From Streptomyces alfalfae (GTDB lineage Bacteria > Actinomycetota > Actinomycetes > Streptomycetales > Streptomycetaceae): 64,000 nt of DNA. Each line of letters begins with the position of its first letter. Within the stretch, counting starts at the first letter, position 1. Of the stretch, positions 1-64,000 are shown one piece after another. The position numbers and the translations under genes were made by a program. The notes under the pieces were generated by a model. It did no database searches, had not been told where the DNA came from, and worked only from the letters and a program-made list of their open reading frames with translations. Location of the stretch: positions 434,001-498,000 of the forward strand of contig NZ_QEXM01000025.1 in the NCBI RefSeq assembly GCF_004127445.1, in the 5' to 3' direction.

Positions 1-191
1 CCGGTGTGGCGACCGTCGTCGGCAGCGGCGTCGCGGGCAGCAACCACGGCAACTCGTCCACCACGCAGCAGCAGGCCGTCGGCAACGGCGCCTCGAACCA
101 GAACAACACCGCCCAGGTGGACGGCTCGGCATGGACCCCGATCTACCAGACGAACGACAACGTCACCGTCAACTTCGCCGAGCTCTGGTGA
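1..191 (+). CDS. 3' end of a small secreted-type protein (5' truncated)
   Basis: The window opens inside this gene, reading from base 3. About 62 C-terminal residues remain and the stop is TGA. The visible part is rich in Gly, Asn, Gln and Ser (motifs SNHGNSS, TQQQAVGNG, SNQNNTAQV) and ends in FAELW, a composition typical of short secreted Streptomyces surface proteins. No catalytic motif is visible. The function is unknown and the N-terminus, including any signal peptide, lies outside the window. Confidence 0.6.
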   Translation, partial: GVATVVGSGVAGSNHGNSSTTQQQAVGNGASNQNNTAQVDGSAWTPIYQTNDNVTVNFAELW

Positions 192-366
192 ACCGGGCCC
201 CCACGGAGCCGCTCGGGACGGCTCCGCGGGGCCGGTGAGACCGGCATTCAGGGGTGATGGGACAAGGGTCCTGTGCGGCGGCGCCTCGGCGTCGCCGCAC
301 AGTTGTGTGCGGCAGGGGGGGGCGGGAGGCGCCGGCGGCCACGACGTCTTGACACCGGCATAAGAG

Positions 367-381
367 CTGACGGACAGTCAG
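367..381. promoter_or_regulatory. Inverted repeat, candidate TetR-family operator
   Basis: CTGAC-GGACA-GTCAG: perfect 5-bp arms around a 5-bp spacer, 70 bp before the start of the MaoC/DUF35 gene and in a non-coding stretch. CTGAC/GTCAG half-sites are common before acyl-CoA metabolism genes controlled by TetR-type repressors in actinobacteria. No tetR gene lies next to it, so the regulator would act from elsewhere. The assignment to TetR is inference. Confidence 0.4.
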
Positions 382-450
382 AAACCGGCGGAGGGACGGA
401 AGCCGGAGCCGCGCGGTACTCGGTGAGCGGCGGGACTCGGAGGGGGATGC

Positions 451-1506
451 GTGGGCGGCGCGGAGCGGGTGGCGGAGGGCGCGGGGGGCGCGGACGCGGG
501 GGCCGAGGAGATTCCGTACGTGGAGCTGAAGGCGTTCGAGGGGCGGGCCGCCGCGGTGGCGGGGCGCGGCAAGGACCCGGTCAACGGGCCGATGATCAGG
601 CACTGGTGCGAGGCCATGGGCGACGCCAACCCGGCGTACGCGGGCCCGGACCAGGTGGCGCCGCCGACGATGCTCCAGGCGTGGACGATGGGCGGGCTCT
701 CCGGACACGAGGGATTCTCCGGACACGAGGGGCGCGAGGGGTGCGAGGGGCATGAGGAGCACGAGGGGCAGGAGGGGCAGGAGGGGCATGAGGGGCACAA
801 GGGGCGTTCGGACGCGTACGACGCGCTGTTCGCCCTGCTCGACGGGGCGGGCTACACCTCGGTCGTCGCCACCGACTGCGAGCAGGAGTACGTACGGGCG
901 CTGCGGCCCGGCGACCTGATCACCTTCGACGCGGTGATCGAGTCGGTGTCCGAGCGCAAGACGACCAGGCTCGGCACGGGCCACTTCGTCACCACGCGGA
1001 TGGATGTCAGGGCGGACGGCGCACTCGCGGGAACGCACCGCTTCCGCATCCTCAAGTACGCCCCCGCCGCGCGCCGCGAGCCCGTGGCCAGGCGTCCCCG
1101 GCCGGTGGTCAACCGCGACAACGCGGGGTTCTGGGAGGGGGTCGCCGCCCACCGGCTGCTGATCCAGCGCTGCTGCGGCTGCGGCGCCCCGCGTTTCCCC
1201 TGGCTGCCGGGGTGCAACGCGTGCGGCTCCGCCGAGTGGGACACCGTCGAGGCGAGCGGCGAGGGCACGGTCCACTCGTACGTCGTGATGCACCATCCGC
1301 CCTTCCCCGCCTTCGATCCCCCCTACGCCGTGGGCCTCGTCGAGCTGGCCGAGGGCGTGCGGATCGTCAGCAACGTCGTCGGGGTGCCCTGCGACGAGGT
1401 GCGCATCGGGATGCCGGTGCGGTTGGAGTTCCAGCGGGTGGACGAGGAACTCGAACTGCCCGTGTTCCGGGCCTCGGCGGACGGAGGACCCCATGAGGCC
1501 AGGTGA
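451..1506 (+). CDS. MaoC-like/DUF35 fusion, ChsH2-type enoyl-CoA hydratase subunit
   Basis: 351 residues. The N-terminal half resembles a MaoC hotdog domain. The C-terminal part is a DUF35-type zinc ribbon plus OB fold, with the CCGCGAPRFPWLPGCNACGS stretch supplying the paired cysteines (near residues 232-248). This two-domain layout is that of ChsH2, which pairs with ChsH1 to hydrate enoyl-CoA in steroid side-chain degradation and docks the Ltp2 aldolase through DUF35. The GTG start has an AGGGGG ribosome site. The next two genes are ChsH1- and Ltp2-like and overlap in sequence, so the three form one operon. Odd: residues about 85-118 are a run of Gly-His-Glu/Gly-Gln-Glu triplets inside the MaoC domain. 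The true substrate is unknown; a non-steroid acyl-CoA is equally possible. Confidence 0.8.
   Translation: MGGAERVAEGAGGADAGAEEIPYVELKAFEGRAAAVAGRGKDPVNGPMIRHWCEAMGDANPAYAGPDQVAPPTMLQAWTMGGLSGHEGFSGHEGREGCEGHEEHEGQEGQEGHEGHKGRSDAYDALFALLDGAGYTSVVATDCEQEYVRALRPGDLITFDAVIESVSERKTTRLGTGHFVTTRMDVRADGALAGTHRFRILKYAPAARREPVARRPRPVVNRDNAGFWEGVAAHRLLIQRCCGCGAPRFPWLPGCNACGSAEWDTVEASGEGTVHSYVVMHHPPFPAFDPPYAVGLVELAEGVRIVSNVVGVPCDEVRIGMPVRLEFQRVDEELELPVFRASADGGPHEAR
704..808 (+). repeat. 9-bp tandem repeats encoding GHE/GQE triplets
   Basis: Degenerate 9-bp units (GAGGGGCAC-like) repeat about ten times within the MaoC/DUF35 gene and keep the frame. They encode alternating Gly-His-Glu, Gly-Gln-Glu and Gly-Arg-Glu triplets, a charged flexible insertion where related proteins have a short linker. 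Confidence 0.75.
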
Positions 1507-1900
1507 GGAGCTGCCGCCCCTTGAGGTGCCGATCACCCGCACCCTGATCGTCGCCGGGGCCATCGCCTCCCGCGACTACCAGGACGTGCACCACGACGCG
1601 GAGCTGGCGCGGGCGAAGGGCTCGCCCGACATCTTCATGAACATCCTGACGACCAACGGCCTCGTCGGCCGCTACATCACCGACCACTTCGGCCCCACGG
1701 CGATCCTGCGCAAGGTGGCGATACGGCTCGGCGCGCCCAACCACCCGGGCGACACCATGGTCCTGACCGGCACCGTTGAGCGGGTCGAGGCGACGCCCGA
1801 GGGGGACACCGCCACGGTCGGCGTCGTCGGGGCCAACGGCGTCGGCAGGCACGTCACCGGAACCGTGACCGTGACCGTCCCGGCGGGAGGCGCCGCATGA
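1493..1900 (+). CDS. MaoC family dehydratase, ChsH1-type subunit
   Basis: 135 residues, a single hotdog domain. The HHDAELARAKGSPDIFMNIL segment (residues 26-45) matches the conserved region of ChsH1-like proteins. In the studied ChsH1-ChsH2 complex the small subunit completes the hydratase active site, so this protein most likely works as a heteromer with the preceding product. Its ATG lies 14 bases inside the upstream gene, and its own TGA overlaps the ATG of the next gene, which implies translational coupling. The substrate is inferred only by analogy to steroid or other branched acyl-CoA thioesters. Confidence 0.8.
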   Translation: MRPGEELPPLEVPITRTLIVAGAIASRDYQDVHHDAELARAKGSPDIFMNILTTNGLVGRYITDHFGPTAILRKVAIRLGAPNHPGDTMVLTGTVERVEATPEGDTATVGVVGANGVGRHVTGTVTVTVPAGGAA

Positions 1901-3063
1901 GCGTCCGTACGCGCGACAGCCTCGGCGGCAGGGCGGCGATCGCCGGCATCGGGGCGACGGAGTTCTCCAAGGACTCCGGGCGCAGTGAGCTGAAGCTCGC
2001 GGTGGAGGCGGTGCGGGCGGCGCTCGACGACGCGGGGCTCGCCCCCGCCGACGTCGACGGCATGGTCACCTTCACCATGGACACGAGCCCGGAGATCACG
2101 GTGGCCCAGGCGGCGGGCGTCGGCGAACTGTCCTTCTTCTCCCGCGTCCACTACGGCGGCGGCGCGGCCTGCGCCACCGTGCAGCAGGCGGCGCTCGCGG
2201 TGGCGACGGGCGTGGCCGAAGTCGTGGTCTGCTACCGGGCGTTCAACGAGCGCTCGGGGCGGCGGTTCGGCTCCGGGGTGCAGCGGCGCGAACCCTCGGC
2301 GGAGGGCGTCGCACTCGGCTGGATGCTGCCGTTCGGCCTGCTGACCCCCGCCTCCTGGGTCGCGATGGCCGCCCAGCGCTACCTCCACGCGTACGGGCTC
2401 ACGCCGGACGCCTTCGGCCCCGTGGCGGTGACGGACCGGAAGTACGCGGCGACGAACCCGGCGGCGTACTTCCACGGCAAGCCGATCACCCTTGCCGACC
2501 ACGCCGCCTCCCGCTGGATCGTCGAACCGCTGCGGCTCCTCGACTGCTGCCAGGAGACGGACGGCGGCCAGGCGGTCGTCGTGACCAGTGTCGAGCGGGC
2601 CCGCGACCTGCCGCACCCCCCTGCCGTGATCACGGCGGCTGCCCAGGGCGCGGGCCGGGCGCAGGAGCAGATGACCGGCTTCTCCCGCGACGACCTGACC
2701 GGGCTGCCGGAGATGGGCGTCGTGGCGGACCAGCTGTGGCGCACGTCGGGGCTCGGCCCGGCCGATATCGACGTCGGCATCCTCTACGACCACTTCACGC
2801 CGTTCGTGCTGACGCAGCTGGAGGAGTTCGGGTTCTGCGGCCGGGGGGAGGCGGCGGGGTTCGTCGCCGAGGAGCGGCTGCCGATCAACACCCACGGCGG
2901 GCAGCTCGGCGAGGCGTACCTGCACGGGATGAACGGCATCGCCGAGGCTGTCCGGCAGGTGCGCGGCACATCCGTGAACCAGATTCAAGGTGCCGCGCGC
3001 ACGCTGGTCACGGCGGGCACGGGTGTCCCCACATCGGGGCTGATATTGGGGTCGGACGGCTGA
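1897..3063 (+). CDS. Thiolase-like lipid-transfer protein, Ltp2-type aldolase
   Basis: 388 residues of the thiolase fold, sterol-carrier/Ltp subgroup. Recognisable parts are the N-terminal AAIAGIGATEFSKDSGRS, a central GGGAACATVQQAALAV stretch and the C-terminal INTHGGQLGEAYLHGMNGI stretch carrying the conserved His-Gly-Gly. Ltp2 catalyses retro-aldol cleavage of a beta-hydroxyacyl-CoA made by ChsH1-ChsH2, with DUF35 of ChsH2 as docking partner, and the gene order here matches that complex. The start is the ATG of an ATGA overlap. No other steroid-catabolic gene lies nearby except an acyl-CoA synthetase 1.9 kb downstream, so the module may serve another acyl-CoA. Family confidence is high and substrate confidence low. 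Confidence 0.8.
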   Translation: MSVRTRDSLGGRAAIAGIGATEFSKDSGRSELKLAVEAVRAALDDAGLAPADVDGMVTFTMDTSPEITVAQAAGVGELSFFSRVHYGGGAACATVQQAALAVATGVAEVVVCYRAFNERSGRRFGSGVQRREPSAEGVALGWMLPFGLLTPASWVAMAAQRYLHAYGLTPDAFGPVAVTDRKYAATNPAAYFHGKPITLADHAASRWIVEPLRLLDCCQETDGGQAVVVTSVERARDLPHPPAVITAAAQGAGRAQEQMTGFSRDDLTGLPEMGVVADQLWRTSGLGPADIDVGILYDHFTPFVLTQLEEFGFCGRGEAAGFVAEERLPINTHGGQLGEAYLHGMNGIAEAVRQVRGTSVNQIQGAARTLVTAGTGVPTSGLILGSDG

Positions 3064-3114
3064 ACGCGCGCGTGTCCTCGGGCCGCGGCAGGGCCCGCGC
3101 CGTTCACTCGGCGT

Positions 3115-3969
3115 ATGCGTCTCCGAAAAATGATCATTGGACTTGTCCTGGTCCTGGCCGCACTCTCCCTCGACATGACCACCTCCCCGCCGGGCGCGAC
3201 GGCCGCCCCCGCCCGCGGCGACGCTCCGGAGCCGGAGTCCGGCGCCGCCGCGCCCGTGTCCGTCTTCCGCGGCTACGCGTTCGACACCTGCGTCGCCCCG
3301 ACCGCCGACACCATGCGGCGCTGGAAGAGCTCCAAGTACCGCGCCATCGGGGTCTATTACGCGGGCCGGGGACGGGCCTGCAAGAACCAGCCGAACCTGA
3401 GCCGGAGCTGGATGAACACGGTGCGTGCCGACGGCTGGCGGATCCTGCCGGTGTACGTGGGCTCGCAGTCGCCCTGCGTCGGCGCGAAGAACAAGAAGGG
3501 GGTGCCCATCGGCCGGTACCCGACGAGCCAGGGGAAGAAGGAGGGCCGCGACGCGGTCACCCGTGCCAAGGCCTACGGCATGCGGGCGGGCAGCCCGCTC
3601 TACCTGGACATGGAGGCGTACGCGTACAAGAAGGCGGCGTGCGCCCGCACCACGCTCGCCTTCATCCAGTCCTGGAACCGCACGGTGCGCGCCAGTGGCT
3701 ACGTGCCCGGCTTCTACAGCAGCGCCGACTCCGGCGTGCGGCACATGGACGTGGCCCGGCGCGCGGGCGAGAAGGACCTCCCCTCGGTGATGTGGTTCGC
3801 GCGCTGGCGCACCGCGCCGCGCCTGTACGGGGAGCCGGCGCTCGGGGACAGCGCGTGGCGGCCCGCGCGCCGCATCCACCAGTACGCGGGGAACGTCAAG
3901 GAGCGGCACGGCGGACGCACGCTGGTGATCGACCGCAACCTGATGCACGCCCCCGTGGCGCGCTTCTAG
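3115..3969 (+). CDS. Secreted DUF1906 (Rv2525c-like) glycoside-hydrolase-fold protein
   Basis: 284 residues. An N-terminal signal peptide is clear: RLRK, a hydrophobic IIGLVLVLAALSL core, then a Thr/Pro/Ala stretch to about residue 35. The mature part matches the DUF1906 family: FRGYAFDTCVAPTADTMRRW opens the barrel, followed by YRAIGVYYAGRG, WRILPVYVGSQ, LYLDMEAYAY and WFARWRT. These proteins have a TIM-barrel related to glycoside hydrolases, and Rv2525c is a Tat-exported cell-wall-associated homologue. The acidic DMEAY strand is where a catalytic or binding acid would sit. It starts 52 bases after the Ltp2-like gene and probably has its own promoter. Confidence 0.8.
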   Translation: MRLRKMIIGLVLVLAALSLDMTTSPPGATAAPARGDAPEPESGAAAPVSVFRGYAFDTCVAPTADTMRRWKSSKYRAIGVYYAGRGRACKNQPNLSRSWMNTVRADGWRILPVYVGSQSPCVGAKNKKGVPIGRYPTSQGKKEGRDAVTRAKAYGMRAGSPLYLDMEAYAYKKAACARTTLAFIQSWNRTVRASGYVPGFYSSADSGVRHMDVARRAGEKDLPSVMWFARWRTAPRLYGEPALGDSAWRPARRIHQYAGNVKERHGGRTLVIDRNLMHAPVARF

Positions 3970-4153
3970 CCGCTCGCGCCTGTTCCCGCGCCCGTGCGCC
4001 GGGGCGGCTCTCCGGGACGAACCCCCAAGGGGTCTGCTCCGCCTCCTCCACCTGTAGGAGGTGGGGCAGGCACCCCTCGTACAACCTGAGGCGGACACCG
4101 CTTCGGGACCTGGGGCCGATCCGCTGAGTAGGGGGCGCTTCTAGCGTGGAGCC

Positions 4154-4735
4154 ATGACCGCATCCATGGTGTCCGTGTGCACCAGCGCATCGAAGGCCGC
4201 GACGCGGGGCACGGGTCCGGCACGGGCCGGCGGGCCCTTCACCTACCCGTCGTTCGCGTCCTATGTACGGGCACGCCAGCCCGTGCTGCTGCGCACCGCC
4301 CGCTCGCTCACCGCGAACCCGAGCGATGCCGAGGACCTGCTGCAGACGGCGCTGACCAAGACGTATGTGGCGTGGGACCGGATCGAGGACCACCGCGCGC
4401 TCGACGGCTATGTGCGCCGCGCCCTGCTGAACACGCGCACGTCGCAGTGGCGCAAGCGCAAGGTCGACGAGTTCGCCTGCGACGAGCTTCCGGAGCCCGA
4501 CGCGGCGCCCGCCGGGGACCCGGCCGAGCAGCAGGTGCTCCGCGACGCGATGTGGCGCGCGATCACGAAGCTGCCGACGCGGCAGCGGGCGATGGTCGTA
4601 CTGAGGTATTACGAGGATCTGAGCGAGGCCCAGACCGCCGAGGTGCTCGGCGTCTCCATCGGCACGGTGAAGAGCGCGGTGTCGCGCGCCCTCGGCAAGC
4701 TCCGCGACGACCCGGAACTCACGCCGGTCCGCTGA
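4154..4735 (+). CDS. ECF (SigE-family) RNA polymerase sigma factor
   Basis: 193 residues. Region 2 covers about residues 30-100, with LTANPSDAEDLLQTALTKTY as the core-binding helix. Region 4 covers about residues 125-185, with LPTRQRAMVVLRYYEDLSEA followed by a helix-turn-helix, VLGVSIGTVKSAVSRALGKL. It belongs to the SigE-like group common in Streptomyces, usually without a genetically linked anti-sigma factor, and none is seen here. The N-terminal 30 residues are low complexity, so the start could be the second ATG (4166). A TAGCGT box ends 6 bases before the ATG, so a leaderless transcript is possible. The regulon cannot be inferred. Confidence 0.85.
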   Translation: MTASMVSVCTSASKAATRGTGPARAGGPFTYPSFASYVRARQPVLLRTARSLTANPSDAEDLLQTALTKTYVAWDRIEDHRALDGYVRRALLNTRTSQWRKRKVDEFACDELPEPDAAPAGDPAEQQVLRDAMWRAITKLPTRQRAMVVLRYYEDLSEAQTAEVLGVSIGTVKSAVSRALGKLRDDPELTPVR

Positions 4736-4916
4736 ACCGGTCCTTCCGCCCGGCCCACGTCCCGGCCCACGTCCCGCCCCGCGGCCCCGCTCCGGACGCC
4801 CCCGGCCCGATCCGATGATCGATCATCCCCTGGCCTAGTGACATACCGAGCGGTATGCGCGCAGAATCGGCCCAGCCCCTACTGCCGCGTAGGCGATGTC
4901 GCCCCAGGAGGACGCC

Positions 4917-6566
4917 GTGCTGAGCACGATGCAGGACGTACCGCTGACCGTCACCCGCATCCTTCGTCACGGTTCGACCGTGCACGGGACGTCCCAGGTC
5001 ATCACCTGGACCGGCGACGGCGCCCCGCAGCGCCGCAGCTTCCGCGAGATCGGCGAACGCACGGCCCAGCTCGCCCACGCCCTGCGCGACGACCTCGGCG
5101 TCACCGGCGACGAGTGTGTGGCCACTTTCATGTGGAACAACGCCGAGCACGTCGAGGCCTACTACGCGGTGCCCTGCATGGGCGCCGTCCTGCACACCCT
5201 GAACCTGCGGCTGCCCGCCGACCAGCTCACCTGGATCGTCGCCCACGCCGCGGACCGCGTCATCATCGTCAACGGCTCCCTCCTCGGCCTCCTTGCGCCG
5301 CTGCTCCCCCGGATGCCCGGCGTCGAGCACATCGTGGTCTCCGGGCCCGGCGACCGCTCCCTCCTCGCGGACGCGCACGTGCGGGTCCACGAGTACGAGG
5401 AACTGCTCGCCGGCAAGCCCACCGCCTACGACTGGCCCGAGCTGGACGAGCGCTCCGCCGCCGCCATGTGCTACACCTCCGGCACCACCGGCGACCCCAA
5501 GGGCGTCGTGTACTCCCACCGCTCCATCTACCTGCACTCCATGCAGGTCAACATGGCCCAGTCGATGGGCCTCTCCGACGCGGACACCTCCCTGGTCGTG
5601 GTCCCGCAGTTCCACGTGAACGCCTGGGGCCTGCCGCACGCCACCCTGATGACCGGCGTCAACATGCTGATGCCCGACCGCTTCCTGCAGCCCGCCCCGC
5701 TGGCCGAGATGATCGAGACCGTGCGGCCCACCCACGCGGCGGCCGTCCCCACCATCTGGCAGGGCCTGCTCGCCGAGCTGACCGCGAAGCCGCGCGACGT
5801 CAGCTCCCTCGGCCAGGTCACCATCGGCGGCTCGGCCTGCCCGGCGTCCCTGATGGAGGCCTTCGACCGCCTCGGCATGCGGGTCTGCCACGCCTGGGGC
5901 ATGACGGAGACGTCACCGCTCGGCACGATCGCCCGGCCGCCGGCCCACGCCGTCGGCACCGACGAGGAGTTCGGCTACCGGCTCACCCAGGGCCGCTTCC
6001 CCGCCTCCGTCGAGGCCCGCCTGGTCGGTCCCGGCGGCGAACACCTCCCCTGGGACGGCGAGTCGGCCGGTGAGCTGGAGGTGCGCGGTCCCTGGATCGC
6101 GGGCTCCTACTACGGCGGCGCGGGCGGCGAGAACCACCGGCCGGCCGACAAGTTCAGCGAGGACGGCTGGCTGAAGACCGGTGACGTCGGCGTGATCAGC
6201 CCCGACGGCTTCCTCACCCTCACCGACCGCGCGAAGGACGTCATCAAGTCGGGCGGCGAGTGGATCTCCTCGGTCGAGCTGGAGAACGCCCTGATGGCCC
6301 ACCCCGACGTCGCGGAGGCCGCCGTGGTGGCCGTCCCCGACGACCGGTGGGGGGAACGCCCGCTCGCCACGGTCGTCCTGAAGGAGGACGCCACCGCCGA
6401 CTACGCCGCGCTGCGGGACTTCCTCGCCGGCAGCGTCGCCAAGTGGCAGCTCCCCGAGCGCTGGGCCATCATCCCCGCCGTCCCCAAGACCAGCGTCGGC
6501 AAGTTCGACAAGAAGGTACTGCGCCGGCAGTACGCCGACGGGGACCTGGACGTCACGCGGCTGTGA
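4917..6566 (+). CDS. Fatty acyl-CoA synthetase (AMP-forming ligase)
   Basis: 549 residues of the ANL adenylating family. The P-loop-like motif [16 protein letters not shown] lies near residue 185, the GWGMTE-type motif appears as [13 protein letters not shown] near residue 325, and the hinge and C-terminal domain carry [20 protein letters not shown] and [11 protein letters not shown], the last with the catalytic Lys. The enzyme activates a medium or long fatty acid to its CoA thioester via an acyl-AMP. An in-frame ATG exists at 4896, but AGGAGG at 4906-4911 fits the GTG at 4917. It could supply the thioester substrates for the upstream ChsH/Ltp-like module, although a sigma gene lies between. 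Confidence 0.9.
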
Positions 6567-6619
6567 CCCCACGGGGCGCGCGGGCCGCACGGCGGATGGC
6601 CACCTGACCCAGACCGCGC

Positions 6620-6647
6620 GGTCCGGGAGCCCGGCGGCTCCCGGACC
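6620..6647. terminator. Hairpin terminator between convergent genes
   Basis: GGTCCGGGAGCC and GGCTCCCGGACC form a perfect 12-bp stem with a 4-base loop. It lies between the stops of the acyl-CoA synthetase and the PAS protein and can serve both strands. Confidence 0.8.
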
Positions 6648-6653
6648 GGTGGC

Positions 6654-9600
6654 TCAGTTCGTGCCGATCTTCGCCAGCAGGTCCACGATGCGGTCCTGCA
6701 CCTCGGAGCTCGTCGAACGCTCCGCGAGGAAGAGCACCGTCTCACCGGCGGCGAGCCGCGGCAGCTCCGTCTCGTCGACGGCGGCGGTGTAGACGACCAG
6801 CGGCGTGCGGTTCAGCCGCCCGTTCGCCCGCAGCCAGTCGATGATCCCCGCCCTGCGGCGGCGCACCTGGTGCAGGTCCATCACCACGAGGTTCGGCCGC
6901 ATCTGGGCCGCCAGCGTGACCGCGTCCGCGTCGCTCTGGGCCCGCGCCACCTGCATGCCGCGCCGCTCCAGCGTGGCGGTCAGGGCGAGCGCGATCTCCT
7001 CATGTTCCTCGATGAGCAGGACCCGCGGCGGATGCTGCTCGCTGTCGCGCGGCGCGAGCGCCTTCAGGAGGACGGCGGGGTCGGCGCCGTACGCCGCCTC
7101 CCGCGTCGCCTGGCCGAGACCCGCCGTCACGAGCACCGGCACCTCGGCCGCGACCGCGGCCTGGCGCAGCGACTGGAGCGCCGTCCGCGTGATCGGGCCG
7201 GTCAGCGGGTCCACGAACAGGGCCGCGGGGAACGCCGCGATCTGCGCGTCGACCTCCTCGCGCGAGTGCACGATCACGGGACGGTAGCCCCGGTCGCTGA
7301 GCGCCTGCTGGGTGGTCACGTCGGGCGCGGGCCACACCAGGAGGCGGCGCGGGTTGTCCAGCGGCTCGGGCGGCAGCTCGTCGTCCATCGGCTGCGGCTG
7401 GGGCCGGTTGGAGATCTCGACCGCGCCACCGGGGCCGTCCAGCGGCTCAGGCCCCTCGTCGGCGTCCTCGTCGGGAGCGCCGATCGCGTACGAACGTCCG
7501 GCGCCCTCCGTCACGGCGGCGATACGGGACTGGGGCAGCCCGGGGCCGGAGGCGTGGGCCTGCGGGTGCGGGCGCGCCGAAGCCTCGGCGCGCTCCTCGG
7601 CCGCCGGGTCCGGAGGCGTGCCCAGCCTGCGGCGACGCCCCGAACCACTCGGAGCCTGCGGCGGCGCGGGGGCCGCCTCGGGGGGCAGCGGAGCCTGCGG
7701 GACACGCGGGCCCTGTGTCGAGCGGCGCTCCTGGGCGGGCGCCGCCTCGTCCTGCGGCCCGCGCTGCTGCTCGGTGATCCGCTGGCCGAACGGCACGCCC
7801 TGCCCGAGCGTGCGCACGCTGAACGCGCGCCCCTGCGTCGAGTCGGGGTCGACCGGCGCGGCCTCCGCGGGCAGCGGCTGGGCGGCGCGCGCCTGGGCGC
7901 CGCGCTCCGGCGGGAGCTGGGCGCTGCCGGACGCCGGAACGCCCTGCGCCGGTGTGCCCGTGGAGTGCGGGTCGCCCTGCGCCGGAACACCGGCCGCCGG
8001 GGTGCCGCCTTCGGGCCACGGCTGCGGCTGCGGCGGCTGCTGCGGCTCCGGGAGCGGGCCGGGGACGGCTGCGGCTGGCGGGACGCCCGGGGCCTGCGGG
8101 GTTCCTGGGGCCTGCGGGGCTCCTGGGCCCTGCGGGGTGCCCGGGGCTGCCGGGACGCTCGGGGCAGAGGTGGTCTGCGGGGCGCCGGGGGCCGACGGTG
8201 CCGAAGGGCCGCTCGTGGCCGCGGGATTGCCCGGGGCCGCAGGGCCGGCCGGGCCGCCGGGGGCCGCCACGGGCCGGGCATTCGCCTGCCGCGGAGGAAC
8301 CACTCCACCCGGAGCGCTGCCCGGGGCGCCGCCCTGAGCCGCCCCCGGGACCATCCCCTGAGCCGGAGGCGCCTGCCGGGAGCGGCGGCGCCCCGTGGGA
8401 GCCTGCGCGGGGTGCGGCTGCGGCGGGGTGTGGTCGTCGCCGGGGGCGTGCGCCGCCGCGGCGTGCTGTCCGGTGCCGTCACCCGGCACGCCCGGATACC
8501 CCGGGGCGCCCGGCGTCACGGGGACCGTGAACCCGCCGGGCAGCGGAGCCTCGCCGACCGCGGCACGGCCGGCCGCCGCCTGATTCAGCACGGCGTGGCC
8601 GGGAGCGCCCGCGGGCGCACCGCTAGGGCCGACGCCCCGCCGGTCGGCGCCGCCCGGTGTACCGGCACCCTGGACGCCGGCGCCTGGTGTGCCGGTGCCC
8701 TGCGGTCCGGTGCCCTGCGGTCCGGTGCGCTGCGGTCCCGTGCCCTGCGGTCCTGTGCCCTGCGGTCCCGTGCCCGGCTGGAGAGCGCCCTGGCTCACGG
8801 CGACAGCGCCTTGGTTCACCACGGCATGGCCCACGCCAGGCCGAGGGGCTCCGGGCCCGCCGACGCCCGCGTCTCCCGGCCCGCTCAGCTCCTGGCCGCC
8901 GAGCTCCTGGCCCGGCGCGCGGTCGGCCGTGGCGGGCGGCAGGGCGAAGACGCGCCCGCTGTTCGCCTCCTCGGCCGCGGCACGCTCCTTGGCGGCGGCC
9001 AGCGCACGCCGCGCCCGACGTCCCGTGGGACGCGCGGCATCGCCGTGCCCGGCCTCCACCGAGGCGATTTCGTTGCCGGGGGCGCCGGACGCCTCCGAGG
9101 GGCCGGAGGCGAGCGCGGGCAGCGCGTGCTGCTCGCCGCCCCGCCGCGCGCGACGCCCCGTACCGCCCGCGGGCACGGGCACGCCCTGCGGCGGCACCGT
9201 CTGCCCCAGCGCGGCGGACCCGGCGGCATGCTCGGCCGCGGTCACCACGGACCCGACGGACCCGGCTGAACCAGGGGCCCCCGAGGCCTCCGCGGCCTCC
9301 ACCGGGCCCTGCGTCCCCTCGGCGGCACTCGGCCGCCCGCGCCGCCGCCCGGTCCCGCCCGAAGCGCCACCCATCACCCCGGCGGCCCCGCCGGACGTCT
9401 CAGGGGACTGCGCCTGCGCGCCGATTCCGGCCGGGCCGACGCCCGGAGCGGTCGTCACCGAACCGCCGAGCGTGTCCGGAGCGGCCTCCGCGGCACGCCG
9501 CCCCCTGCGCCGCCCCGTGCCGGTCGGCGCGGCGGGCGCCCCGGCCTCGGGACCACCGGGAGCCGCCTCCGGGACACCGCTCTCCAGGAAGGAGTCCACG

Positions 9601-11438
9601 GAGGGACGCCGGGCCCGCCGACGCCCGCCGCCCGTGGACTGCTCGGGCACGGCGACCGCGCCGCCGGGCGTCCCCGTCCCGGGGACCGGCGTCTTCGCGG
9701 AGCCGCCCTCCGGAGCACCGCTCTTCGCGGGGGCCGACCCGGGGGCAGCGCTCTCCGCGGAGCCCGCGCCGATCGGGACTTCGAGCACGTACGCGCTGCC
9801 GCTCATGCCCGGCGCCTCGTGCGTCTGGAGCACACCGCCGTGCGCCCGCACGACGCCCCGCACGATCGGCTCGTGCACCGGGTCGCCACCCGCGTACGGC
9901 CCCCGCACCTCGATGCGGACGACCTCGCCCCGCTGCGCCGCGGCCACGACGACGGTCGAGTCGGCGTAACCGCCGCCGGCCGTGCCCGCGCCGAGGTCCG
10001 CGCGCGTGTTGCCGGTGGCGTCGATCCCCGCCACGTCCGCGACGAGGTGCGCCACGGCCGTGGCGAGCCGCCCCGCGTCGACCGAGACCTCGATCGGCGG
10101 CGCGTGCACCGCGAACTGCGCGCGGCCGGGCCCGATCAGCTCGACCGCGCCCTCCACGCCGGCGGCGACGACCGCGTCGAGCATGGCCGGCGTACGGGAC
10201 AGCCGCTCGTCCCCCGCGTCCAGGCGCTGGAAGCCGAGGACGTTGTCGACGAGCGTGGTCATCCGGGCGTACCCGGCGGACAGGTGGTGCAGGACCTGGT
10301 TGGCCTCGGGCCAGAGCTGACCCGCGTCGTCGGAGGCGAGGGCGGCCAGCTCCCTGCGCAGCTCGTCCAAGGGGCCGCGCAGCGAGGAGCCGAGGACCGC
10401 GAGCAGCTGCTCGTGCCGCGCGGCGAGCGCTTCATAGCGCGTCTTCTCGCGCTCGGCCAGCTCCTCGAAGCGGTCCTTCTCGCGCTCGGCGAGCGCCGCG
10501 TACCGCTCCTGTTCGGCGGCCAGCGCCTCGGCCCGCTGCTCCTCGGCGGCCTTGATCTCGGCGGCGCGCTCCTCGGCGGCGGCGGCGAGCTCCTCCGCGT
10601 GCCGCGCGAGGGCGGCCTCGTACTTCTCGTTCAGCTCGTCGTAGGGCCTGCGGTCGGTGAACGTCATCACCGCGCCGACCAGTTGGTCCCCGTCCCGCAC
10701 GGGCGACGTCGTGAGGTCGACGGGCACCTTGGCGCCGCTCTTGGACCACAGGACCTGCCCGCGCACCCGGTGCTTGCGCCCGGAGCGGAGCGTGTCGGCG
10801 AGCGGGGACTCGTCGTAGGGGAAGGGTTCGCCGTCGGCGCGCGAGTGCAGGACCAGCGGGTGCAGTTCCCGCCCGCCGAGGTCGCTCGCCCGGAAGCCGA
10901 GGATCTGGGCGGCGGCCGGATTGACCAGGACGACGCGTCCCTCGGTGTCCGTGCCGACGACGCCCTCGGCCGCGGCCCGCAGGATCATCTCGGTCTGCCG
11001 CTGCGAACGCGCCAGCTCGGCCTCGGTGTCCACGGTGCCCGAAAGGTCCCGCACGACGAGCATCAGCAGCTCGTCGCCCGTGTAGCCGTACTGGTCGTAG
11101 GCGGCCCTGCCGTCCTCCAGCGGGGAGCTGGTCACCTCGACGGGGAACTCGGCGCCGTCCGTGCGGCGCGCGGTCATCCGGGTGGGCTTGGTCCTGCCGC
11201 GGTCGTCGATGGTGTCGGGGCGCCGCATGGACCCGGGGATGAGCCGGGAGTCGAACTCCGGCAGCAGATCGAGCAGTCCGCGCCCCACCAGGGCCGTGCC
11301 CGGCGCCTCGAACGCCTCGAGGGCGATGGCGTTGGCGTTCACCACGGTGCCGTTGGCGTTGACGAGCACCAGGGCGTCCGGGAGCGCGTCGAGTATGGCT
11401 GCGAGGCGAGCAGCGCCTCGGGATGGCCTGCTGCTCAC
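6654..11438 (-). CDS. Giant PAS protein with degenerate kinase core and receiver-like tail
   Basis: 1594 residues. In order: PAS domain (about 11-120), second PAS (148-260), a long Glu/Ala/Arg coiled coil (268-350), a region aligned with the histidine-kinase DHp helices, an ATPase-like segment to about 560, a disordered Gly/Pro/Ala linker (560-1355), and two receiver-like domains (1360-1460 and 1470-1590). Where kinases have HELRTPL this protein has SSLRGPL, and the N-box Asn is not evident (HLVADVAG), so phosphotransfer is doubtful. The second receiver keeps VVMDLHQ, with the Asp, but the usual Lys is replaced near FLAERS. The linker carries seven Arg clusters of the GRRRxR type. The GTG start has a GGAGGAAG site. 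It is probably a signalling scaffold; the partner is unknown. Confidence 0.75.
8692..8781 (-). repeat. 15-bp tandem repeat in the PAS-protein linker
   Basis: Five units plus a partial one of a 15-bp sequence (plus strand CCGGTGCCCTGCGGT), encoding GTGPQ pentapeptides on the minus strand (one unit reads RTGPQ). Copy number should be unstable between strains without disturbing the frame. Confidence 0.85.
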
Positions 11439-11693
11439 GACGACGCTTCCTCCCTGGTTACCGCTGCTTGCCGACCCGCTCAGGCCATCTTGCCCCTCGG
11501 CCCGTGGCGTGTCACGGGAGGGAGTCTACGGGGAGAGGTTGCGGGCGCGACGCCGGATGAGAGGGAGGTCGCACGCAGAACGTGTGAGTTTTCCGTACCT
11601 CCAGGTCACGGCCGGGGCGCCCGCCGCCCTCGTACGCGGGTCGGCGGCCGCCCTCGTGCGACGGGCGGCCGACGCGCCGGCACGCCCGCCGGG

Positions 11694-12119
11694 TCACGTC
11701 CGCGCGGAGGTGTCGGGGAGCACGGGGACGAGGTGGTTCCAGCGGGAGATCTCGCAGCCGTCGCTGCGGTCGTACGTCGCGTTGACGGGCCGCCCCTGCC
11801 AGGTGCCCGTCACACGGGCGGTGGCCGGCCCGCCGTACTGCATGGTGCACATCGCGCCGGGCGGCGTCTTGGCGAACGGGTCCTTTCCGTAGACCGTGAC
11901 CGCGTCGAGGCGCTCACACGCCTTCGCCGCCTGCGGATGGGTGCCGCCCGTGCGGTGGCAGTCCAGTACGTACGTGCCGTCGGCGCCCTCCGTGCCGGCG
12001 ACGGTGATGGTCAGCCGGTCGGCCGGGGCCACGGGGCCCGGGGCCGCCTGCGCGGCGGAGGGCAGGGCGGACAGCGCGGCGGCGGAGGCGGCGGCGGTGA
12101 GGAGGAGACGGCGCAGCAT
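11694..12119 (-). CDS. Subtilisin inhibitor-like (SSI family) secreted protease inhibitor
   Basis: 141 residues. The signal peptide is RRLLLTAAASAAALSALPSA, cleaved near AQA-AP. The mature domain has the four cysteines of the SSI fold in the expected places (CHRTGG, KACERL, AMCTMQY, DGCEIS), which would form two disulfides. By alignment to SSI (CPMVYDP), the reactive site is CTMQYGGP, giving Met at P1 and Gln at P1'. Many Streptomyces relatives carry Lys or Arg at P1, so this inhibitor should favour subtilisin or chymotrypsin-like enzymes over trypsin-like ones. The start is the ATG directly before the signal peptide, with GGGAG upstream; a longer reading upstream has no signal sequence and is rejected. 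Confidence 0.9.
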   Translation of the reverse strand: MLRRLLLTAAASAAALSALPSAAQAAPGPVAPADRLTITVAGTEGADGTYVLDCHRTGGTHPQAAKACERLDAVTVYGKDPFAKTPPGAMCTMQYGGPATARVTGTWQGRPVNATYDRSDGCEISRWNHLVPVLPDTSART

Positions 12120-12321
12120 GGGGGCTCCCAGGGGGTCGGCGGAACGTAGACGGATGGCTCTACCGCCTCTAACGCCGTGCGCCACCGGACGTTGCGGGCG
12201 GGGCGAAGTGCTTTGCTCTGCGGGGCGCGCTCCTTGTACCGTGGAGGCCGCGATTGGTGACACGCCGCCTGGCTGTGTCATCATCTGCACGCACCCCCGC
12301 GCTCGTGGTGGTGTGCAAGCT

Positions 12322-12412
12322 GGAGGCGTCGCCTAGTCCGGTCTATGGCGCCGCACTGCTAATGCGGTTTGGGCCTTAAAGCCCATCGAGGGTTCAAATC
12401 CCTCCGCCTCCG
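12322..12412 (+). tRNA. tRNA-Ser (anticodon GCT)
   Basis: Acceptor GGAGGCG pairs with CGCCTCC. The anticodon stem is CCGCA/TGCGG around loop CTGCTAA, giving GCT. It has a long class II variable arm and the T-arm GAGGG-TTCAAAT-CCCTC. The discriminator is G, as expected for serine. CCA is not fully encoded. Confidence 0.95.
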
Positions 12413-12421
12413 CAGCTCGAT

Positions 12422-12455
12422 CCGAAGCCCCGGTCCTCTTGGACCGGGGCTTCGG
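12422..12455 (+). terminator. Terminator after tRNA-Ser
   Basis: Perfect 15-bp stem CCGAAGCCCCGGTCC / GGACCGGGGCTTCGG with a TCTT loop, starting 10 bases after the tRNA. Confidence 0.85.
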
Positions 12456-12618
12456 TGCGTCATGGGCCCTGCGGAGCTCGCTGGACGGTGTTTCCGCAGC
12501 TCACAAGGGGTCCGCCCAATGGATTTCACATGGCGGCGGCAGTCATGTAATGTTCTTCCTGTCGCCGGGAACGGGCCGAAGCGCCGGGAAGCGGAGACGA
12601 GAACAAAAGAAAAATCAA

Positions 12619-12691
12619 GCACTCGTAGCTTAACGGATAGAGCATCTGACTACGGATCAGAAGGTTGCAGGTTCGAATCCTGCCGAGTGCA
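12619..12691 (+). tRNA. tRNA-Arg (anticodon ACG)
   Basis: Acceptor GCACTCG/CGAGTGC, anticodon stem TCTGA/TCAGA around CTACGGA (anticodon ACG, presumably read as ICG after deamination by TadA, whose gene is at 31 kb). T-arm GCAGG-TTCGAAT-CCTGC. CCA is not encoded. Confidence 0.95.
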
Positions 12692-12698
12692 CAGCAGA

Positions 12699-12734
12699 CC
12701 AGAGGCCCCGTGGAGGAATCCACGGGGCCTCTGG
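12699..12734 (+). terminator. Terminator after tRNA-Arg
   Basis: Perfect 15-bp stem CCAGAGGCCCCGTGG / CCACGGGGCCTCTGG, 6-base loop, followed by CTTTT. Confidence 0.9.
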
Positions 12735-12791
12735 CTTTTGCGTGTCCGGGGCCGGAGGGCGGGGCGTCCGGTCGGTGGAAGGAGTGCGGCG

Positions 12792-13688
12792 TTGGAGTGG
12801 CGTTGTGCGGGGCTCGGGTGGCCGGAGGGGCGGCCCGTGCTGCGGTGGGCGGGGGGCCGGGTCAGTTCCCTCGCGTATGGGCAGGCGGTCGGGTTCCGGG
12901 CCGTCGGTGAGCGGCGGTGCGTGGGGGCGCGGGGGAACGCCTGTCCGCTGCGGGCCGTGGTGCCGGGACGGGCCACGCAGGCGCGGTGCCCGGAGTGCGC
13001 ACGGCTGGACCGGGCGTTCTCCGTGGCGGCGGACGGGGTGCCCGATGATCCGCGGACGTATCGGGTCTACCTGGCGTGGTTCGGGCCAGGGATGGTCAAG
13101 GTCGGCATCACCGCGGAGGAACGAGGTTCCGTGCGGTTGCTCGAACAGGGTGCCGTGGCGTTCTGCTGGCTCGGGCGCGGACCGCTGATGGCGGCCCGGC
13201 GCACGGAGGAATTGCTGCGCGCGGCGCTGGGGGTGCCGGACCGGGTGCCGTACGCGCGCAAGCGGGCGGTACGGGCCGCCCTGCCCGAGTGGGGCGAGCG
13301 GGCGCGGGAGTTGGAGGAGCTGTACGGGCGGGCCGTGGCGCTGGAGGGCTGGGCCGAGTCGCTGGAGCGCCTCGACTTCGCCGCGGTCGACCACGCCCCG
13401 GCCTTCGGCCTCGCGGCACTGGGAGGCGAAACCGCGGGAGTGGTGCGGGAGCTGGTCGTCGGCGGGAGCGTCGGGGGACGGCTCGTGGCCGCCGCCGGGC
13501 CGGACCTCCACCTGGCGGTGCCGGGCGGGGCGGGTGCGTACTCACTCCTGGTGGTCGATACGCGGGTGCTCGTGGGGTGGGAGCTGGTGAAGGCGGACGT
13601 CACGGACGGCGTGACCGTGCCGGTGGCGGCCGCCGGGGGTGACGGGGGCGGGGCCGCGGGCGGCGCGGAGCAGGTGGGGCTGTTCTGA
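12792..13688 (+). CDS. DUF2797 protein, possible zinc and GIY-YIG-like fold
   Basis: 298 residues. It begins LEWRCAGLGW, has a four-cysteine N-terminal part (RRCVGARGNACPL and RCPECARLD, spacing suited to a zinc site), then YRVYLAWFGPGMVKVGIT (residues 93-110), which resembles the GIY-YIG nuclease start, followed by a conserved GRGPLMAARRTEELLR helix. The family is recognised as DUF2797; its biochemical role is unknown. The chosen start is TTG: GGAAGGAG sits 8 bases upstream and no in-frame ATG or GTG is better placed. The frame is open further upstream only because it runs through the tRNA-Arg gene. Confidence 0.75.
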   Translation: MEWRCAGLGWPEGRPVLRWAGGRVSSLAYGQAVGFRAVGERRCVGARGNACPLRAVVPGRATQARCPECARLDRAFSVAADGVPDDPRTYRVYLAWFGPGMVKVGITAEERGSVRLLEQGAVAFCWLGRGPLMAARRTEELLRAALGVPDRVPYARKRAVRAALPEWGERARELEELYGRAVALEGWAESLERLDFAAVDHAPAFGLAALGGETAGVVRELVVGGSVGGRLVAAAGPDLHLAVPGGAGAYSLLVVDTRVLVGWELVKADVTDGVTVPVAAAGGDGGGAAGGAEQVGLF

Positions 13689-13880
13689 CGTGGGGCGTTC
13701 CCGGCCACCTGGCGGGGGCCTGGAGCGTTCCTCCGCCCGGCGGCAGACAGGGCTGTGCCGTGGAGCGAGCGGGAAAGCCCCTGCGGCATGCCGCGTCCCA
13801 CGGAGTGTCGGCGGGACTTTCCCGCCACCGGCGGATGCCGCCCCCCGGGGCCACAGCCCCCGCCCGCCTTTCTCAGGGAA

Positions 13881-13909
13881 TTCACAGGTTCACGCAAGAG
13901 TGCTCTCAC
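13881..13909 (+). promoter_or_regulatory. Direct repeats before the response regulator gene
   Basis: TTCAC at 13881 and 13889 and CTCAC at 13905 are spaced by 8 and 16 bases, 24-52 bases before the response regulator ATG. OmpR-type regulators bind direct repeats, so this may be an autoregulatory site. The repeats are short and chance cannot be excluded. Confidence 0.3.
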
Positions 13910-13932
13910 GGGCGGCTCCCAAGGTGTGGGGT

Positions 13933-14688
13933 ATGACCACGATCTCTCCCCAGGCGCACGCGCACTCCGCACTGCTCAGGCCGGACGGGAGCCCCGTCCG
14001 CGTACTCGTGGTGGACGACGAGGTGTCGCTCACCGAGCTGTTGTCCATGGCCCTGCGCTACGAGGGCTGGCAGATCCGCAGCGCGGGCGACGGGGCGGGC
14101 GCGGTTCGGGCCGCGCGCTCCTTCCGGCCCGACGCCGTGGTGCTCGACATGATGCTGCCCGACATGGACGGCCTCTCCCTCCTCGGCCGGCTGCGCCGCG
14201 AGCTGCCGGACGTGCCCGTGCTGTTCCTGACCGCGAAGGACGCGGTGGAGGACCGTATCGCCGGGCTCACGGCGGGCGGCGACGACTACGTCACCAAGCC
14301 CTTCAGCCTGGAGGAGGTCGTGGCGCGGCTGCGCGGGCTCATCCGGCGGGCCGGGGCCGCGGACAAGCGCAGTGACTCCACGCTGGTCGTGGGCGACCTG
14401 ACCCTCGACGAGGACAGCCACGAGGTGACGCGGGGCGGCGACTCCATCCACCTCACCGCCACCGAGTTCGAGCTGCTGCGCTACCTCATGCGCAACCCGC
14501 GGCGCGTCCTCAGCAAGGCGCAGATCCTGGACCGGGTGTGGAACTACGACTTCGGGGGCCAGGCCAACGTCGTCGAGCTCTACATCTCGTATCTGCGCAG
14601 GAAGATCGACGCGGGCCGGGAGCCGATGATCCACACGCGGCGCGGCGCCGGGTACCTGATCAAGTCCGCCGTGCCCGTGCCTTCGTGA
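13933..14688 (+). CDS. OmpR/PhoB-family response regulator
   Basis: 251 residues. The receiver domain has VLVVDDEVSL with the acidic pair, the phospho-Asp in VVLDMMLPDMDG and the conserved Lys in YVTKPFSLEE. The C-terminal winged helix shows the OmpR pattern LTATEFELLRYLMRN and ends RRGAGYLIK. It resembles TrcR/PrrA-type regulators. The stop overlaps the GTG of the sensor kinase gene, and two glycosyltransferase genes follow, which suggests control of envelope glycosylation. The ATG is preceded by GGTGTGGGGT. Upstream reading frame is open but low complexity. Confidence 0.9.
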   Translation: MTTISPQAHAHSALLRPDGSPVRVLVVDDEVSLTELLSMALRYEGWQIRSAGDGAGAVRAARSFRPDAVVLDMMLPDMDGLSLLGRLRRELPDVPVLFLTAKDAVEDRIAGLTAGGDDYVTKPFSLEEVVARLRGLIRRAGAADKRSDSTLVVGDLTLDEDSHEVTRGGDSIHLTATEFELLRYLMRNPRRVLSKAQILDRVWNYDFGGQANVVELYISYLRRKIDAGREPMIHTRRGAGYLIKSAVPVPS

Positions 14689-16316
14689 GACGGGAACGCA
14701 CACGGACACGGGTACGGACAGCGGCACGGACACCGCCTCGGCGGCGCACCCTGCGGACGCGCCTCGTGCTCTCCGCCGTCGCGTTGATCGCCGTCGTCTG
14801 CGCGGTGATCGGGACCGTCACCACCATCGCCCTGAAGTCACATCTGTACGAGCAGCTCGACGACGCCCTGGGGCAGGTCGCCGAGCGGGCCGCCGGGCCG
14901 GCCGGGGCGCCCGACGGCGTCGCCCTGCCGGGGCGCCGTGGCGACGGGCCCCCGGCGTCACGTGACCCGCTGGAGTTCGTCTCGCGGGGGCCGCAGGAGA
15001 TCGGCACGATCGGCGCCGAGGTGGCCGCGGGGTCCATCGAGCGCGCGCTGGTCAGCACCGAGGCGGAGAGCGTCGGCGACCCGCCCGAGGCGACGCGCCT
15101 CGACACCGGCCAGGTCGACGCGCTCGCCGCGGCGCCGAGGGACGGCGACGAGCACACCGTCGACGTTCCGGGGCTCGGCGAGTACCGCGTCACATACGCG
15201 ACCGGCGTCAACGGCGACTTCGTCGTCGGCGTGCCGACCGCCGAGGTGGCCAACACCCTCGGCACGCTGATCGTCGTCGAGGTCAGCGTCACCGCCGCGG
15301 GCCTCGCCGCCGCCTCGCTCGCGGGCGCCGCCATGGTCGGCGTGGCGCTCCGCCCGCTGCGCAGGATCGCCGGCACCGCGACCCGCGTCTCCGAACTGCC
15401 GTTGCACAGCGGCGAGGTGGACCTGCGCGAGCGGGTCCCGTACGCCGATCCGCACACGGAGGTCGGACAGGTGGGCGCCGCGCTCAACCGCATGCTCGAC
15501 CACGTCCACTCCGCCCTCGACGCACGTCAGCGCAGCGAGACGCGGGTGCGGCAGTTCGTCGCGGACGCCAGCCACGAGCTGCGCACGCCGCTCGCCTCCA
15601 TCCGCGGCTACGCCGAACTGACCCGTCGCGGCCGGGAGTCCGCCGGGCCCGACACCCGGCACGCCCTCGGGCGGATCGAGTCCGAGGCCGAGCGGATGAC
15701 CGGGCTCGTCGAGGACCTGCTGCTGCTCGCGCGGCTCGACGCCGAGCGGCAGGAGGGCACGGGGCTCACGGGCGGCGGGGGCGTGCGCCCGTCGGCGTAC
15801 CGGACCGGTGACCTCGCGCCGCTGGTCGTCGACGCCGTCAGTGACGCCCGTGCCGCCGGGCCCGGCCACCGCTGGCGGCTCGAACTGCCCGGCCCCGACG
15901 AACCCGCCCTGGTCCGCGTCGACACCGACCGGCTGCACCAGGCCGTGGCCAACCTCCTCGCCAACGCCCGCACCCACACCCCGCCGGGCACGGAGGTCAC
16001 CGTCCGGGTGCGCGCGGCCGGGGGCCGCGTCCGTCTTGAGGTGCGGGACGACGGGCCCGGCATCCCCGCCGAGCTGCTGCCCTCCGTCTTCGAACGGTTC
16101 GCGCGCGGTGACGCGTCCCGCTCCCGGCGGGCCGGTTCGACGGGCCTCGGGCTGGCCCTCGTACGCGCCATCGTGACCGCGCACGGCGGCGCCGTGACCG
16201 TCGAGAGCGTGCCGGGGCGGACCGTCTTCGCCGTCGAGCTGCCCGCCGCCACCAGCCGCAGGCAGGCTCCCGAGCCCACCTCACAGCACGGCCACAGCCT
16301 CACCACACGCCCCTGA
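14685..16316 (+). CDS. Membrane sensor histidine kinase
   Basis: 543 residues. Arg-rich cytoplasmic N-terminus, first membrane segment LVLSAVALIAVVCAVIGTV (about 25-45), an extracytoplasmic sensor region of about 150 residues with no cysteines, second membrane segment near 190-220, HAMP, then HisKA with VADASHELRTPLASIRGYAE (His near 297), and an ATPase domain with NLLANARTH, DDGPGIP and GSTGLGLALV. It starts at the GTG of a GTGA overlap with the response regulator and is certainly its partner. The sensed signal is not evident. Confidence 0.9.
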   Translation: MRRERTRTRVRTAARTPPRRRTLRTRLVLSAVALIAVVCAVIGTVTTIALKSHLYEQLDDALGQVAERAAGPAGAPDGVALPGRRGDGPPASRDPLEFVSRGPQEIGTIGAEVAAGSIERALVSTEAESVGDPPEATRLDTGQVDALAAAPRDGDEHTVDVPGLGEYRVTYATGVNGDFVVGVPTAEVANTLGTLIVVEVSVTAAGLAAASLAGAAMVGVALRPLRRIAGTATRVSELPLHSGEVDLRERVPYADPHTEVGQVGAALNRMLDHVHSALDARQRSETRVRQFVADASHELRTPLASIRGYAELTRRGRESAGPDTRHALGRIESEAERMTGLVEDLLLLARLDAERQEGTGLTGGGGVRPSAYRTGDLAPLVVDAVSDARAAGPGHRWRLELPGPDEPALVRVDTDRLHQAVANLLANARTHTPPGTEVTVRVRAAGGRVRLEVRDDGPGIPAELLPSVFERFARGDASRSRRAGSTGLGLALVRAIVTAHGGAVTVESVPGRTVFAVELPAATSRRQAPEPTSQHGHSLTTRP

Positions 16317-16342
16317 CAGACCACTTGGCGACCGTCGGTGGC

Positions 16343-17689
16343 ATGCGAACCGATCCCTCACCGGCCGCGTCCGCCCCCGCGGCCACGCGAGCCGTCCCCG
16401 CCCGGACGCGGGGCGTCCTGCCGGCCCGGGAGCACCTTCCCGCCGCCTGGCGCGAGGTCCCCGTCCTGGACGTCGTGATCCCCGTCCACAACGAGGAGAA
16501 GGACCTCGGGCCGTGCGTCGCGCGGCTCCGCGACCACCTCGTGCGGACCTTCCCCTACCCCTTCCGCATCACGGTCGCCGACAACGCCTCCACGGACCGC
16601 ACCCCGGCGGTCGCCGCCGGGCTCGCGGACTCCGTGGCGGAGGTGCGGCACGTCAGGCTCGACCGGAAGGGGCGCGGCCGGGCGCTGCGGGCGGTCTGGT
16701 CCGCCTCCGACGCGCCGGTCCTCGCGTACATGGACGTGGACCTCTCCACCGACCTCAACGCGCTGCTCCCGCTGGTCGCCCCGCTGATCTCGGGCCACTC
16801 GGACCTGGCGATCGGCTCGCGCCTCACGCGTAGCTCACGGGTGGTGCGCGGCCCGAAGCGCGAGTTCATCTCACGGGCCTACAACCTCATCCTGCGGGGG
16901 TCCCTGCACGCCCGGTTCTCCGACGCGCAGTGCGGGTTCAAGGCGATCCGCGGCGACGTGGCGCGGGTGCTGCTGCCGCTGGTCGAGGACACCGGGTGGT
17001 TCTTCGACACCGAGATGCTGGTGCTGGCCGAGCGCGCCGGGCTGCGCATCCACGAGGTGCCGGTCGACTGGGTCGACGACCCGGACTCCACGGTGCATCT
17101 GGTGCGGACGGCCGCGGACGACCTCAAGGGCGTGTGGCGGGTGGGCCGTGCGCTCGCCGTCGGCGCGCTGCCGCTCGACCGGCTGGCCCGCCCCTTCGGC
17201 GACGACCCGAGGGACCGCGAGCTGACCGGCGTCCCGCGCGGCCTTGCCCGCCAGCTCGTCGGCTTCTGCGTGGTCGGCGTCCTCTCGACGCTGTTCTATC
17301 TGCTGCTCTACAGCGGCTTCCGTACGTTCACGGAGGCGCAGGCGGCCAACGCGTTCGCCCTGCTGGTGTCGGCCGTGGCCAACACCGCGGCCAACCGGAG
17401 GCTCACCTTCGGGGTACGCGGCGGGGACCGCGCGGTCCGCCACCAGGCGCAGGGCCTCGTCGTCTTCGCGATCGGCCTGGCCCTGACCAGCGGCTCGCTC
17501 GCGGCGCTCGGCGCGGCGTCCGGCGACCCGGCGCACTCCACGGAACTGGCGGTCCTCGTCGCGGCGAACCTCGCGGCGACGGTCCTGCGGTTCCTGCTGC
17601 TGCGGGCGTGGGTCTTCCCGGACCGGCACGACACCCCCGTACCCCCGCACGGAACGGCCCGCGCCGACGACCCGAGGAACGCACGATGA
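16343..17689 (+). CDS. Glycosyltransferase GT2 fused to GtrA-type membrane domain
   Basis: 448 residues. The GT2 (DPM1-like) domain carries DVVIPVHNEEKDLGPCV, the nucleotide-binding ITVADNASTDRT and the DxD-type AYMDVDLST. From about residue 300 there are four hydrophobic segments of GtrA type (LVGFCVVGVLSTLFYLLLYS onwards). Such enzymes make polyprenyl-phosphate sugars and may help move them across the membrane. Its stop overlaps the start of the GT39 gene, so it most likely supplies the lipid-linked mannose or glucose that the next enzyme uses. Start ATG 16343 is preferred to a TTG six codons earlier. Confidence 0.85.
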   Translation: MRTDPSPAASAPAATRAVPARTRGVLPAREHLPAAWREVPVLDVVIPVHNEEKDLGPCVARLRDHLVRTFPYPFRITVADNASTDRTPAVAAGLADSVAEVRHVRLDRKGRGRALRAVWSASDAPVLAYMDVDLSTDLNALLPLVAPLISGHSDLAIGSRLTRSSRVVRGPKREFISRAYNLILRGSLHARFSDAQCGFKAIRGDVARVLLPLVEDTGWFFDTEMLVLAERAGLRIHEVPVDWVDDPDSTVHLVRTAADDLKGVWRVGRALAVGALPLDRLARPFGDDPRDRELTGVPRGLARQLVGFCVVGVLSTLFYLLLYSGFRTFTEAQAANAFALLVSAVANTAANRRLTFGVRGGDRAVRHQAQGLVVFAIGLALTSGSLAALGAASGDPAHSTELAVLVAANLAATVLRFLLLRAWVFPDRHDTPVPPHGTARADDPRNAR

Positions 17690-19746
17690 CGACGGCCCCC
17701 TCCGTCGGCGCCCGCCTCTGGCGCGGCCGGCCCGACGACCCCCGCTGGGCGCGCCCCGCGCTGCTCGGCCTGCTCCTCGCCACGGCGGCCCTCTATCTCG
17801 TCGACCTCAGTGCGTCCGGTTACGCCAACTCCTTCTACTCGGCGGCCGTCCAGGCGGGCAGCCAGAGCTGGAAGGCCCTGTTCTTCGGCTCGCTCGACGC
17901 GGGCAACGCGATCACCGTCGACAAGCCCCCGGCCGCGCTCTGGCCGATGGCGCTCTCCGTACGGATCTTCGGGCTCGGCTCCTGGGCCGTGCTCGTCCCG
18001 CAGGCGCTGATGGGCGTCGCGACGGTCGGCGTGCTGTACGCCGCCGTGCGGCGGCGGTTCAGCCCGGCGGCCGGTCTGATCGCGGGCGCGGTGCTCGCGC
18101 TGACTCCGGTGGCCGCGCTGATGTTCCGCTTCAACAACCCGGACGCGCTGCTCGCCCTCCTGATGACCGTCACCGTCTACTGCGTGCTGCGCGCCCTGGA
18201 GCACGGCCGCACCGCGTGGCTGGTGTGGGCGGGCGTCGCGGTGGGCCTCGCCTTCCTGACGAAGACGCTCCAGGCGTTCCTGATCCTGCCGCCGCTGGCC
18301 GTCCTGTACGCGGTGTGCGCGCCGGCACGGCCGCGCAGGCGCTTCGGCCAGCTCGCCCTCTCCGGGCTCGCGACGGTCGTGGCCGGTGGCTGGTGGGTCG
18401 CGGTCGTGGAGCTGTGGCCCGCGTCCTCGCGCCCGTACATCGGCGGCTCCCAGAACAACTCCTTCCTGGAGCTGACCTTCGGCTACAACGGGCTCGGCCG
18501 CATCAACGGCGAGGAGACCGGCAGCGTCGGCGGGGGCGGCGGCCCCGGTGGCGGCCAGTGGGGCGAGACCGGCATCGGCCGGATGTTCGACGCCGAGGTC
18601 GGGAGCCAGATCTCCTGGCTGCTGCCCGCCGCGCTGATCCTCCTGGCGGCCGGACTCGTGCTCACGCGCAGGGCGCGCCGCACGGACACCGCGCGGGCGG
18701 CGTTCGTGGCGTGGGGCGGTGCGCTCCTGATGACCGCGGCCGTCTTCAGCTTCATGGCGGGGATCTTCCACCAGTACTACACGGTGGCGCTCGCGCCCTA
18801 CCTCGCGGCGCTGATCGGCATGGGCGCCACGGTCCTGTGGGAGGAGCGGGCCTCGCGGTGGGCGTGCGCGGCGCTCGGCGCGGCGGTCGCGGCCACGGCG
18901 GTCTGGGCGTACGTCCTGCTCGGCCGGGTCCCCGACCACCTGCCGTGGCTGCGCTGGGCGGTGCTGTGCGCCGGCCTCGTGGGCGCGGCGGGGCTGCTGC
19001 TCGCCGGGCGGTTCGGCCGCCGTCTCGCGCTCACCACGGTGGGCGTGAGCCTCGCGGCGTCCCTGGCGGGCCCGGTGGCGTACACCCTCTCGACGGTGGA
19101 CAGCGCGCACACCGGTTCCATCGTGACGGCGGGCCCGGCGTCCGCGGGGCGGACGGGACCCGGTGGCGGCGGCCCCGGCCGGGGCGGCCAGGGCATGGGT
19201 CGGCCCCCGGCGGGCGGCGGCCAGGGCGGCGGCCAGGGCGGTCCGGGTGGTTCGAAGGACGCCGGTACGGGACAGGCGCCGACCGGCGGCCCCGGCGGCA
19301 ACGGGCAGGCGCGGCAGGGCCGGCAGGGCGGATTCCCCGGCGGCTCGCGCGAGGGCGGCAGGGGCGGCGGCATGGGCGGCCTGCTCGACGGCGCCCAGGT
19401 CTCCGCCAAGGCGAAGGAGCTCCTGGAGAAGGACGCCGGGGAGTTCACCTGGGCCGCGGCGGCCGTCGGCTCGCAGAACGCGGCGAGTCACCAACTCGCG
19501 ACCGGCGAGCCGGTGATGGCGATCGGCGGCTTCAACGGCAGCGACCCCTCCCCGACGCTGCGGCAGATCAAGCGGTACGTGGCGGACGGCGAGATCCACT
19601 ACTTCGTCGCGGGCGGCGGCATGGGCGGGGGCGGCATGGGCGGCGAGGGCGCGTCGTCCGCGGTCACCTCCTGGGTGGAGTCGACGTTCACCGAGGTCAC
19701 GGTGGGCGACGCGACCTTCTATGACCTGACGCGGCCGAAGAAGTAG
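17686..19746 (+). CDS. GT39/ArnT-like membrane mannosyltransferase
   Basis: 686 residues. The N-terminal half has many membrane segments. LDAGNAITVDKPPAALWPMA holds the conserved acidic residue and Lys-Pro-Pro of the ArnT/PMT-like family, and FRFNNPDALLALLMTVTVYC follows. A Gly-rich extracytoplasmic insertion (about 490-565) precedes a compact C-terminal domain found in related actinobacterial proteins. The enzyme probably transfers a sugar from a polyprenyl phosphate made by the upstream GT2-GtrA protein to a protein or wall acceptor outside the cell. ATGA overlap with the upstream gene; last gene of the four-gene operon. The acceptor is unknown. Confidence 0.85.
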   Translation: MTTAPSVGARLWRGRPDDPRWARPALLGLLLATAALYLVDLSASGYANSFYSAAVQAGSQSWKALFFGSLDAGNAITVDKPPAALWPMALSVRIFGLGSWAVLVPQALMGVATVGVLYAAVRRRFSPAAGLIAGAVLALTPVAALMFRFNNPDALLALLMTVTVYCVLRALEHGRTAWLVWAGVAVGLAFLTKTLQAFLILPPLAVLYAVCAPARPRRRFGQLALSGLATVVAGGWWVAVVELWPASSRPYIGGSQNNSFLELTFGYNGLGRINGEETGSVGGGGGPGGGQWGETGIGRMFDAEVGSQISWLLPAALILLAAGLVLTRRARRTDTARAAFVAWGGALLMTAAVFSFMAGIFHQYYTVALAPYLAALIGMGATVLWEERASRWACAALGAAVAATAVWAYVLLGRVPDHLPWLRWAVLCAGLVGAAGLLLAGRFGRRLALTTVGVSLAASLAGPVAYTLSTVDSAHTGSIVTAGPASAGRTGPGGGGPGRGGQGMGRPPAGGGQGGGQGGPGGSKDAGTGQAPTGGPGGNGQARQGRQGGFPGGSREGGRGGGMGGLLDGAQVSAKAKELLEKDAGEFTWAAAAVGSQNAASHQLATGEPVMAIGGFNGSDPSPTLRQIKRYVADGEIHYFVAGGGMGGGGMGGEGASSAVTSWVESTFTEVTVGDATFYDLTRPKK

Positions 19747-19823
19747 CGCCCGGGCCCGGAAAGCGCGGGAGCAAGGGAGCGCGGGGGCGGCGACGATAAC
19801 GCCTTGTACGGCGTATGGGATGT

Positions 19824-19863
19824 GCTCTACGGTGTACGGGACAGTTCTCGTACACCGTAGAGC
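19824..19863. promoter_or_regulatory. Large palindromic operator of the MFS efflux gene
   Basis: GCTCTACGGTGTACG and CGTACACCGTAGAGC form perfect 15-bp arms around a 10-base spacer. TTGTAC (19804-19809) and TACGGT (19828-19833), 18 bases apart, make a plausible promoter whose -10 lies in the left arm. Such a site fits repression by the TetR protein encoded two genes on. Confidence 0.7.
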
Positions 19864-19896
19864 AGTCGTTCCCCCGGTCCCCGAAGGAGCCCACCC

Positions 19897-21399
19897 ATGA
19901 CGGCGACGACCGCCGACACATCGGCCACCACCACCCGGCATCCGCAGCGCTGGCTGATCCTCGGCGTCATCTGCCTCGCCCAGCTCACCGTGCTGCTCGA
20001 CAACACCGTCCTCAGCGTCGCCATCCCCTCCCTCACCGAGGAGCTGGACGCGTCCACGTCGGACATCCAGTGGATGATCAACGCCTACTCGCTCGTGCAG
20101 TCCGGCCTGCTGCTCACCGCGGGCAGCTCCGCCGACCGCTACGGCCGCAAGAAGATGCTCATGGCGGGCCTCGCGCTCTTCGGCGCGGGCTCGCTGGTCG
20201 CGGCGTTCGCGCAGACGTCGGCGCAGCTCATCGCCGCCCGCGCCGGCATGGGCGTCGGCGGGGCGCTCCTGATGACCACGACGCTCGCGGTCGTCATGCA
20301 GATCTTCGACGACTCCGAGCGCGTGAAGGCGATCGGCGTCTGGTCGACCGTCAGCTCCCTCGGCTTCGCGGCCGGACCACTGCTCGGCGGCTTCATGCTG
20401 AACCACTTCTGGTGGGGCTCGATCTTCCTGATCAACCTCCCCGTGGCGCTGCTCGGCCTCGTCGCGGTCGCCAAGCTGGTGCCCGAGTCGAAGAACCCCC
20501 AGGGCGACCGCCCCGACCTGCTCGGCGCGCTGCTCTCCACGATCGGCATGGCCTCCGTGGTCTACGCGATCATCTCGGGCCCCGAGCACGGCTGGACGTC
20601 GGCGCAGGTCGGCGTGGCGGCGGCCGTCGGTGTGCTGGTCCTCGGCGCCTTCGCGCTCTGGGAGCTGCGCATCCCGTACCCGATGCTGGACATGCACTTC
20701 TTCCGCAACCAGCGCTTCGTCGGGGCGGTGGCGGGCGCGATCCTCGTCGCCTTCGGGCTCAGCGGTTCGCTGTTCCTGCTCACCCAGCACCTGCAGTTCG
20801 TCCTCGGATACGAGCCGCTGGAGGCCGGGCTGCGGACGGCGCCGCTCGCGGTGACCATCGTGGCCCTGAACCTGTCGGGCCTCGGCGCCAAGCTGCACGC
20901 GAAGCTCGGCACGCCCGTGACCATCCTGACCGGCATGAGCGGCCTCGCGGCCGGGCTCGCGGTGATCGCCCTGCTCGGCGGCGACGACTACAACGGCATG
21001 CTCGCCGGGCTCGTCGTCATGGGCGCGGGCATCGCGATCGCCATGCCGGCCATGGCCAACGCCATCATGAGCGCCATCCCCGTGGAGAAGGCGGGCGTGG
21101 GCGCGGGCGTCAACGGCACGCTCGCGGAGTTCGGCAACGGGCTCGGCGTCGCCGTGCTCGGCGCGGTCCTCAACTCCCGCTTCGCCTCGCTCGTGGCGGT
21201 CTCCGCGACGTCCTTCCCGGCGGCCATGGCCGCGGCGGACTCCGACGGGGAGCGGGCGCGGATCGCCGACGCGTTCTCCTCGGGCCTGGAGACGAGCCAG
21301 CTCGTGGGGGCCGCCGCGGTGTTCCTCGGGGGTGTCCTCGCCGCGGCGCTGCTGCGCAGGGCGGAGAGGGCGGACTCCGTGGGGACGAAGGCGGCATAG
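19897..21399 (+). CDS. MFS drug efflux transporter, DHA2 (14-segment) family
   Basis: 500 residues with the 14 hydrophobic segments of the EmrB/QacA group. The motif C-like region is WSTVSSLGFAAGPLLGGFM, and LDNTVLSVAIPSLTEELDAS is the typical first-segment signature with the conserved Asp. It should export lipophilic cations or antibiotics by proton antiport. Upstream lies a 40-bp palindromic operator, and 140 bases downstream a tetR gene on the same strand, the usual efflux-repressor cassette. Ribosome site GAAGGAG. The natural substrate is unknown. Confidence 0.9.
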   Translation: MTATTADTSATTTRHPQRWLILGVICLAQLTVLLDNTVLSVAIPSLTEELDASTSDIQWMINAYSLVQSGLLLTAGSSADRYGRKKMLMAGLALFGAGSLVAAFAQTSAQLIAARAGMGVGGALLMTTTLAVVMQIFDDSERVKAIGVWSTVSSLGFAAGPLLGGFMLNHFWWGSIFLINLPVALLGLVAVAKLVPESKNPQGDRPDLLGALLSTIGMASVVYAIISGPEHGWTSAQVGVAAAVGVLVLGAFALWELRIPYPMLDMHFFRNQRFVGAVAGAILVAFGLSGSLFLLTQHLQFVLGYEPLEAGLRTAPLAVTIVALNLSGLGAKLHAKLGTPVTILTGMSGLAAGLAVIALLGGDDYNGMLAGLVVMGAGIAIAMPAMANAIMSAIPVEKAGVGAGVNGTLAEFGNGLGVAVLGAVLNSRFASLVAVSATSFPAAMAAADSDGERARIADAFSSGLETSQLVGAAAVFLGGVLAAALLRRAERADSVGTKAA

Positions 21400-21538
21400 C
21401 ATCCTGGTGGGGTGGGCAGCCGGGTTCCGGAGCGCCGGGTTCCGGGGCTGTCGGAAGCCGGGCCGCCCTGCGGGGGCCCGAACCGTCGGAAGCCGGAGCC
21501 GCCGCCCCGGGTTCGAGAAGCGATCAGGAAGGTGCGCC

Positions 21539-22312
21539 ATGGTCAAGGCAGCCGGCCGCACGAAGAACACGGCGCGGACGAGCGTCTGGCTGCAGGGCAA
21601 GGCCTCCCGCGGCGGCACCCGCAAGGGCGACCAGCCGAGCGGCCTCGACCGGGAGCGGATCACCGGGGCCACGGTGCGGCTCCTGGACGCCGAGGGCCTC
21701 GCGAAGTTCTCCATGCGCAGGCTGGCGACCGAGCTGAACGTCACCGCGATGTCCGTCTACTGGTACGTGGACACCAAGGACGACCTGCTCGAACTCGCCC
21801 TGGACGCGGTGTGCGGCGAGATGCGCATCCCCGAACCGCAGTCGGACCCCGACGCCTGGCGGGACCAGCTGCGGGCCCTCGCGGAGGAGTACCGCGGGCT
21901 GCTGATCCGCCACGCGTGGGTGTCGCCGCTGGTCGGCCGCTATCTCAACATCGGCCCGAACTGGCTGGCCTTCGCCGTCGCGATCCAGCACACCGTACGC
22001 AACACCGGACTTCCCGCGTACGCGCAGAACGGCGCGATCTCGGCGGTCTTCCAGTTCGTGTACGGCTTCGGGACCATTGAAGGCCACTACATCGCGCGGT
22101 GCGCGGAGGCCGGGGTCTCCCAGGACGAGTACTACCGCGAGGCGATCGGCACCGTCCACCACGAACTGGCCGCGCACGAGGTGCTGGAGAGCGCGGACGA
22201 GCTGATCCGGGCCCGGGGCGAGGACACGGTCGAGGAGATGTGGCACCGGGACTTCACGATCGCCCTCGACCTCATGATCGCCGGGATCGAGGCGCTGGTC
22301 TCCCGGGAGTGA
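21539..22312 (+). CDS. TetR-family transcriptional repressor
   Basis: 257 residues. The DNA-binding part is residues 38-85: RERITGATVRLLDAEGLAKF, then SMRRLATELNVTAMSVYWYV with the recognition helix. The C-terminal domain (about 100-250) is of the TetR_C type that binds lipophilic drugs. It follows the efflux gene and probably represses it and itself from the palindrome at 19824-19863. AGGAAGG sits before the ATG. A longer reading starting at 21332 overlaps the MFS gene and is rejected. Confidence 0.85.
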   Translation: MVKAAGRTKNTARTSVWLQGKASRGGTRKGDQPSGLDRERITGATVRLLDAEGLAKFSMRRLATELNVTAMSVYWYVDTKDDLLELALDAVCGEMRIPEPQSDPDAWRDQLRALAEEYRGLLIRHAWVSPLVGRYLNIGPNWLAFAVAIQHTVRNTGLPAYAQNGAISAVFQFVYGFGTIEGHYIARCAEAGVSQDEYYREAIGTVHHELAAHEVLESADELIRARGEDTVEEMWHRDFTIALDLMIAGIEALVSRE

Positions 22313-22363
22313 CGAGGCGGCGGGGTGGCGCGATGCCGCCCCGCCCCCGCGACGGGCGGTGTG

Positions 22364-23182
22364 TCAGACCTGCGGGAGGGCGTCGCCCTGCACCGCCTGG
22401 ATGTCCAGCTCCACCCGCAGCGTCGTGCCGATGGCGGAGATGCCCGCCTGGACGACCTGGTTGTAGTTCATCGCGAAGTCCTCGCGGCGCAGCTCCGCCG
22501 TGGCGCGGAACGCGGCGCGCGTGCCGCCCCACGGGTCCGCCCCGGTGCCGAGGTAGCTCAGCTCCAGGTCGACGGGGCGTACGACGCCGTGCATGCCCAG
22601 CTCACCGTGGACCGTCCAGCGGTCCTGGCCCGCGGGCGTCAGGCCGCTGGACCGGTAGGTGATCTCCGGGTACTGCTCGACGTCCAGGAAGTCGGCCGAC
22701 TTCAGGTGCCCGTCGCGCATCGCGTTGCCCGTGTCGATCGAGGCCGAGCGGATGACCGCCTCGACGCGCGACTTCTCCACGTCCTCGGCGATCTCGACGC
22801 GCCCGCCGAACTCCAGGAACCGCCCGTGCACGCTGGTGATCCCGAGGTGCTGCGCGACGGCGGCGACCGTCGAGTGCGCGGGGTCGATCGTCCAGGGTCC
22901 GGGCGGCGGCAGCTCGGTGCCGCCCTGCCGGGCGAGGACGACGTTGCCCACGTCGGCCCGCCCGCTGGCGGTGACCAGCGCGGTCGAGGCGATGGGCGCG
23001 TAGCCGACGGCGGTGACGATGACGGTGTACGGGCCCGCCGGCAGGGCCGTGGCGTCCCGTACGAGTCCCTCCTCGTCCGCCGCGGCCCGCAGCACCTGCG
23101 CCCCGGTCATGTCGGTCACCGTCACGACGGCGTGGGGCACGGCCCAACCGTCACGCGTCCGGATCCGAGCGTTGAGTCCCAT
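22364..23182 (-). CDS. YceI-family lipid-binding protein with beta-sandwich extension
   Basis: 272 residues. Residues 1-90 form a carboxypeptidase-regulatory-like beta-sandwich (GLNARIRTRDGWAVPHAVVT, then AGPYTVIVTAVGYAPIAS). Residues about 100-270 are YceI: PWTIDPAHSTVAAVAQHLGI at the start, ITSVHGRFLEFGG and a C-terminal FAMNYN. YceI is a lipocalin-like barrel that binds isoprenoid or other amphiphilic ligands. There is no signal peptide, so it should be cytoplasmic. The start ATG 23182 has AAGGAG. It lies on the same strand downstream of a marR-MFS pair, and the transporter carries the same accessory fold. Probably a ligand carrier or sensor of that cassette. Confidence 0.85.
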   Translation of the reverse strand: MGLNARIRTRDGWAVPHAVVTVTDMTGAQVLRAAADEEGLVRDATALPAGPYTVIVTAVGYAPIASTALVTASGRADVGNVVLARQGGTELPPPGPWTIDPAHSTVAAVAQHLGITSVHGRFLEFGGRVEIAEDVEKSRVEAVIRSASIDTGNAMRDGHLKSADFLDVEQYPEITYRSSGLTPAGQDRWTVHGELGMHGVVRPVDLELSYLGTGADPWGGTRAAFRATAELRREDFAMNYNQVVQAGISAIGTTLRVELDIQAVQGDALPQV

Positions 23183-23223
23183 CCGTTCACTCCTTGCCGG
23201 GCCTCCGTCAGCGAAGGCCATAA

Positions 23224-23253
23224 AAGATCAAGAAAGATCAAGAAAGATCGAGT
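23224..23253 (-). repeat. Three 10-bp direct repeats upstream of the YceI gene
   Basis: AAAGATCAAG twice followed by AAAGATCGAG, in perfect 10-bp phase, 42-71 bases before the YceI start. The phase equals one helical turn, as in sites where proteins bind cooperatively on one face. Unusually AT-rich for this chromosome. Confidence 0.6.
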
Positions 23254-23291
23254 CTGGCGGGGCGGCCGCGGGGCCGTGCGGCCCTCGCAGA

Positions 23292-23356
23292 GGGCCCCCG
23301 GGCCGGTGGTGGCCGGCCGTCCCCTGCCGTGAATGCCACCATCGGCCCGGGGGCCC
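23292..23356. terminator. Hairpin between the MFS and YceI genes
   Basis: GGGCCCCCGGGCCG (23292-23305) pairs with CGGCCCGGGGGCCC (23343-23356), extended by a GGTGGTGG/CCACCAT partial match. It would terminate or attenuate transcription leaving the MFS gene before YceI. TTTT follows on the plus strand only. Confidence 0.6.
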
Positions 23357-23416
23357 TTTTCCGCGACCGGCCCGTGGCCACGCCTCCGCTCGGGGCGCGG
23401 CCACGGGCCGGGGCCG

Positions 23417-25966
23417 TCACTCGCCCGGGTGGGCGAGTTCGATGTCGTGGCCGTCGACGCCGCTGCCGGTCACCGTCAGGCCGGTGGCCACCGGCGGGTA
23501 ACCGGTCGCGATGACCGTGTACTCACCGCTGTCCAGGTCGGTGAAGCCGTAGGCTCCGTCCGCCCCGGTGGTCGCGGTGGCGACGACGTTGCCCGCCGCG
23601 TCCACCAGGGTGACCCGGGCGTCGTTCAGCGCCGCGCCGCCCGCACGCACGGTGCCGAGCACCTGCGCGCCGGAGTTCAGCTCGACCTCGACCCGGGTGA
23701 CACCGGCGCCGCCGATCTCGACGGGCAGGGCCATCGGCCGGTGACCCGCGGCGTTCACCGCGATGGTCACGGTGCCGGGCACCAGCTCGGCGAAGGTGAA
23801 CTCGCCCTGCTCGCCGGAGAGCCCGGTGGCCAGGACGTCACCGCGCACGTCGGTCACGATGACCATGGCGCCGGAGACGGGCAGCTTGCTGTCCGCGTCC
23901 CGCACCAGACCGCTGAGCCCGCTGGTGCCGCTGAGCAGGATGTCGTACGCGAGGGCTTCCTCGCCCACGACGACCGTCGAGGCCTGCGGCTGGAACCCGT
24001 CGGCGGAGGCGATCAGCACGTACGAACCGGCGCCCGGGGCGTCGACGGCGTAGGAACCGTCGCCCTGCGCGACCGACCGGCCGAGCTGCCGTCCCCCGAG
24101 GGAGATCAGCGTGACGGCGGCCTGCGGCACGGGCGCGCTCTCGGCGCCGCGGACGTAACCGCGGACCGGGACGCCGCCGGTGATCGGGGGGAGCTCACCG
24201 GAGCCCGCCTCGGCGGCGGACGCCACGGCGGCGAGCCGCTGCGTGCCCTCGGGCCCCGCCTCGGCGCGCGAGGTGACGGAGGCGAGCACGGGCTGCTCGG
24301 CGGTGGCCGCGGCGGCCGGGGTGGGCGAGGCGACCGGAGCCGCCGCGTCCGTGGTCTCACCGGCGGCCTGGGCGAGGCCGCCCGAGGTCCGCAGCGGGAC
24401 CTCCTTGATGAAGATGGTGATCAGGAAGGCGATCAGCGCGAGCGGCGCGGCGATCAGGAAGACGTCCGCGATGCCGTGCCCGTACGCGCTCTCCATCACC
24501 GTGCGGAACGGCTCGGGGATCTTGTCCAGGTCCGGGATGCCGCCGCCACCGGTGCCGCCGTGGCCGAACTGGGCCGCGGCCTTCGGGCCGAGGTCGTTGA
24601 CGCCGTCCTTGACGTAGTCGCTGATCCGCGTGGCCATGATCGCGCCGAGCGCCGAGACACCGATCGCACCGCCCAGGGAGCGGAAGAAGGTGACGGTGGA
24701 GCTGGCGGACCCGAGGTCCTCGGGGGCGACCTGGTTCTGCGTGCAGAGGACCAGGTTCTGCATCATCATGCCGATGCCGAGACCCATCAGGGCCATGAAG
24801 ATCGCGATGTGCCAGTACGCGGTGTCGTACCGGATGGTGCCGAGTAGACCGAGGCCCGCCGTCACCAGGAAGCCACCGCTGACCAGCCAGGCCTTCCACT
24901 TGCCGGTCTTGGTGATGATCTGGCCCGACACGGTGGAGGAGACGAACAGACCACCGATCATCGGGATCGTCAGCACACCGGACATGGTCGGGGACTCGCC
25001 CCGCGCCAGCTGGAAGTACTGGCTGAAGTAGACCGTGCCCGCGAACATCGCGACACCCACGAAGAGCGAGGCGAGCGAGGCGAGCGTGATGGTGCGGTTG
25101 CGGAAGAGACGCAGCGGGATGATCGGCTCGGCGGCCTTCGACTCGACGAGCACGAAGAGCAGTCCGAGGACGATCGAGCCGCCGACCATGGCGCCGGTCT
25201 GCCAGGACATCCAGTCGTACTTGTCGCCGGCGAAGGTGACCCAGACGAGCAGCAGGCAGACGGCGGCGCTGATGAAGAAGGCGCCGGCCCAGTCGACCTT
25301 CACGTCGCGCTTGACGACGGGGAGCTTCAGGGTCTTCTGCAGCACGATCAGCGCGATGATCGCGAAGGGCACGCCGACGTAGAAGCACCAGCGCCAGCCG
25401 AGCCACGAGGTGTCGGTGATGACACCGCCGAGCAGCGGGCCGCCGACGGTGGCGACGGCGAAGGTGGCGCCGAGGTAGCCGGAGTAGCGCCCGCGCTCAC
25501 GCGGGGAGATCATCGCGGCCATGACGATCTGCGCCAGGGCGGAGAGACCGCCGACGCCGATGCCCTGGACGACACGACAGGCGATCAGCATGCCGGCGCT
25601 CTGCGAGAGACCGGCGACGATGGAACCGCCGACGTAGATGATCAGGGCTATCTGGACCAGGGCCTTCTTGCTGAAGAGGTCCGAGAGCTTGCCCCACAGG
25701 GGGGTGGTCGCCGTCATCGCGAGCAGCGAGGCGGTGACGACCCAGGTGTAGGCGGACTGGCCGCCTCCGAGGTCACCGATGATTTCGGGCAGTGCGTTGG
25801 AGACGATCGTCGACGACAGGATCGCGACGAACATGCCGAGCAGCAGCCCGGACAGTGCTTCCATGATCTGCCGGTGCGTCATCGGAGCGACCTCACCGGG
25901 GTGACCGTGAGGTGCTCCGTGCTTGGCATGGCTGCCCCGCACACCGGCTGGTGTGGTTGTTGCCAT
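23417..25966 (-). CDS. DHA2 MFS transporter with three C-terminal beta-sandwich repeats
   Basis: 849 residues. Residues about 30-525 are a 14-segment EmrB-type transporter (LSGLLLGMFVAILSSTIVSN as the first segment). A linker rich in Ala and Thr leads to residues about 592-849, three consecutive domains of carboxypeptidase-regulatory type, each with a pattern like PVRGYVRGAESAPVPQAAVT and GSYVLIASADGFQP. With an even number of membrane segments and a cytoplasmic N-terminus, the tail should be cytoplasmic. The usual transporter is about 500 residues, so this is a fusion. It lies 13 bases after marR, with AAAGGAAG before the ATG, and shares its extra fold with the downstream YceI protein. Confidence 0.9.
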   Translation of the reverse strand: MATTTPAGVRGSHAKHGAPHGHPGEVAPMTHRQIMEALSGLLLGMFVAILSSTIVSNALPEIIGDLGGGQSAYTWVVTASLLAMTATTPLWGKLSDLFSKKALVQIALIIYVGGSIVAGLSQSAGMLIACRVVQGIGVGGLSALAQIVMAAMISPRERGRYSGYLGATFAVATVGGPLLGGVITDTSWLGWRWCFYVGVPFAIIALIVLQKTLKLPVVKRDVKVDWAGAFFISAAVCLLLVWVTFAGDKYDWMSWQTGAMVGGSIVLGLLFVLVESKAAEPIIPLRLFRNRTITLASLASLFVGVAMFAGTVYFSQYFQLARGESPTMSGVLTIPMIGGLFVSSTVSGQIITKTGKWKAWLVSGGFLVTAGLGLLGTIRYDTAYWHIAIFMALMGLGIGMMMQNLVLCTQNQVAPEDLGSASSTVTFFRSLGGAIGVSALGAIMATRISDYVKDGVNDLGPKAAAQFGHGGTGGGGIPDLDKIPEPFRTVMESAYGHGIADVFLIAAPLALIAFLITIFIKEVPLRTSGGLAQAAGETTDAAAPVASPTPAAAATAEQPVLASVTSRAEAGPEGTQRLAAVASAAEAGSGELPPITGGVPVRGYVRGAESAPVPQAAVTLISLGGRQLGRSVAQGDGSYAVDAPGAGSYVLIASADGFQPQASTVVVGEEALAYDILLSGTSGLSGLVRDADSKLPVSGAMVIVTDVRGDVLATGLSGEQGEFTFAELVPGTVTIAVNAAGHRPMALPVEIGGAGVTRVEVELNSGAQVLGTVRAGGAALNDARVTLVDAAGNVVATATTGADGAYGFTDLDSGEYTVIATGYPPVATGLTVTGSGVDGHDIELAHPGE

Positions 25967-25979
25967 GGACTTCCTTTTC

Positions 25980-26489
25980 TTACGCGGGTGTACGGGTGGT
26001 CTCTGACGTGGTCCGCACGTCATGGGTCTGCACGTCGTGGGGGAGCCGGGCCGAAGCCGCGCGGCAGTCCCCGAAGCTGTCGCGCAGTCGCGCGAGCAAC
26101 GTGCTGAGCTGGACGACCTCGTCGTCGGTCCAGTCGTGCAAGTAGTGGGTGAGCGTCCGGATGGAGTGCTCGGAGAGCTCGTCGACCTTGGCCTTGCCCT
26201 CGGGCGTGAGCCGCAGGATCCGGGAGCGCTTGTCCGCGGGGTCGGGGTCCCGGAGGATCCACTCCTTCTCCGCGACATGGGCGACGTGCCGGCTGGTCAC
26301 CGACGTGTCGACGGCGAGCAGCTCGGCGAGCCTGCTCATCCGCATCGCACCGTGGCGGTCGAGCAGGATGAGCACGGCCGCGGATCCGCCCGGACAGTCG
26401 TGGGGCAGGCCCCGTCCGAGACCACGCTTCACGGCGCCGATGGCGCTGAGCTGTCGGGCCAGCTCCTCGTACTGACGCTGCGCGGCCAC
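25980..26489 (-). CDS. MarR-family transcriptional regulator
   Basis: 169 residues. A winged helix occupies about residues 40-110: MRMSRLAELLAVDTSVTSRH, then HVAEKEWILRDPDPADKRSR, the wing with the conserved Asp-x-Arg pattern. The C-terminal helix pair dimerises. Start GTG with AAAGGAGG. It heads the operon with the fused MFS transporter and faces two copies of a GTTGC-n5-GCAAC site in its own promoter, so autorepression relieved by a transported or related ligand is likely. Confidence 0.9.
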   Translation of the reverse strand: MAAQRQYEELARQLSAIGAVKRGLGRGLPHDCPGGSAAVLILLDRHGAMRMSRLAELLAVDTSVTSRHVAHVAEKEWILRDPDPADKRSRILRLTPEGKAKVDELSEHSIRTLTHYLHDWTDDEVVQLSTLLARLRDSFGDCRAASARLPHDVQTHDVRTTSETTRTPA

Positions 26490-26504
26490 GGCACCTCCTT
26501 TTTT

Positions 26505-26519
26505 GTTGCTTAGGGCAAC
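26505..26519. promoter_or_regulatory. MarR operator, promoter-proximal copy
   Basis: GTTGC-TTAGG-GCAAC, perfect 5-bp arms, 16 bases before the marR GTG. It lies just downstream of a TATCGT -10 box on the minus strand. Confidence 0.75.
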
Positions 26520-26533
26520 GATAGAAGCAGTTG

Positions 26534-26548
26534 GTTGCCGCAGGCAAA
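26534..26548. promoter_or_regulatory. MarR operator, upstream copy
   Basis: GTTGC-CGCAG-GCAAA, the same architecture, 29 bp from the first copy (near three helical turns). On the minus strand it contains TTGCCT, which stands 18 bases before TATCGT and may be the -35 box. Confidence 0.7.
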
Positions 26549-26661
26549 CTAAAACGGGCGCAATGGCTTAAAGTCTCGGCAAAGGCCTGGAGGCTGAAAC
26601 GTAAAGTCCCTGGCGGGCGGGGGTTGGGCCCGGGGCCGTGCATTCGCTAGGGTCCTGCCTC

Positions 26662-26862
26662 ATGGCACACAACCCCCAGGGTCACCAGGGCAACCCCGAT
26701 CCCGCCGGCAGCACGCAGATGTTCCGGGCGTTCGTCGACGAGGCTCCGCAAGGTTCCCGGCAGCAGGCCGCCGCCTCTTCCGGGCCGCGGGTCGGGCTCA
26801 TCCTCGGCGTGGTCCTCGCGGTCGCCGTGATCGCCGGCGTGGCGTGGCTGGCCCTGGCGTAG
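26662..26862 (+). CDS. Small single-pass membrane protein
   Basis: 66 residues. A polar N-terminus (MAHNPQGHQGNPDPAGSTQM) is followed by a C-terminal membrane anchor, VGLILGVVLAVAVIAGVAWL. No catalytic motif. TAGGGT ends 8 bases before the ATG, so the mRNA is likely leaderless. Conserved-looking small tail-anchored proteins of this kind occur in Streptomyces, but I cannot assign a role. It is divergent from marR. Confidence 0.65.
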   Translation: MAHNPQGHQGNPDPAGSTQMFRAFVDEAPQGSRQQAAASSGPRVGLILGVVLAVAVIAGVAWLALA

Positions 26863-26965
26863 CGGACACGCGGCCCGGCCGCGTCAGCGGCGACGGCCGG
26901 CCCCGGCAGGGGCGCGGATAACCGCGCCACCGGCCGGGCGCGGGCGCGCCGCCGGAGCACTTCGA

Positions 26966-26998
26966 CCGCCCGCCCGGGGCCACGTCTGCGGGCGGGCG
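26966..26998 (+). terminator. GC-rich hairpin after the small membrane protein gene
   Basis: CCGCCCGC (26966-26973) pairs with GCGGGCGG (26988-26995), followed by GCGTTT. Confidence 0.5.
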
Positions 26999-27109
26999 TT
27001 TGTGCCGCCGGGTGACTTCCCCTCCGAGTCACCGCCGGCGGCGGCTTTGGGGCCGGGGCCCTCGGGGGCGCCATCCGGCCGTTCTCCGCGGGACGTCCGA
27101 CGCGCCGCG

Positions 27110-27900
27110 TGGCACGGTCGCCGTCCGGGGCCGACCGCCCGTCCGGGGCCAGCTCTCCGTCCAGGGTCAAGCTGCCCGTCGGGATCGAGCTGCCCGCTGG
27201 GGTCAAGCTGCCCGTCCGGGGCCGACCGCCCTTCCGGGATCGGCTGCCCTTCCGGGGCCAGCTCTCCGTCCGGGGTCAAGCTGCCCGTCCGGGATCGGCT
27301 GCCTGCCCGTGGTCAGCCGTCCCTCCGGGGTCAGTTGGCCGCCGGGACCAAGCGGCCCGCCCGGTCAAGCTGTCCGCAGGGATCAAGCCGCCTGCCCCGG
27401 ACCAGCCCCCGTCCGGGTCCAGCTACCCCTCCGGGACCAAGTGCCCGTCCGGGTCCAGCTCCCCTTCCGGGATCAAGCCGCCTGCTCGGGGGTCAGCCGC
27501 CGCCCCCGGGGCCAACTGCCCTTCCGGGATCAAGCCGCCTGCCCGGGGGCCAACCGCCCCCCCCCGGGACCAAGTGCCCGTCCGGGTCCAGCTCCCCTTC
27601 CGGGATCAAGCCGCCTGCTCGGGGGTCAGCCGCCCCCCCCCGGGGTCCAGCTACCCCTCCGGGATCAAGCCGCCTGCCCGGGGGCCAACCGCCTCCCCCG
27701 GGACCCCACCGCCCGCCCAGGTCCAGCCGCCCCTCCGGGATCAAGCCGCCCGCCCGAAGCGAGCTGCCCCTCTGGGAGCAGTCACCCGTCGCCGACCGGG
27801 CCCACGGCCTTGCCGGAGTCCCATGGCCTTGCCGGGGTCCCACCGCCTTGCCGGGGCTCCACCCCGGAGCGGTGCCGGCCGCCCCGGTGGCCACGTGACC
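27110..27900. repeat. Intergenic block of degenerate tandem repeats
   Basis: About 0.8 kb between the small membrane protein and sigN. From 27166 to about 27290 an 18-bp period is visible (GTCAAGCTGCCCGTCCGG-like). Further on, a stretch of about 67 bp at 27431 recurs nearly unchanged at 27564, and two runs of nine C lie at 27557 and 27633. All plus-strand frames are open for hundreds of bases because the repeats lack stops. On the minus strand the 18-bp units read as hexapeptides of the PDGQLD kind, but the frame breaks between segments. No start with a ribosome site stands out. I treat it as non-coding or a decayed repeat gene. Confidence 0.7.
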
Positions 27901-27987
27901 GTCACCGCTACCGACGCCGCGCGCCGCAGAGCTTCCTCCGGCCGGACCGAGGCCGAGCCGGGAAGCCGGGCCGGGGCCACGCCTGCG

Positions 27988-28851
27988 TCAGTCCGAGATC
28001 AGGCCGTCGCGCAGCTGGGCCAGCGTCCTCGTGAGGAGCCGCGAGACGTGCATCTGGGAGATGCCGACCTCCTCGCCGATCTGCGACTGCGTCATGTTGG
28101 CGAAGAAGCGCAGCATGATGATCCGGCGCTCGCGCGGCGGCAGCTTGGCGAGCAGCGGCTTGAGGGACTCGCGGTACTCCACGCCCTCCAGGGCCGAGTC
28201 CTCGTACCCCAGGCGGTCCGCGAGGGAGCCCTCGCCGCCGTCGTCCTCGGGGGCCGGGGAGTCGAGCGAGGAGGCGGTGTAGGCGTTGCCCACCGCGAGC
28301 CCGTCGACCACGTCCTCCTCGGACACCCCGAGCGCGAGGGCGAGTTCGGGCACGGTCGGCGAGCGGTCGAGCCGCTGGGCCAGCTCGTCGCTGGTCTTGG
28401 TGAGCGCGAGCCGCAGCTCCTGGAGGCGGCGCGGGACGCGCACCGACCAACTGGTGTCCCGGAAGAAGCGCTTGATCTCCCCGACGACCGTCGGCATCGC
28501 GAACGTCGGGAACTCCACGCCGCGTTCGCAGTCGAAACGGTCGATCGCCTTGATCAGGCCGATCGTTCCGACCTGGACGATGTCCTCCATCGGTTCGTTG
28601 CGGCTGCGGAAGCGCGCCGCCGCGTACCGCACGAGCGGGAGGTTGAGCTCGATGAGCGTGTCGCGTACGTAGACGCGCTCCGGGCTGTCCTGGTCGAGCG
28701 CGGCGAGCCGCAGGAACAGGGAGCGGGACAGGGTCCGGGTGTCGATGGCCTCCGAGGCCGGTGAGCCGTGAAGCGCGTCGGGCGCGGATTCGCTCGGGCT
28801 CTCGGCGAGCGTGAGCGTGAGCACCTTCGAGCTGCCCTGGTCTGCGGACAT
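27988..28851 (-). CDS. sigN: SigB/SigF-family sigma factor, probably SigN
   Basis: 287 residues. Region 2 contains [20 protein letters not shown] and [18 protein letters not shown], region 3 follows from about 150, and region 4 has LPPRERRIIMLRFFANMTQS with the helix-turn-helix [16 protein letters not shown]. This is the general-stress/development group used in Streptomyces for morphogenesis. Its closest neighbour is sigF 245 bases upstream in the same direction, and in S. coelicolor sigN lies next to sigF, which is why I prefer SigN. No anti-sigma gene is adjacent. A SigB-type promoter lies about 70 bases upstream. Confidence 0.8.
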   Translation of the reverse strand: MSADQGSSKVLTLTLAESPSESAPDALHGSPASEAIDTRTLSRSLFLRLAALDQDSPERVYVRDTLIELNLPLVRYAAARFRSRNEPMEDIVQVGTIGLIKAIDRFDCERGVEFPTFAMPTVVGEIKRFFRDTSWSVRVPRRLQELRLALTKTSDELAQRLDRSPTVPELALALGVSEEDVVDGLAVGNAYTASSLDSPAPEDDGGEGSLADRLGYEDSALEGVEYRESLKPLLAKLPPRERRIIMLRFFANMTQSQIGEEVGISQMHVSRLLTRTLAQLRDGLISD

Positions 28852-28918
28852 GCCACCCCCTTGAGGTCGCGGACGGTCGCGGTGGGCGCTCCCGTCGGAG
28901 GAACGCAGCCTCCACCTG

Positions 28919-28945
28919 AATACCGGAGGTGGGGCTACGGCAAAC
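28919..28945 (-). promoter_or_regulatory. Candidate SigB-type promoter of sigN
   Basis: On the minus strand GTTT (28945-28942) is followed after 16-17 bases by CGGTATT. This approximates the GTTT-n14-16-GGGTAT promoters read by SigB/SigF-group sigma factors and would start transcription about 60 bases before sigN. Confidence 0.5.
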
Positions 28946-29095
28946 GCGGTTCCAGCAGAATGTCACATGTCGGCAACGCGCTGTAGTTACTTGTCGACAA
29001 ACAAGGGTGACATCCGTGCAGGAAAGAGGGGGTCTGAGGCTTTTTGTCGGAGAGTGCCGTCGGAAAGATCCCCGACCGCACTCCACCCGATACGG

Positions 29096-29920
29096 TTACG
29101 CCTCGATCCGATTTGCGGACCGAAGCCGCGCGAAGCTCCGGGCCAGGAGCCGGGACACGTGCATCTGGGAAACGCCCAGTTCGGCGCTGATCTGGGACTG
29201 CGTCAGATTGCTGTAGTAGCGCAGCAGCAGGATGCGCTGCTCGCGCTCGGGCAACTGGACGAGGAGATGGCGTACGAGGTCGCGGTGTTCGACGCCGTCG
29301 AGCGCGGGGTCCTCGTAGCCGAGCCGGTCGAGCAGCCCCGGCAGCCCGTCGCCCTCCTGGGCGGCCTCCAGCGACGTCGCGTGGTACGAGCGTCCGGCCT
29401 CGATGCAGGCGAGCACCTCGTCCTCGGTGATGCGCAGCCGCTCGGCGATCTCCGCGGTCGTCGGGGAGCGCCCGAAGGCCGTGGTGAGGTCCTCGGTCGC
29501 CCCCGTGACCTGCACCCACAGCTCGTGCAGCCGGCGCGGGACGTGGACCGTGCGGACGTTGTCGCGGAAGTACCGCTTGATCTCGCCGACGACGGTGGGC
29601 ATCGCGAAGGTGGGGAACTGCACCCCGCGCTCGGGGTCGAACCGGTCGATGGCGTTGATCAGCCCGATGGTCCCGACCTGGACGACGTCCTCCATCGGCT
29701 CGTTGCGGCTGCGGAAGCGCGCGGCGGCGTACCGCACGAGGGGCAGGTTGGCCTCGATGAGCGCGCCGCGCACGCGGCCGTGCTCCGGGGTGCCCGGTTC
29801 GAGGTCCTTGAGCCGGCCGAAGAGGACCTGGGTGAGGGCCCGGGTGTCCGCGCCTCGGGAGCTCCCGGTGCTCGGTGTGGTCCTGGCGGGCGGAGCTTCA
29901 GGCGCAGTACTGGCCGGCAC
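29096..29920 (-). CDS. sigF: Sporulation sigma factor SigF
   Basis: 274 residues from GTG 29920. Region 2 has [20 protein letters not shown] and [18 protein letters not shown], and region 4 has [20 protein letters not shown] and [20 protein letters not shown]. The N-terminal [14 protein letters not shown] stretch resembles that of Streptomyces SigF, which acts late in spore maturation. The reading frame continues 30 codons upstream to 30010, but AAGGGGTGG favours 29920. About 67 percent of region 2 is shared with SigN, consistent with an old duplication. No anti-sigma gene is linked. Confidence 0.85.
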
Positions 29921-30159
29921 GGTCAACGCCACCCCTTCTCGGTCGAGCCCAGTCAGGACCAGTCGGCCTTGGTCGGTACATCGATCGACCTCGGTCAACT
30001 CATCCGTCAAAAGCGGTCATAGCATCACAAGACATGTGCACCGTGTGCAAGCACCCGATAACCACGTGTTGACCGCGGAACGGCCCCGCACCGGTGCGGG
30101 ATGCCATGGGGCATCCCGGCGAGGTGCGGGGCCGTTCGGGAAGGTGCGGGGAGGGCGGC

Positions 30160-30453
30160 TCAGAACTCGTAGTCGGCGATCACCCAGGTGGCGAACTCGC
30201 GCCAGAGCGCCACGCCCGCCTGGTGGGCCGGGTGCTCGATGTACCGCTTCAGGGCGTCGGTGTCCTCGACCGCGGAGTTGATCGCGAAGTCGTAGGCGAT
30301 GGGGCGGTCGGTGATGTTCCAGTCGCACTCCCAGAACGTCAGTTCCGGGATCTGCTCGCCGAGCGCGCGGAAGGCCTCGACGCCCTCGACCACGCGCGGC
30401 TCGTCGCGCCGCACGCCGTCATTGAGCTTGAAGAGGACCAGGTGGCGGATCAC
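30160..30453 (-). CDS. Dabb (stress-responsive A/B barrel) protein
   Basis: 97 residues, one ferredoxin-like domain: IRHLVLFKLNDGVRRDEP as first strand, FWECDWNITDRPIAYDFAIN as the central hairpin, and YIEHPAHQAGVALWREFATW at the end. Family members dimerise; some are cyclases or olivetolic-acid-type enzymes, while most have no known role. Start GTG 30453 is chosen because AAGGAG sits 6 bases before it; a GTG at 30459 would overlap that site. Confidence 0.85.
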   Translation of the reverse strand: MIRHLVLFKLNDGVRRDEPRVVEGVEAFRALGEQIPELTFWECDWNITDRPIAYDFAINSAVEDTDALKRYIEHPAHQAGVALWREFATWVIADYEF

Positions 30454-30500
30454 GGGCACTCCTTGGAAGGGGCTACGGGCCTGACGGCCTCAGTGGCCGC

Positions 30501-30680
30501 TCAGTCCTTGCCTCCGTTGGCCACCCACGTCATGAAGTCGCCGATGCTCTGAGCGGCGCTCGAGACACCTTCGAAGCCTATCTGCACGTAGTCCGCGGCC
30601 TTGGCGGGGTCGGTGATGATCACGTAGAGCACGAAGACGACCACGACGAAGAGACCGAGCTTCTTCCACTGCACTGCCAC
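30501..30680 (-). CDS. Small membrane protein of unknown function
   Basis: 59 residues: AVQWKKLGLFVVVVFVLYVI is a membrane segment followed by an amphipathic C-terminus (QIGFEGVSSAAQSIGDFMTW). GTG start with GGGGAGG 7 bases before it. It lies between tRNA-Ser and the Dabb gene. No known motif. The hydrophobic helix plus amphipathic tail is similar to small stress or division peptides, but this is only a resemblance. Confidence 0.7.
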   Translation of the reverse strand: MAVQWKKLGLFVVVVFVLYVIITDPAKAADYVQIGFEGVSSAAQSIGDFMTWVANGGKD

Positions 30681-30838
30681 GACCTGGCCTCCCCTTACCG
30701 CGCTCCGTCGGCCCGTGCTCCCTGCGACCCCTGTGACGGCGGTGAGTCTAACCCGGACCTTGTGCGCGGGGTCCTGGAGGACCAACGGCCCCTCGGCCCA
30801 GGCCCTTTGCTGCGCCTCGCGGGGCGGCGGACACACGA

Positions 30839-30871
30839 CGAAGGGCCCGTCCGATCCGGACGGGCCCTTCG
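30839..30871 (-). terminator. Terminator of tRNA-Ser(CGA)
   Basis: Perfect 15-bp stem CGAAGGGCCCGTCCG / CGGACGGGCCCTTCG with an ATC loop, 9 bases after the tRNA 3' end. Confidence 0.9.
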
Positions 30872-30880
30872 TGTCGAGAG

Positions 30881-30965
30881 CGGTAGCGGTGGGATTTGAA
30901 CCCACGGTGACTTGCGCCACACTCGCTTTCGAGGCGAGCTCCTTCGGCCGCTCGGACACGCTACC
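30881..30965 (-). tRNA. tRNA-Ser (anticodon CGA)
   Basis: Minus strand: acceptor GGTAGCG/CGCTACC, anticodon stem CTCGC around CTCGAAA (anticodon CGA), class II variable arm, T-loop TTCAAAT, discriminator G. Confidence 0.95.
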
Positions 30966-30996
30966 GAGAGGAACTCTAGCCCACGATGGGCCGTGG

Positions 30997-31509
30997 TCAG
31001 AAATCGGTTCCGCGTGACGCCCTGAAGAAGCCGGTGAGCAGCGCGGCGGCCTCATCGGCGAGCACGCCGTGGACGACCTCGGGGCGGTGGTTGAGCCTGC
31101 GGTCGCGCACGACGTCCCACAGCGAGCCGGCCGCGCCCGCCTTGTCGTCCCGCGCTCCGTAGACGACCCGGTCGACGCGGGACTGCACGATCGCGCCCGC
31201 GCACATCGTGCAGGGCTCCAGGGTCACGACGAGCGTGCAGCCGGTGAGACGCCACTCGCCGAGCTTCGCGGCGGCCCGCCGGACGGCGAGCACCTCCGCG
31301 TGCGCGGTGGGGTCGCCGGTCGCCTCGCGTTCGTTGTGGCCCGTGGCGAGCACCGTCGTGCCGTCCGGGGACAGCACGACGGCGCCCACGGGGACGTCGC
31401 CGCCCCCGACGGCCAGTTCGGCCTCGGCCAGCGCGAGCCGCATGGGCGCCCGCCAGCGGTCGCGTACGGGATCGCCGCCGGTGGTGCGGTGTTCGGTCGG
31501 ATCGTTCAC
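30997..31509 (-). CDS. tadA: tRNA-specific adenosine deaminase TadA
   Basis: 170 residues. Zinc cytidine-deaminase fold with PTAHAEVLAVRRAA (zinc His and catalytic Glu) and TLEPCTMCAGAIVQSRV (the two zinc cysteines). It converts the wobble A34 of tRNA-Arg(ACG) to inosine, and that tRNA gene is present at 12.6 kb. GTG start; a Met at codon 23 (31443) would give the more usual length and is an alternative. The gene upstream encodes the TadA-associated protein, only 9 bases away, so they form an operon. Confidence 0.92.
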   Translation of the reverse strand: MNDPTEHRTTGGDPVRDRWRAPMRLALAEAELAVGGGDVPVGAVVLSPDGTTVLATGHNEREATGDPTAHAEVLAVRRAAAKLGEWRLTGCTLVVTLEPCTMCAGAIVQSRVDRVVYGARDDKAGAAGSLWDVVRDRRLNHRPEVVHGVLADEAAALLTGFFRASRGTDF

Positions 31510-31518
31510 ACGGGGAAC

Positions 31519-32067
31519 CTAGCGGACGGTTTCGAGCACCTCCGCCGCCCCGAGGATCTCGGCGATGTCGTTGAGGGCGTCACCCGGTTCGAGGCCGAGC
31601 AGATCCTTCTCCGGCACGCCGAGGTCCATGAGGATCTCCGTGTCGCCGAGCGGGCCCGCGGGCACGGCTTCACCGGCGTCGGCGGGTCCCGCGTCCTCGT
31701 CGTCGGCGGCGGAGTCCTCCGGCTCGCCGTCCTCCGTGCCGTCCAGGTCGAGGACGTCCAGGTCGTCGGACGCGTCCGGATCGCGGCCGAGCACCTCGTC
31801 GGTGAGCAGGATCTCCCCGTACGAGCTCCGGGCGGCCGCGGCGGCGTCCGAGACGTAGATACGAGGGTCCTCCTCGCCGTCGACGCGGACGACGCCGAAC
31901 CACGCGTCTTCCTGTTCGATGAAGACGAGCACTGTGTCGTCGTCGTGGTCGGCCGTGGCTTCACGGGCCAGATCGGCCAGATCCGCCAGGGTCTCCACGT
32001 CGTCGAGCTCCGTGTCGCTCGCTTCCCACCCGTCTTCGGTGCGCGCGAGCAGTGCGGCGAAGTACAC
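31519..32067 (-). CDS. tRNA adenosine deaminase-associated protein
   Basis: 182 residues, very acidic. It starts VYFAALLARTEDGWEASDTE and contains TVLVFIEQEDAWFGVVRVDG. This family is always found beside tadA in actinobacteria; the function is not established. GTG 32067 is preferred because GGGAGAG precedes it by 5 bases; an ATG seven codons upstream (32088) has no site. The middle (residues about 85-125) is an Asp/Glu-rich disordered segment. Confidence 0.85.
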   Translation of the reverse strand: MYFAALLARTEDGWEASDTELDDVETLADLADLAREATADHDDDTVLVFIEQEDAWFGVVRVDGEEDPRIYVSDAAAAARSSYGEILLTDEVLGRDPDASDDLDVLDLDGTEDGEPEDSAADDEDAGPADAGEAVPAGPLGDTEILMDLGVPEKDLLGLEPGDALNDIAEILGAAEVLETVR

Positions 32068-32270
32068 CGTGACTCTCCCACTGGTCATAAGCGGTGCCGG
32101 TTGGCGGTTTGGGGTCCCCCCGGCGAGGTCGGGGGGCGGGGGTCGCGGTGCCGAGCCCCGCCCATTCGGAATCGTGGCAGAAACAGCGCCGTCAGGAGAG
32201 GTCTTCGGCCCGCTGTGTCCGCGTCGGGTTTTTTCCCGGCCCCTTCACACGCCGTCGCGGAGCGGGGCCG

Positions 32271-32441
32271 TCACCAGCGGAAGGTGCGCATGCGCATCTG
32301 CTGACGCATCCGTGCCGCCCGGGCGCGGCGCGGCTTCACGCGCTCGCGGAGCCCGATGGCCTCGTCGCGTTCACGGAGGAACTGGGCTCGGCGCCTGCGG
32401 CGCTCGGCATCGGTCTCGTCTTCGGGCTTGCTGTCCGCCAT
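32271..32441 (-). CDS. Small basic protein upstream of upp
   Basis: 56 residues: an acidic start ([20 protein letters not shown]) followed by a strongly basic C-terminus ([19 protein letters not shown]). It is divergent from upp. No known domain; the charge suggests nucleic-acid or ribosome contact, which is inference. It has its own ATG and stop, and the larger minus-strand frame around it is a shadow of upp. The ribosome site is weak. Confidence 0.6.
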
Positions 32442-32538
32442 CGCCACACCGCCTCGGGTCGTACGTCCCCACCTTCCCCCGGTCGGCGGAATTGATGCCG
32501 GCACGGGTCGAGGGCGGGCCCCGGTTACTGTTGATGCC

Positions 32539-33174
32539 ATGCGGATCCACGTCGTCGACCACCCGCTGGTGGCGCACAAACTCACCACGCTGCGCGACAA
32601 GCGCACCGACTCCCCGACCTTCCGGCGCCTTGCCGACGAGCTGGTCACCCTGCTCGCGTACGAGGCCACCAGGGATGTGCGCACCGAGCAGGTCGACATC
32701 GACACCCCCGTGACGCGGACGACGGGCGTCAAGCTGTCGCACCCGCGCCCGCTGGTGGTGCCGATCCTGCGCGCAGGGCTCGGCATGCTCGACGGCATGG
32801 TCAGGCTGCTGCCGACCGCCGAGGTCGGCTTCTTGGGCATGATTCGCAACGAGGAGACCCTGGAGGCCTCCACGTACGCGACGCGCATGCCGGAGGACCT
32901 CTCCGGACGCCAGGTGTACGTGCTGGACCCGATGCTTGCCACGGGCGGCACGCTGGTCGCGGCGATCCAGGAGCTCATCAAGCGCGGCGCCGACGACGTG
33001 ACCGCCGTGGTGCTGCTCGCCGCCCCCGAGGGCGTCGAGGTCATGGAGCGCGAGCTGGCCGGCACGCCGGTGACGGTCGTGACGGCCTCGGTCGACGAGC
33101 GGCTCAACGAGCAGGGCTACATCGTGCCGGGCCTCGGTGACGCCGGGGACCGCATGTACGGGACGGCGGAGTAG
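32539..33174 (+). CDS. upp: Uracil phosphoribosyltransferase
   Basis: 211 residues, the usual length. [19 protein letters not shown] opens the protein, [19 protein letters not shown] is the mid-sheet motif, and [16 protein letters not shown] is the PRPP-binding loop. It makes UMP from uracil and PRPP in pyrimidine salvage. The -10 like TACTGT ends 7 bases before the ATG and there is no ribosome site, so the transcript is probably leaderless. Confidence 0.95.
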
Positions 33175-33248
33175 CGACCAAAGGCCGGCGGCTCGGCCGC
33201 CGGCGGTCCTGCCGCGTCAGCGGTTGCTGCCGTCAGCATGTTTTCCCG

Positions 33249-33890
33249 TCAGCAGTTCTTGCCCGACGGTTCGGGCGCCGGCTCGGGTTTGGCGAGTGCC
33301 GCCAAGGCCTTGTCGGCGTCCTCTTTCTTGGCGAGGTCCTTGAACCGCGTGCCGATGATCAGGTCGACCTCGCCGTTCTTGCGGGCGTCCGTCTGGTGCT
33401 CGGCGCCCGGGAGCTGCGTGCCGAGGACGGGGAGAGTGGTGTCCGTCGCCGCCGGGGCGCCGAGCAGCAGCCCGATGCCCTTGACCTTCTTGTCGTGGGC
33501 CTTCGTGGCGTTGCCGACCTCGCCGATGGCGAAGCCGCGCTTCTTCAGCTCGTCGGCGGTCTTCTTGGCGAGGCCGCCGCGGGGTGTGGCGTTGAGGATG
33601 TTGACCTTGATCTGGCCGGGCTTCGGCAGCGGCTTCGCCTTCCTCGCCGCGGCGGCCCGCTCCGCCTTGCGGTCGCAGTCGGCGGCACCGCCCGCGGCCG
33701 AGGCCTTGGCGCCGCCGGAGAAGACGTGGATGAGCTGCAGTGTGCCCCAGCTGACCAGGGCGAGGGCCGCGGCGGAGGCGACGACCGCGAGCACGATCCT
33801 GCGGCGCCCGCCGGTGCGGCGCATTCGAGGATATTTGTCCCCCGTGATGCGGTATTCGCCGCCCATACCGGGGGGAGTCAGCATGCTCAT
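33249..33890 (-). CDS. LytR C-terminal-domain membrane-anchored protein
   Basis: 213 residues. Short cytoplasmic part, membrane anchor RIVLAVVASAAALALVSWG (about 30-48), then an extracytoplasmic LytR_C domain (KVNILNATPRGGLAKKTADE onwards). LytR_C accompanies LytR-CpsA-Psr wall ligases or stands alone, as here, and is presumed to work at the cell wall. Two cysteines (residues 72 and 213, the last residue) might pair. Convergent with upp. Starts ATG 33890. Confidence 0.85.
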   Translation of the reverse strand: MSMLTPPGMGGEYRITGDKYPRMRRTGGRRRIVLAVVASAAALALVSWGTLQLIHVFSGGAKASAAGGAADCDRKAERAAAARKAKPLPKPGQIKVNILNATPRGGLAKKTADELKKRGFAIGEVGNATKAHDKKVKGIGLLLGAPAATDTTLPVLGTQLPGAEHQTDARKNGEVDLIIGTRFKDLAKKEDADKALAALAKPEPAPEPSGKNC

Positions 33891-34003
33891 GGCCGCAGCG
33901 TAGTGCGGCCCGGCGGCGATGCCTACTAAACGATCATCCAACCGGTGCGAGTGCAACCCGAAAGGGTCAATGCCGGGTGGGCGGGGGCCGCTTCGGCCGG
34001 GTG

Positions 34004-34300
34004 TCAGCCCAGTTCGAGTACGCGGGCGTGGAGCACCTGGCGCTGCTGGAGCGCGGCGCGGACCGCGCGGTGCAGCCCGTCCTCCAGATAGAGGTCGCCC
34101 TGCCACTTCACGACGTGCGCGAAGAGGTCGCCGTAGAACGTGGAGTCCTCGGCCAGCAGCGTTTCGAGGTCGAGCTGCCCCTTGGTCGTCACGAGCTGAT
34201 CGAGGCGGACCGGGCGCGGCGCGACGTCCGCCCACTGCCGGGTGCTTTCCCGGCCGTGGTCGGGGTACGGCCGGCCGTTTCCGATGCGCTTGAAGATCAC
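34004..34300 (-). CDS. Small ParB-like conserved protein
   Basis: 98 residues. VRLDQLVTTKGQLDLETLLA and YLEDGLHRAVRAALQQRQVL resemble the ParB/Srx nuclease core, where a DGxHR-type turn contacts nucleotide (here the turn reads EDGLHRAVRA). Length is that of a minimal single domain with no helix-turn-helix. Function unknown; a nucleotide-binding role is inference. The ATG lies 9 bases before a divergent low-complexity region. Confidence 0.6.
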   Translation of the reverse strand: MIFKRIGNGRPYPDHGRESTRQWADVAPRPVRLDQLVTTKGQLDLETLLAEDSTFYGDLFAHVVKWQGDLYLEDGLHRAVRAALQQRQVLHARVLELG

Positions 34301-34570
34301 ACGGAAAGCCTACCGGGCAAGGCTCTCCGGGCGCAGCCATGGTGACCGAGTGCGAGCCCGGGAAATGGCGCCGGATATCAGGGCAAACCGGGAACACTCA
34401 AGCCGGAAGCGGCGGCTCACATGGCCGAGAACCGGGCGGATACGTCCACATCGGGGCGTCGGAATCGCCCGAACGTGTCTGTGGCGGCGTGAGGGCGACG
34501 CATGGAACGGCGGGTTCCGGTCCGTGGCCCGGCGCGAGCGCCCCGCAGGGCGCGCCGCGCCGGGCTCTCC

Positions 34571-34750
34571 TCAGCGGATCTCGGGAGCGGGCGTCCCGCT
34601 CCTCGGCCGCCGCCCGTCCTCACGCGGGGCACGGGCTTCGGGCGCTTCCGTCCGTCTCCCCTCGGGGGCCCGTGTGGCTTCGGGGGGCGTGGTGCGTACG
34701 GCCTCTGCGCGCAGGAGGGCGTGCAGGGCCGCGTAGGGGTCCCTGGGCAT
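34571..34750 (-). CDS. Short hypothetical protein
   Basis: 59 residues: PRDPYAALHALLRAEAVRTT followed by an Ala/Pro/Arg/Glu-rich tail. AGAAGGA precedes the ATG. It lies downstream on the same strand of another short gene (34861-35196). No recognised domain; support rests on the ribosome site and the structured N-terminus. Confidence 0.4.
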   Translation of the reverse strand: MPRDPYAALHALLRAEAVRTTPPEATRAPEGRRTEAPEARAPREDGRRPRSGTPAPEIR

Positions 34751-34860
34751 GACTGTGTTCCTTCTGGTCCTCTGCTGGTCCTCGCTCGGCCGTCTGGTCG
34801 GGCCTGGTCGGGCAGGACCGGGCCGGGCGGGTCTTGGCCACGGGGGTGCGCGCACCCCTG

Positions 34861-35196
34861 TCAGCAGCGCAGGACCACCGAGCGGCGGGCCGGAACCCGC
34901 GGGACGAGGCGGGGCGGCGGCAGTGCGCGCGCCACGGAGGTCCGCGGCGGCCCCGGCCGCGCGACCGTCGGCAGCCGGGTCCCCTGCCGGGCCGGCGGCC
35001 TCGGAGCCGTCTCGGCGCCGTCGTGCTGGCTCTCGCCACCGGACTCCGCGGCGAGCGCGGCGGGCGGCGGCACGGCCGCCGAGGCCGAGGCCATGGGCAG
35101 GGCGGTGGCGAACACCGCGACCAGGACGAGCGGCACCCTGAACCATGCCCGAAGCCGCGCCGGGAGGCGCGGCACGGACGGAACGGGGCGGCTCAT
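34861..35196 (-). CDS. Short exported or membrane-anchored hypothetical protein
   Basis: 111 residues. The N-terminus has a basic stretch and a hydrophobic core, AWFRVPLVLVAVFATALPMA, ending ASASA, typical of a signal peptide. The remainder is Pro/Arg/Ala-rich without motif. No good ribosome site is seen, so the call rests on the export signal. Confidence 0.45.
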   Translation of the reverse strand: MSRPVPSVPRLPARLRAWFRVPLVLVAVFATALPMASASAAVPPPAALAAESGGESQHDGAETAPRPPARQGTRLPTVARPGPPRTSVARALPPPRLVPRVPARRSVVLRC

Positions 35197-35302
35197 TCAG
35201 GGCATTTCCCCGGCTGGGGCGAGTTGTAGGGGCCCGGGAGGCGAAATGGGTCCGGTCGGGCTAGCGGTGCCGGTACCGGCGGGCCTGTGCTTCGATGCTC
35301 CG

Positions 35303-35860
35303 ATGAGACGAGACCGTGCCGCCGACGCGGCCGATGGCCACCCTGTCCTGTGCGTGCGGGAGCTGGGCGGTGAGCGGGACGTGGAGGCGTGCGTCGACGT
35401 GCTCGCCCAGGTGCACAAGGCCGATGGATACCCCGTCAACTGGCCCGCCGACCCCGGCGCGTGGCTCACCGGGACCGCCTCGTTCGGAGCCTGGGCGGCC
35501 GAGTTCGACGGGCGGATCGTGGGGCACGTGTCGCTGGCCCCTCATGCGGTGGGGGACGTGGCGCCCGGCCTGTGGAGCGCGCGTGCGGGCGTGGATGTGC
35601 GGACGACGGCCGTGGTGGGCCGTCTCTTCGTCGCGCCGGACGCGCGCGGCCACGGGATCGGGGCGCTCCTGATGGGGCGGGCGACCAGGGAGGCGCGGGC
35701 GCGCGAGCTGCATCCGGTCCTGGACGTCGTCTCCTCCGACGCCTCGGCCGCCGCGCTCTACGAACGCCTCGGCTGGCAGCTCCTCGACGTCGTCGAGCAG
35801 GAATGGCAGCCGGGCCAGCGGGTCACCCTGCGCTGCTACGCGGCGCCTCCGGCGGACTGA
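35303..35860 (+). CDS. GNAT-family N-acetyltransferase
   Basis: 185 residues. Acetyl-CoA binding signature VVGRLFVAPDARGHGIGALL (residues 109-128) with the R/Q-x-x-G-x-G/A core, and the C-terminal ASAAALYERLGWQLLDV typical of GNAT enzymes. Substrate unknown. It converges with and overlaps the end of the LysR gene by 38 bases. Confidence 0.85.
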   Translation: MRRDRAADAADGHPVLCVRELGGERDVEACVDVLAQVHKADGYPVNWPADPGAWLTGTASFGAWAAEFDGRIVGHVSLAPHAVGDVAPGLWSARAGVDVRTTAVVGRLFVAPDARGHGIGALLMGRATREARARELHPVLDVVSSDASAAALYERLGWQLLDVVEQEWQPGQRVTLRCYAAPPAD

Positions 35861-36815
35861 CGTCACGGGGCGGGGCCTCCGGGTGCTCGGCCCCGGGAGC
35901 CGGCGGGGCCTCGCCCAGCGCCTGGGCGGTCGCCGTCCGCAGGGCGTCCAGGAGGCCTCGTAGGGCGGGCCGCACCGGCGTGCCGCCGCGGATCGCCGCG
36001 TGGATCGACCTGACCGGCCGCGGGCCGGTGACCTCCCGTACGACCACGTCGGGGCGGTGGCCGCCCGCGAGGCCGAGTTCGGGGATCAGGGTGACGCCGA
36101 GACCGGCGGCGACCAGGCCCTGTGCCGTGGCGTAGTCGCCGCTCTCCACCACGAAGTCGGGGGTGAAGCCGGCCGCCGCGCAGGCGTCGAGCACCGGGTC
36201 GAGGCACGGGCCCGGCGTCTCGCCCGCGACCCAGGGCTCCTCGGCCAGCTCGGCGAGGTCGAGCACGGGGCGCGCGGCGAGGCGGTGGCCGGCCGGGAGC
36301 ACCGCGCGGTAGTGGTCCTCCAGAAGGTGCACGAAGCGGACGCCGTCCACCGCCGCCGCGTCCCGGCCCCTGACCACCAGCGCCAGGTCGGCGCGCCGCG
36401 CCGCGACCTCCGGCACCGGGTCGGCGGGTTCGAACAGCTTCAGCTCCACCTGTACGCCGGGCTGGGCGCGCCGCAGCGCGGCGAGCGCCGGGGCGACCAG
36501 GGGCGCGCCCGCGGTGGCGAAGTACCGCATCGAGACGCGGCCCGTGCGCCCCGCCCGCAGCTCGGCCAGGGCCGTCTCCGCCTCGGCGGCGTGGCGGCCG
36601 ATGGCCGTCGCGTACTCGGTCAGCGTCCGGCCCGCCTCCGTGGGGCGCACCCCGCGTCCCGTCCGTTCGAGGAGGGCGATGCCCGCCTCCTTCTCCAGGG
36701 CCGCCATCTGCTGGCTGACGGCGGAGGGGGTGTAGCCGAGGTTGCGGGCCGCCGCGGTGACCGAGCCACTGGCGACCACCGCCCGCAGGATCTGCATGCG
36801 CCGCATGTCGAGCAT
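35823..36815 (-). CDS. LysR-family transcriptional regulator
   Basis: 330 residues. N-terminal helix-turn-helix MRRMQILRAVVASGSVTAAA followed by RNLGYTPSAVSQQMAALEKE. The substrate-binding domain covers about 90-290. It is divergent from a DMT-family exporter, the classic LysR-target arrangement, with 166 bases between the starts. The 3' end overlaps the acetyltransferase gene. The C-terminal 40 residues are Pro/Glu-rich and family-atypical. Confidence 0.9.
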   Translation of the reverse strand: MLDMRRMQILRAVVASGSVTAAARNLGYTPSAVSQQMAALEKEAGIALLERTGRGVRPTEAGRTLTEYATAIGRHAAEAETALAELRAGRTGRVSMRYFATAGAPLVAPALAALRRAQPGVQVELKLFEPADPVPEVAARRADLALVVRGRDAAAVDGVRFVHLLEDHYRAVLPAGHRLAARPVLDLAELAEEPWVAGETPGPCLDPVLDACAAAGFTPDFVVESGDYATAQGLVAAGLGVTLIPELGLAGGHRPDVVVREVTGPRPVRSIHAAIRGGTPVRPALRGLLDALRTATAQALGEAPPAPGAEHPEAPPRDVSPPEAPRSSAG

Positions 36816-36981
36816 GCGACCAGTATGGCGACGGGAGCGCGGGCGGACGGGGCGGCGGCGTGACCGACGCAGATGTAGCAGACCTTAATTCTGAGTGCAT
36901 TTCTTTTCGCTTGTCTTACGGGTCGGGGCGGAGGACCGTTTCCAGGGACCCCACACCCGCCGCTCCCGACGGAGGCGAGCC

Positions 36982-37944
36982 ATGTTCAGCGGCCCCCGCG
37001 CCCCTCTCGTCCGCATCGCCGTCCTCGCCCTGCTCTGGGGCTCCGGCTTCCTCTGGATCAAGCTCGCCCTCGACGGCGGCTTCGCCCCGCTGCACCTCAC
37101 GATCATTCGGTGTGCGCTCGGCGCCGCCGTGCTGCTCGTCCTCGCCCGCTCGGCCGGGCAGCGCATGCCGCGGGACCGCGGGGTCTGGGGCCATCTCGTC
37201 GTGGCCGCCCTCCTCTGCAACGCCCTGCCGTTCTTCCTCTTCGGCCTCGGCGAGCAGACCGTCGACTCGGGCGTGGCGGGCGTCCTGAACGCGACGACGC
37301 CCCTGTGGTCCCTGGCCATCGGCCTGATGCTGCGCACCGAACGCCGCCTGGGACCGCTCCGCCTCGCCGGACTGCTCCTCGGCTTCGCGGGAACGCTGCT
37401 GATCTTCGCGCCCTGGCAGCAGACGGGGCTCGCGAGCCGGGGCGCGCTGGCCCTGCTCGCCGCCGCCGTCAGCTACGCCGTCGCCTTCGCCTACATGGCC
37501 CGCCACCTCGTCGCCCGCGACTCCGCGCCGCTCGCGCTCTCCGCCGCGCAGCTCCTGACCGCGACGGGGCTCACCACACTCGCCCTGCCCGCCGCCCCCG
37601 GGGGCGGTTTCTCGCCGACGCCGACCGGGATCGTCGCGGTCGGCGTCCTCGGCACGCTGGGCACGGGCGTCACCTTCCACCTCAACTCCCGGCTGATCGC
37701 CGACGAGGGGCCCACCGCCGCCGCCACCGTCGGCTATCTGCTGCCGGTCGTCTCCGTCGCGCTCGGCGCGCTCGTCCTGGGCGAGGACATCGGGCCGCGG
37801 GTCGTCGTCGGCATGGCGGTGGTGCTCGCCGGGGTGGGGCTGAGCCGTGGCGGCGAGGGGCGGCGCGAGCCGGCGGCCCGGACGCTCAGCCGCCCGCGCC
37901 CCGGCCCAGCAGCGAGCGCACCGCCGAGCGGTCGACGTTCGTGA
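36982..37944 (+). CDS. EamA/DMT-family transporter
   Basis: 320 residues with ten membrane segments in two EamA repeats. IAVLALLWGSGFLWIKLALD is the first segment with the family Trp-Gly, and GLLLGFAGTLLIFAP closes the first half. It probably exports amino acids or metabolites and is likely controlled by the divergent LysR protein. GGAGG 7 bases before ATG 36982 decides the start over an upstream in-frame ATG at 36895. The 3' end overlaps the convergent sensor-domain gene by 59 bases. Confidence 0.88.
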   Translation: MFSGPRAPLVRIAVLALLWGSGFLWIKLALDGGFAPLHLTIIRCALGAAVLLVLARSAGQRMPRDRGVWGHLVVAALLCNALPFFLFGLGEQTVDSGVAGVLNATTPLWSLAIGLMLRTERRLGPLRLAGLLLGFAGTLLIFAPWQQTGLASRGALALLAAAVSYAVAFAYMARHLVARDSAPLALSAAQLLTATGLTTLALPAAPGGGFSPTPTGIVAVGVLGTLGTGVTFHLNSRLIADEGPTAAATVGYLLPVVSVALGALVLGEDIGPRVVVGMAVVLAGVGLSRGGEGRREPAARTLSRPRPGPAASAPPSGRRS

Positions 37945-38653
37945 GGCCGCGCACCAGCTTCGGGGTGAGGAGGACGACGACGGCGCCGATGAGCGCCACG
38001 GCCGCGATCTGGGCGGGCGAGGTGATGTGGTACTGGTGCCGCTCACCGCCGGACGTGAAGTCGTAGACGCGGTAGCCGGGCCAGCCGACGTAGCGGTGGA
38101 AGACCCAGGAGTACGTGGGGAAGAGCGCGAGCGCCCAGCCGGTCGCGAAGACCGTCACCGTCAGGACGAAGCTGACCACCCGCCAGGGGAACATCACGGC
38201 CTGGAACAGCAGCGCCTTCCACCCCGCCGTGTCCGCGAGGCGCGCCCGTGTCCAGGCCCACCGGCCGCGGCCCCGCGGCAGGTCGAGCGCGGCGGGTCCC
38301 TTGACGGCAAGACCGAGCGCCCTGCGCGCCCGGCCGCGCTCGGCGGCCCCGAGCCCCCGCGCCCCCGCGAGGAGCACGGCGAGCACGGGCAGCCCGAGCA
38401 CGGTGACGAGCAGCCCCGCCCCCAGCGCGAACCCGGTGACGGCGAACACGAACCCGGCGATCGCCACGGGCAGCGAGACCAGCACGTGGCCGATCTCCCG
38501 GAACGTGCCGGCGGCGAACGGCGCCCGCCAGAACCCGGCGGACGCCTCACCACCGAAGGCGGCGGCCCTCCGCGGCGGGGCGTCGGGGCACGGCCCGGCG
38601 TCCGGGTGACCGGCGTACGGGCGGGTGGTGTGCGGCAGGGTCTCGGTGCTCAT
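37886..38653 (-). CDS. Stand-alone membrane sensor-domain protein
   Basis: 255 residues. This is the four-helix membrane Sensor domain normally fused to DesK-like histidine kinases: FREIGHVLVSLPVAIAGFVF, GLLVTVLGLPVLAVLLAG, a cytoplasmic helix pair, then VVSFVLTVTVFATGWALALF. No kinase domain follows, so it may be a partner of an unlinked kinase. Start ATG 38653. Expected length for the sensor alone. Confidence 0.8.
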   Translation of the reverse strand: MSTETLPHTTRPYAGHPDAGPCPDAPPRRAAAFGGEASAGFWRAPFAAGTFREIGHVLVSLPVAIAGFVFAVTGFALGAGLLVTVLGLPVLAVLLAGARGLGAAERGRARRALGLAVKGPAALDLPRGRGRWAWTRARLADTAGWKALLFQAVMFPWRVVSFVLTVTVFATGWALALFPTYSWVFHRYVGWPGYRVYDFTSGGERHQYHITSPAQIAAVALIGAVVVLLTPKLVRGLTNVDRSAVRSLLGRGAGG

Positions 38654-38800
38654 GGCAGGCCTCGGATCGTCGCGGTTGGGGAGCGGGGGACGTGCTTTTC
38701 CGGCACGCCCCACGCTCGTCGATCCGCGCCCCCGGCGACATACGGCGACCAGGTGTCCCGGGGGTGGTGTCAGGCCCCCTGCCCGACCTCGCCGGCCGGG

Positions 38801-40255
38801 TCAGCCCTGCAGCACGTCGCCGAAGTAGGACAGGCCCGAGGGGCCGCCGACCGCACCGGCGCCGAACGACGTCGAGCCCGTCGCCGTGATCCCCGAGGCG
38901 GTGGACTTGAAGAGCCAGACGGCGCCGGCGCCGTCGTTCTCGTGCGCGGCCCCGGCCACCAGCTCGGCGCGGCCGTTGCCGTCCACGTCCGTGAGCTGGA
39001 CGGCGCCGCCGAAGTTGTCCATCCGCTCGGCCGTGCCGGGGACGCCCGAGGTGCTCTGCGAGAAGGCCTTGGCGCCGGTGCCGGTGAGACCGCGCGCCGA
39101 GCCGCGCAGCACGACGACGGAGCCCGCCTTGGCCGCGGAGCCGACGGTCTCGGACTCCGCGCCGACCGCGATGTCGGTGTACCCGTCGCCGTTGGTGTCG
39201 CCCGCGGAGAGGCTCCAGCCGAAGGCGTCGCCCTTCTCGGCGGCGCCGGGCACGCCCGAGGTGGCCTGGGTGACGCGCACCGGGGTGCGGGTGCTCAGAC
39301 CGGCCGCGGCGCCGTACGTCACGGTGACCGCGCCGCCCTTGCCGCCGTTCGGCTCGTCGGTCGACTTCTCCATGAAGTTGCCGGTGACGAGGTCCCCGTA
39401 GCCGTCCTTGTCCACGTCGGCGATCGTCGCGGCGTAACCGCCCGCGACCTTGCCCGCGGGCTCCGGCGTCGTGCCGCCCGTGTAGAGGACGCTGCGGGTG
39501 CGGTAGCCCTCGCCGTGCTCCTCCTGGCCCATGATCAGCAGATCGGTGGCGGCGTCGCCGTTCACGTCACCGGCGACGATCCGGTCGGTGTTGATGCCGG
39601 TCGCCCCGTAGGTGTCGATGCCCGTGCGCTTCACGGCCTTCCCGGTGCGCGAGATCGGGCCCTTGAAGAGGTTCAGCTCGGGGGAGGCGAGGTTGGCGGC
39701 GGCGAGGTCGGTCCTGCCGTCGCCGTCGAAGTCCCCGGTGGCCACCGACCAGCCCAGTTCGTGACGGTTGGCGGGCAGGGGCGAGGTGATGTCCGTGGCC
39801 TTCTTGAGACCGCTCGCGCCGCCCCAGATCACGGTGAGCGCGCCGGAGTCGTCGGTGCTGCCGATGCGCTCGGCGTGCACGCCGACGACCAGGTCGGTGT
39901 AGCCGTCGTCGTCGAGGTCGCCGGAGGTCAGCCGGTCACCGAAGTACTCGCTGCTCTCGGGAGTGCCCGGGATGCCGGAGGTCGCCTGGCTGATCAGCGT
40001 GTGCTTGGTGGTGTCGAGGCCGCGCGCGGTGCCGTAGACGACGGCGACGTAACCGGCGCCGGACTTCCCCGAGATCCTGGCGGTCGGGGCCGCTATGGCG
40101 AGGTCGCCGTAGCCGTCGCCGTTGAAGTCGGCGCGTATCCGGTCCTCACCGGGCGCGGGCGCGGCGCCGGCCGGCGAGGAGCCCGCGGCGAGCAGGGAAC
40201 CGGTCAGGGCGGCCGTGGCGGCACAGGCCAGGGCCATACGGAACTTCTGGGGCAT
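38801..40255 (-). CDS. Secreted FG-GAP repeat (integrin-like beta-propeller) protein
   Basis: 484 residues. Signal peptide MALACAATAALTGSLLAAGS. The mature part has seven calcium-loop repeats: DFNGDGYGDLAIAAP, DLDDDGYTDLVVGV, DFDGDGRTDLAAAN, DVNGDAATDLLIMG, DVDKDGYGDLVTGN, DTNGDGYTDIAVGA and DVDGNGRAELVAGA, enough for a closed seven-bladed propeller. Each loop carries the DxDxDG-type ligands. The role is probably extracellular adhesion or carbohydrate binding. AGGAGAG precedes ATG 40255. Confidence 0.9.
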   Translation of the reverse strand: MPQKFRMALACAATAALTGSLLAAGSSPAGAAPAPGEDRIRADFNGDGYGDLAIAAPTARISGKSGAGYVAVVYGTARGLDTTKHTLISQATSGIPGTPESSEYFGDRLTSGDLDDDGYTDLVVGVHAERIGSTDDSGALTVIWGGASGLKKATDITSPLPANRHELGWSVATGDFDGDGRTDLAAANLASPELNLFKGPISRTGKAVKRTGIDTYGATGINTDRIVAGDVNGDAATDLLIMGQEEHGEGYRTRSVLYTGGTTPEPAGKVAGGYAATIADVDKDGYGDLVTGNFMEKSTDEPNGGKGGAVTVTYGAAAGLSTRTPVRVTQATSGVPGAAEKGDAFGWSLSAGDTNGDGYTDIAVGAESETVGSAAKAGSVVVLRGSARGLTGTGAKAFSQSTSGVPGTAERMDNFGGAVQLTDVDGNGRAELVAGAAHENDGAGAVWLFKSTASGITATGSTSFGAGAVGGPSGLSYFGDVLQG

Positions 40256-40474
40256 GCGGGGTCTCTCCTGCGGCGGCATGCGGAGCCCTGGAGGCGGGCG
40301 TTCCGCTACGAAGGGTGCCCACGCGCGTGTGCGTCCCGCCGCCCGCTTCATGCGGGGCCGTGGACGCGCACGCGCGCGTGGGCGATGCGCTGGGCGATCA
40401 AGAGACCTTCGACGGGGCGTGAGGGTTGTACAGCGGTCCGCCCCGCGACGCCGGGCATATCCCAACGACAGGCC

Positions 40475-41173
40475 CTAGGTGGGCGGGTCGATGACCTCTT
40501 GGGCGATCTCGGGCAGCGGGCGCCCGGTCACGAAGGCGGAGGCCCGCAGATGGGCGAGCGCCTCCTCCGGGGTGATGTGCAGGCGGTCGGCGAGCTTGCC
40601 GGTGGCCTGGTGCGTGGTGCCCCAGTGGGTGTCGATCTGCTCGGCGGGCTCCCAGAGGGGCAGCTCCCCGTGGGCCAGCAACTGCCAGAAGGCGGGCAGC
40701 ATGACCTTGGCGATGGTGTCCGCGGCCGTCTCGGCCTGCTCGGCGGTCCCCTCGTCGAGGACCAGCGGCTCGTGCCGGAGGAGCTCCACCGAGCCGAACA
40801 CCTTGTCGTCGAAGGAGAGCGGAAAGGCGTACACGGCTCCGACCTGCCTCAGCTCGCTCTGCATCGCGGCCTCGAACAGCGGCCAGCGCGGCAGCGGACG
40901 CCTGAAGTCGCTGACCAGTACGGGCTCACCGCTGGTCACGGCCGTCACGCAGGGCCCCTCGGCCGCGAGGAACTGCAGCTCCTCCAGGCGGAGCGACAGC
41001 GTGTTCGAGGCGCACAGCAACTGGCGGTAGGGGGTGTCGGTCAGGAAGGACAGACTGGCCCCGTCGACCGGCAACCCCTCGCACAGCGCCTCGCACAGGC
41101 GCCGCGGCAGATCCTCGGCGTCGTCGGCCGCGGCGGACAGAACCAGGTCCGCCGCCGTGAACCGCTCCGTCAT
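40475..41173 (-). CDS. GAF-ANTAR regulatory protein
   Basis: 232 residues. GAF domain about 15-150 (SELRQVGAVYAFPLSFDDKV), then an ANTAR-type RNA-binding tail (residues about 175-232) with EEALAHLRASAFVTGRPLPE. ANTAR proteins bind paired hexaloop hairpins and prevent termination. The first part of the ANTAR helix is less typical, so RNA binding is likely but not certain. The ATG overlaps the TGA of the possible upstream gene at 41170. Confidence 0.8.
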   Translation of the reverse strand: MTERFTAADLVLSAAADDAEDLPRRLCEALCEGLPVDGASLSFLTDTPYRQLLCASNTLSLRLEELQFLAAEGPCVTAVTSGEPVLVSDFRRPLPRWPLFEAAMQSELRQVGAVYAFPLSFDDKVFGSVELLRHEPLVLDEGTAEQAETAADTIAKVMLPAFWQLLAHGELPLWEPAEQIDTHWGTTHQATGKLADRLHITPEEALAHLRASAFVTGRPLPEIAQEVIDPPT

Positions 41174-41748
41174 GGCGCTCCCATTCCGCGCTCAACAGCG
41201 CCTCGTCCCGCGCTTTCCGGCTCTGGCAGGGCTTTGTCCGGCGCTCCGCGGCGCCTCGTCCCGCGCTCTCCGGCTCCCGGTAGTGCTGCGTCCGGCGCTT
41301 GGCAGCGCCTCGTCCTGCGAACAGGTGGCACCCGGGTACCCCTGGTTCCGTACCGCACTCGCCGGGGACATGGGGGATATGTCCGGAGGTGACGCGTGGG
41401 CGTCCGGACAGCCGCCCCGTCGCGGCCGAATCGCGCTCTGGCGCGGGCGGGTGAACTGAGCTGTACTGCGGGGGAAGGCGGCACCGGGTGAACGGGGTTC
41501 ACCTGTCCCGGGCCGCCTGCTGCCGCGCCCCGCGCCCGCCGCGGGGGTCCGCGCGCACGCCGAGCCCCCTGACCCCGGGCCCACCGCACCGACCCGCGCC
41601 CCGTCCTCCGGCCCGCGCACGGCCGGGACGTGCTCCCGCTCGTCCCGGACGGACCGACGAGGACGTCAGATGCGAGGGCGGCCCGGAGGGGAGCCGCACC
41701 GTCCTCGTCGATGGCCGCCGCCAGGACCGTGAGCCCGACGGCGGCCAT
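41170..41748 (-). CDS. Possible gene of unknown function
   Basis: 192 residues on the minus strand. It starts AAVGLTVLAAAIDEDGAAPL after a strong GGGGAGGGG site, and its TGA overlaps the ATG of the GAF-ANTAR gene as ATGA. Against it: the second half is Arg/Pro/Ala-rich and runs through a 54-bp tandem repeat, as expected for a spurious frame. No domain is recognised. It may be a decayed gene. Confidence 0.3.
   Translation of the reverse strand: MAAVGLTVLAAAIDEDGAAPLRAALASDVLVGPSGTSGSTSRPCAGRRTGRGSVRWARGQGARRARGPPRRARGAAAGGPGQVNPVHPVPPSPAVQLSSPARARARFGRDGAAVRTPTRHLRTYPPCPRRVRYGTRGTRVPPVRRTRRCQAPDAALPGAGERGTRRRGAPDKALPEPESAGRGAVERGMGAP
41198..41320. repeat. 53-54-bp tandem repeat upstream of the GAF-ANTAR gene
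   Basis: The motif GCGCCTCGTCC recurs at 41198, 41251 and 41305 with similar intervening sequence, making about 2.3 units. It lies directly upstream of the GAF-ANTAR start. Confidence 0.7.
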
Positions 41749-41828
41749 CCCCTCCCCGCGCTCACGGCTCTCCGAGCCGCCCGCTCCGGGGGGCCTACGC
41801 GTCCGGCCCCTGCCGCCCGTCCCCCGTC

Positions 41829-42398
41829 CTACTCGTCCTGCTCGTCCTGCTCGGGGCGCTCGTCGTGCTCGGGTCGCCGGCCCTGCTCGGGTCGCTGGTT
41901 CTCTCGTGTCCGCGCCTGGTGGCGGCGGGCCTTGAGCCGGTTCCCGCAGGTCTTCATCGAGCACCACCGCGCGGCGTTGGCGCGGCTGCGGTCCAGGAGG
42001 AAGAGGCGGCACTCGGGGTTCCCGCAGGGCCGCAGGCGGCCGGGCATGCGCTCCTTGACGTCCGCCCAGGCGAGTACGAGTTCCACGGCGAGCCTGCGCT
42101 CGGGCGGCACCTCCAAGCGCCACGCGACGCCCGCCGGGCCGGGTTCGGGGACGCGGCGGACGCCCGCGAGGACCTGCCGCAGCCGGTGCGGGCCGGACTC
42201 CGTCGAGGCGCCCGTCTCGACGGCCTGGAGCGCGTCACGGGCGGTGCGCAGCCATCGGCGCTCCTCGTCGCCGCCGATGCCGCCGTGCTCCAGCGCCCAC
42301 CGCTCCAGTTCGTGGTCGTCACGCCACAGGTCGTGAGGCCGGCCGTCCACGACGGGGGTGCTGTTCAGCGCCCGCATCAGGGCCTGGTCGTCGAGCAT
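41829..42398 (-). CDS. CGNR zinc-finger (ABATE) transcription factor
   Basis: 189 residues. The C-terminal CGNR zinc finger is complete: CGNPECRLFLLDRSRANAAR, then WCSMKTCGNR with four cysteines. The N-terminal part is the ABATE stress-sensing domain. The tail is Glu/Gln/Arg-rich. It is divergent from an alpha/beta hydrolase and likely controls it. Start ATG 42398 has GGAGG and GAGG upstream; an ATG at 42428 has none, and using it would put a rare TTA (bldA) codon at position 3. Confidence 0.85.
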   Translation of the reverse strand: MLDDQALMRALNSTPVVDGRPHDLWRDDHELERWALEHGGIGGDEERRWLRTARDALQAVETGASTESGPHRLRQVLAGVRRVPEPGPAGVAWRLEVPPERRLAVELVLAWADVKERMPGRLRPCGNPECRLFLLDRSRANAARWCSMKTCGNRLKARRHQARTRENQRPEQGRRPEHDERPEQDEQDE

Positions 42399-42417
42399 CG
42401 ACCTCACCTCATCCTCC

Positions 42418-42508
42418 ACTAACTTCATCAAGGCGTTTGACAGGTTACTCCAGCGGCGGTCTACTGGTCGCCCGGCAGTAACCACCAAGATGCCTCGAAG
42501 AGGTTAGT
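42418..42508. promoter_or_regulatory. Nested inverted repeats in the CGNR/hydrolase divergent promoter
   Basis: ACTAAC (42418-42423) and GTTAGT (42503-42508) form an outer pair, GGTTACT (42443-42449) and AGTAACC (42477-42483) an inner pair. Both have their centre at 42463. The four sites share GTTASt-like sequence, which suggests two dimers or a looped complex, presumably of the CGNR protein. Confidence 0.6.
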
Positions 42509-42509
42509 A

Positions 42510-43409
42510 ATGGCTGAGGTCCGCCACCAGTACGCGTCCGTGCGGGGACACCGCGTCTTCTACCGCGAGGCGGGAGCCCCCGACGCGCCCACGCTCGTCC
42601 TGCTGCACGGCTTCCCGTCCAGCTCGCGCATGTTCCGCCAGCTCATCCCGGCGCTGGCCGACCGGTTCCACGTCATCGCCCCCGACCACCTCGGCTTCGG
42701 CAACTCCGACGTCCCGCCCGTGGACGAGTTCACGTACAGCTTCGACTCCCTGACGGACATCACCGAAGCCCTCCTGGCCCAGCTCGGCATCGCCCGCTAC
42801 GCCGTGTACGTCCAGGACTACGGCGCCCCCATCGGCTGGCGGCTGGCCCTGCGCACCCCGGACGCGATCACCGCGGTGATCACACAGAGCGGCAACGCCT
42901 ACGAGGACGGCTTCGTACCGGACTTCTGGGCGCCGGTCTGGGCGTACGGCGAGAACCCGGGCCCCCTGACCGAGCCCGCCGCCCGCACCGCCCTCTCGCT
43001 CGACGCCATCCGCTGGCAGTACCTGCACGGAGTGGCGCGGCCCGAGCTGGTCGACCCCGACACCTGGGCCGCCGACCACCGCGAGGTCAACCGCCCCGGC
43101 CAGGACCTCGTACAGCTCACCCTGTTCCGCGACTACCGCAGCAACCGGCCGCTCTACCCCGAGCTGCACGCCTACTTCCGGGAGAGCCGGGTCCCCCTCC
43201 TCGCCGTCTGGGGCGAGGGCGACGAGATCTTCGGCCCGGACGGCGCGCGCGCCTTCGCGAGGGATCTGCCGGACGCGGAGATCCACGTGATCCCCGGGGG
43301 CGGCCACTTCCTGCTCGAAAGCCATCTGGACACCGTGGCGGGGTACATACGGGGGTTCCTGACCACGGCCACGGCCACGTCGGCGGCGGCGAAGCCGCTG
43401 GGTTCCTAG
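42510..43409 (+). CDS. Alpha/beta hydrolase, haloalkane dehalogenase/epoxide hydrolase type
   Basis: 299 residues. Oxyanion-hole motif LLHGFPSSSRMFR (residues 31-43), nucleophile elbow VYVQDYGAPIGWRLAL with Asp near 102 instead of Ser, acid in GEGDEIFGPDG near 237 and His in PGGGHFLLES near 265. An Asp nucleophile indicates an epoxide hydrolase or dehalogenase reaction rather than an esterase. Regulated probably by the divergent CGNR factor. Its stop shares the palindrome CCTAGG with the stop of the convergent HNH gene. Confidence 0.88.
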   Translation: MAEVRHQYASVRGHRVFYREAGAPDAPTLVLLHGFPSSSRMFRQLIPALADRFHVIAPDHLGFGNSDVPPVDEFTYSFDSLTDITEALLAQLGIARYAVYVQDYGAPIGWRLALRTPDAITAVITQSGNAYEDGFVPDFWAPVWAYGENPGPLTEPAARTALSLDAIRWQYLHGVARPELVDPDTWAADHREVNRPGQDLVQLTLFRDYRSNRPLYPELHAYFRESRVPLLAVWGEGDEIFGPDGARAFARDLPDAEIHVIPGGGHFLLESHLDTVAGYIRGFLTTATATSAAAKPLGS

Positions 43410-44449
43410 GCCTGGTTCGTGGCGGCGGGGCGCGGGCTGCCGTGGAAGACCTGGCGGGTGTGCCAGGCGCGGTGGGCGGCCGCGACGGGGCGGGCGCCGG
43501 GCTGGGGCCCTATGAGGGGACGCCCGGCGAGCGCGACGACATGCTCGCGGGCGGCGGCGCTGCGTCCGACGAAGCTCTGCGAGACGAGGATGCGGTGGCT
43601 CGTGCCTGATCCCGCGCGTGGGTCCGTGCCTGATCCCGCGCGTGGGTCCGTGCCTGAGCCCGGGCCCGTGTCCGTGTCCGTGCGGGTGCTTGATCCTGTG
43701 CCCGAGCTTGAGCCTGAGCTCGTGCCCGGCTCATCGGCCGTGCTTTCGCCGAGGCCGAGCACGCCTTTGTCGAACAGCTTGTGGTGCAGCGAGCACAGGC
43801 ACAGCCCGTTCTCGACGACGTCCGGTCCGTCGAACGCCCACCAGCGCACGTGGGCGGCCTCCAGCCCGACCGGCGCCGCGCCGATCCTGCCGTCGTAGCC
43901 GCAGAAGGCGCACTGGTACTCGTACGCCGTCAGGACCATCTCCCGCATCCGCCGGTCCCGCTGTCTGCGCGCCACCGAGAGGAGTCCGGTCTCGGCCTCC
44001 TCCGGCTCCAGGCCGACGGCTTCGCAGAGTTCGCCGTGGAGGGAGGGCGGGAAGTTCAGATCGAGCAGCACCCGGGCCATCCGGCCGAGCAGGGACGGCT
44101 CCCGCCGCAGCGCCGCCCGCAGCTCCGGCGCGAGCCGCCCGGCGGCGCCGGTCGCGCGCAGCTCCCTGACCCCGGGTCCCGGGCTGCCCGGCCCGCGCTC
44201 GGTGCGTACCTCCCACACACCGTCGGTCACCAGGTGGTGGAAGGGGTAGGCGGGGGTCGTCCGGTTGCCGGGGCCGTACTCGGCGAGCAGCCCTCGCAGG
44301 TCCTCCTCCACGGCGCTGTACCGCAGCTCGTCGTCGGCGCCCTGCTGGAACCGGCTGAGCGCGTACAGGAGCAGCAACGGCTTGTGCGGAGCCCGCGTCC
44401 CGCCTCTCGTCCACTGCCTCAACTGCGCGGCGCGCTCGACCCAGTCCAT
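43406..44449 (-). CDS. SBD-HNH phosphorothioate-dependent restriction endonuclease
   Basis: 347 residues. The N-terminal half matches the sulfur-binding domain of ScoMcrA/SprMcrA-type enzymes: RAPHKPLLLLYALSRFQQ and PAYPFHHLVTDGVWEV hold the conserved Pro-His and Tyr-Pro motifs that line the sulfur pocket. The HNH domain (about 180-245) has YQCAFCGYDG with one cysteine pair, GLEAAHVRWWAFDGPD and NGLCLCSLHHKLFD. It would cut DNA carrying phosphorothioate or similar modification, a type IV defence, and no dnd genes lie in the window. A Ser/Gly/Asp-rich linker, partly from a 24-bp tandem repeat (43602-43649), precedes a C-terminal extension. Confidence 0.85.
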   Translation of the reverse strand: MDWVERAAQLRQWTRGGTRAPHKPLLLLYALSRFQQGADDELRYSAVEEDLRGLLAEYGPGNRTTPAYPFHHLVTDGVWEVRTERGPGSPGPGVRELRATGAAGRLAPELRAALRREPSLLGRMARVLLDLNFPPSLHGELCEAVGLEPEEAETGLLSVARRQRDRRMREMVLTAYEYQCAFCGYDGRIGAAPVGLEAAHVRWWAFDGPDVVENGLCLCSLHHKLFDKGVLGLGESTADEPGTSSGSSSGTGSSTRTDTDTGPGSGTDPRAGSGTDPRAGSGTSHRILVSQSFVGRSAAAREHVVALAGRPLIGPQPGARPVAAAHRAWHTRQVFHGSPRPAATNQA

Positions 44450-44469
44450 GGTCGGCGATCGTAGTGAGT

Positions 44470-44510
44470 GAGGGGTGAGGGGTGAGGGGTGAGGGGTGAG
44501 GGGTGAGGGG
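44470..44510. repeat. Heptamer tandem repeat, G-quadruplex type
   Basis: Six runs of four G separated by TGA (unit GGGGTGA) on the plus strand, 20-60 bases upstream of the HNH gene start. Four consecutive G4 runs with 3-base loops suffice for an intramolecular quadruplex. The G-rich strand is the template strand of the nuclease gene. Confidence 0.9.
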
Positions 44511-44585
44511 CAAGAGTTGCGAGGGGGCAGTGGCAAGGGGAGCGGGGGCGGGGTGAGCGGCCGGCTCGACCGTACGATGGGCCCC

Positions 44586-44996
44586 ATGACCTCCGCCGCG
44601 CAGCCGTCGCGCCGTCGCCCCGCCGGGCGCGGCCTCCTGCTGCTGGTGCTCGCCGTGCTGGCCGGTGTGCTGGCGATGCACGGCCTGGGGTCAGGGCCGG
44701 CCCCCCGGCCGGCGCACACCAGCGCTGCGGAGGGGCACGGGGCGGCGATGGCCGGAGCGGCCGCGCACCAGGCGGCCGGGGACTGCGCGCACACCGACGG
44801 CGGAGCGGGTCACATCGACCACGCGGACGCGACCTGCGCGGCGACCGGAATCAGCACGCCCTACGAGCCTCCGACGCCGGCCGTGGCCCTGCGAGGCGCA
44901 CCTTCGGCGGCCGTGCTGCCCGCTGCCGCGGCGGGGTCGGCCGAGAGCGAGCGGGCACCGCCCGACCTGGCCGAACTGCAACTCCTACGGATATAG
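44586..44996 (+). CDS. DUF6153-type exported His-rich protein
   Basis: 136 residues. A basic start and membrane segment (GLLLLVLAVLAGVLAMHGLG) precede an extracytoplasmic part rich in His, Ala and Asp, with two cysteines, in DCAHTDGGAGH and ADATCAA. I recognise the pattern as DUF6153, which in Streptomyces precedes a DUF305 lipoprotein, as here. The His/Cys content suggests metal contact. Start at ATG 44586; an in-frame ATG nine bases upstream is possible. Confidence 0.7.
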   Translation: MTSAAQPSRRRPAGRGLLLLVLAVLAGVLAMHGLGSGPAPRPAHTSAAEGHGAAMAGAAAHQAAGDCAHTDGGAGHIDHADATCAATGISTPYEPPTPAVALRGAPSAAVLPAAAAGSAESERAPPDLAELQLLRI

Positions 44997-45124
44997 AGCG
45001 GCCCGCGCGTCGCCCCTTCCCGTCCTGCCGTCGGGCCGGTCGGTGACGGGCGCGTGCTCGGGAACGCCCTCGATCCGTACTGACGCATGCCCCGCGAGGC
45101 TGCGTGGCAAGGAGTAGCACCACC

Positions 45125-45787
45125 ATGAGCAGGACCGCTCTGACCAAGATCACCGCGAGCGGGAACCGTTCCCGCCTCCGCCGTGCCACCACCGCCGTCG
45201 CGAGCGCGGGAGTGGCCGCGCTCGTCCTGGCCGCCTGCGGTGGTTCGGACGGCGACAGCTCCCCCGGGCACGACGGCCACGGCTCGAAGTCGCCGGCCGC
45301 ATCGGCACCGGCGGAGAAGGGCGGGCACAACGCCGCCGATGTCACCTTCGCGAAGGGGATGATTCCGCACCACCGGCAGGCCGTGGAGATGGCCGACCTC
45401 GCTCCTTCCCGGGCCGGGTCGACCGAGGTGAAGAAGCTCGCCGAGGAGATCAAGAAGGCTCAGGACCCGGAGATCAAGACCCTGTCCGGGTGGCTGACGT
45501 CCTGGGGCGAGGAGGTGCCCGCGAAGGGCGCCATGGACCACTCGGCGCATGGCATGGGCGGAATGATGACGCCCGAGGAGATGGACGAGCTGAAGAAGGC
45601 GTCCGGCAAGGCGTTCGACACCGCCTTCATGAAGATGATGATCAAGCATCACGAGGGCGCGGTGACGATGGCGAAGACGGAGAAGGCCAAGGGTGCCTTT
45701 CCTGGCGCCAAGAAGATGGCCGACGCCATCATCAAGTCACAGACCGCCGAGATCGCCAGGATGAACGGCCTGCTCGGCAAGGACTGA
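45125..45787 (+). CDS. DUF305 copper-type lipoprotein
   Basis: 220 residues. Lipoprotein signal with lipobox VLAACGGS. The DUF305 ferritin-like bundle has two HH motifs, KGMIPHHRQAVEMA and KMMIKHHEGAVTMAKTEKA, and a Met/His-rich loop between them (AMDHSAHGMGGMM). DUF305 proteins are linked to copper handling. AAGGAG precedes ATG 45125. It follows a DUF6153 gene and precedes a DUF4396 gene with a CsoR-type operator, making a probable copper-response group. Confidence 0.9.
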   Translation: MSRTALTKITASGNRSRLRRATTAVASAGVAALVLAACGGSDGDSSPGHDGHGSKSPAASAPAEKGGHNAADVTFAKGMIPHHRQAVEMADLAPSRAGSTEVKKLAEEIKKAQDPEIKTLSGWLTSWGEEVPAKGAMDHSAHGMGGMMTPEEMDELKKASGKAFDTAFMKMMIKHHEGAVTMAKTEKAKGAFPGAKKMADAIIKSQTAEIARMNGLLGKD

Positions 45788-45800
45788 CCCCCGATCGACG

Positions 45801-45843
45801 GCAGAGGGAGGGGAGGGCTCGCCGAGCCCTCCCCTCCCTCTGC
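45801..45843. terminator. Strong terminator after the DUF305 gene
   Basis: 21-bp perfect arms, GCAGAGGGAGGGGAGGGCTC... and its complement, around a single C. It starts 13 bases after the stop. Confidence 0.9.
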
Positions 45844-45900
45844 GTGCCCCAGCACGCCCGACGGCAGCTGACGAGACCGGAAGGCGAATTATCGCGGGGA

Positions 45901-45917
45901 ATACCCCATGGGGGTAT
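45901..45917. promoter_or_regulatory. CsoR-type operator
   Basis: ATACCCCATGGGGGTAT, a near-perfect palindrome of the TACCCC-n-GGGGTA class bound by the CsoR/RcnR family, upstream of the DUF4396 gene. A TATATGG that may be the -10 overlaps its right end. Confidence 0.8.
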
Positions 45918-46049
45918 ATGGTTCCCGTCGTGAGCAGCGAGAGCGCCCACACCGGACGGACCACGGCCACGGACGACCACAGACACGGACCACAGACCAC
46001 GGACCACGGACCACGGAACATGGAACACGGGATGGGGGATGAGCGGGTC

Positions 46050-46628
46050 ATGGACCACAGCGCACATCACACGGGCACCGGGCAGGGAGACCACGCCGCA
46101 CACCACGGGAGCGGAGTCCACGGCGGGCATGGCGACCATGGAGGTCGCGGCGGGCATGGCGGGCATGGAGGTCACGGCGGGCACGCGCGGGAAGGCGTGT
46201 CCTGGGCGATGGCGGCGAAGGCGACGCTGCACTGCCTGACCGGGTGCGCCATCGGCGAGATCCTCGGCATGGTCATCGGCACCGCCCTGATGTGGGGAAA
46301 CGTGCCCACCATGGCCCTGGCGGTCACCCTGGCGTTCCTCTTCGGCTACTCCTTCACCCTGTTCGCCGTTCTCCGGTCCGGCCTGGACTTCAGGAGCGCC
46401 GTCAAGGTGGCCCTGGCCGCGGACACCGTTTCGATCGCCGTGATGGAACTGGTCGACAACGGCATTGTCGCCCTGACGCCGGGCGCGATGGACGCACACC
46501 TGTCGGACGGCCTGTTCTGGTCGGCGCTCCTCGGCGGCTTCGCGGTCGCCTTCCTGATCACGACCCCGGTCAACAAGTGGATGATCGGACGCGGCAAGGG
46601 CCACGCGGTCGTCCACGCCCACCACTGA
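46050..46628 (+). CDS. DUF4396 membrane protein with His-rich head
   Basis: 192 residues from ATG 46050. The N-terminal 45 residues are His/Gly-rich (DHSAHHTGTGQGDHAAHHGS, then repeated GGHGGH), a likely metal-binding head. Four membrane segments follow: ATLHCLTGCAIGEILGMVIG, LAVTLAFLFGYSFTLFAVL, KVALAADTVSIAVMELVDN and FWSALLGGFAVAFLITTPVN. The frame stays open upstream to 45918 with more His/Asp, so earlier starts (46020, 46032) are possible. With a CsoR-type site ahead, the protein is likely a copper transporter or sink. Confidence 0.8.
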   Translation: MDHSAHHTGTGQGDHAAHHGSGVHGGHGDHGGRGGHGGHGGHGGHAREGVSWAMAAKATLHCLTGCAIGEILGMVIGTALMWGNVPTMALAVTLAFLFGYSFTLFAVLRSGLDFRSAVKVALAADTVSIAVMELVDNGIVALTPGAMDAHLSDGLFWSALLGGFAVAFLITTPVNKWMIGRGKGHAVVHAHH

Positions 46629-46666
46629 CGACGTCCGTCAGGGGCAGGCGCAGGCTCGCTCCACTG

Positions 46667-47302
46667 TCAGCCGAGGTCCGCGCCGGCCGTCGGGGCGGCC
46701 CGCGCGGGGGTGCTGTCGGCGGAGCCGTGGCGCTCGGCGAGCAGCCGCTTGCGGTGGCTTCTCCGGCGCAAGGCGGTGACGAGGGCGATGGCGGTGCCGA
46801 CGCCGATACCGAGCATCGGGACAAGGATGGCCACGATCAGCCAGCCTCCGAACGCTACGAGGCCGCCGGGATCCCCGATGGCGTACCGGGAGGGTCCTTG
46901 GGGTGTGCAGGTGACTTTGTACTCGCCCGCCCGTGAGACGTCGATGTCGTAGAGCGGGTTCCAGGTCTCGTCGCGGGTGAGGAACACATCGATCCCCGGA
47001 CCGGTGAGCCGGGGATCGCCCGGCCCGGTGATGTCGCACGCCTCACCGGACGACGACCCGAACACGTCGTCCCGCATCCAGATCGCCTTCTCGTGCTCCG
47101 GATCGAGCCGCACAGTGACGGTGTCGCCGTTCGCGAACTGGTTGTCCGCGTCCACCGCGTTGATGGCGTCCTTGAACCGATGGACGCCGATGGCCGCACC
47201 CAGCATGATCAGCCCGCCGGCGATCACGGCCGCAGTCACGTACCAGTGCCGACCGGGCCGGATTTCGCCGGCGGATATGGGCGACGACGGGGAAGGCTGC
47301 AT
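46667..47302 (-). CDS. Two-segment membrane protein of unknown function
   Basis: 211 residues. Membrane segments at about 22-42 (YVTAAVIAGGLIMLGAAIGV) and 150-175 (GGLVAFGGWLIVAILVPMLG) flank an extracytoplasmic domain with two cysteines (GEACDITGPG and YKVTCTPQG). The C-terminus is basic. No family is recognised. ATG 47302 is used; GTG 47320 with GGGGG upstream would add six residues. It follows the two-component genes on the same strand and may be regulated with them. Confidence 0.6.
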   Translation of the reverse strand: MQPSPSSPISAGEIRPGRHWYVTAAVIAGGLIMLGAAIGVHRFKDAINAVDADNQFANGDTVTVRLDPEHEKAIWMRDDVFGSSSGEACDITGPGDPRLTGPGIDVFLTRDETWNPLYDIDVSRAGEYKVTCTPQGPSRYAIGDPGGLVAFGGWLIVAILVPMLGIGVGTAIALVTALRRRSHRKRLLAERHGSADSTPARAAPTAGADLG

Positions 47303-47382
47303 CGGCACAAAATAGATCACCGGCGCCCCCGGGCACTCGCGAGCGGTCCCCTCGGCACGCGGCCCGTAGGGGCAAAAGCCGG

Positions 47383-48090
47383 TCATTCGGCGAAGCGCGG
47401 GACGACCAGGCCGGACTCGTAGGCGATCACCACCGCGTGGGTCCTGTTCTGCGCGCCGAGCTTGGTCAGCACGTTTCCGACGTGGGTCTTGATCGTCTCC
47501 ACGCTCACCGTGAGGGATTCCGCGATCTCCGGATTGGAGAGCCCGACCGCCATCAGGCGCAGGACCTCCTCCTCCCGGCAGGTCAGGGCGGCTTGCGGCA
47601 AAGCCTCTGCGGAGCCCATCGGGCGGGCGGCGACCATGCGGCCCAGTGCGGCCGGGAAGAGAACCGCTTCGCCCGCCGCCACCACCCGAACCGCCTCGGC
47701 GATCCGGCGGACCGGGAGGCGTTTGAGGACGAAGCCGCTGGCGCCCGCGCTGAGGGCGGCGGTGACGTAGCCGTCGTTCTCGAAGGTGGTGATCACTACT
47801 ACCTTCGGCGGGTCGGCCGCTCCGGCCAGCAGTCGGCGGGTGGCGTCGATCCCGTTGAGACGGGGCATCCTGACGTCCATGAGGACCACGTTCGGCCGCA
47901 GGCTCCGCGCCCGGTCGACCGCCTCGACGCCGTCGGCGGCCTCGCCGACCACCGTGATCCCCGGCTGTGCGCCGAGCAGCATGCCGAGGCCGCTGCGGGT
48001 CACCTCGTCGTCGTCCGCGATCAGGAGGGTGGCGGCGGGGTCGGCTTCTGCGGGGAGGGCCGCGTCCCCGTTTGCGCCGGGTCCACTCAC
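47383..48090 (-). CDS. NarL/LuxR-family response regulator
   Basis: 235 residues. The receiver starts TLLIADDDEVTRSGLGMLLG, with phospho-Asp in VVLMDVRMPRLNG (near 70) and Lys in GFVLKRLPVRR. The LuxR helix-turn-helix is LTCREEEVLRLMAVGLSNPE then ESLTVSVETIKTHVGNVL. The GTG start overlaps the kinase TGA (GTGA). It probably regulates the divergent serine hydrolase genes through the palindrome at 49363. Confidence 0.9.
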   Translation of the reverse strand: MSGPGANGDAALPAEADPAATLLIADDDEVTRSGLGMLLGAQPGITVVGEAADGVEAVDRARSLRPNVVLMDVRMPRLNGIDATRRLLAGAADPPKVVVITTFENDGYVTAALSAGASGFVLKRLPVRRIAEAVRVVAAGEAVLFPAALGRMVAARPMGSAEALPQAALTCREEEVLRLMAVGLSNPEIAESLTVSVETIKTHVGNVLTKLGAQNRTHAVVIAYESGLVVPRFAE

Positions 48091-49328
48091 GCCGACGCCC
48101 GTACCGGCAGCCGGACAGCAAGCCGCCAGTGCCCCGTCCCGTCCGGGCCGGACCGGAACTCACCGTTCAGCAGCCTGACGCGCTCGGCCAGTCCGGGCAG
48201 GCCGTGGCCGGACGTCGAGAAAGGGCCCGGGTCCGGCCCCGACCGTGCTCCGGTCCGGTTGACCACCACGAGATCCAGGCCGTCAGGTCTCGCCGCCGCC
48301 CGGACCTGGACAGGGCCGCCCGCCCCGTGACGCAGCGCGTTCGTCAGTCCCTCCTGGAGGATCCTGTACGCGGCCCGGGAGAGCGTCCCCTGCACCTGCG
48401 CCAGTTCACCCGACAGCTCCGGTTCCACCACCGCCCCCGTGTGCCGCAGGCGTTCCAGTAGCTCGGGAAGGTCGGCGAGGGTGCGGGTCGGCGCCGCTCC
48501 CGACTGTTCCTCGCGCAGTACTCCGAGCGCGTAGTCCAAATCCTCCAGCGCCGCCCTCGTCGAGTCCTCGATGCTGCGCATGGCGGCCCGCGCCGCAGCG
48601 GGGTCGGCGGAGAGCATCTCTCCGGCCACCGCCGCCTGGATGGTGGCCGCCGTCAGCGTGTGCCCGATCGAGTCGTGCAACTCGTGGGCGATCCGGTTGC
48701 GTTCGGCCAGCAGCAGTTCCCGCTCCGCGGCCAGCGCGAGCCGTTCGGCCGCCGACGGCCCCAGCAGCCGTGGCGCCGACCACCGCAGAGCCTTCGTCAC
48801 CAGTACGCAGACGGCGACCGCCAGGAGCAGGCACACCGCGGCCGCCACCCAGCTCCACCCGCCCGAAAGCCGGACCGACGTGCCGAAAAGGCCCGCCCGC
48901 ACCTCGCCGCCGAGCCAGTTCGACGGCAGGGAGAGGCCCATGACGAACAGCACTCCGCTCGCCAGCGCCCCCGTCCACCCGACGGCCACGTGCAGGACCA
49001 GCCAGAGCGGGGTCCGCCAGCGGTCGAGGCCGAGCGAACCGGAGGCACGGCGGCCGGCCACCGGATTCGGCAGCGGCACCCGCAGCAGCCGGCGGGCGGA
49101 CACGACCAGTGCTCGCCGTACGGGGCGCGCCAGTCCGACCACGCCGACCAGCACCGCCCAGACCAGCAGGACTAGGACGACCTGCGCGCTCTCGGGGGCG
49201 GATCGCCACGACAGCACCGGCAGCAGGGCGAAAGGCAGCAGCGGAAGGCTCGCCAAGGCGCCGCAATAGGCGAACAGCACACCTGAGTACGTGGAGCCAC
49301 GCAGCAACGGCCGAAATCCCCTGATCAT
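48087..49328 (-). CDS. DesK-type sensor histidine kinase
   Basis: 413 residues. Five or so membrane segments in the first 190 residues, no extracytoplasmic domain. The HisKA_3 motif is ERNRIAHELHDSIGHTLTAA (His near 216) and the ATPase domain has ILQEGLTNALRHG and GHGLPGLAERVRLLNG. It is the partner of the overlapping NarL-type regulator. ATG 49328 lacks a clear ribosome site. Membrane-embedded sensing (wall or lipid damage) is the usual mode for this group. Confidence 0.88.
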   Translation of the reverse strand: MIRGFRPLLRGSTYSGVLFAYCGALASLPLLPFALLPVLSWRSAPESAQVVLVLLVWAVLVGVVGLARPVRRALVVSARRLLRVPLPNPVAGRRASGSLGLDRWRTPLWLVLHVAVGWTGALASGVLFVMGLSLPSNWLGGEVRAGLFGTSVRLSGGWSWVAAAVCLLLAVAVCVLVTKALRWSAPRLLGPSAAERLALAAERELLLAERNRIAHELHDSIGHTLTAATIQAAVAGEMLSADPAAARAAMRSIEDSTRAALEDLDYALGVLREEQSGAAPTRTLADLPELLERLRHTGAVVEPELSGELAQVQGTLSRAAYRILQEGLTNALRHGAGGPVQVRAAARPDGLDLVVVNRTGARSGPDPGPFSTSGHGLPGLAERVRLLNGEFRSGPDGTGHWRLAVRLPVRASA

Positions 49329-49362
49329 GGTCGTCAGTATCGCCGGGCGGTTCACCGGCGGC

Positions 49363-49380
49363 CTCCCCCGATCGGGGGAG
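49363..49380. promoter_or_regulatory. 18-bp palindrome in the divergent promoter
   Basis: CTCCCCCGATCGGGGGAG, fully self-complementary, 34 bases before the kinase start and 89 bases before the first serine hydrolase. Likely the binding site of the NarL-type response regulator. Confidence 0.65.
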
Positions 49381-49469
49381 CGATTTCTCCTGCCTTCCCG
49401 CGATGTGGTCGCAAGGTCCCGCGAGCCAGGATTCGTGTCCCGACCACACGATCTTCCGGGAGATGACTC

Positions 49470-50654
49470 ATGCGTGCTCAGACACGGCAGGGCCTTCGCT
49501 TCTCGATCCGGCGACAGGGCGGCCGACGGCGACGGGCCGTGGCGGCCGCGGCCGCAGTCGCCATCGGCGTCATGACAGCGGGCACCCTCGCTCCGTCCTC
49601 CGCCTCCGCCTCTTCCGCCTCCGCCGCCAGGCCGGACGCCGTGCAGCGGGCCCTGAACACACTGGTGCGCGACGACGCGATGCCCGCCGCACTGGCGAGC
49701 GTCAAGGACCGCGACGGCCGTAACCGCACCTACACCGCCGGAGTCGGCGACCTGGCCACCGGGTCGAAGGTGCCCAGGGACGGTGAGGTGAGAATCGGCA
49801 GCAACACCAAGTCGTTCACCGCGGTCGTGGTGCTGCAGCTCGCCGCCGAGGGAAAGGTCGACCTCGACGCCTTCGTCGACACCTACCTGCCGGGCCTCAT
49901 CCGCGGAGAGGGCCTCGACGGGCGCCACATAAAGATCCGCCATCTCCTCCAGCACACCAGCGGACTACCGGAGTACGGCATCCACCTCGACGACGCCGAG
50001 ATCCGGAACCGGTACTTCGAGCCCCGCGAACTGCTCGACCTCGCCCTGGAGCACAAGGCCGACGCGGAACCGGGAAAGACATGGGGGTACAGCAACACCA
50101 ACTACGTCCTGGCCGGCCTGATCGTCCAGAAGGTCACCGGCCGCCCGCTCGCCGAGGAGATGGACCGGCGCGTCATCAAGCGCCTCGGGCTGCGCCACAC
50201 GTACTTCCCCGCTCCGGGCGAGATGACCATCCGCGAGCGGCACCCGCACGGCTACCACCGCAGCCCGGCGGACGGACCGCTGCGCGACTTCACGGAGATG
50301 GACCCCTCCGCGGGCTGGGCCGCGGGCCAGCTGATCTCCACCAACTCCGATCTCAACCGCTTCTTCACCGCGCTCCTCGCCGGCCGCCTCCTCCCGGCGG
50401 AACAGCTCGCCGAGATGCGCACGACGATCCCCGCCGGGACCTCCGGCCTCCGCTACGGGCTGGGGCTCACCAGCAGGCCGCTGTCCTGCGGCGGCGTCTA
50501 CTGGGGCCACGGCGGTGACATCGCGGGATACGAGACGCGGGGCGGTGCCACCGACGACGGCCGCGCCGCCAACATCGCGGTCACCAGCATCCCGGAGGAC
50601 AAGGCGGCCACACAGCACGTGAACGACGCCGTGGACAGGGCCCTGTGCGGCTGA
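49470..50654 (+). CDS. Secreted serine hydrolase (beta-lactamase/DD-peptidase fold), copy 1
   Basis: 394 residues. Twin-Arg-like signal (SIRRQGGRRRRAVAAAAAVA) ending at ASA near 50. The class C motifs are present: SNTK in IGSNTKSFTAVV (near 112), YSN in WGYSNTNYVLAGLI (near 206) and HGG in WGHGGDIAGYET (near 347). Such enzymes are DD-carboxypeptidases or related esterases acting on peptidoglycan outside the cell. Divergent from the two-component genes. A close paralogue follows 53 bases later. Confidence 0.9.
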   Translation: MRAQTRQGLRFSIRRQGGRRRRAVAAAAAVAIGVMTAGTLAPSSASASSASAARPDAVQRALNTLVRDDAMPAALASVKDRDGRNRTYTAGVGDLATGSKVPRDGEVRIGSNTKSFTAVVVLQLAAEGKVDLDAFVDTYLPGLIRGEGLDGRHIKIRHLLQHTSGLPEYGIHLDDAEIRNRYFEPRELLDLALEHKADAEPGKTWGYSNTNYVLAGLIVQKVTGRPLAEEMDRRVIKRLGLRHTYFPAPGEMTIRERHPHGYHRSPADGPLRDFTEMDPSAGWAAGQLISTNSDLNRFFTALLAGRLLPAEQLAEMRTTIPAGTSGLRYGLGLTSRPLSCGGVYWGHGGDIAGYETRGGATDDGRAANIAVTSIPEDKAATQHVNDAVDRALCG

Positions 50655-50707
50655 GTCGAGCAACCGCCGGCCCGAACGACGATCCAATGATCCCCAGGAG
50701 TCGACCC

Positions 50708-51874
50708 ATGCGTGGACAGAATCGGCGAGAGCCCCGCTCGAAGAGCCGGCGGCACGGCACACGGCGACCGGTCCTGTCCGCCGTGGTGGCGGCGACGATC
50801 GGCGCGATGACGCTGGGGGCCCTGGCCCTGCCCGCCGCCTCGGCCGCCAGGCCGGACGCCGTCCAGCGGAGCCTGAACGCCCTGGTGCGCGACAGCGGGA
50901 CGCCCGGCGCGCTGGCGAGCGTCAGGGGCCGTGAGGGCCGTGACCTGACCTACACCGCAGGGATCGGTGACCTCGCCACCGGCGCACCGGTACCCGTCGA
51001 CGGACAGGTGCGGATCGGCAGCAACACCAAGAGCTTCGTCGCGGTCGTCGTTCTCCAGCTCGTCGCGGAGCGGAGGGTGAGCCTTGAGGACTCGGTCGAC
51101 ACCCACCTGCCCGGCCTCGTCCGCGGAGAGGGCATCGACGGGCGCCACATAAAGATCCGCCACCTTCTCCAGCACACCAGCGGACTTCCGGAGTACAGCA
51201 GCCATCTCGGGGACGACGTACGGTACTACGCCCCCCGTGAACTGCTCGCCACAGCGCTCCGGCACCCGGCCGAATTCGCCCCTGGGAAGAGCTGGAAGTA
51301 CAGCAACACCAACTACGTGCTCGCCGGCCTGATCGTCCAGAAGATCACCGCTCACCCACTCGCCGACGAGATCGACCGGCGCGTCATCAAGCGCCTCGGG
51401 CTGCGCCACACCTACTTCCCCGCGCCCGGCGACGCGAGCGTCAAAGGGCCTCACCCTCACGGCTACTACCGGGAATCGGCAAAGACGCCGCTGCGCGACG
51501 TCACGGAGATCGACCCGTCCTGGGGCTGGGCGGCAGGCCAGTTGATCTCCACCAACTCGGATCTCAACCGCTTCTTCACCGCGCTCCTCGCCGGCCGCCT
51601 CCTGCCCTCGACCCAGCTCGCCCAGATGCGCGCCACCGTCCCGGCCGAAGCGACCTTCGGCCCGGGCGCCCGCTACGGTCTGGGACTCGTCAGCAGGCCG
51701 CTGCGGTGCGGCGGCCTCTCCTGGGGCCACGGCGGCAGTTTCCCCGGCTACGAGACGCGGGGCGGTGTCACCGACGACGGACGCGCCGCCAACATCGCGG
51801 TCACCACGCAGCTCACCGGCGCGGCCCCCCGGAGGAGCCTCGAACGCGCGGTGGATGCCGCCCTGTGCCGCTGA
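50708..51874 (+). CDS. Secreted serine hydrolase, tandem paralogue (copy 2)
   Basis: 388 residues, sharing most of its sequence with copy 1, including long identical stretches around DGRHIKIRHLLQHTSGLPEY and RRVIKRLGLRHTYFPAPG. The three active-site motifs are intact (IGSNTK near 104, YSNTNY near 197, WGHGGSFPGYETRGG near 341). The signal-peptide regions differ more than the mature parts. AGGAG precedes ATG 50708; the upstream open frame overlaps copy 1. Recent duplication, with both copies apparently functional. Confidence 0.9.
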   Translation: MRGQNRREPRSKSRRHGTRRPVLSAVVAATIGAMTLGALALPAASAARPDAVQRSLNALVRDSGTPGALASVRGREGRDLTYTAGIGDLATGAPVPVDGQVRIGSNTKSFVAVVVLQLVAERRVSLEDSVDTHLPGLVRGEGIDGRHIKIRHLLQHTSGLPEYSSHLGDDVRYYAPRELLATALRHPAEFAPGKSWKYSNTNYVLAGLIVQKITAHPLADEIDRRVIKRLGLRHTYFPAPGDASVKGPHPHGYYRESAKTPLRDVTEIDPSWGWAAGQLISTNSDLNRFFTALLAGRLLPSTQLAQMRATVPAEATFGPGARYGLGLVSRPLRCGGLSWGHGGSFPGYETRGGVTDDGRAANIAVTTQLTGAAPRRSLERAVDAALCR

Positions 51875-51990
51875 AGCCTGCCGAGGATCTGACCGGCCGG
51901 CTCGGGAAGCCACGCGCGGCTCGTCGGCGGCGTCCCACCACCGGTTCTCGATCTCCTGCCGGGCCACTTGCCCGACAGGCGATGGAACGA

Positions 51991-52026
51991 CGAAGGTCCC
52001 GACCGGTGAACCGGTCGGGACCTTCG
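51991..52026 (-). terminator. Terminator of tRNA-Ser(GGA)
   Basis: 16-bp perfect arms, CGAAGGTCCCGACCGG and its complement, with a TGAA loop, downstream of the tRNA on the minus strand. Confidence 0.9.
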
Positions 52027-52046
52027 TCTGCCCTTGCGGGCGGGTG

Positions 52047-52131
52047 CGGAGGATACGAGATTCGAACTCGTGAGGGGTTGCCCCCAACACGCTTTCCAAG
52101 CGTGCGCCCTAGGCCACTAGGCGAATCCTCC
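52047..52131 (-). tRNA. tRNA-Ser (anticodon GGA)
   Basis: Minus strand: acceptor GGAGGAT/ATCCTCC, anticodon stem CACGC/GCGTG around TTGGAAA (anticodon GGA), class II variable arm, T-loop TTCGAAT, discriminator G. Confidence 0.95.
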
Positions 52132-52385
52132 GCCGCAAACAATACAAGACGTTGAGGGGTGCTCGCGAACATGATCCCGTCGGGGGCTCCCGGAGCCGGG
52201 GCGAAGGGGGTCGGAGCCGCCTCGATGTCGGGGTGGAGTCGGGGTGCAGCCGGGGCGAAGTCGATCCGGGGCCGGGCGGGAGTGGGGTTGCAGGCGGGGC
52301 GAGGGGCGGGGTGAGGGCGGTGTGGGGCGGCGGTGCGGGGCCCGGCGTCGCTTCCCGGTGCCGGGATCCGCTAGGGTGGGCGTCA

Positions 52386-52471
52386 GCCCCTCACGTGGCG
52401 CTATCTGACTGAACTCCCCCAGGGCCGGAAGGCAGCAAGGGTAGGTCGGCTCTGGCGGGTGCGTGGGGGGC
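52386..52471 (+). ncRNA. ffs: Bacterial small SRP RNA (4.5S)
   Basis: The conserved domain IV loop is present (CCAGGGCCGGAAGGCAGCAA at about 52419-52438) and the ends pair as GCCCCTCACG / CGTGGGGGGC. TAGGGT at 52372-52377 stands 8 bases before the 5' end as a -10 box. The RNA binds Ffh for membrane targeting. The position just before dnaX is the usual one in actinobacteria. Exact ends are estimated to within a few bases. Confidence 0.92.
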
Positions 52472-52524
52472 GCTTTGCGTTGGGGCGGTCCGGGTTGTCA
52501 GTGGTCGCCATTAACCTCGTATGT

Positions 52525-54816
52525 GTGTCGTCCCTTGCGCTGTACCGCCGTTATCGCCCGGAGTCGTTCGCCGAGGTCATCGGGCAGGAGCATGTAACCG
52601 ACCCGCTGCAGCAGGCGCTGCGCAACAACCGGGTCAATCATGCGTACCTGTTCAGTGGCCCCCGCGGCTGCGGCAAGACGACGAGCGCGCGCATCCTGGC
52701 CCGCTGTCTGAACTGTGAGCAAGGTCCCACCCCCACGCCCTGCGGCGAGTGCCAGTCCTGCCGCGACCTGGCGAGGAACGGCCCGGGCTCGATCGACGTC
52801 ATCGAGATCGACGCCGCGTCGCACGGTGGCGTGGACGACGCCCGTGACCTGCGGGAAAAGGCCTTCTTCGGCCCGGCGTCGAGTCGGTACAAGATCTACA
52901 TCATCGACGAGGCCCACATGGTCACCTCGGCGGGCTTCAACGCCCTCCTGAAGGTGGTCGAGGAGCCGCCGGAGCACCTCAAGTTCATCTTCGCGACGAC
53001 CGAGCCCGAGAAGGTCATCGGCACGATCCGCTCGCGCACGCACCACTACCCCTTCCGCCTCGTGCCCCCCGGCACCCTCCGCGACTATCTGGCGGAGGTC
53101 TGCGGCCGGGAGGACATGCCCGTCGAGGAGGGTGTGCTGCCGCTGGTCGTGCGGGCCGGAGCCGGTTCCGTGCGTGACTCCATGTCCGTCATGGACCAGC
53201 TCCTCGCCAGCGCCGCCGACGACGGTGTGACGTATGCCATGGCGACGTCCCTGCTCGGTTACACGGACGGTTCGCTGCTCGACTCCGTCGTCGAGGCCTT
53301 CGCCTCCGGTGACGGGGCGGCGGCCTTCGAGGTCGTGGACCGCGTCATCGAGGGGGGCAACGACCCCCGGCGCTTCGTCGCCGACCTGCTGGAGCGGCTG
53401 CGCGACCTCGTCATCCTCGCCGCCGTGCCCGACGCCGCCGAGAAGGGGCTCATCGACGCCCCGAGCGACGTGGTGGAGCGGATGCAGGCGCAGGCCGGCG
53501 TCTTCGGCGCAGCCGAGCTGAGCCGCGCCGCCGACCTGGTGAACGACGGCCTGACCGAGATGCGCGGCGCCACCTCGCCGCGCCTCCAGCTGGAGCTGAT
53601 CTGCGCGCGCGTGCTGCTTCCCGCGGCGTACGACGACGAGCGCTCCGTGATGGCCCGCCTCGACCGCCTGGAGCGCGGGGGGAACTTCGTCCCCGCGGGC
53701 CAGGGCCCCGGCCCCGCCATGGCGTACGCCCCCGGTCCGGAGGCCCACGCGGCCGTGCGGCAGCCGGGCGTGGCCATGCCTCCCGCCGGACCTCCGCAGG
53801 TTCCGCAGGGCCCGCCCGTGCCGCCGGGAGGCGGTCCCGCCGCCGCCCGCGCTGCCGTACGAGGGCCCGGCGCACCGCAGGGCGACGCCGCCCCGGAGGC
53901 CCCCGCTCCGCAGGCGGCGCCCCCCGCGGCCCCGACCCCGCCACCGGCCGCCACTCCTGCCGCCCCCGCCCCCGCCGCCCCGTCCGGTGAGCGGCGCCCC
54001 GGCGGCTGGCCCACGGCCTCCGCCCCGGGCAGCGGCCCCGCGGCCCCGGTCGCTCCTGCCGCCCCCGCCGAGACGGCCGCGCCCCAGCGTCCCGGCGGCT
54101 GGCCCACGGCTGCCCCCTCCGGCGGAGCCCCGCAGGCCCCCGCCCCGCAGACACCCGCACCGCAGCCGTCCGCGCCCGCCCCGATGGCCGTCCAGGCCCC
54201 GGCGGGCGGCGGCCCCGACCCCCGCACCCTGTGGCCGAACATCCTGGAGGCGGTGAAGAACCGCCGCCGCTTCACCTGGATCCTGCTCAGCCAGAACGCC
54301 CAGGTGGCGGGCTTCGACGGCACGACCCTGCAGATCGGCTTCGTCAACGCGGGCGCGAGGGACAACTTCGCCAGCAGCGGCAGCGAGGACGTGCTGCGCC
54401 AGGCGCTGTCGGAGCAGTTCGGCGTGCAGTGGAAGGTCGAGGCGATCGTCGACCCCTCGGGCGGCTCCGCGCCCCCGCCCGCCGCAGGGAACTTCGGCGG
54501 CGGTGGCGGCGGCGCCTCGGGCGGCTTCGGTGGCGGCAGCCCTGGCGGCCGCTTCGGCGGCGCCCCCGCGGCCCCGCGCCCCCAGACCGCCCCCCAGTCC
54601 GCCCCGGCCCGCACGCCGGCCCCGGCCCCCGCCCCTGCTCCGGAACCGGCGGCCCCGCCCCGCTCGGCCCCCGCACCGGCCCCGGAGCATGTGTCGCCCG
54701 AGGACGACATGCCCGCGGACGACGATCCCGACCTGGTCGACTCGGCCCTCTCGGGCCACGACCTGATCATGCGGGAACTGGGCGCGACGGTGGTGGACGA
54801 GTACCCCAACGTGTGA
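52525..54816 (+). CDS. dnaX: DNA polymerase III subunit gamma/tau
   Basis: 763 residues. The clamp-loader AAA+ module begins SSLALYRRYRPESFAEVIGQ, has the Walker A GPRGCGKT (45-52), zinc cysteines 61, 64, 73, 76 and 79 and the Walker B IYIIDEAHM. A Pro/Ala-rich linker (about 410-575) leads to a tau-like domain (LWPNILEAVKNRRRFTWILL) and a Gly/Pro-rich tail. I see no A-rich slippery site, so a programmed frameshift to gamma is unlikely. GTG 52525 has no ribosome site. A longer start at 52459 would overlap the SRP RNA. Confidence 0.95.
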   Translation: MSSLALYRRYRPESFAEVIGQEHVTDPLQQALRNNRVNHAYLFSGPRGCGKTTSARILARCLNCEQGPTPTPCGECQSCRDLARNGPGSIDVIEIDAASHGGVDDARDLREKAFFGPASSRYKIYIIDEAHMVTSAGFNALLKVVEEPPEHLKFIFATTEPEKVIGTIRSRTHHYPFRLVPPGTLRDYLAEVCGREDMPVEEGVLPLVVRAGAGSVRDSMSVMDQLLASAADDGVTYAMATSLLGYTDGSLLDSVVEAFASGDGAAAFEVVDRVIEGGNDPRRFVADLLERLRDLVILAAVPDAAEKGLIDAPSDVVERMQAQAGVFGAAELSRAADLVNDGLTEMRGATSPRLQLELICARVLLPAAYDDERSVMARLDRLERGGNFVPAGQGPGPAMAYAPGPEAHAAVRQPGVAMPPAGPPQVPQGPPVPPGGGPAAARAAVRGPGAPQGDAAPEAPAPQAAPPAAPTPPPAATPAAPAPAAPSGERRPGGWPTASAPGSGPAAPVAPAAPAETAAPQRPGGWPTAAPSGGAPQAPAPQTPAPQPSAPAPMAVQAPAGGGPDPRTLWPNILEAVKNRRRFTWILLSQNAQVAGFDGTTLQIGFVNAGARDNFASSGSEDVLRQALSEQFGVQWKVEAIVDPSGGSAPPPAAGNFGGGGGGASGGFGGGSPGGRFGGAPAAPRPQTAPQSAPARTPAPAPAPAPEPAAPPRSAPAPAPEHVSPEDDMPADDDPDLVDSALSGHDLIMRELGATVVDEYPNV

Positions 54817-55178
54817 CCGCGGGCCCGTGAGCGACCGCCCCAGCCTCGCGGCCCGTGAGCGACCCGCCCCAGCCCTGCGGCACGTAGGCGGCCGCAGGGC
54901 GCGGGGTGCAGGGCACGGCGGGCCCCTGCGCGCCCGAGGCACCCGAAGAAACGGGCGGGGGGTGGAAGAGGTCGGTCGCGGAGCGACGGGGCGGGTGGGG
55001 GCCGGGCCGCGGACGAAGGGTGGGGGAGCCCACTCCAGAGCGCCGGTCAAGGCCAAGAGCCACCGGTCGGGCAGGGCCGTGGGGAGCGGCCGGGCCGCCC
55101 AGGGCTGGACGATCGTACGAAAGGCTCCGCAGCCGGACCTCGGGGAGGCATACGAAGCCACCCGCTAGGCTGACCACC
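54817..55178 (+). other. Intergenic region between dnaX and purD
   Basis: About 360 bases. It begins with a partial direct repeat of about 36 bp (GCCCGTGAGCGAC at 54825 and 54851). No gene with a credible start is seen, and no purine riboswitch. The last 15 bases hold the purD promoter. Confidence 0.5.
55166..55171 (+). promoter_or_regulatory. -10 box of a likely leaderless purD transcript
   Basis: TAGGCT ends 7 bases before the purD GTG, the spacing at which transcription would begin on the start codon. No ribosome site is present. Confidence 0.5.
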
Positions 55179-56432
55179 GTGAAGGTCCTCGTCATCGGCA
55201 GTGGTGCCCGCGAACACGCCCTGTGCCGCTCTCTGTCCCTCGACCCCGACGTCTCCGAGCTGCACTGCGCCCCCGGCAACGCCGGCATCGCAGAGGTGGC
55301 CGAGACCCACCAGGTCGACGCCCTCGACGGCACCGCCGTGACCGCCCTCGCCGAGCGGCTCGGCGCGGGCCTGGTGATCGTGGGCCCGGAGGCCCCGCTC
55401 GTCGCCGGTGTCGCCGACGCCGTGCGCGCCGCCGGCATCCCCTGCTTCGGCCCGTCCAAGGAGGCCGCGGAGCTCGAGGGTTCCAAGGCGTTCGCCAAGG
55501 ACGTGATGGCGGGCGCGAGCGTGCCGACGGCGCGGTCCTACGTCTGCACCACGCCCGAGCAGGTCGACAAGGCCCTCGACGCCTTCGGCGCGCCGTACGT
55601 CGTCAAGGACGACGGGCTCGCCGCCGGCAAGGGCGTCGTCGTGACGGACGACGTCGAGGCGGCCCGCGCGCACGCCAACGCCTGCGACCGCGTGGTCATC
55701 GAGGAGTTCCTCGACGGCCCCGAGGTCTCCCTCTTCGCGGTCACCGACGGCGAGACGGTCGTCCCGCTCCAGCCCGCCCAGGACTTCAAGCGCGCGCTCG
55801 ACGGCGACGAGGGCCCCAACACGGGCGGGATGGGCGCGTACTCGCCGCTGCCGTGGGCCGACCCGAAGCTAGTCGACGAGGTCATGCGGACCGTGCTCCA
55901 GCCGACGGTCGACGAGCTGCGCCGCCGGGGCACGCCATTCGCTGGGCTGCTGTACGCGGGCCTGGCGATCACGAGCCGCGGCGTACGGGTCATCGAGTTC
56001 AACGCCCGTTTCGGCGACCCCGAGACCCAGGTGGTCCTCGCCCGGCTGAAGACGCCGCTCGGCGGGCTCCTGATGGCCGCGGCCACCGGCAACCTCGCCG
56101 ACCTGCCCCCGCTGCGCTGGAGCGACGACGCCGCGGTGACCGTGGTCGTCGCCTCGCACAACTACCCCGGCACGCCTCGCAAGGGCGACCCCATCGAGGG
56201 GCTCGACGAGGTGGCGGCGCAGGACGCCCCCGACGCGTACGTCCTGCACGCCGGCACCCGGCGCGAGGGTGACGCCGTGGTCAGCGCCGGTGGCCGCGTG
56301 CTGTCCGTGACGGCGACGGGCAGCGGCCTCACCGAGGCCCGGGAGCGCGCGTACGCCGCGCTGTCCCGCATCCGCCTCGACGGTTCGCAGCACCGTACGG
56401 ACATCGCGGCGAAGGCGGCGGCCGAGGCGTGA
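55179..56432 (+). CDS. purD: Phosphoribosylamine-glycine ligase
   Basis: 417 residues, the normal length. N-terminal [18 protein letters not shown], the ATP-grasp motifs [20 protein letters not shown] and [20 protein letters not shown], and [18 protein letters not shown]. It makes GAR, the second step of purine synthesis. purC lies 4.5 kb downstream in the same direction, separated by two unrelated genes. Confidence 0.95.
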
Positions 56433-56502
56433 GGCCCGGCTCCGCCGGGTGAGCCGCCGGGGCGCGGGTCCCGGATCTCGAAGCCGCAGGCCGCCGCAGC
56501 GC

Positions 56503-56690
56503 CGCCGCAGCGGCAGTACGGAACCCGCCGCTGTGAGGGAACGGCACCCGCCCGTCGGAGCCGCGCCCGCCCGCCGCAGCGGCAGCACGGAACCCGCCGC
56601 CGTGAGGGAACGGCACCCGCCCGCCCGCCGGAGCCGCGCCCGCCCGCCGGAGCCGCGCCCGCCCGCTGGAGCCGCGCCCATTCGCCGGGT
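56503..56690. repeat. 69-bp direct repeat with 18-bp repeats
   Basis: CGCCGCAGCGGCAG with its following 55 bases occurs at 56503 and again at 56572, nearly unchanged. From about 56625 there follow three copies of an 18-19-bp unit (CGCCCGCCGGAGCCGCG). Confidence 0.8.
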
Positions 56691-56742
56691 CGGCACTCGC
56701 CCGCGGGGGCGGCACTCGCCGTACACGCCTTTCGGCCAAGTT

Positions 56743-56776
56743 CAGGCCCTGGATCCAGCCTCGGATCCAGGGCCTG
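56743..56776. terminator. Terminator downstream of purD
   Basis: CAGGCCCTGGATCC / GGATCCAGGGCCTG, perfect 14-bp stem with an AGCCTC loop, followed by TCTCCT. Confidence 0.85.
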
Positions 56777-57017
56777 TCTCCTGTCCGCCTCGGGTTCGCG
56801 TGACGCCCGTTCGGGCTCGCGCGGTGCCCGTTCGGCGCTCGCCCGGTGCTTGCTCGACGGCCACCTTTAGCCAAAGCCATTCCATCGAGTGACCGCTGCC
56901 CTATCCGGCTGACGACGTCCGGCACCCCAACTAGGGTGCGGCGGAAGCCTTCCGGGCGCCCAGAGCCAAACAGACCACCGGCATTGCGGTGTCGGCGGCG
57001 GGTGCAACAGTGGGGGA

Positions 57018-57077
57018 ATGAGCAACGCCAACGCCATTGACGTGTGCCACCGGCCCCGGCCGGTGGCCGAGCAGTAG
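57018..57077 (+). CDS. Possible 19-residue leader peptide with overlapping hairpin
   Basis: ATG after TGGGGGA, encoding MSNANAIDVCHRPRPVAEQ and ending TAG ten bases before the next gene. Inside it GCCACCGGCC and GGCCGGTGGC (57046-57067) form a 10-bp hairpin. The arrangement of a short frame with its own ribosome site and a stem that could compete with ribosomes is that of a translation-coupled leader. Conservation is unknown. Confidence 0.4.
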   Translation: MSNANAIDVCHRPRPVAEQ

Positions 57078-57087
57078 GCAGCAGGGG

Positions 57088-58914
57088 GTGCCATCGGTCG
57101 TGTCAGGTCCGGGTGTGGAGGTGGGCGCGCAGGCCGCGCGTTCACGGGCTCTCGCCGTGCTGCGGCTGCGCAGCAGGGCGCTGGCCGTCGCCCTGCTGCC
57201 CGCGGCCGTCGCCGTCGTGCTCGTCGCCGGTGGTGTCATGGGCCATATGGAGGGCCCGGGCTGGGACGTCGCGCGCTGGGCCGTCGCGGTCCTCGCCCTG
57301 CTCGTCCTGCTCGCCGCGGGAGCCGTCGCCCTGGTCGTGGCCAGGGCGAGGCCCGCCCTGAGCCCCACGGTGCCGGTGCCCGAGGAGTCCGCCCCCGATC
57401 TGTACCGCCTGGTCCGTGACCTCGCCGACCGGCTCGACGTGCCTGCGCCCTCGGCGATAGCGCTCACCCCCGACTGCGACAGCTGGCTGGAGGACCGCAC
57501 CCACCCCGCGCACGGCACGCCCGCCGACGCGGCCCCCGCCGAGGACGCCCGCGCCACGCACCGCCCGTCCTTCACCGCGCCCGTGCTCGTCATCGGCTCC
57601 CCGTTCCTGTGGTGGATGCGGGTCGGCGAGCTGCGCGCGGTCCTCGCCCCCGTCGTGGCGGGTACGGGCCCCTCCGCGCACCCCGACATAGCCGCCGCCC
57701 GGCGCTTCGTGCGCGGGCTCGACGCCGCGGTGGCCGACGCCTCGGCCCCCGGCCGCGCCCCCCTGCTCCGCCCACTGCTCGCGGGTGTCGGCTGGGTGGC
57801 CCGGCTGCTGCTGCGCAACTGCCGGGTGCACGCCGCCGAGATGGAGCGCGGCGTCGCCGCGGCCGCCGCCGAGCGCGCCCAGGCCGTGGACTACGGCGTG
57901 CGGATCGTCGCCCAGGAGCAGGTCGGCCTCGCGTACGCGGGGTGGGACCGGCTGCTCACCCGGGTCGCGCTGCCCGCCTGGCGGATGGGCCGCTGGCCGT
58001 CCCGGCTCGACGCGGGCGTGGTCGCCGCGCTGACCGAGCTCTCCCGCAGGGACCGCCTCGCGGAGGGCTTCGCCTCGCGCCTGGGCGAGCGCCCCGCCTG
58101 TGACCTGCTGGAGGAGCCCGGCATGGTGGACGAGGCCGCCTCGCTCCTCGCCGCGCGCCTCTTCCACGGCGGTCCGGCCGAGCCGGGCCCGGACTGGGCC
58201 CCGGTGGCGTGGCAGGAGTATCCGGACGAGGTCGTGGACCGCAAGTGGCGTACGGACGCGGCGCGGCTGCACCGCGTCCTCGACTCCCTCGGCGTCGACC
58301 ACCTCGCGGACCCGGCCGCCGCCGGACCGGAGGGGCCGACCCTCGGCCGCGTCCTCGCCCACCTCACTGCGCCCGACGCCACGGGCGGGCCCGACGCCGT
58401 CGCGACGGCCGACCCGGCCCGCCTCGAAGCCTCCGCGGCGAGCATCGCCCCTGACGACGCCCCCGATGTCGCCCCTGACGACACCTCCGACGACACCTCC
58501 GACGACGCCCCCGATGAGGGCCCCCGCGGCATGCTCGCCGCCTCGCTCACGGCCGAGCTGGCCCGTGAGGAGGCCACGGCCCCGCCTCGCCCGGCCCCCG
58601 CCGGGCAGGGACCTGACGAGGCGCTCTGGGTGGACGGGGCACTGCCCCTCTTCCCGCTCCAGCCGCCCCGCACCGGACGCGAGCTCCTCGCCGACCACGT
58701 GACCGCGATGGTCTGCTGCGCCGCCGTGGACACCGCGGGAGCCGCCCCCGGCCTCGACTGGCTCGACGGCCCCGCCCTACTGATCGGCGGCGAGCGCGCG
58801 GCCGACCTCGCGCCGAGCGTGCGGAGCCTCGTGGAGCGGGGCGACCCCGCACCGCTGCGCGACTGGCTCACCCGCCTCGGCGTCCGCCCGGAGAAGCCGG
58901 TCCGCCTGGCCTGA
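57088..58914 (+). CDS. M48-like membrane protein lacking the HEXXH zinc motif
   Basis: 608 residues from GTG 57088. Two membrane segments (AVALLPAAVAVVLVAGGVMG and a second near 70-90) are followed by APDLYRLVRDLADRLDVPAP, resembling the start of M48 peptidases. Then PVLVIGSPFLWWMRVGELRA aligns with the strand and helix that normally lead into HELGH, but here reads VLAPVVAG, with no zinc ligands. A helical domain follows, then an acidic repeat (DDAPDVAPDDTSDDTSDDAP near 470). Probably a non-catalytic scaffold. GTG 57100 is an alternative start. Confidence 0.7.
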   Translation: MPSVVSGPGVEVGAQAARSRALAVLRLRSRALAVALLPAAVAVVLVAGGVMGHMEGPGWDVARWAVAVLALLVLLAAGAVALVVARARPALSPTVPVPEESAPDLYRLVRDLADRLDVPAPSAIALTPDCDSWLEDRTHPAHGTPADAAPAEDARATHRPSFTAPVLVIGSPFLWWMRVGELRAVLAPVVAGTGPSAHPDIAAARRFVRGLDAAVADASAPGRAPLLRPLLAGVGWVARLLLRNCRVHAAEMERGVAAAAAERAQAVDYGVRIVAQEQVGLAYAGWDRLLTRVALPAWRMGRWPSRLDAGVVAALTELSRRDRLAEGFASRLGERPACDLLEEPGMVDEAASLLAARLFHGGPAEPGPDWAPVAWQEYPDEVVDRKWRTDAARLHRVLDSLGVDHLADPAAAGPEGPTLGRVLAHLTAPDATGGPDAVATADPARLEASAASIAPDDAPDVAPDDTSDDTSDDAPDEGPRGMLAASLTAELAREEATAPPRPAPAGQGPDEALWVDGALPLFPLQPPRTGRELLADHVTAMVCCAAVDTAGAAPGLDWLDGPALLIGGERAADLAPSVRSLVERGDPAPLRDWLTRLGVRPEKPVRLA

Positions 58915-59324
58915 GCGAGCCGCAGCCGCCCAGCCGCCCAGCCGCCCGTCCCCGGGCACCCGCGCCGAGCCGCAGCCGCAGCCGCAGCCGCCCCGAGCCG
59001 CACGCCCCAGCCGCCCGCCCCGGAGCAGCCGCACTCCAAGCGCTCCCGAGCCACGTGGACCGAGCGCCCAGGCCACACGCACCCACCCGAGCCGCACCTA
59101 CCCGAGCCGCACCTACCCGAGCCGCACCTGCCCGAGCCGCACCCACCCGAGCCACACGCGCCCAAGGCGCCGGAGCACAGATATCCGGAAGACAACGTTC
59201 CGATCTCGTCAATTCACGACGAACGGTGACGGCCTGCGTGCGTAATGTGATGTGCTGGGCGTGGCCCCGGTCGTACGTACAGACCGGATACGCCGGCTCG
59301 GGGGAGCGAGGGAGGGAAGGGCAC
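58915..59324 (+). other. Intergenic region with repeats
   Basis: About 410 bases, the first two thirds of repeats. The last 120 bases are less GC-rich and contain the likely promoter of the following gene. No gene is supported. Confidence 0.5.
59086..59160. repeat. 15-bp tandem repeat between membrane protein and DMFase-like gene
   Basis: CCCGAGCCGCACCTA-type units start at 59086, 59101, 59116, 59131 and 59146, the last degenerate. Sequence from 58925 on is of similar composition. The frame of the next gene stays open through it, giving repeats of Thr-Arg-Ala-Ala-Pro, but no ribosome site supports translation there. Confidence 0.85.
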
Positions 59325-60812
59325 ATGGGGCAGGAGCCGATCCGCCGCTGGGAATCGGGGGCGCTCGCGCACGCCGTGTCGGACCCCTTCGGACAGGGCC
59401 CACTGCCCTGGCTCCGCGGCTCCGAGCACTACTTCGACGACACGGGCCAGGTCGTGCCCTGGTACGTCGAGCACGCCTCGCCCCCGGGGGCCGACATCCC
59501 GGCGGCCCGCACCGGAGGCCCGCTGAACGCCGACGACGTGCGCCGCCAGATCAAGGGCTTCACCTCCACCGGAGCCGCCGCTCCCGGCGAGGCCATCGAC
59601 TTCCACGTCACGGTCGACCCGCCCCAGCAGTTCAGCGTCGACATCTACCGCATCGGGCACTACGGCGGCGACGGCGCGTCGAAGATCACCACGAGTCCCC
59701 GCCTGTCCGGCATCGTCCAGCCCGCCCCCCTCACCGCGGACCGCACCGTCTCCTGCCACCACTGGTGGCTCTCCTGGCGGCTGCAGATCCCGAGCTACTG
59801 GAACGTCGGGGCGTATGTGGCGGTGCTGACCACCGCCGACGGGTACCGCTCGCACGTCCCCTTCACGGTCCGCGACGACCACCCCGCCGACCTCCTGCTG
59901 CTCCTGCCGGACGTCACCTGGCAGGCGTACAACCTCTATCCCGAGGACGGCCGCACGGGCGCGAGTCTCTACCACGCCTGGGACGAGCAGGGACGTCTCC
60001 TCGGCGAGGGCGAGGCCGCCGTCACGGTCTCCTTCGACCGGCCGTTCGCCGGGGCCGGCCTGCCGCTCCACGTGGGCCACGCCTACGACTTCATCCGCTG
60101 GGCCGAGCGGTACGGATACGACCTCGCGTACGCGGACGCCCGCGACCTGCACGCGGGCCGCATCGACCCCGGGCGCTACCGCGGCCTGGTCTTCCCCGGC
60201 CACGACGAGTACTGGTCACCCGCCATGCGCCGCACCGCCGAGCTGGCCCGCGACGGCGGCACCTCCCTGGTCTTCCTCTCCGCCAACACCATGTACTGGC
60301 AGGTGGAGCTGGCCCCCTCCCCGTCCGGCGTCCCCGACCGCCTGCTGACCTGCCGCAAGCGCCGCGGCCCCGGCCGCCCTGCCCTCTGGCGCGAGCGCGA
60401 CGGCGACAAGACCGCCGAGCAGCAGCTGATCGGCATCCAGTACGCGGGCCGGGTCCCCGAGCCGCACCCCCTGGTCGTGCGCAACGCCGACCACTGGCTC
60501 TGGGAGGCGACGGGGGCGCACGAGGGCGACGAGCTGGACGGCCTCGTCGCGGGCGAGGCCGACCGCTACTTCCCGCGGACGCCGCTCCCCGAGCACCAGG
60601 GCCGCATCCTGCTCGCCCACTCCCCGTACACGGACACCGAGGGCGCCAAGCGCCACCAGGAGACCTCGCTCTACCGCGCCCCCTCGGGCGCCCTGGTCTT
60701 CGCCTCCGGCACCTTCGCCTGGTCCCCCGCGCTCGACCGTCCGGGCCATGTGGACACGCGCGTGCAGCGCGCCACGGCCAATCTCCTCGACCGCATCTGC
60801 AAGCGGGACTGA
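59325..60812 (+). CDS. N,N-dimethylformamidase beta-subunit-like protein
   Basis: 495 residues. Sequence such as SVDIYRIGHYGGDGASKITT, LLLLPDVTWQAYNLYPEDGR and VFPGHDEYWSPAMRRTAELA matches the family typed on the large subunit of dimethylformamidase, with the iron-ligand-like Tyr, Glu and His residues in the HDEYW region. No small alpha subunit is adjacent, so amidase activity is uncertain, and no signal peptide is seen. ATG 59325 is chosen for GGAGGGAAGG; the frame is open upstream through repeats only. Its place between purD and purC suggests no purine role. Confidence 0.8.
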   Translation: MGQEPIRRWESGALAHAVSDPFGQGPLPWLRGSEHYFDDTGQVVPWYVEHASPPGADIPAARTGGPLNADDVRRQIKGFTSTGAAAPGEAIDFHVTVDPPQQFSVDIYRIGHYGGDGASKITTSPRLSGIVQPAPLTADRTVSCHHWWLSWRLQIPSYWNVGAYVAVLTTADGYRSHVPFTVRDDHPADLLLLLPDVTWQAYNLYPEDGRTGASLYHAWDEQGRLLGEGEAAVTVSFDRPFAGAGLPLHVGHAYDFIRWAERYGYDLAYADARDLHAGRIDPGRYRGLVFPGHDEYWSPAMRRTAELARDGGTSLVFLSANTMYWQVELAPSPSGVPDRLLTCRKRRGPGRPALWRERDGDKTAEQQLIGIQYAGRVPEPHPLVVRNADHWLWEATGAHEGDELDGLVAGEADRYFPRTPLPEHQGRILLAHSPYTDTEGAKRHQETSLYRAPSGALVFASGTFAWSPALDRPGHVDTRVQRATANLLDRICKRD

Positions 60813-60905
60813 CCGCCGCGCACATTCCCGCCCGCCCCCTGGCCGAGAGCACGCCCCCGATACGGGAGAATCGACAGCACTTGGCCAGAACCACCGGGAG
60901 GAACC

Positions 60906-61802
60906 GTGTCCGGATTCGTAGAAAAGCCCGAGCCTCTCGATGTGCCGGGTCTGGTGCACCTCCACACCGGCAAGGTGCGCGAGCTGTACCAGAACGAGGC
61001 GGGCGACCTCGTCATGGTCGCCAGCGACCGGCTCTCCGCCTACGACTGGGTGCTCCCCACGGAGATCCCCGACAAGGGCCGGGTGCTCACCCAGCTCTCC
61101 CTGTGGTGGTTCGACCAGCTCGCCGACCTGGTCCCCAACCACGTCGTCTCCACGGACCTGCCCGAAGGCGCCCCCGCCGACTGGGCGGGCCGCACCCTGG
61201 TCTGCAAGTCCCTCCAGATGATCCCGGTCGAGTGCGTGGCCCGCGGTTACCTCACCGGGTCGGGGCTCGTGGAGTACAACGCCTCCCGCACGGTCTGCGG
61301 CCTCGCGCTGCCCGAGGGCCTCACCGACGGCTCCGAGCTGCCCGCCCCGATCTTCACGCCCGCCGCGAAGGCCGCCGTCGGCGAGCACGATGAGAACGTG
61401 AGCTATGAGGAGGTCGCCCGCCAGGTCGGCGCCGACACGGCGGCCAAGCTGCGCCAGACGACCCTCGCCGTCTACAGCAGGGCGCGGGACACCGCCCGTG
61501 AGCGCGGTCTGATCCTCGCCGACACGAAGTTCGAGTTCGGCTTCGACGGCGAGGCCCTGATCCTCGGCGACGAGGTCCTGACGCCGGACTCGTCGCGCTT
61601 CTGGCCCGCCGGCCAGTGGGAGCCGGGCCACGCCCAGCCCAGCTACGACAAGCAGTTCGTCCGCGACTGGCTGACCTCGCCGGCCTCCGGCTGGGACCGC
61701 GGGAGCGAGCAGCCGCCGCCCGCGCTGCCGCAGGACGTGGTGGACGCCACACGCGCCAAGTACATCGAGGCGTACGAGCGGCTGACCGGCACCACCTGGT
61801 AG
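60906..61802 (+). CDS. purC: Phosphoribosylaminoimidazole-succinocarboxamide synthase
   Basis: 298 residues, normal length. HLHTGKVRELYQNEAGDLVM and VASDRLSAYDWVLPTEIPDK at the N-terminus, IPVECVARGYLTGSGLVEYN and LADTKFEFGFDGEALILGDE further on, all SAICAR synthetase motifs. It condenses CAIR and aspartate in purine synthesis. GGGAGG 4 bases before the GTG start. Upstream 93 bases contain its own promoter region. Confidence 0.95.
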   Translation: MSGFVEKPEPLDVPGLVHLHTGKVRELYQNEAGDLVMVASDRLSAYDWVLPTEIPDKGRVLTQLSLWWFDQLADLVPNHVVSTDLPEGAPADWAGRTLVCKSLQMIPVECVARGYLTGSGLVEYNASRTVCGLALPEGLTDGSELPAPIFTPAAKAAVGEHDENVSYEEVARQVGADTAAKLRQTTLAVYSRARDTARERGLILADTKFEFGFDGEALILGDEVLTPDSSRFWPAGQWEPGHAQPSYDKQFVRDWLTSPASGWDRGSEQPPPALPQDVVDATRAKYIEAYERLTGTTW

Positions 61803-61941
61803 CCGGACCTGCTGGGCCCGCCGAGCCGGGTGGACCCGCCAGCCCGCCGAGCCGGGTGGACCTGCCAGCCCTGCCGGACCTGCCGGACCCGCCGGACCCG
61901 TCGGTCTTCCCGGCCCGGCGGGTCCACCCGGGCCGGAACAC

Positions 61942-61977
61942 GAAGAAGGCCCCGCTCCGAGGAGCGGGGCCTTCTTC
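61942..61977. terminator. Terminator shared by purC and tRNA-Gly
   Basis: 17-bp perfect arms GAAGAAGGCCCCGCTCC / GGAGCGGGGCCTTCTTC with a 2-base loop, between purC (+) and tRNA-Gly (-). Confidence 0.9.
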
Positions 61978-61986
61978 CTATCTCTG

Positions 61987-62059
61987 AGCGGACGACCAGG
62001 TTCGAACTGGCGACCTCAACCTTGGCAAGGTTGCGCTCTACCAACTGAGCTACGTCCGC
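61987..62059 (-). tRNA. tRNA-Gly (anticodon GCC)
   Basis: Minus strand: acceptor GCGGACG/CGTCCGC, D-loop AGTTGGTA, anticodon stem CAACC/GGTTG around TTGCCAA (anticodon GCC), T-loop TTCGAAC. CCA is not encoded. Confidence 0.95.
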
Positions 62060-62082
62060 GTTGCGCCGTGGCGCGAGAACAA

Positions 62083-62691
62083 CTATACCCAACCGCGCTC
62101 GCGTGCGAGACGCACCGCCGCATGACGGTTCTCCGCCCCGATCTTGATGGCCGCGGAGGAGAGGTAGTTGCGGACGGTGCCCTGGGAGAGCGAGGCGCGT
62201 TCGGCGATCTCCGCGACGGGGGCGCCGTCGGCGGCGAGTTCTAGCACCTCGGCCTCGCGCTCGGTCAGCGGGGAGTCCCCGGCGGAGATCGCGTCGGCGG
62301 CCAATTCCGGGTCCACGTAGCGGTTTCCCGCGTGCACGGAGCGGATGAGCTCGGCGAGCCGCTGGGCGCTCACGGTCTTCGGCACGAAGGCGCGCACCCC
62401 CATGGCGAGGGCCCGCTTGAGATGCCCCGGCCTGCCGTGGCTCGTCACGATCATGACGCGGCACCCCGGCAGTTCGTCCCGCAGGGATGTGGCCACACTC
62501 ACACCGTCGGCGCCCGGCATCTGGAGGTCGAGCACGGCCACGTCGGGCCGGTGGGCGAGCGCCATGGCGAGCGCCTCGGGCCCGGTCGCCGCCTCGGCGA
62601 CGACGACGAGGTCGTCCTCCAGGGCGAGCAGCGCGGCGAGCGCGCCTCGGATGAGGTGCTCGTCATCGGCGAGCAGCACACGCAGACTCAC
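62083..62691 (-). CDS. NarL/LuxR-family response regulator (DesR-like)
   Basis: 202 residues. Receiver VLLADDEHLIRGALAALLAL with phospho-Asp in VAVLDLQMPGADG (near 52) and Lys in AFVPKTVSAQRL. LuxR helix-turn-helix LTEREAEVLELAADGAPVAE then RASLSQGTVRNYLSSA. GTG 62691 overlaps the kinase TGA; the upstream open frame lies in the kinase gene. The DesK/DesR pair senses membrane state in Bacillus, and a similar role is possible. Confidence 0.9.
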   Translation of the reverse strand: MSLRVLLADDEHLIRGALAALLALEDDLVVVAEAATGPEALAMALAHRPDVAVLDLQMPGADGVSVATSLRDELPGCRVMIVTSHGRPGHLKRALAMGVRAFVPKTVSAQRLAELIRSVHAGNRYVDPELAADAISAGDSPLTEREAEVLELAADGAPVAEIAERASLSQGTVRNYLSSAAIKIGAENRHAAVRLARERGWV

Positions 62692-64000
62692 AGCAGGACT
62701 TCTTCCTGTTCCTCGATGGGGCTCGGACTCGGTCGCTGACCAGGGCTCGGACTCGGGCTCGGGTCCGGGGCCGGGCCCGAGCTCTGATCCCGGTCCGGGC
62801 CGGGGTCCAGGGACGGGTTCGGGGACGGGTCCGGGCTCCGGCTCGGGTCCGGGCTCCGGCCCTCGGCCCCGGCGGGCGCCGACGGCACCCGGGCGGTGAG
62901 GCGGAACCGCCCTGCCTCGCAGGCGGAGTCCAGCGTTCCGCCCACCTCGGCGAGCCGCTCCCGCAGCCCGGCGAGCCCGGAGCCCCCGGTGGGCGCGGGG
63001 CCCGGCTCCGCTCCGGCGGGCGCACCGTCGTTCTCCACGGTCAGCGTCGTATGTTCCGGAGTCACCGCCAAGGTGATGTCGCACCGCTTGGCGTCGCCGT
63101 GCCGCAGCACGTTGGTGGCCGCCTCGCGCACGACCCAGCCGAGCGCGGACTGCACGGGGGCCGGGAGGCCCGTCGCGGACCCGGTCGCCCGGCAGGTGAT
63201 CCCGGCGGCTTCGAGCACCCCCCGGGCGCCGATCAGCTCGACGCCGAGGTCGACCTCGCGGTAGCCGCGGACGACCTCGCGCACCTCGCGCTGCGACTCC
63301 CGCGCGATGCGCTGCACCTCGGCCATCTGCTCCACGGCTTCGGGGCGTCCGCGGCGCGCGAGCTGTACGGCGAGTTCGCTCTTGAGGGCGATGACGGCGA
63401 GGTTGCGGCCCATCACGTCGTGCAGGTCACGCCCGAAGCGCAGCCGCTCCTCGGCGACCGCGAGCCGCGCCTCGACCTCCCGGGCGTGGTCGGCCTCCCA
63501 CATCACGGAGAGCGTCCAGGCCCCGCAGCGCGCGGTCAGCAGGGTCAGCAGACCGCCGACGGCGATGAGCACGGCGACGGCGACCAGCCGTCCGTCCCGT
63601 GCCCCGGCGGCGGCGAACGCGGCCACGAGCACGGCGGCGAGGACAGCGAGACGGGCCAGGAAGGTGCGGACCGGGACGGCGAAGGCCAGGGCCTGGCTGT
63701 ACGGCACCATCAGGTACATGACGGTGAGGCCGATCAGGCCGTCCTCGACCCCGTCCAGGGCCTCCAGGACGACCGTCAGCGCGTAGGCGGCGCCCATCAG
63801 GGCGGCGGCCACCACGAGGTCGCCGCGCGGCAGCTCCCGCCGCTGCAGGAAGTGGTCGAGCGACCGCCGCAGCGAGCGGTTGGCGTGCGCGCACTGCGCG
63901 GCCCCCACCAGGATCAGCGCCCAGCCGGTGAACCGCGCCGCCGGTTCGGCGCGCAGGCTCAGGCCGAGCGGCAGCGAGCACCAGCTCAGATAGAAGATCC
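62688..64000 (-). CDS. DesK-like sensor histidine kinase (5' truncated by the window)
   Basis: About 437 residues visible; the frame is open to the window end, so the start lies outside. Membrane segments fill the visible N-terminal part (LVVAAALMGAAYALTVVLEA, then several more). HisKA_3 is LRFGRDLHDVMGRNLAVIAL; ATPase motifs EAATNVLRHG and TGGSGLAGLRERL follow. The C-terminus carries an unusual Asp/Pro/Ser tail of about 50 residues (PDPSRSPDPSPNPSLDPG), from short DNA repeats, that typical DesK proteins lack. Pairs with the overlapping response regulator. Confidence 0.85.
   Translation of the reverse strand, partial: IFYLSWCSLPLGLSLRAEPAARFTGWALILVGAAQCAHANRSLRRSLDHFLQRRELPRGDLVVAAALMGAAYALTVVLEALDGVEDGLIGLTVMYLMVPYSQALAFAVPVRTFLARLAVLAAVLVAAFAAAGARDGRLVAVAVLIAVGGLLTLLTARCGAWTLSVMWEADHAREVEARLAVAEERLRFGRDLHDVMGRNLAVIALKSELAVQLARRGRPEAVEQMAEVQRIARESQREVREVVRGYREVDLGVELIGARGVLEAAGITCRATGSATGLPAPVQSALGWVVREAATNVLRHGDAKRCDITLAVTPEHTTLTVENDGAPAGAEPGPAPTGGSGLAGLRERLAEVGGTLDSACEAGRFRLTARVPSAPAGAEGRSPDPSRSPDPSPNPSLDPGPDRDQSSGPAPDPSPSPSPGQRPSPSPIEEQEEVLL

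Follow-up and report, generated by a model that had tools for sequence, protein, structure and literature searches.

Sequence comparison points to an M48 pseudopeptidase origin for SarA, a membrane-anchored protein of Streptomyces

Results

The sarA locus and its neighbours

The stretch of DNA analysed here (the window) comprises 64,000 nucleotides of Streptomyces alfalfae. The first-pass annotation had read one of its open reading frames as a membrane protein resembling M48 peptidases, and that frame is present, with a GTG start and 608 codons (Table 1). The true start is probably the GTG at 57100, 12 nt downstream, which would give a protein of 604 aa; we favour it because the N-termini of the orthologues, which read [VM][ST]G.G.E or similar, match that position. 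The gene had been placed between purD and purC, which is right as far as it goes, although a DMFA2_C-domain gene also sits in the interval. No match was found with PADLOC, up to E 0.1, for either sarA or the DMFA2_C gene.

This arrangement is largely shared across the genus. Synteny was read in 80 named loci, these being the best matches listed, all from Streptomyces; purD lies upstream of sarA in every one of them, the DMFA2_C gene was detected nearby in 78, and purC lies downstream in 75, the remaining five being contigs of 5.5 kb or less. SCO4069, the Streptomyces coelicolor gene discussed below, presumably also adjoins purD. In a second family of the order, purD adjoins sarA in all five loci and purC was found in four of the five. 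A gene for adenylosuccinate lyase (purB) separates sarA from purC in both of the second-family loci examined further, and in one second-family locus an ORF for an ECF-type sigma factor lies just downstream of sarA (L198:9465-10136).

Two repeats flank the gene in the window. Between purD and sarA there is a perfect inverted repeat of 14 nt with a 6-nt loop (56743-56776), a possible purD terminator, with a left arm similar to the sigma-E-like motif core found upstream of sarA elsewhere. A tandem repeat with a 15-nt unit lies after sarA and before the DMFA2_C gene (59078-59157; 5.3 copies, 92% match).

Table 1. Coordinates of genes and protein features at the sarA locus of the window.
Feature	Coordinates	Strand	Basis
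purD, conserved upstream neighbour	55179..56432 (start approximate)	+	TIGR00877, 4e-146; synteny
sarA orthologue, 608 aa; membrane-anchored, almost certainly M48-derived pseudopeptidase	57088..58914	+	ORF, GTG start
Membrane hairpin, hydrophobic stretches at about residues 27-54 and 57-91	57166..57360	+	hydropathy; model helices 8-50 and 57-86
Edge-strand region, residues 118-137 (PDCDSWL); equivalent of the M48 substrate-binding strand	57439..57498	+	alignment
Strand and dead active-site helix, residues 164-193	57577..57666	+	conservation, 23 members
PVVAG (P188-V189-V190-A191-G192) in place of HELGH	57649..57663	+	hhalign, MAFFT
Invariant Glu E253, at the alignment position of the third M48 zinc ligand	57844..57846	+	two joint MAFFT alignments
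Acidic repeat in variable-length linker	58445..58526	+	repeat detection and orthologue alignment
C-terminal domain, about residues 528-602, common to HExxH-bearing large M48 proteins	58669..58893	+	profile alignment
DMFA2_C-domain gene, downstream neighbour in Streptomyces	59253..60812 (start approximate)	+	PF20254, 3.6e-105
purC	60906..61802	+	domain match and synteny

Identification with SarA of S. coelicolor

A published primer and a published promoter identify the window gene as the orthologue of S. coelicolor SarA (SCO4069). The C-terminal reverse primer for SCO4069 encodes EKPVRLV followed by a stop, and the window protein ends in EKPVRLA; the string EKPVRL occurs in 11 of 13 same-genus alignment rows, the window included. 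The published sco4069 promoter agrees at 24 of 25 bases with the sequence preceding the orthologue in another locus (L129). A sigma-E-like motif (GAAC-15..18-CGTC) precedes sarA in 26 of the 80 named loci, which are related to one another, against one of 80 simple shuffles; the 26 (among L076-L155) have mostly one common core. Neither the strict nor a looser form was found upstream of sarA in the window, and we use the motif only to tie the family to SCO4069, which is listed among 91 putative sigma-E targets (PMC6767563).

The gene and its phenotypes are already in the literature. SarA has been cited as affecting antibiotics and sporulation since a 2008 report (Ou et al.). Deletion or frameshift of sarA is said in citing papers to reduce undecylprodigiosin (RED) and transposon insertions to reduce actinorhodin, and frameshifts in sarA are reported from 8 of 16 resequenced RED-deficient mutants. 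In 2024 SarA was overexpressed as an activator, and new metabolites were reported in five strains. Its function and mechanism are termed unknown in the published work available. A transposon screen reports that insertions in sarA, htpX and ftsH2 all lower actinorhodin (PMC6585502); the authors relate the ftsH2 and htpX effect to membrane-protein quality control, do not link SarA to it, and group sarA with transcriptional regulation rather than with HtpX. In that screen 71 genes have more than one actinorhodin-lowering insertion and 263 have one, and because so many other genes give this phenotype we regard its sharing by the three genes as suggestive only. No published link of SarA to M48 or to pseudopeptidases was found in the literature searched, outside which most subscription journals lie.

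SarA is homologous to large M48 proteins

SarA scores above the cut-off of no M48 model in Pfam or NCBIfam. PF01435 goes unreported up to E 10, and NCBIfam gives only HtpX models (E 0.095 and 0.17), matched along some 30 residues that precede the catalytic motif. Membership of the Pfam EI24/CysZ family was rejected, the match (E 0.0039) scoring 17.8 bits against a cut-off of 32. Searches of PDB sequences gave no match with phmmer to E 10 or with the family profile to E 1. When the class was searched with the family profile, 28 same-genus genomes matched strongly and others more weakly. Nine of the weaker matches were fetched: five proved to be large M48 proteins bearing HELGH, and we take the other four to be HtpX-like. 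The best match outside the genus in the class sample is a HELGH protein (9e-12). As a control, the large M48 relatives (L067-L071) do pass the PF01435 cut-off.

Direct comparison of the families gives a much clearer signal. When 23 SarA members were aligned by hhalign with five HExxH relatives, the probability was 98.5 and the E-value 3.5e-15 over 392 columns, the C-terminal domain included, and the score of 120.2 stands against at most 22.0 in 40 column shuffles and 22.6 for the reversed alignment. BLASTP of the window protein with one relative gave an E-value of 9e-11, calculated for that single comparison. The SarA family also matched five HtpX-like proteins (E 4.6e-6, shuffles scoring at most 20.0) over 46 columns. 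These alignments indicate that SarA shares ancestry with M48 proteins of about 500 aa that bear HELGH.

Other features described in the first-pass annotation are borne out. Both membrane anchors are present as hydrophobic stretches, and flanking Arg residues suggest that the N-terminus and main domain are cytosolic. The M48-like surroundings of the site were said to be kept, and a strand (166-170), a helix (179-191) and the edge-strand region around PDCDSWL can all be recognised; within the last, D131 is aligned with N in 15 of 16 HExxH relatives. The long acidic repeat is real but cannot be called a family feature, as the linker that bears it is highly variable in length, is absent in several orthologues and has no invariant position among 97 (residues 431-527) in the 23 members.

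The active site has been lost throughout the family

The segment aligned with HELGH had been read as APVVAG; the aligned residues proper are PVVAG, the leading A being the residue before them. In a joint MAFFT alignment the first His is replaced by Pro (P188) and the Glu by Val (V189), or in some by Leu, in 16 of 16 SarA members. The second His corresponds to G192 by hhalign, or by MAFFT to position 193, which is T, M or L (T193 in the window), and neither is His. We fetched 202 loci, not all from distinct genomes, and 186 of these matched the family profile at E <= 1e-5. All 168 SarA-type loci among them have P..A[GAS] where HExxH would stand, so that loss of the site is not a matter of chance and the question whether every homologue lacks HExxH receives the same answer for each of the 168. 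The other 18 profile-matching loci have H at the first site position, with 12 of the 18 gapped there.

The description of SarA as lacking zinc ligands needs one reservation. Neither zinc His nor the catalytic Glu survives, yet at the place of the third ligand the two joint MAFFT alignments put E253, an invariant Glu that 167 of the 168 SarA-type loci carry and for which the remaining one has a gap. The AD of the ExxAD motif is out of register at this point, and the profile alignment places E253 differently in most relatives. The description is thus nearly, perhaps not strictly, right. As to a zinc site rebuilt from other residues, the 23 aligned members have no invariant His, and a classical zinc peptidase site in SarA is therefore unlikely.

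Conservation, distribution and phylogeny

Conservation was measured in an alignment of 23 SarA members from two families of the order. Overall, 87 of 608 positions are invariant, and the highest density falls on the former active site, where 19 of the 30 residues from 164 to 193 do not vary; of all 20-residue stretches, those beginning at 164 and 165 rank highest. Invariant positions also make up 10 of 21 in the edge region (118-138) and 20 of 45 in residues 301-345. Many of the invariant residues, for example C130, D131, W133, F173 and P188, belong to SarA alone and are not found in the HExxH relatives. That conservation peaks at the former active site argues for a retained binding role.

The first search located sarA in 29 of 31 genomes, missing it in a same-genus genome of about 1140 contigs (G017) and in a member of a third family (G019). 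In the larger sample, in which the site was read in the fetched loci, 146 of 147 genomes of the order have sarA, 132 of them from the same genus and 14 from the second family, and G019 is the sole genome without it. The window's own genome encodes one full-length member. In a joint tree SarA forms one clade (100/100) on a stem of 1.57 changes per column, and falls on the same side as the large M48 proteins, separate from the HtpX-like rows at 96/93; its nesting inside the large M48 group has support of 46/32 in a tree where long branches are flagged. Replacement of the two zinc His and of the catalytic Glu probably predates the divergence of the two families sampled in the order. A distant relative of the large M48 group (L171, G201:C88) has HEIAY instead of HExxH with E..AD kept, and may have lost a zinc ligand independently of SarA.

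Predicted structure

An AlphaFold2 model of full-length SarA, built from family sequences only, reached a pLDDT of 81.8 and a pTM of 0.78. Foldseek listed ZMPSTE24 and Ste24p first, at E 0.48 and 2.9 and with low TM-scores. VIA-align 2 was run on the Foldseek candidates and gave Z-scores of 6.6 for Ste24p, 6.3 for abylysin and the HtpX domain, 6.1 for selecase, 5.9 for ZMPSTE24 and BepA and 5.6 for BlaR1, all in the range below 8 that the tool's own note calls weak. M48/M56-like zinc peptidases account for 11 of the 15 rows with Z of at least 5, some being repeats of one protein, and 8cwy, an unrelated helical design, ties with them at 6.1. We take abylysin, selecase and 3c37 to be filed with M48, and several of the M48/M56 row assignments are likewise our own. 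The HtpX domain (3cqb) superposed over 90 of 101 residues at 3.2 A and abylysin over 99 of 105 at 2.7 A, again at Z below 8.

A domain model built with HExxH relatives added had a pLDDT of 85.4. Foldseek listed no M48 chain for it up to E 10; with VIA-align 2, 14 of 25 rows with Z of at least 5 are M48/M56-like, and the unrelated helical chains 6azy (6.4), 8cwy (6.3) and 6paj (6.2) tie with them. Structure prediction against HtpX and Ste24, which had been proposed as a check, gave a divided answer: Ste24p and the HtpX domain are among the top rows, but every Z-score is below 8 and Foldseek is weak or lists no M48. Such scores are weak, and we rested the homology of SarA to M48 on sequence. With hhalign and its controls, BLASTP and the site loss taken together, and the structure comparison adding a little, the pseudopeptidase reading of the first-pass annotation is well supported, and SarA is almost certainly M48-derived in origin.

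Discussion

What this analysis adds is the M48-pseudopeptidase origin of a protein whose gene and phenotype were already known. SarA is, on this reading, a bacterial pseudopeptidase that is nearly order-wide and whose former active site is its most constrained part. Its placement raises concrete questions: which chains the dead groove holds, and whether HtpX or FtsH is involved.

We suggest, as a model with about an even chance of being correct, that SarA is a cytosol-facing, membrane-anchored pseudopeptidase that serves the quality control of membrane proteins, or signalling, by binding clients through its retained edge strand. A membrane or signalling protein with an exposed chain would be bound by the cytosolic domain, the chain adding as a further strand to the edge strand and staying uncut. 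SarA might then stabilise this client, aid its assembly, or pass it to the membrane proteases HtpX or FtsH, and loss of SarA would disturb envelope homeostasis and so affect antibiotic production and sporulation. A chaperone or adaptor function of this kind would fit the retained edge strand together with the lowered actinorhodin of sarA, htpX and ftsH2 insertions. The model joins the homology, catalytic loss, conservation, distribution and synteny described here to the phenotype and sigma-E status given in published papers; its topology, client binding and hand-over are what we infer. We advance more tentatively, and think rather less likely, the fuller proposal that SarA is the founding order-wide bacterial M48 pseudopeptidase, a holdase or adaptor at the cytosolic face working with HtpX and FtsH and coupling sigma-E envelope stress to antibiotics and sporulation.

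Other accounts of the dead site can be weighed against this model. SarA could play no part in quality control and instead keep a regulator, for instance an anti-sigma factor or one that governs development, tethered to the membrane until envelope stress sets it free. The reported effects of sarA on sporulation and antibiotics, its status as a putative sigma-E target and the new metabolites reported from five overexpressing strains would all suit such a role; the groove could hold a regulator, and an ECF-type sigma factor ORF follows sarA in the second-family locus noted above. However, the neighbours detected in the named Streptomyces loci, in a scan limited to these genes, are purD, the DMFA2_C gene and purC, and the phenotype reported for htpX and ftsH2 insertions suits quality control at least equally well. 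We consider tethering unlikely, yet the most credible of the alternatives. Inactive homologues tune active proteases in other protease families, and SarA might in the same way partner or dominantly regulate an active M48 protease such as HtpX in a mixed complex of adjusted activity. The window's genome does encode an HtpX-like M48 protein with HELSH, and in S. coelicolor actinorhodin is reported to fall on insertion into either sarA or htpX; but the interaction is putative, SarA clusters with the large M48 proteins and not with HtpX, and those large proteins were not found in the same genome at E 1e-20. This arrangement seems to us a good deal more doubtful than tethering.

The remaining accounts dispute the pseudopeptidase reading itself. 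SarA might still be an enzyme whose metal or catalytic site is built from different residues, and the family alignment offers the invariant D129, C130, D131, E253, C338 and D339 for this; E253 is kept in all loci but the gapped one. With no His invariant across the 23 members, a classical zinc peptidase site is unlikely, and we regard continued catalysis as improbable. Least probable is that the M48 resemblance is coincidental and SarA an unrelated two-helix membrane protein. The weak EI24/CysZ match (E 0.0039) would speak for this, but the hhalign score far exceeds that of the shuffles, the C-terminal domain is shared with the large M48 proteins, and most top rows for the full-length model are M48/M56-like structures.

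The large M48 proteins of the class, of about 500 aa (L067-L071, L156-L170), have N-terminal hydrophobic helices, the M48 domain and a C-terminal domain in common with SarA; they keep HExxH and E..AD, whereas SarA lacks HExxH and also the SPYDSHP segment. HtpX and SarA both have a membrane hairpin followed by an APxLYRxVRxLA...PxP region, but HtpX has HExxH and a different C-terminus, and its profile match to SarA spans only 46 columns. Functional parallels come from BepA, an Escherichia coli M48 protein that has a TPR domain, and from ZMPSTE24, in which the catalytic site is intact and the membrane helices are many more. The edge strand next to the active site of BepA is reported to contact LptD and to be needed for chaperone-like function, and the same source connects this function with proteolysis being repressed; the E137Q variant, dead as a protease, is described there as weak in that function (PMC8423444), a point against the client-holding model. 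SarA, against which the BepA structure scores Z 5.9, keeps the equivalent strand under strong constraint, and the likeness would lie in client binding at that edge; BepA, in contrast, is described as an active protease of the periplasm, and SarA is without the cutting residues. For ZMPSTE24, a review gives an antiviral function independent of enzymatic activity (PMC11798991), and the likeness to SarA would be that of an M48 protein with a role apart from catalysis.
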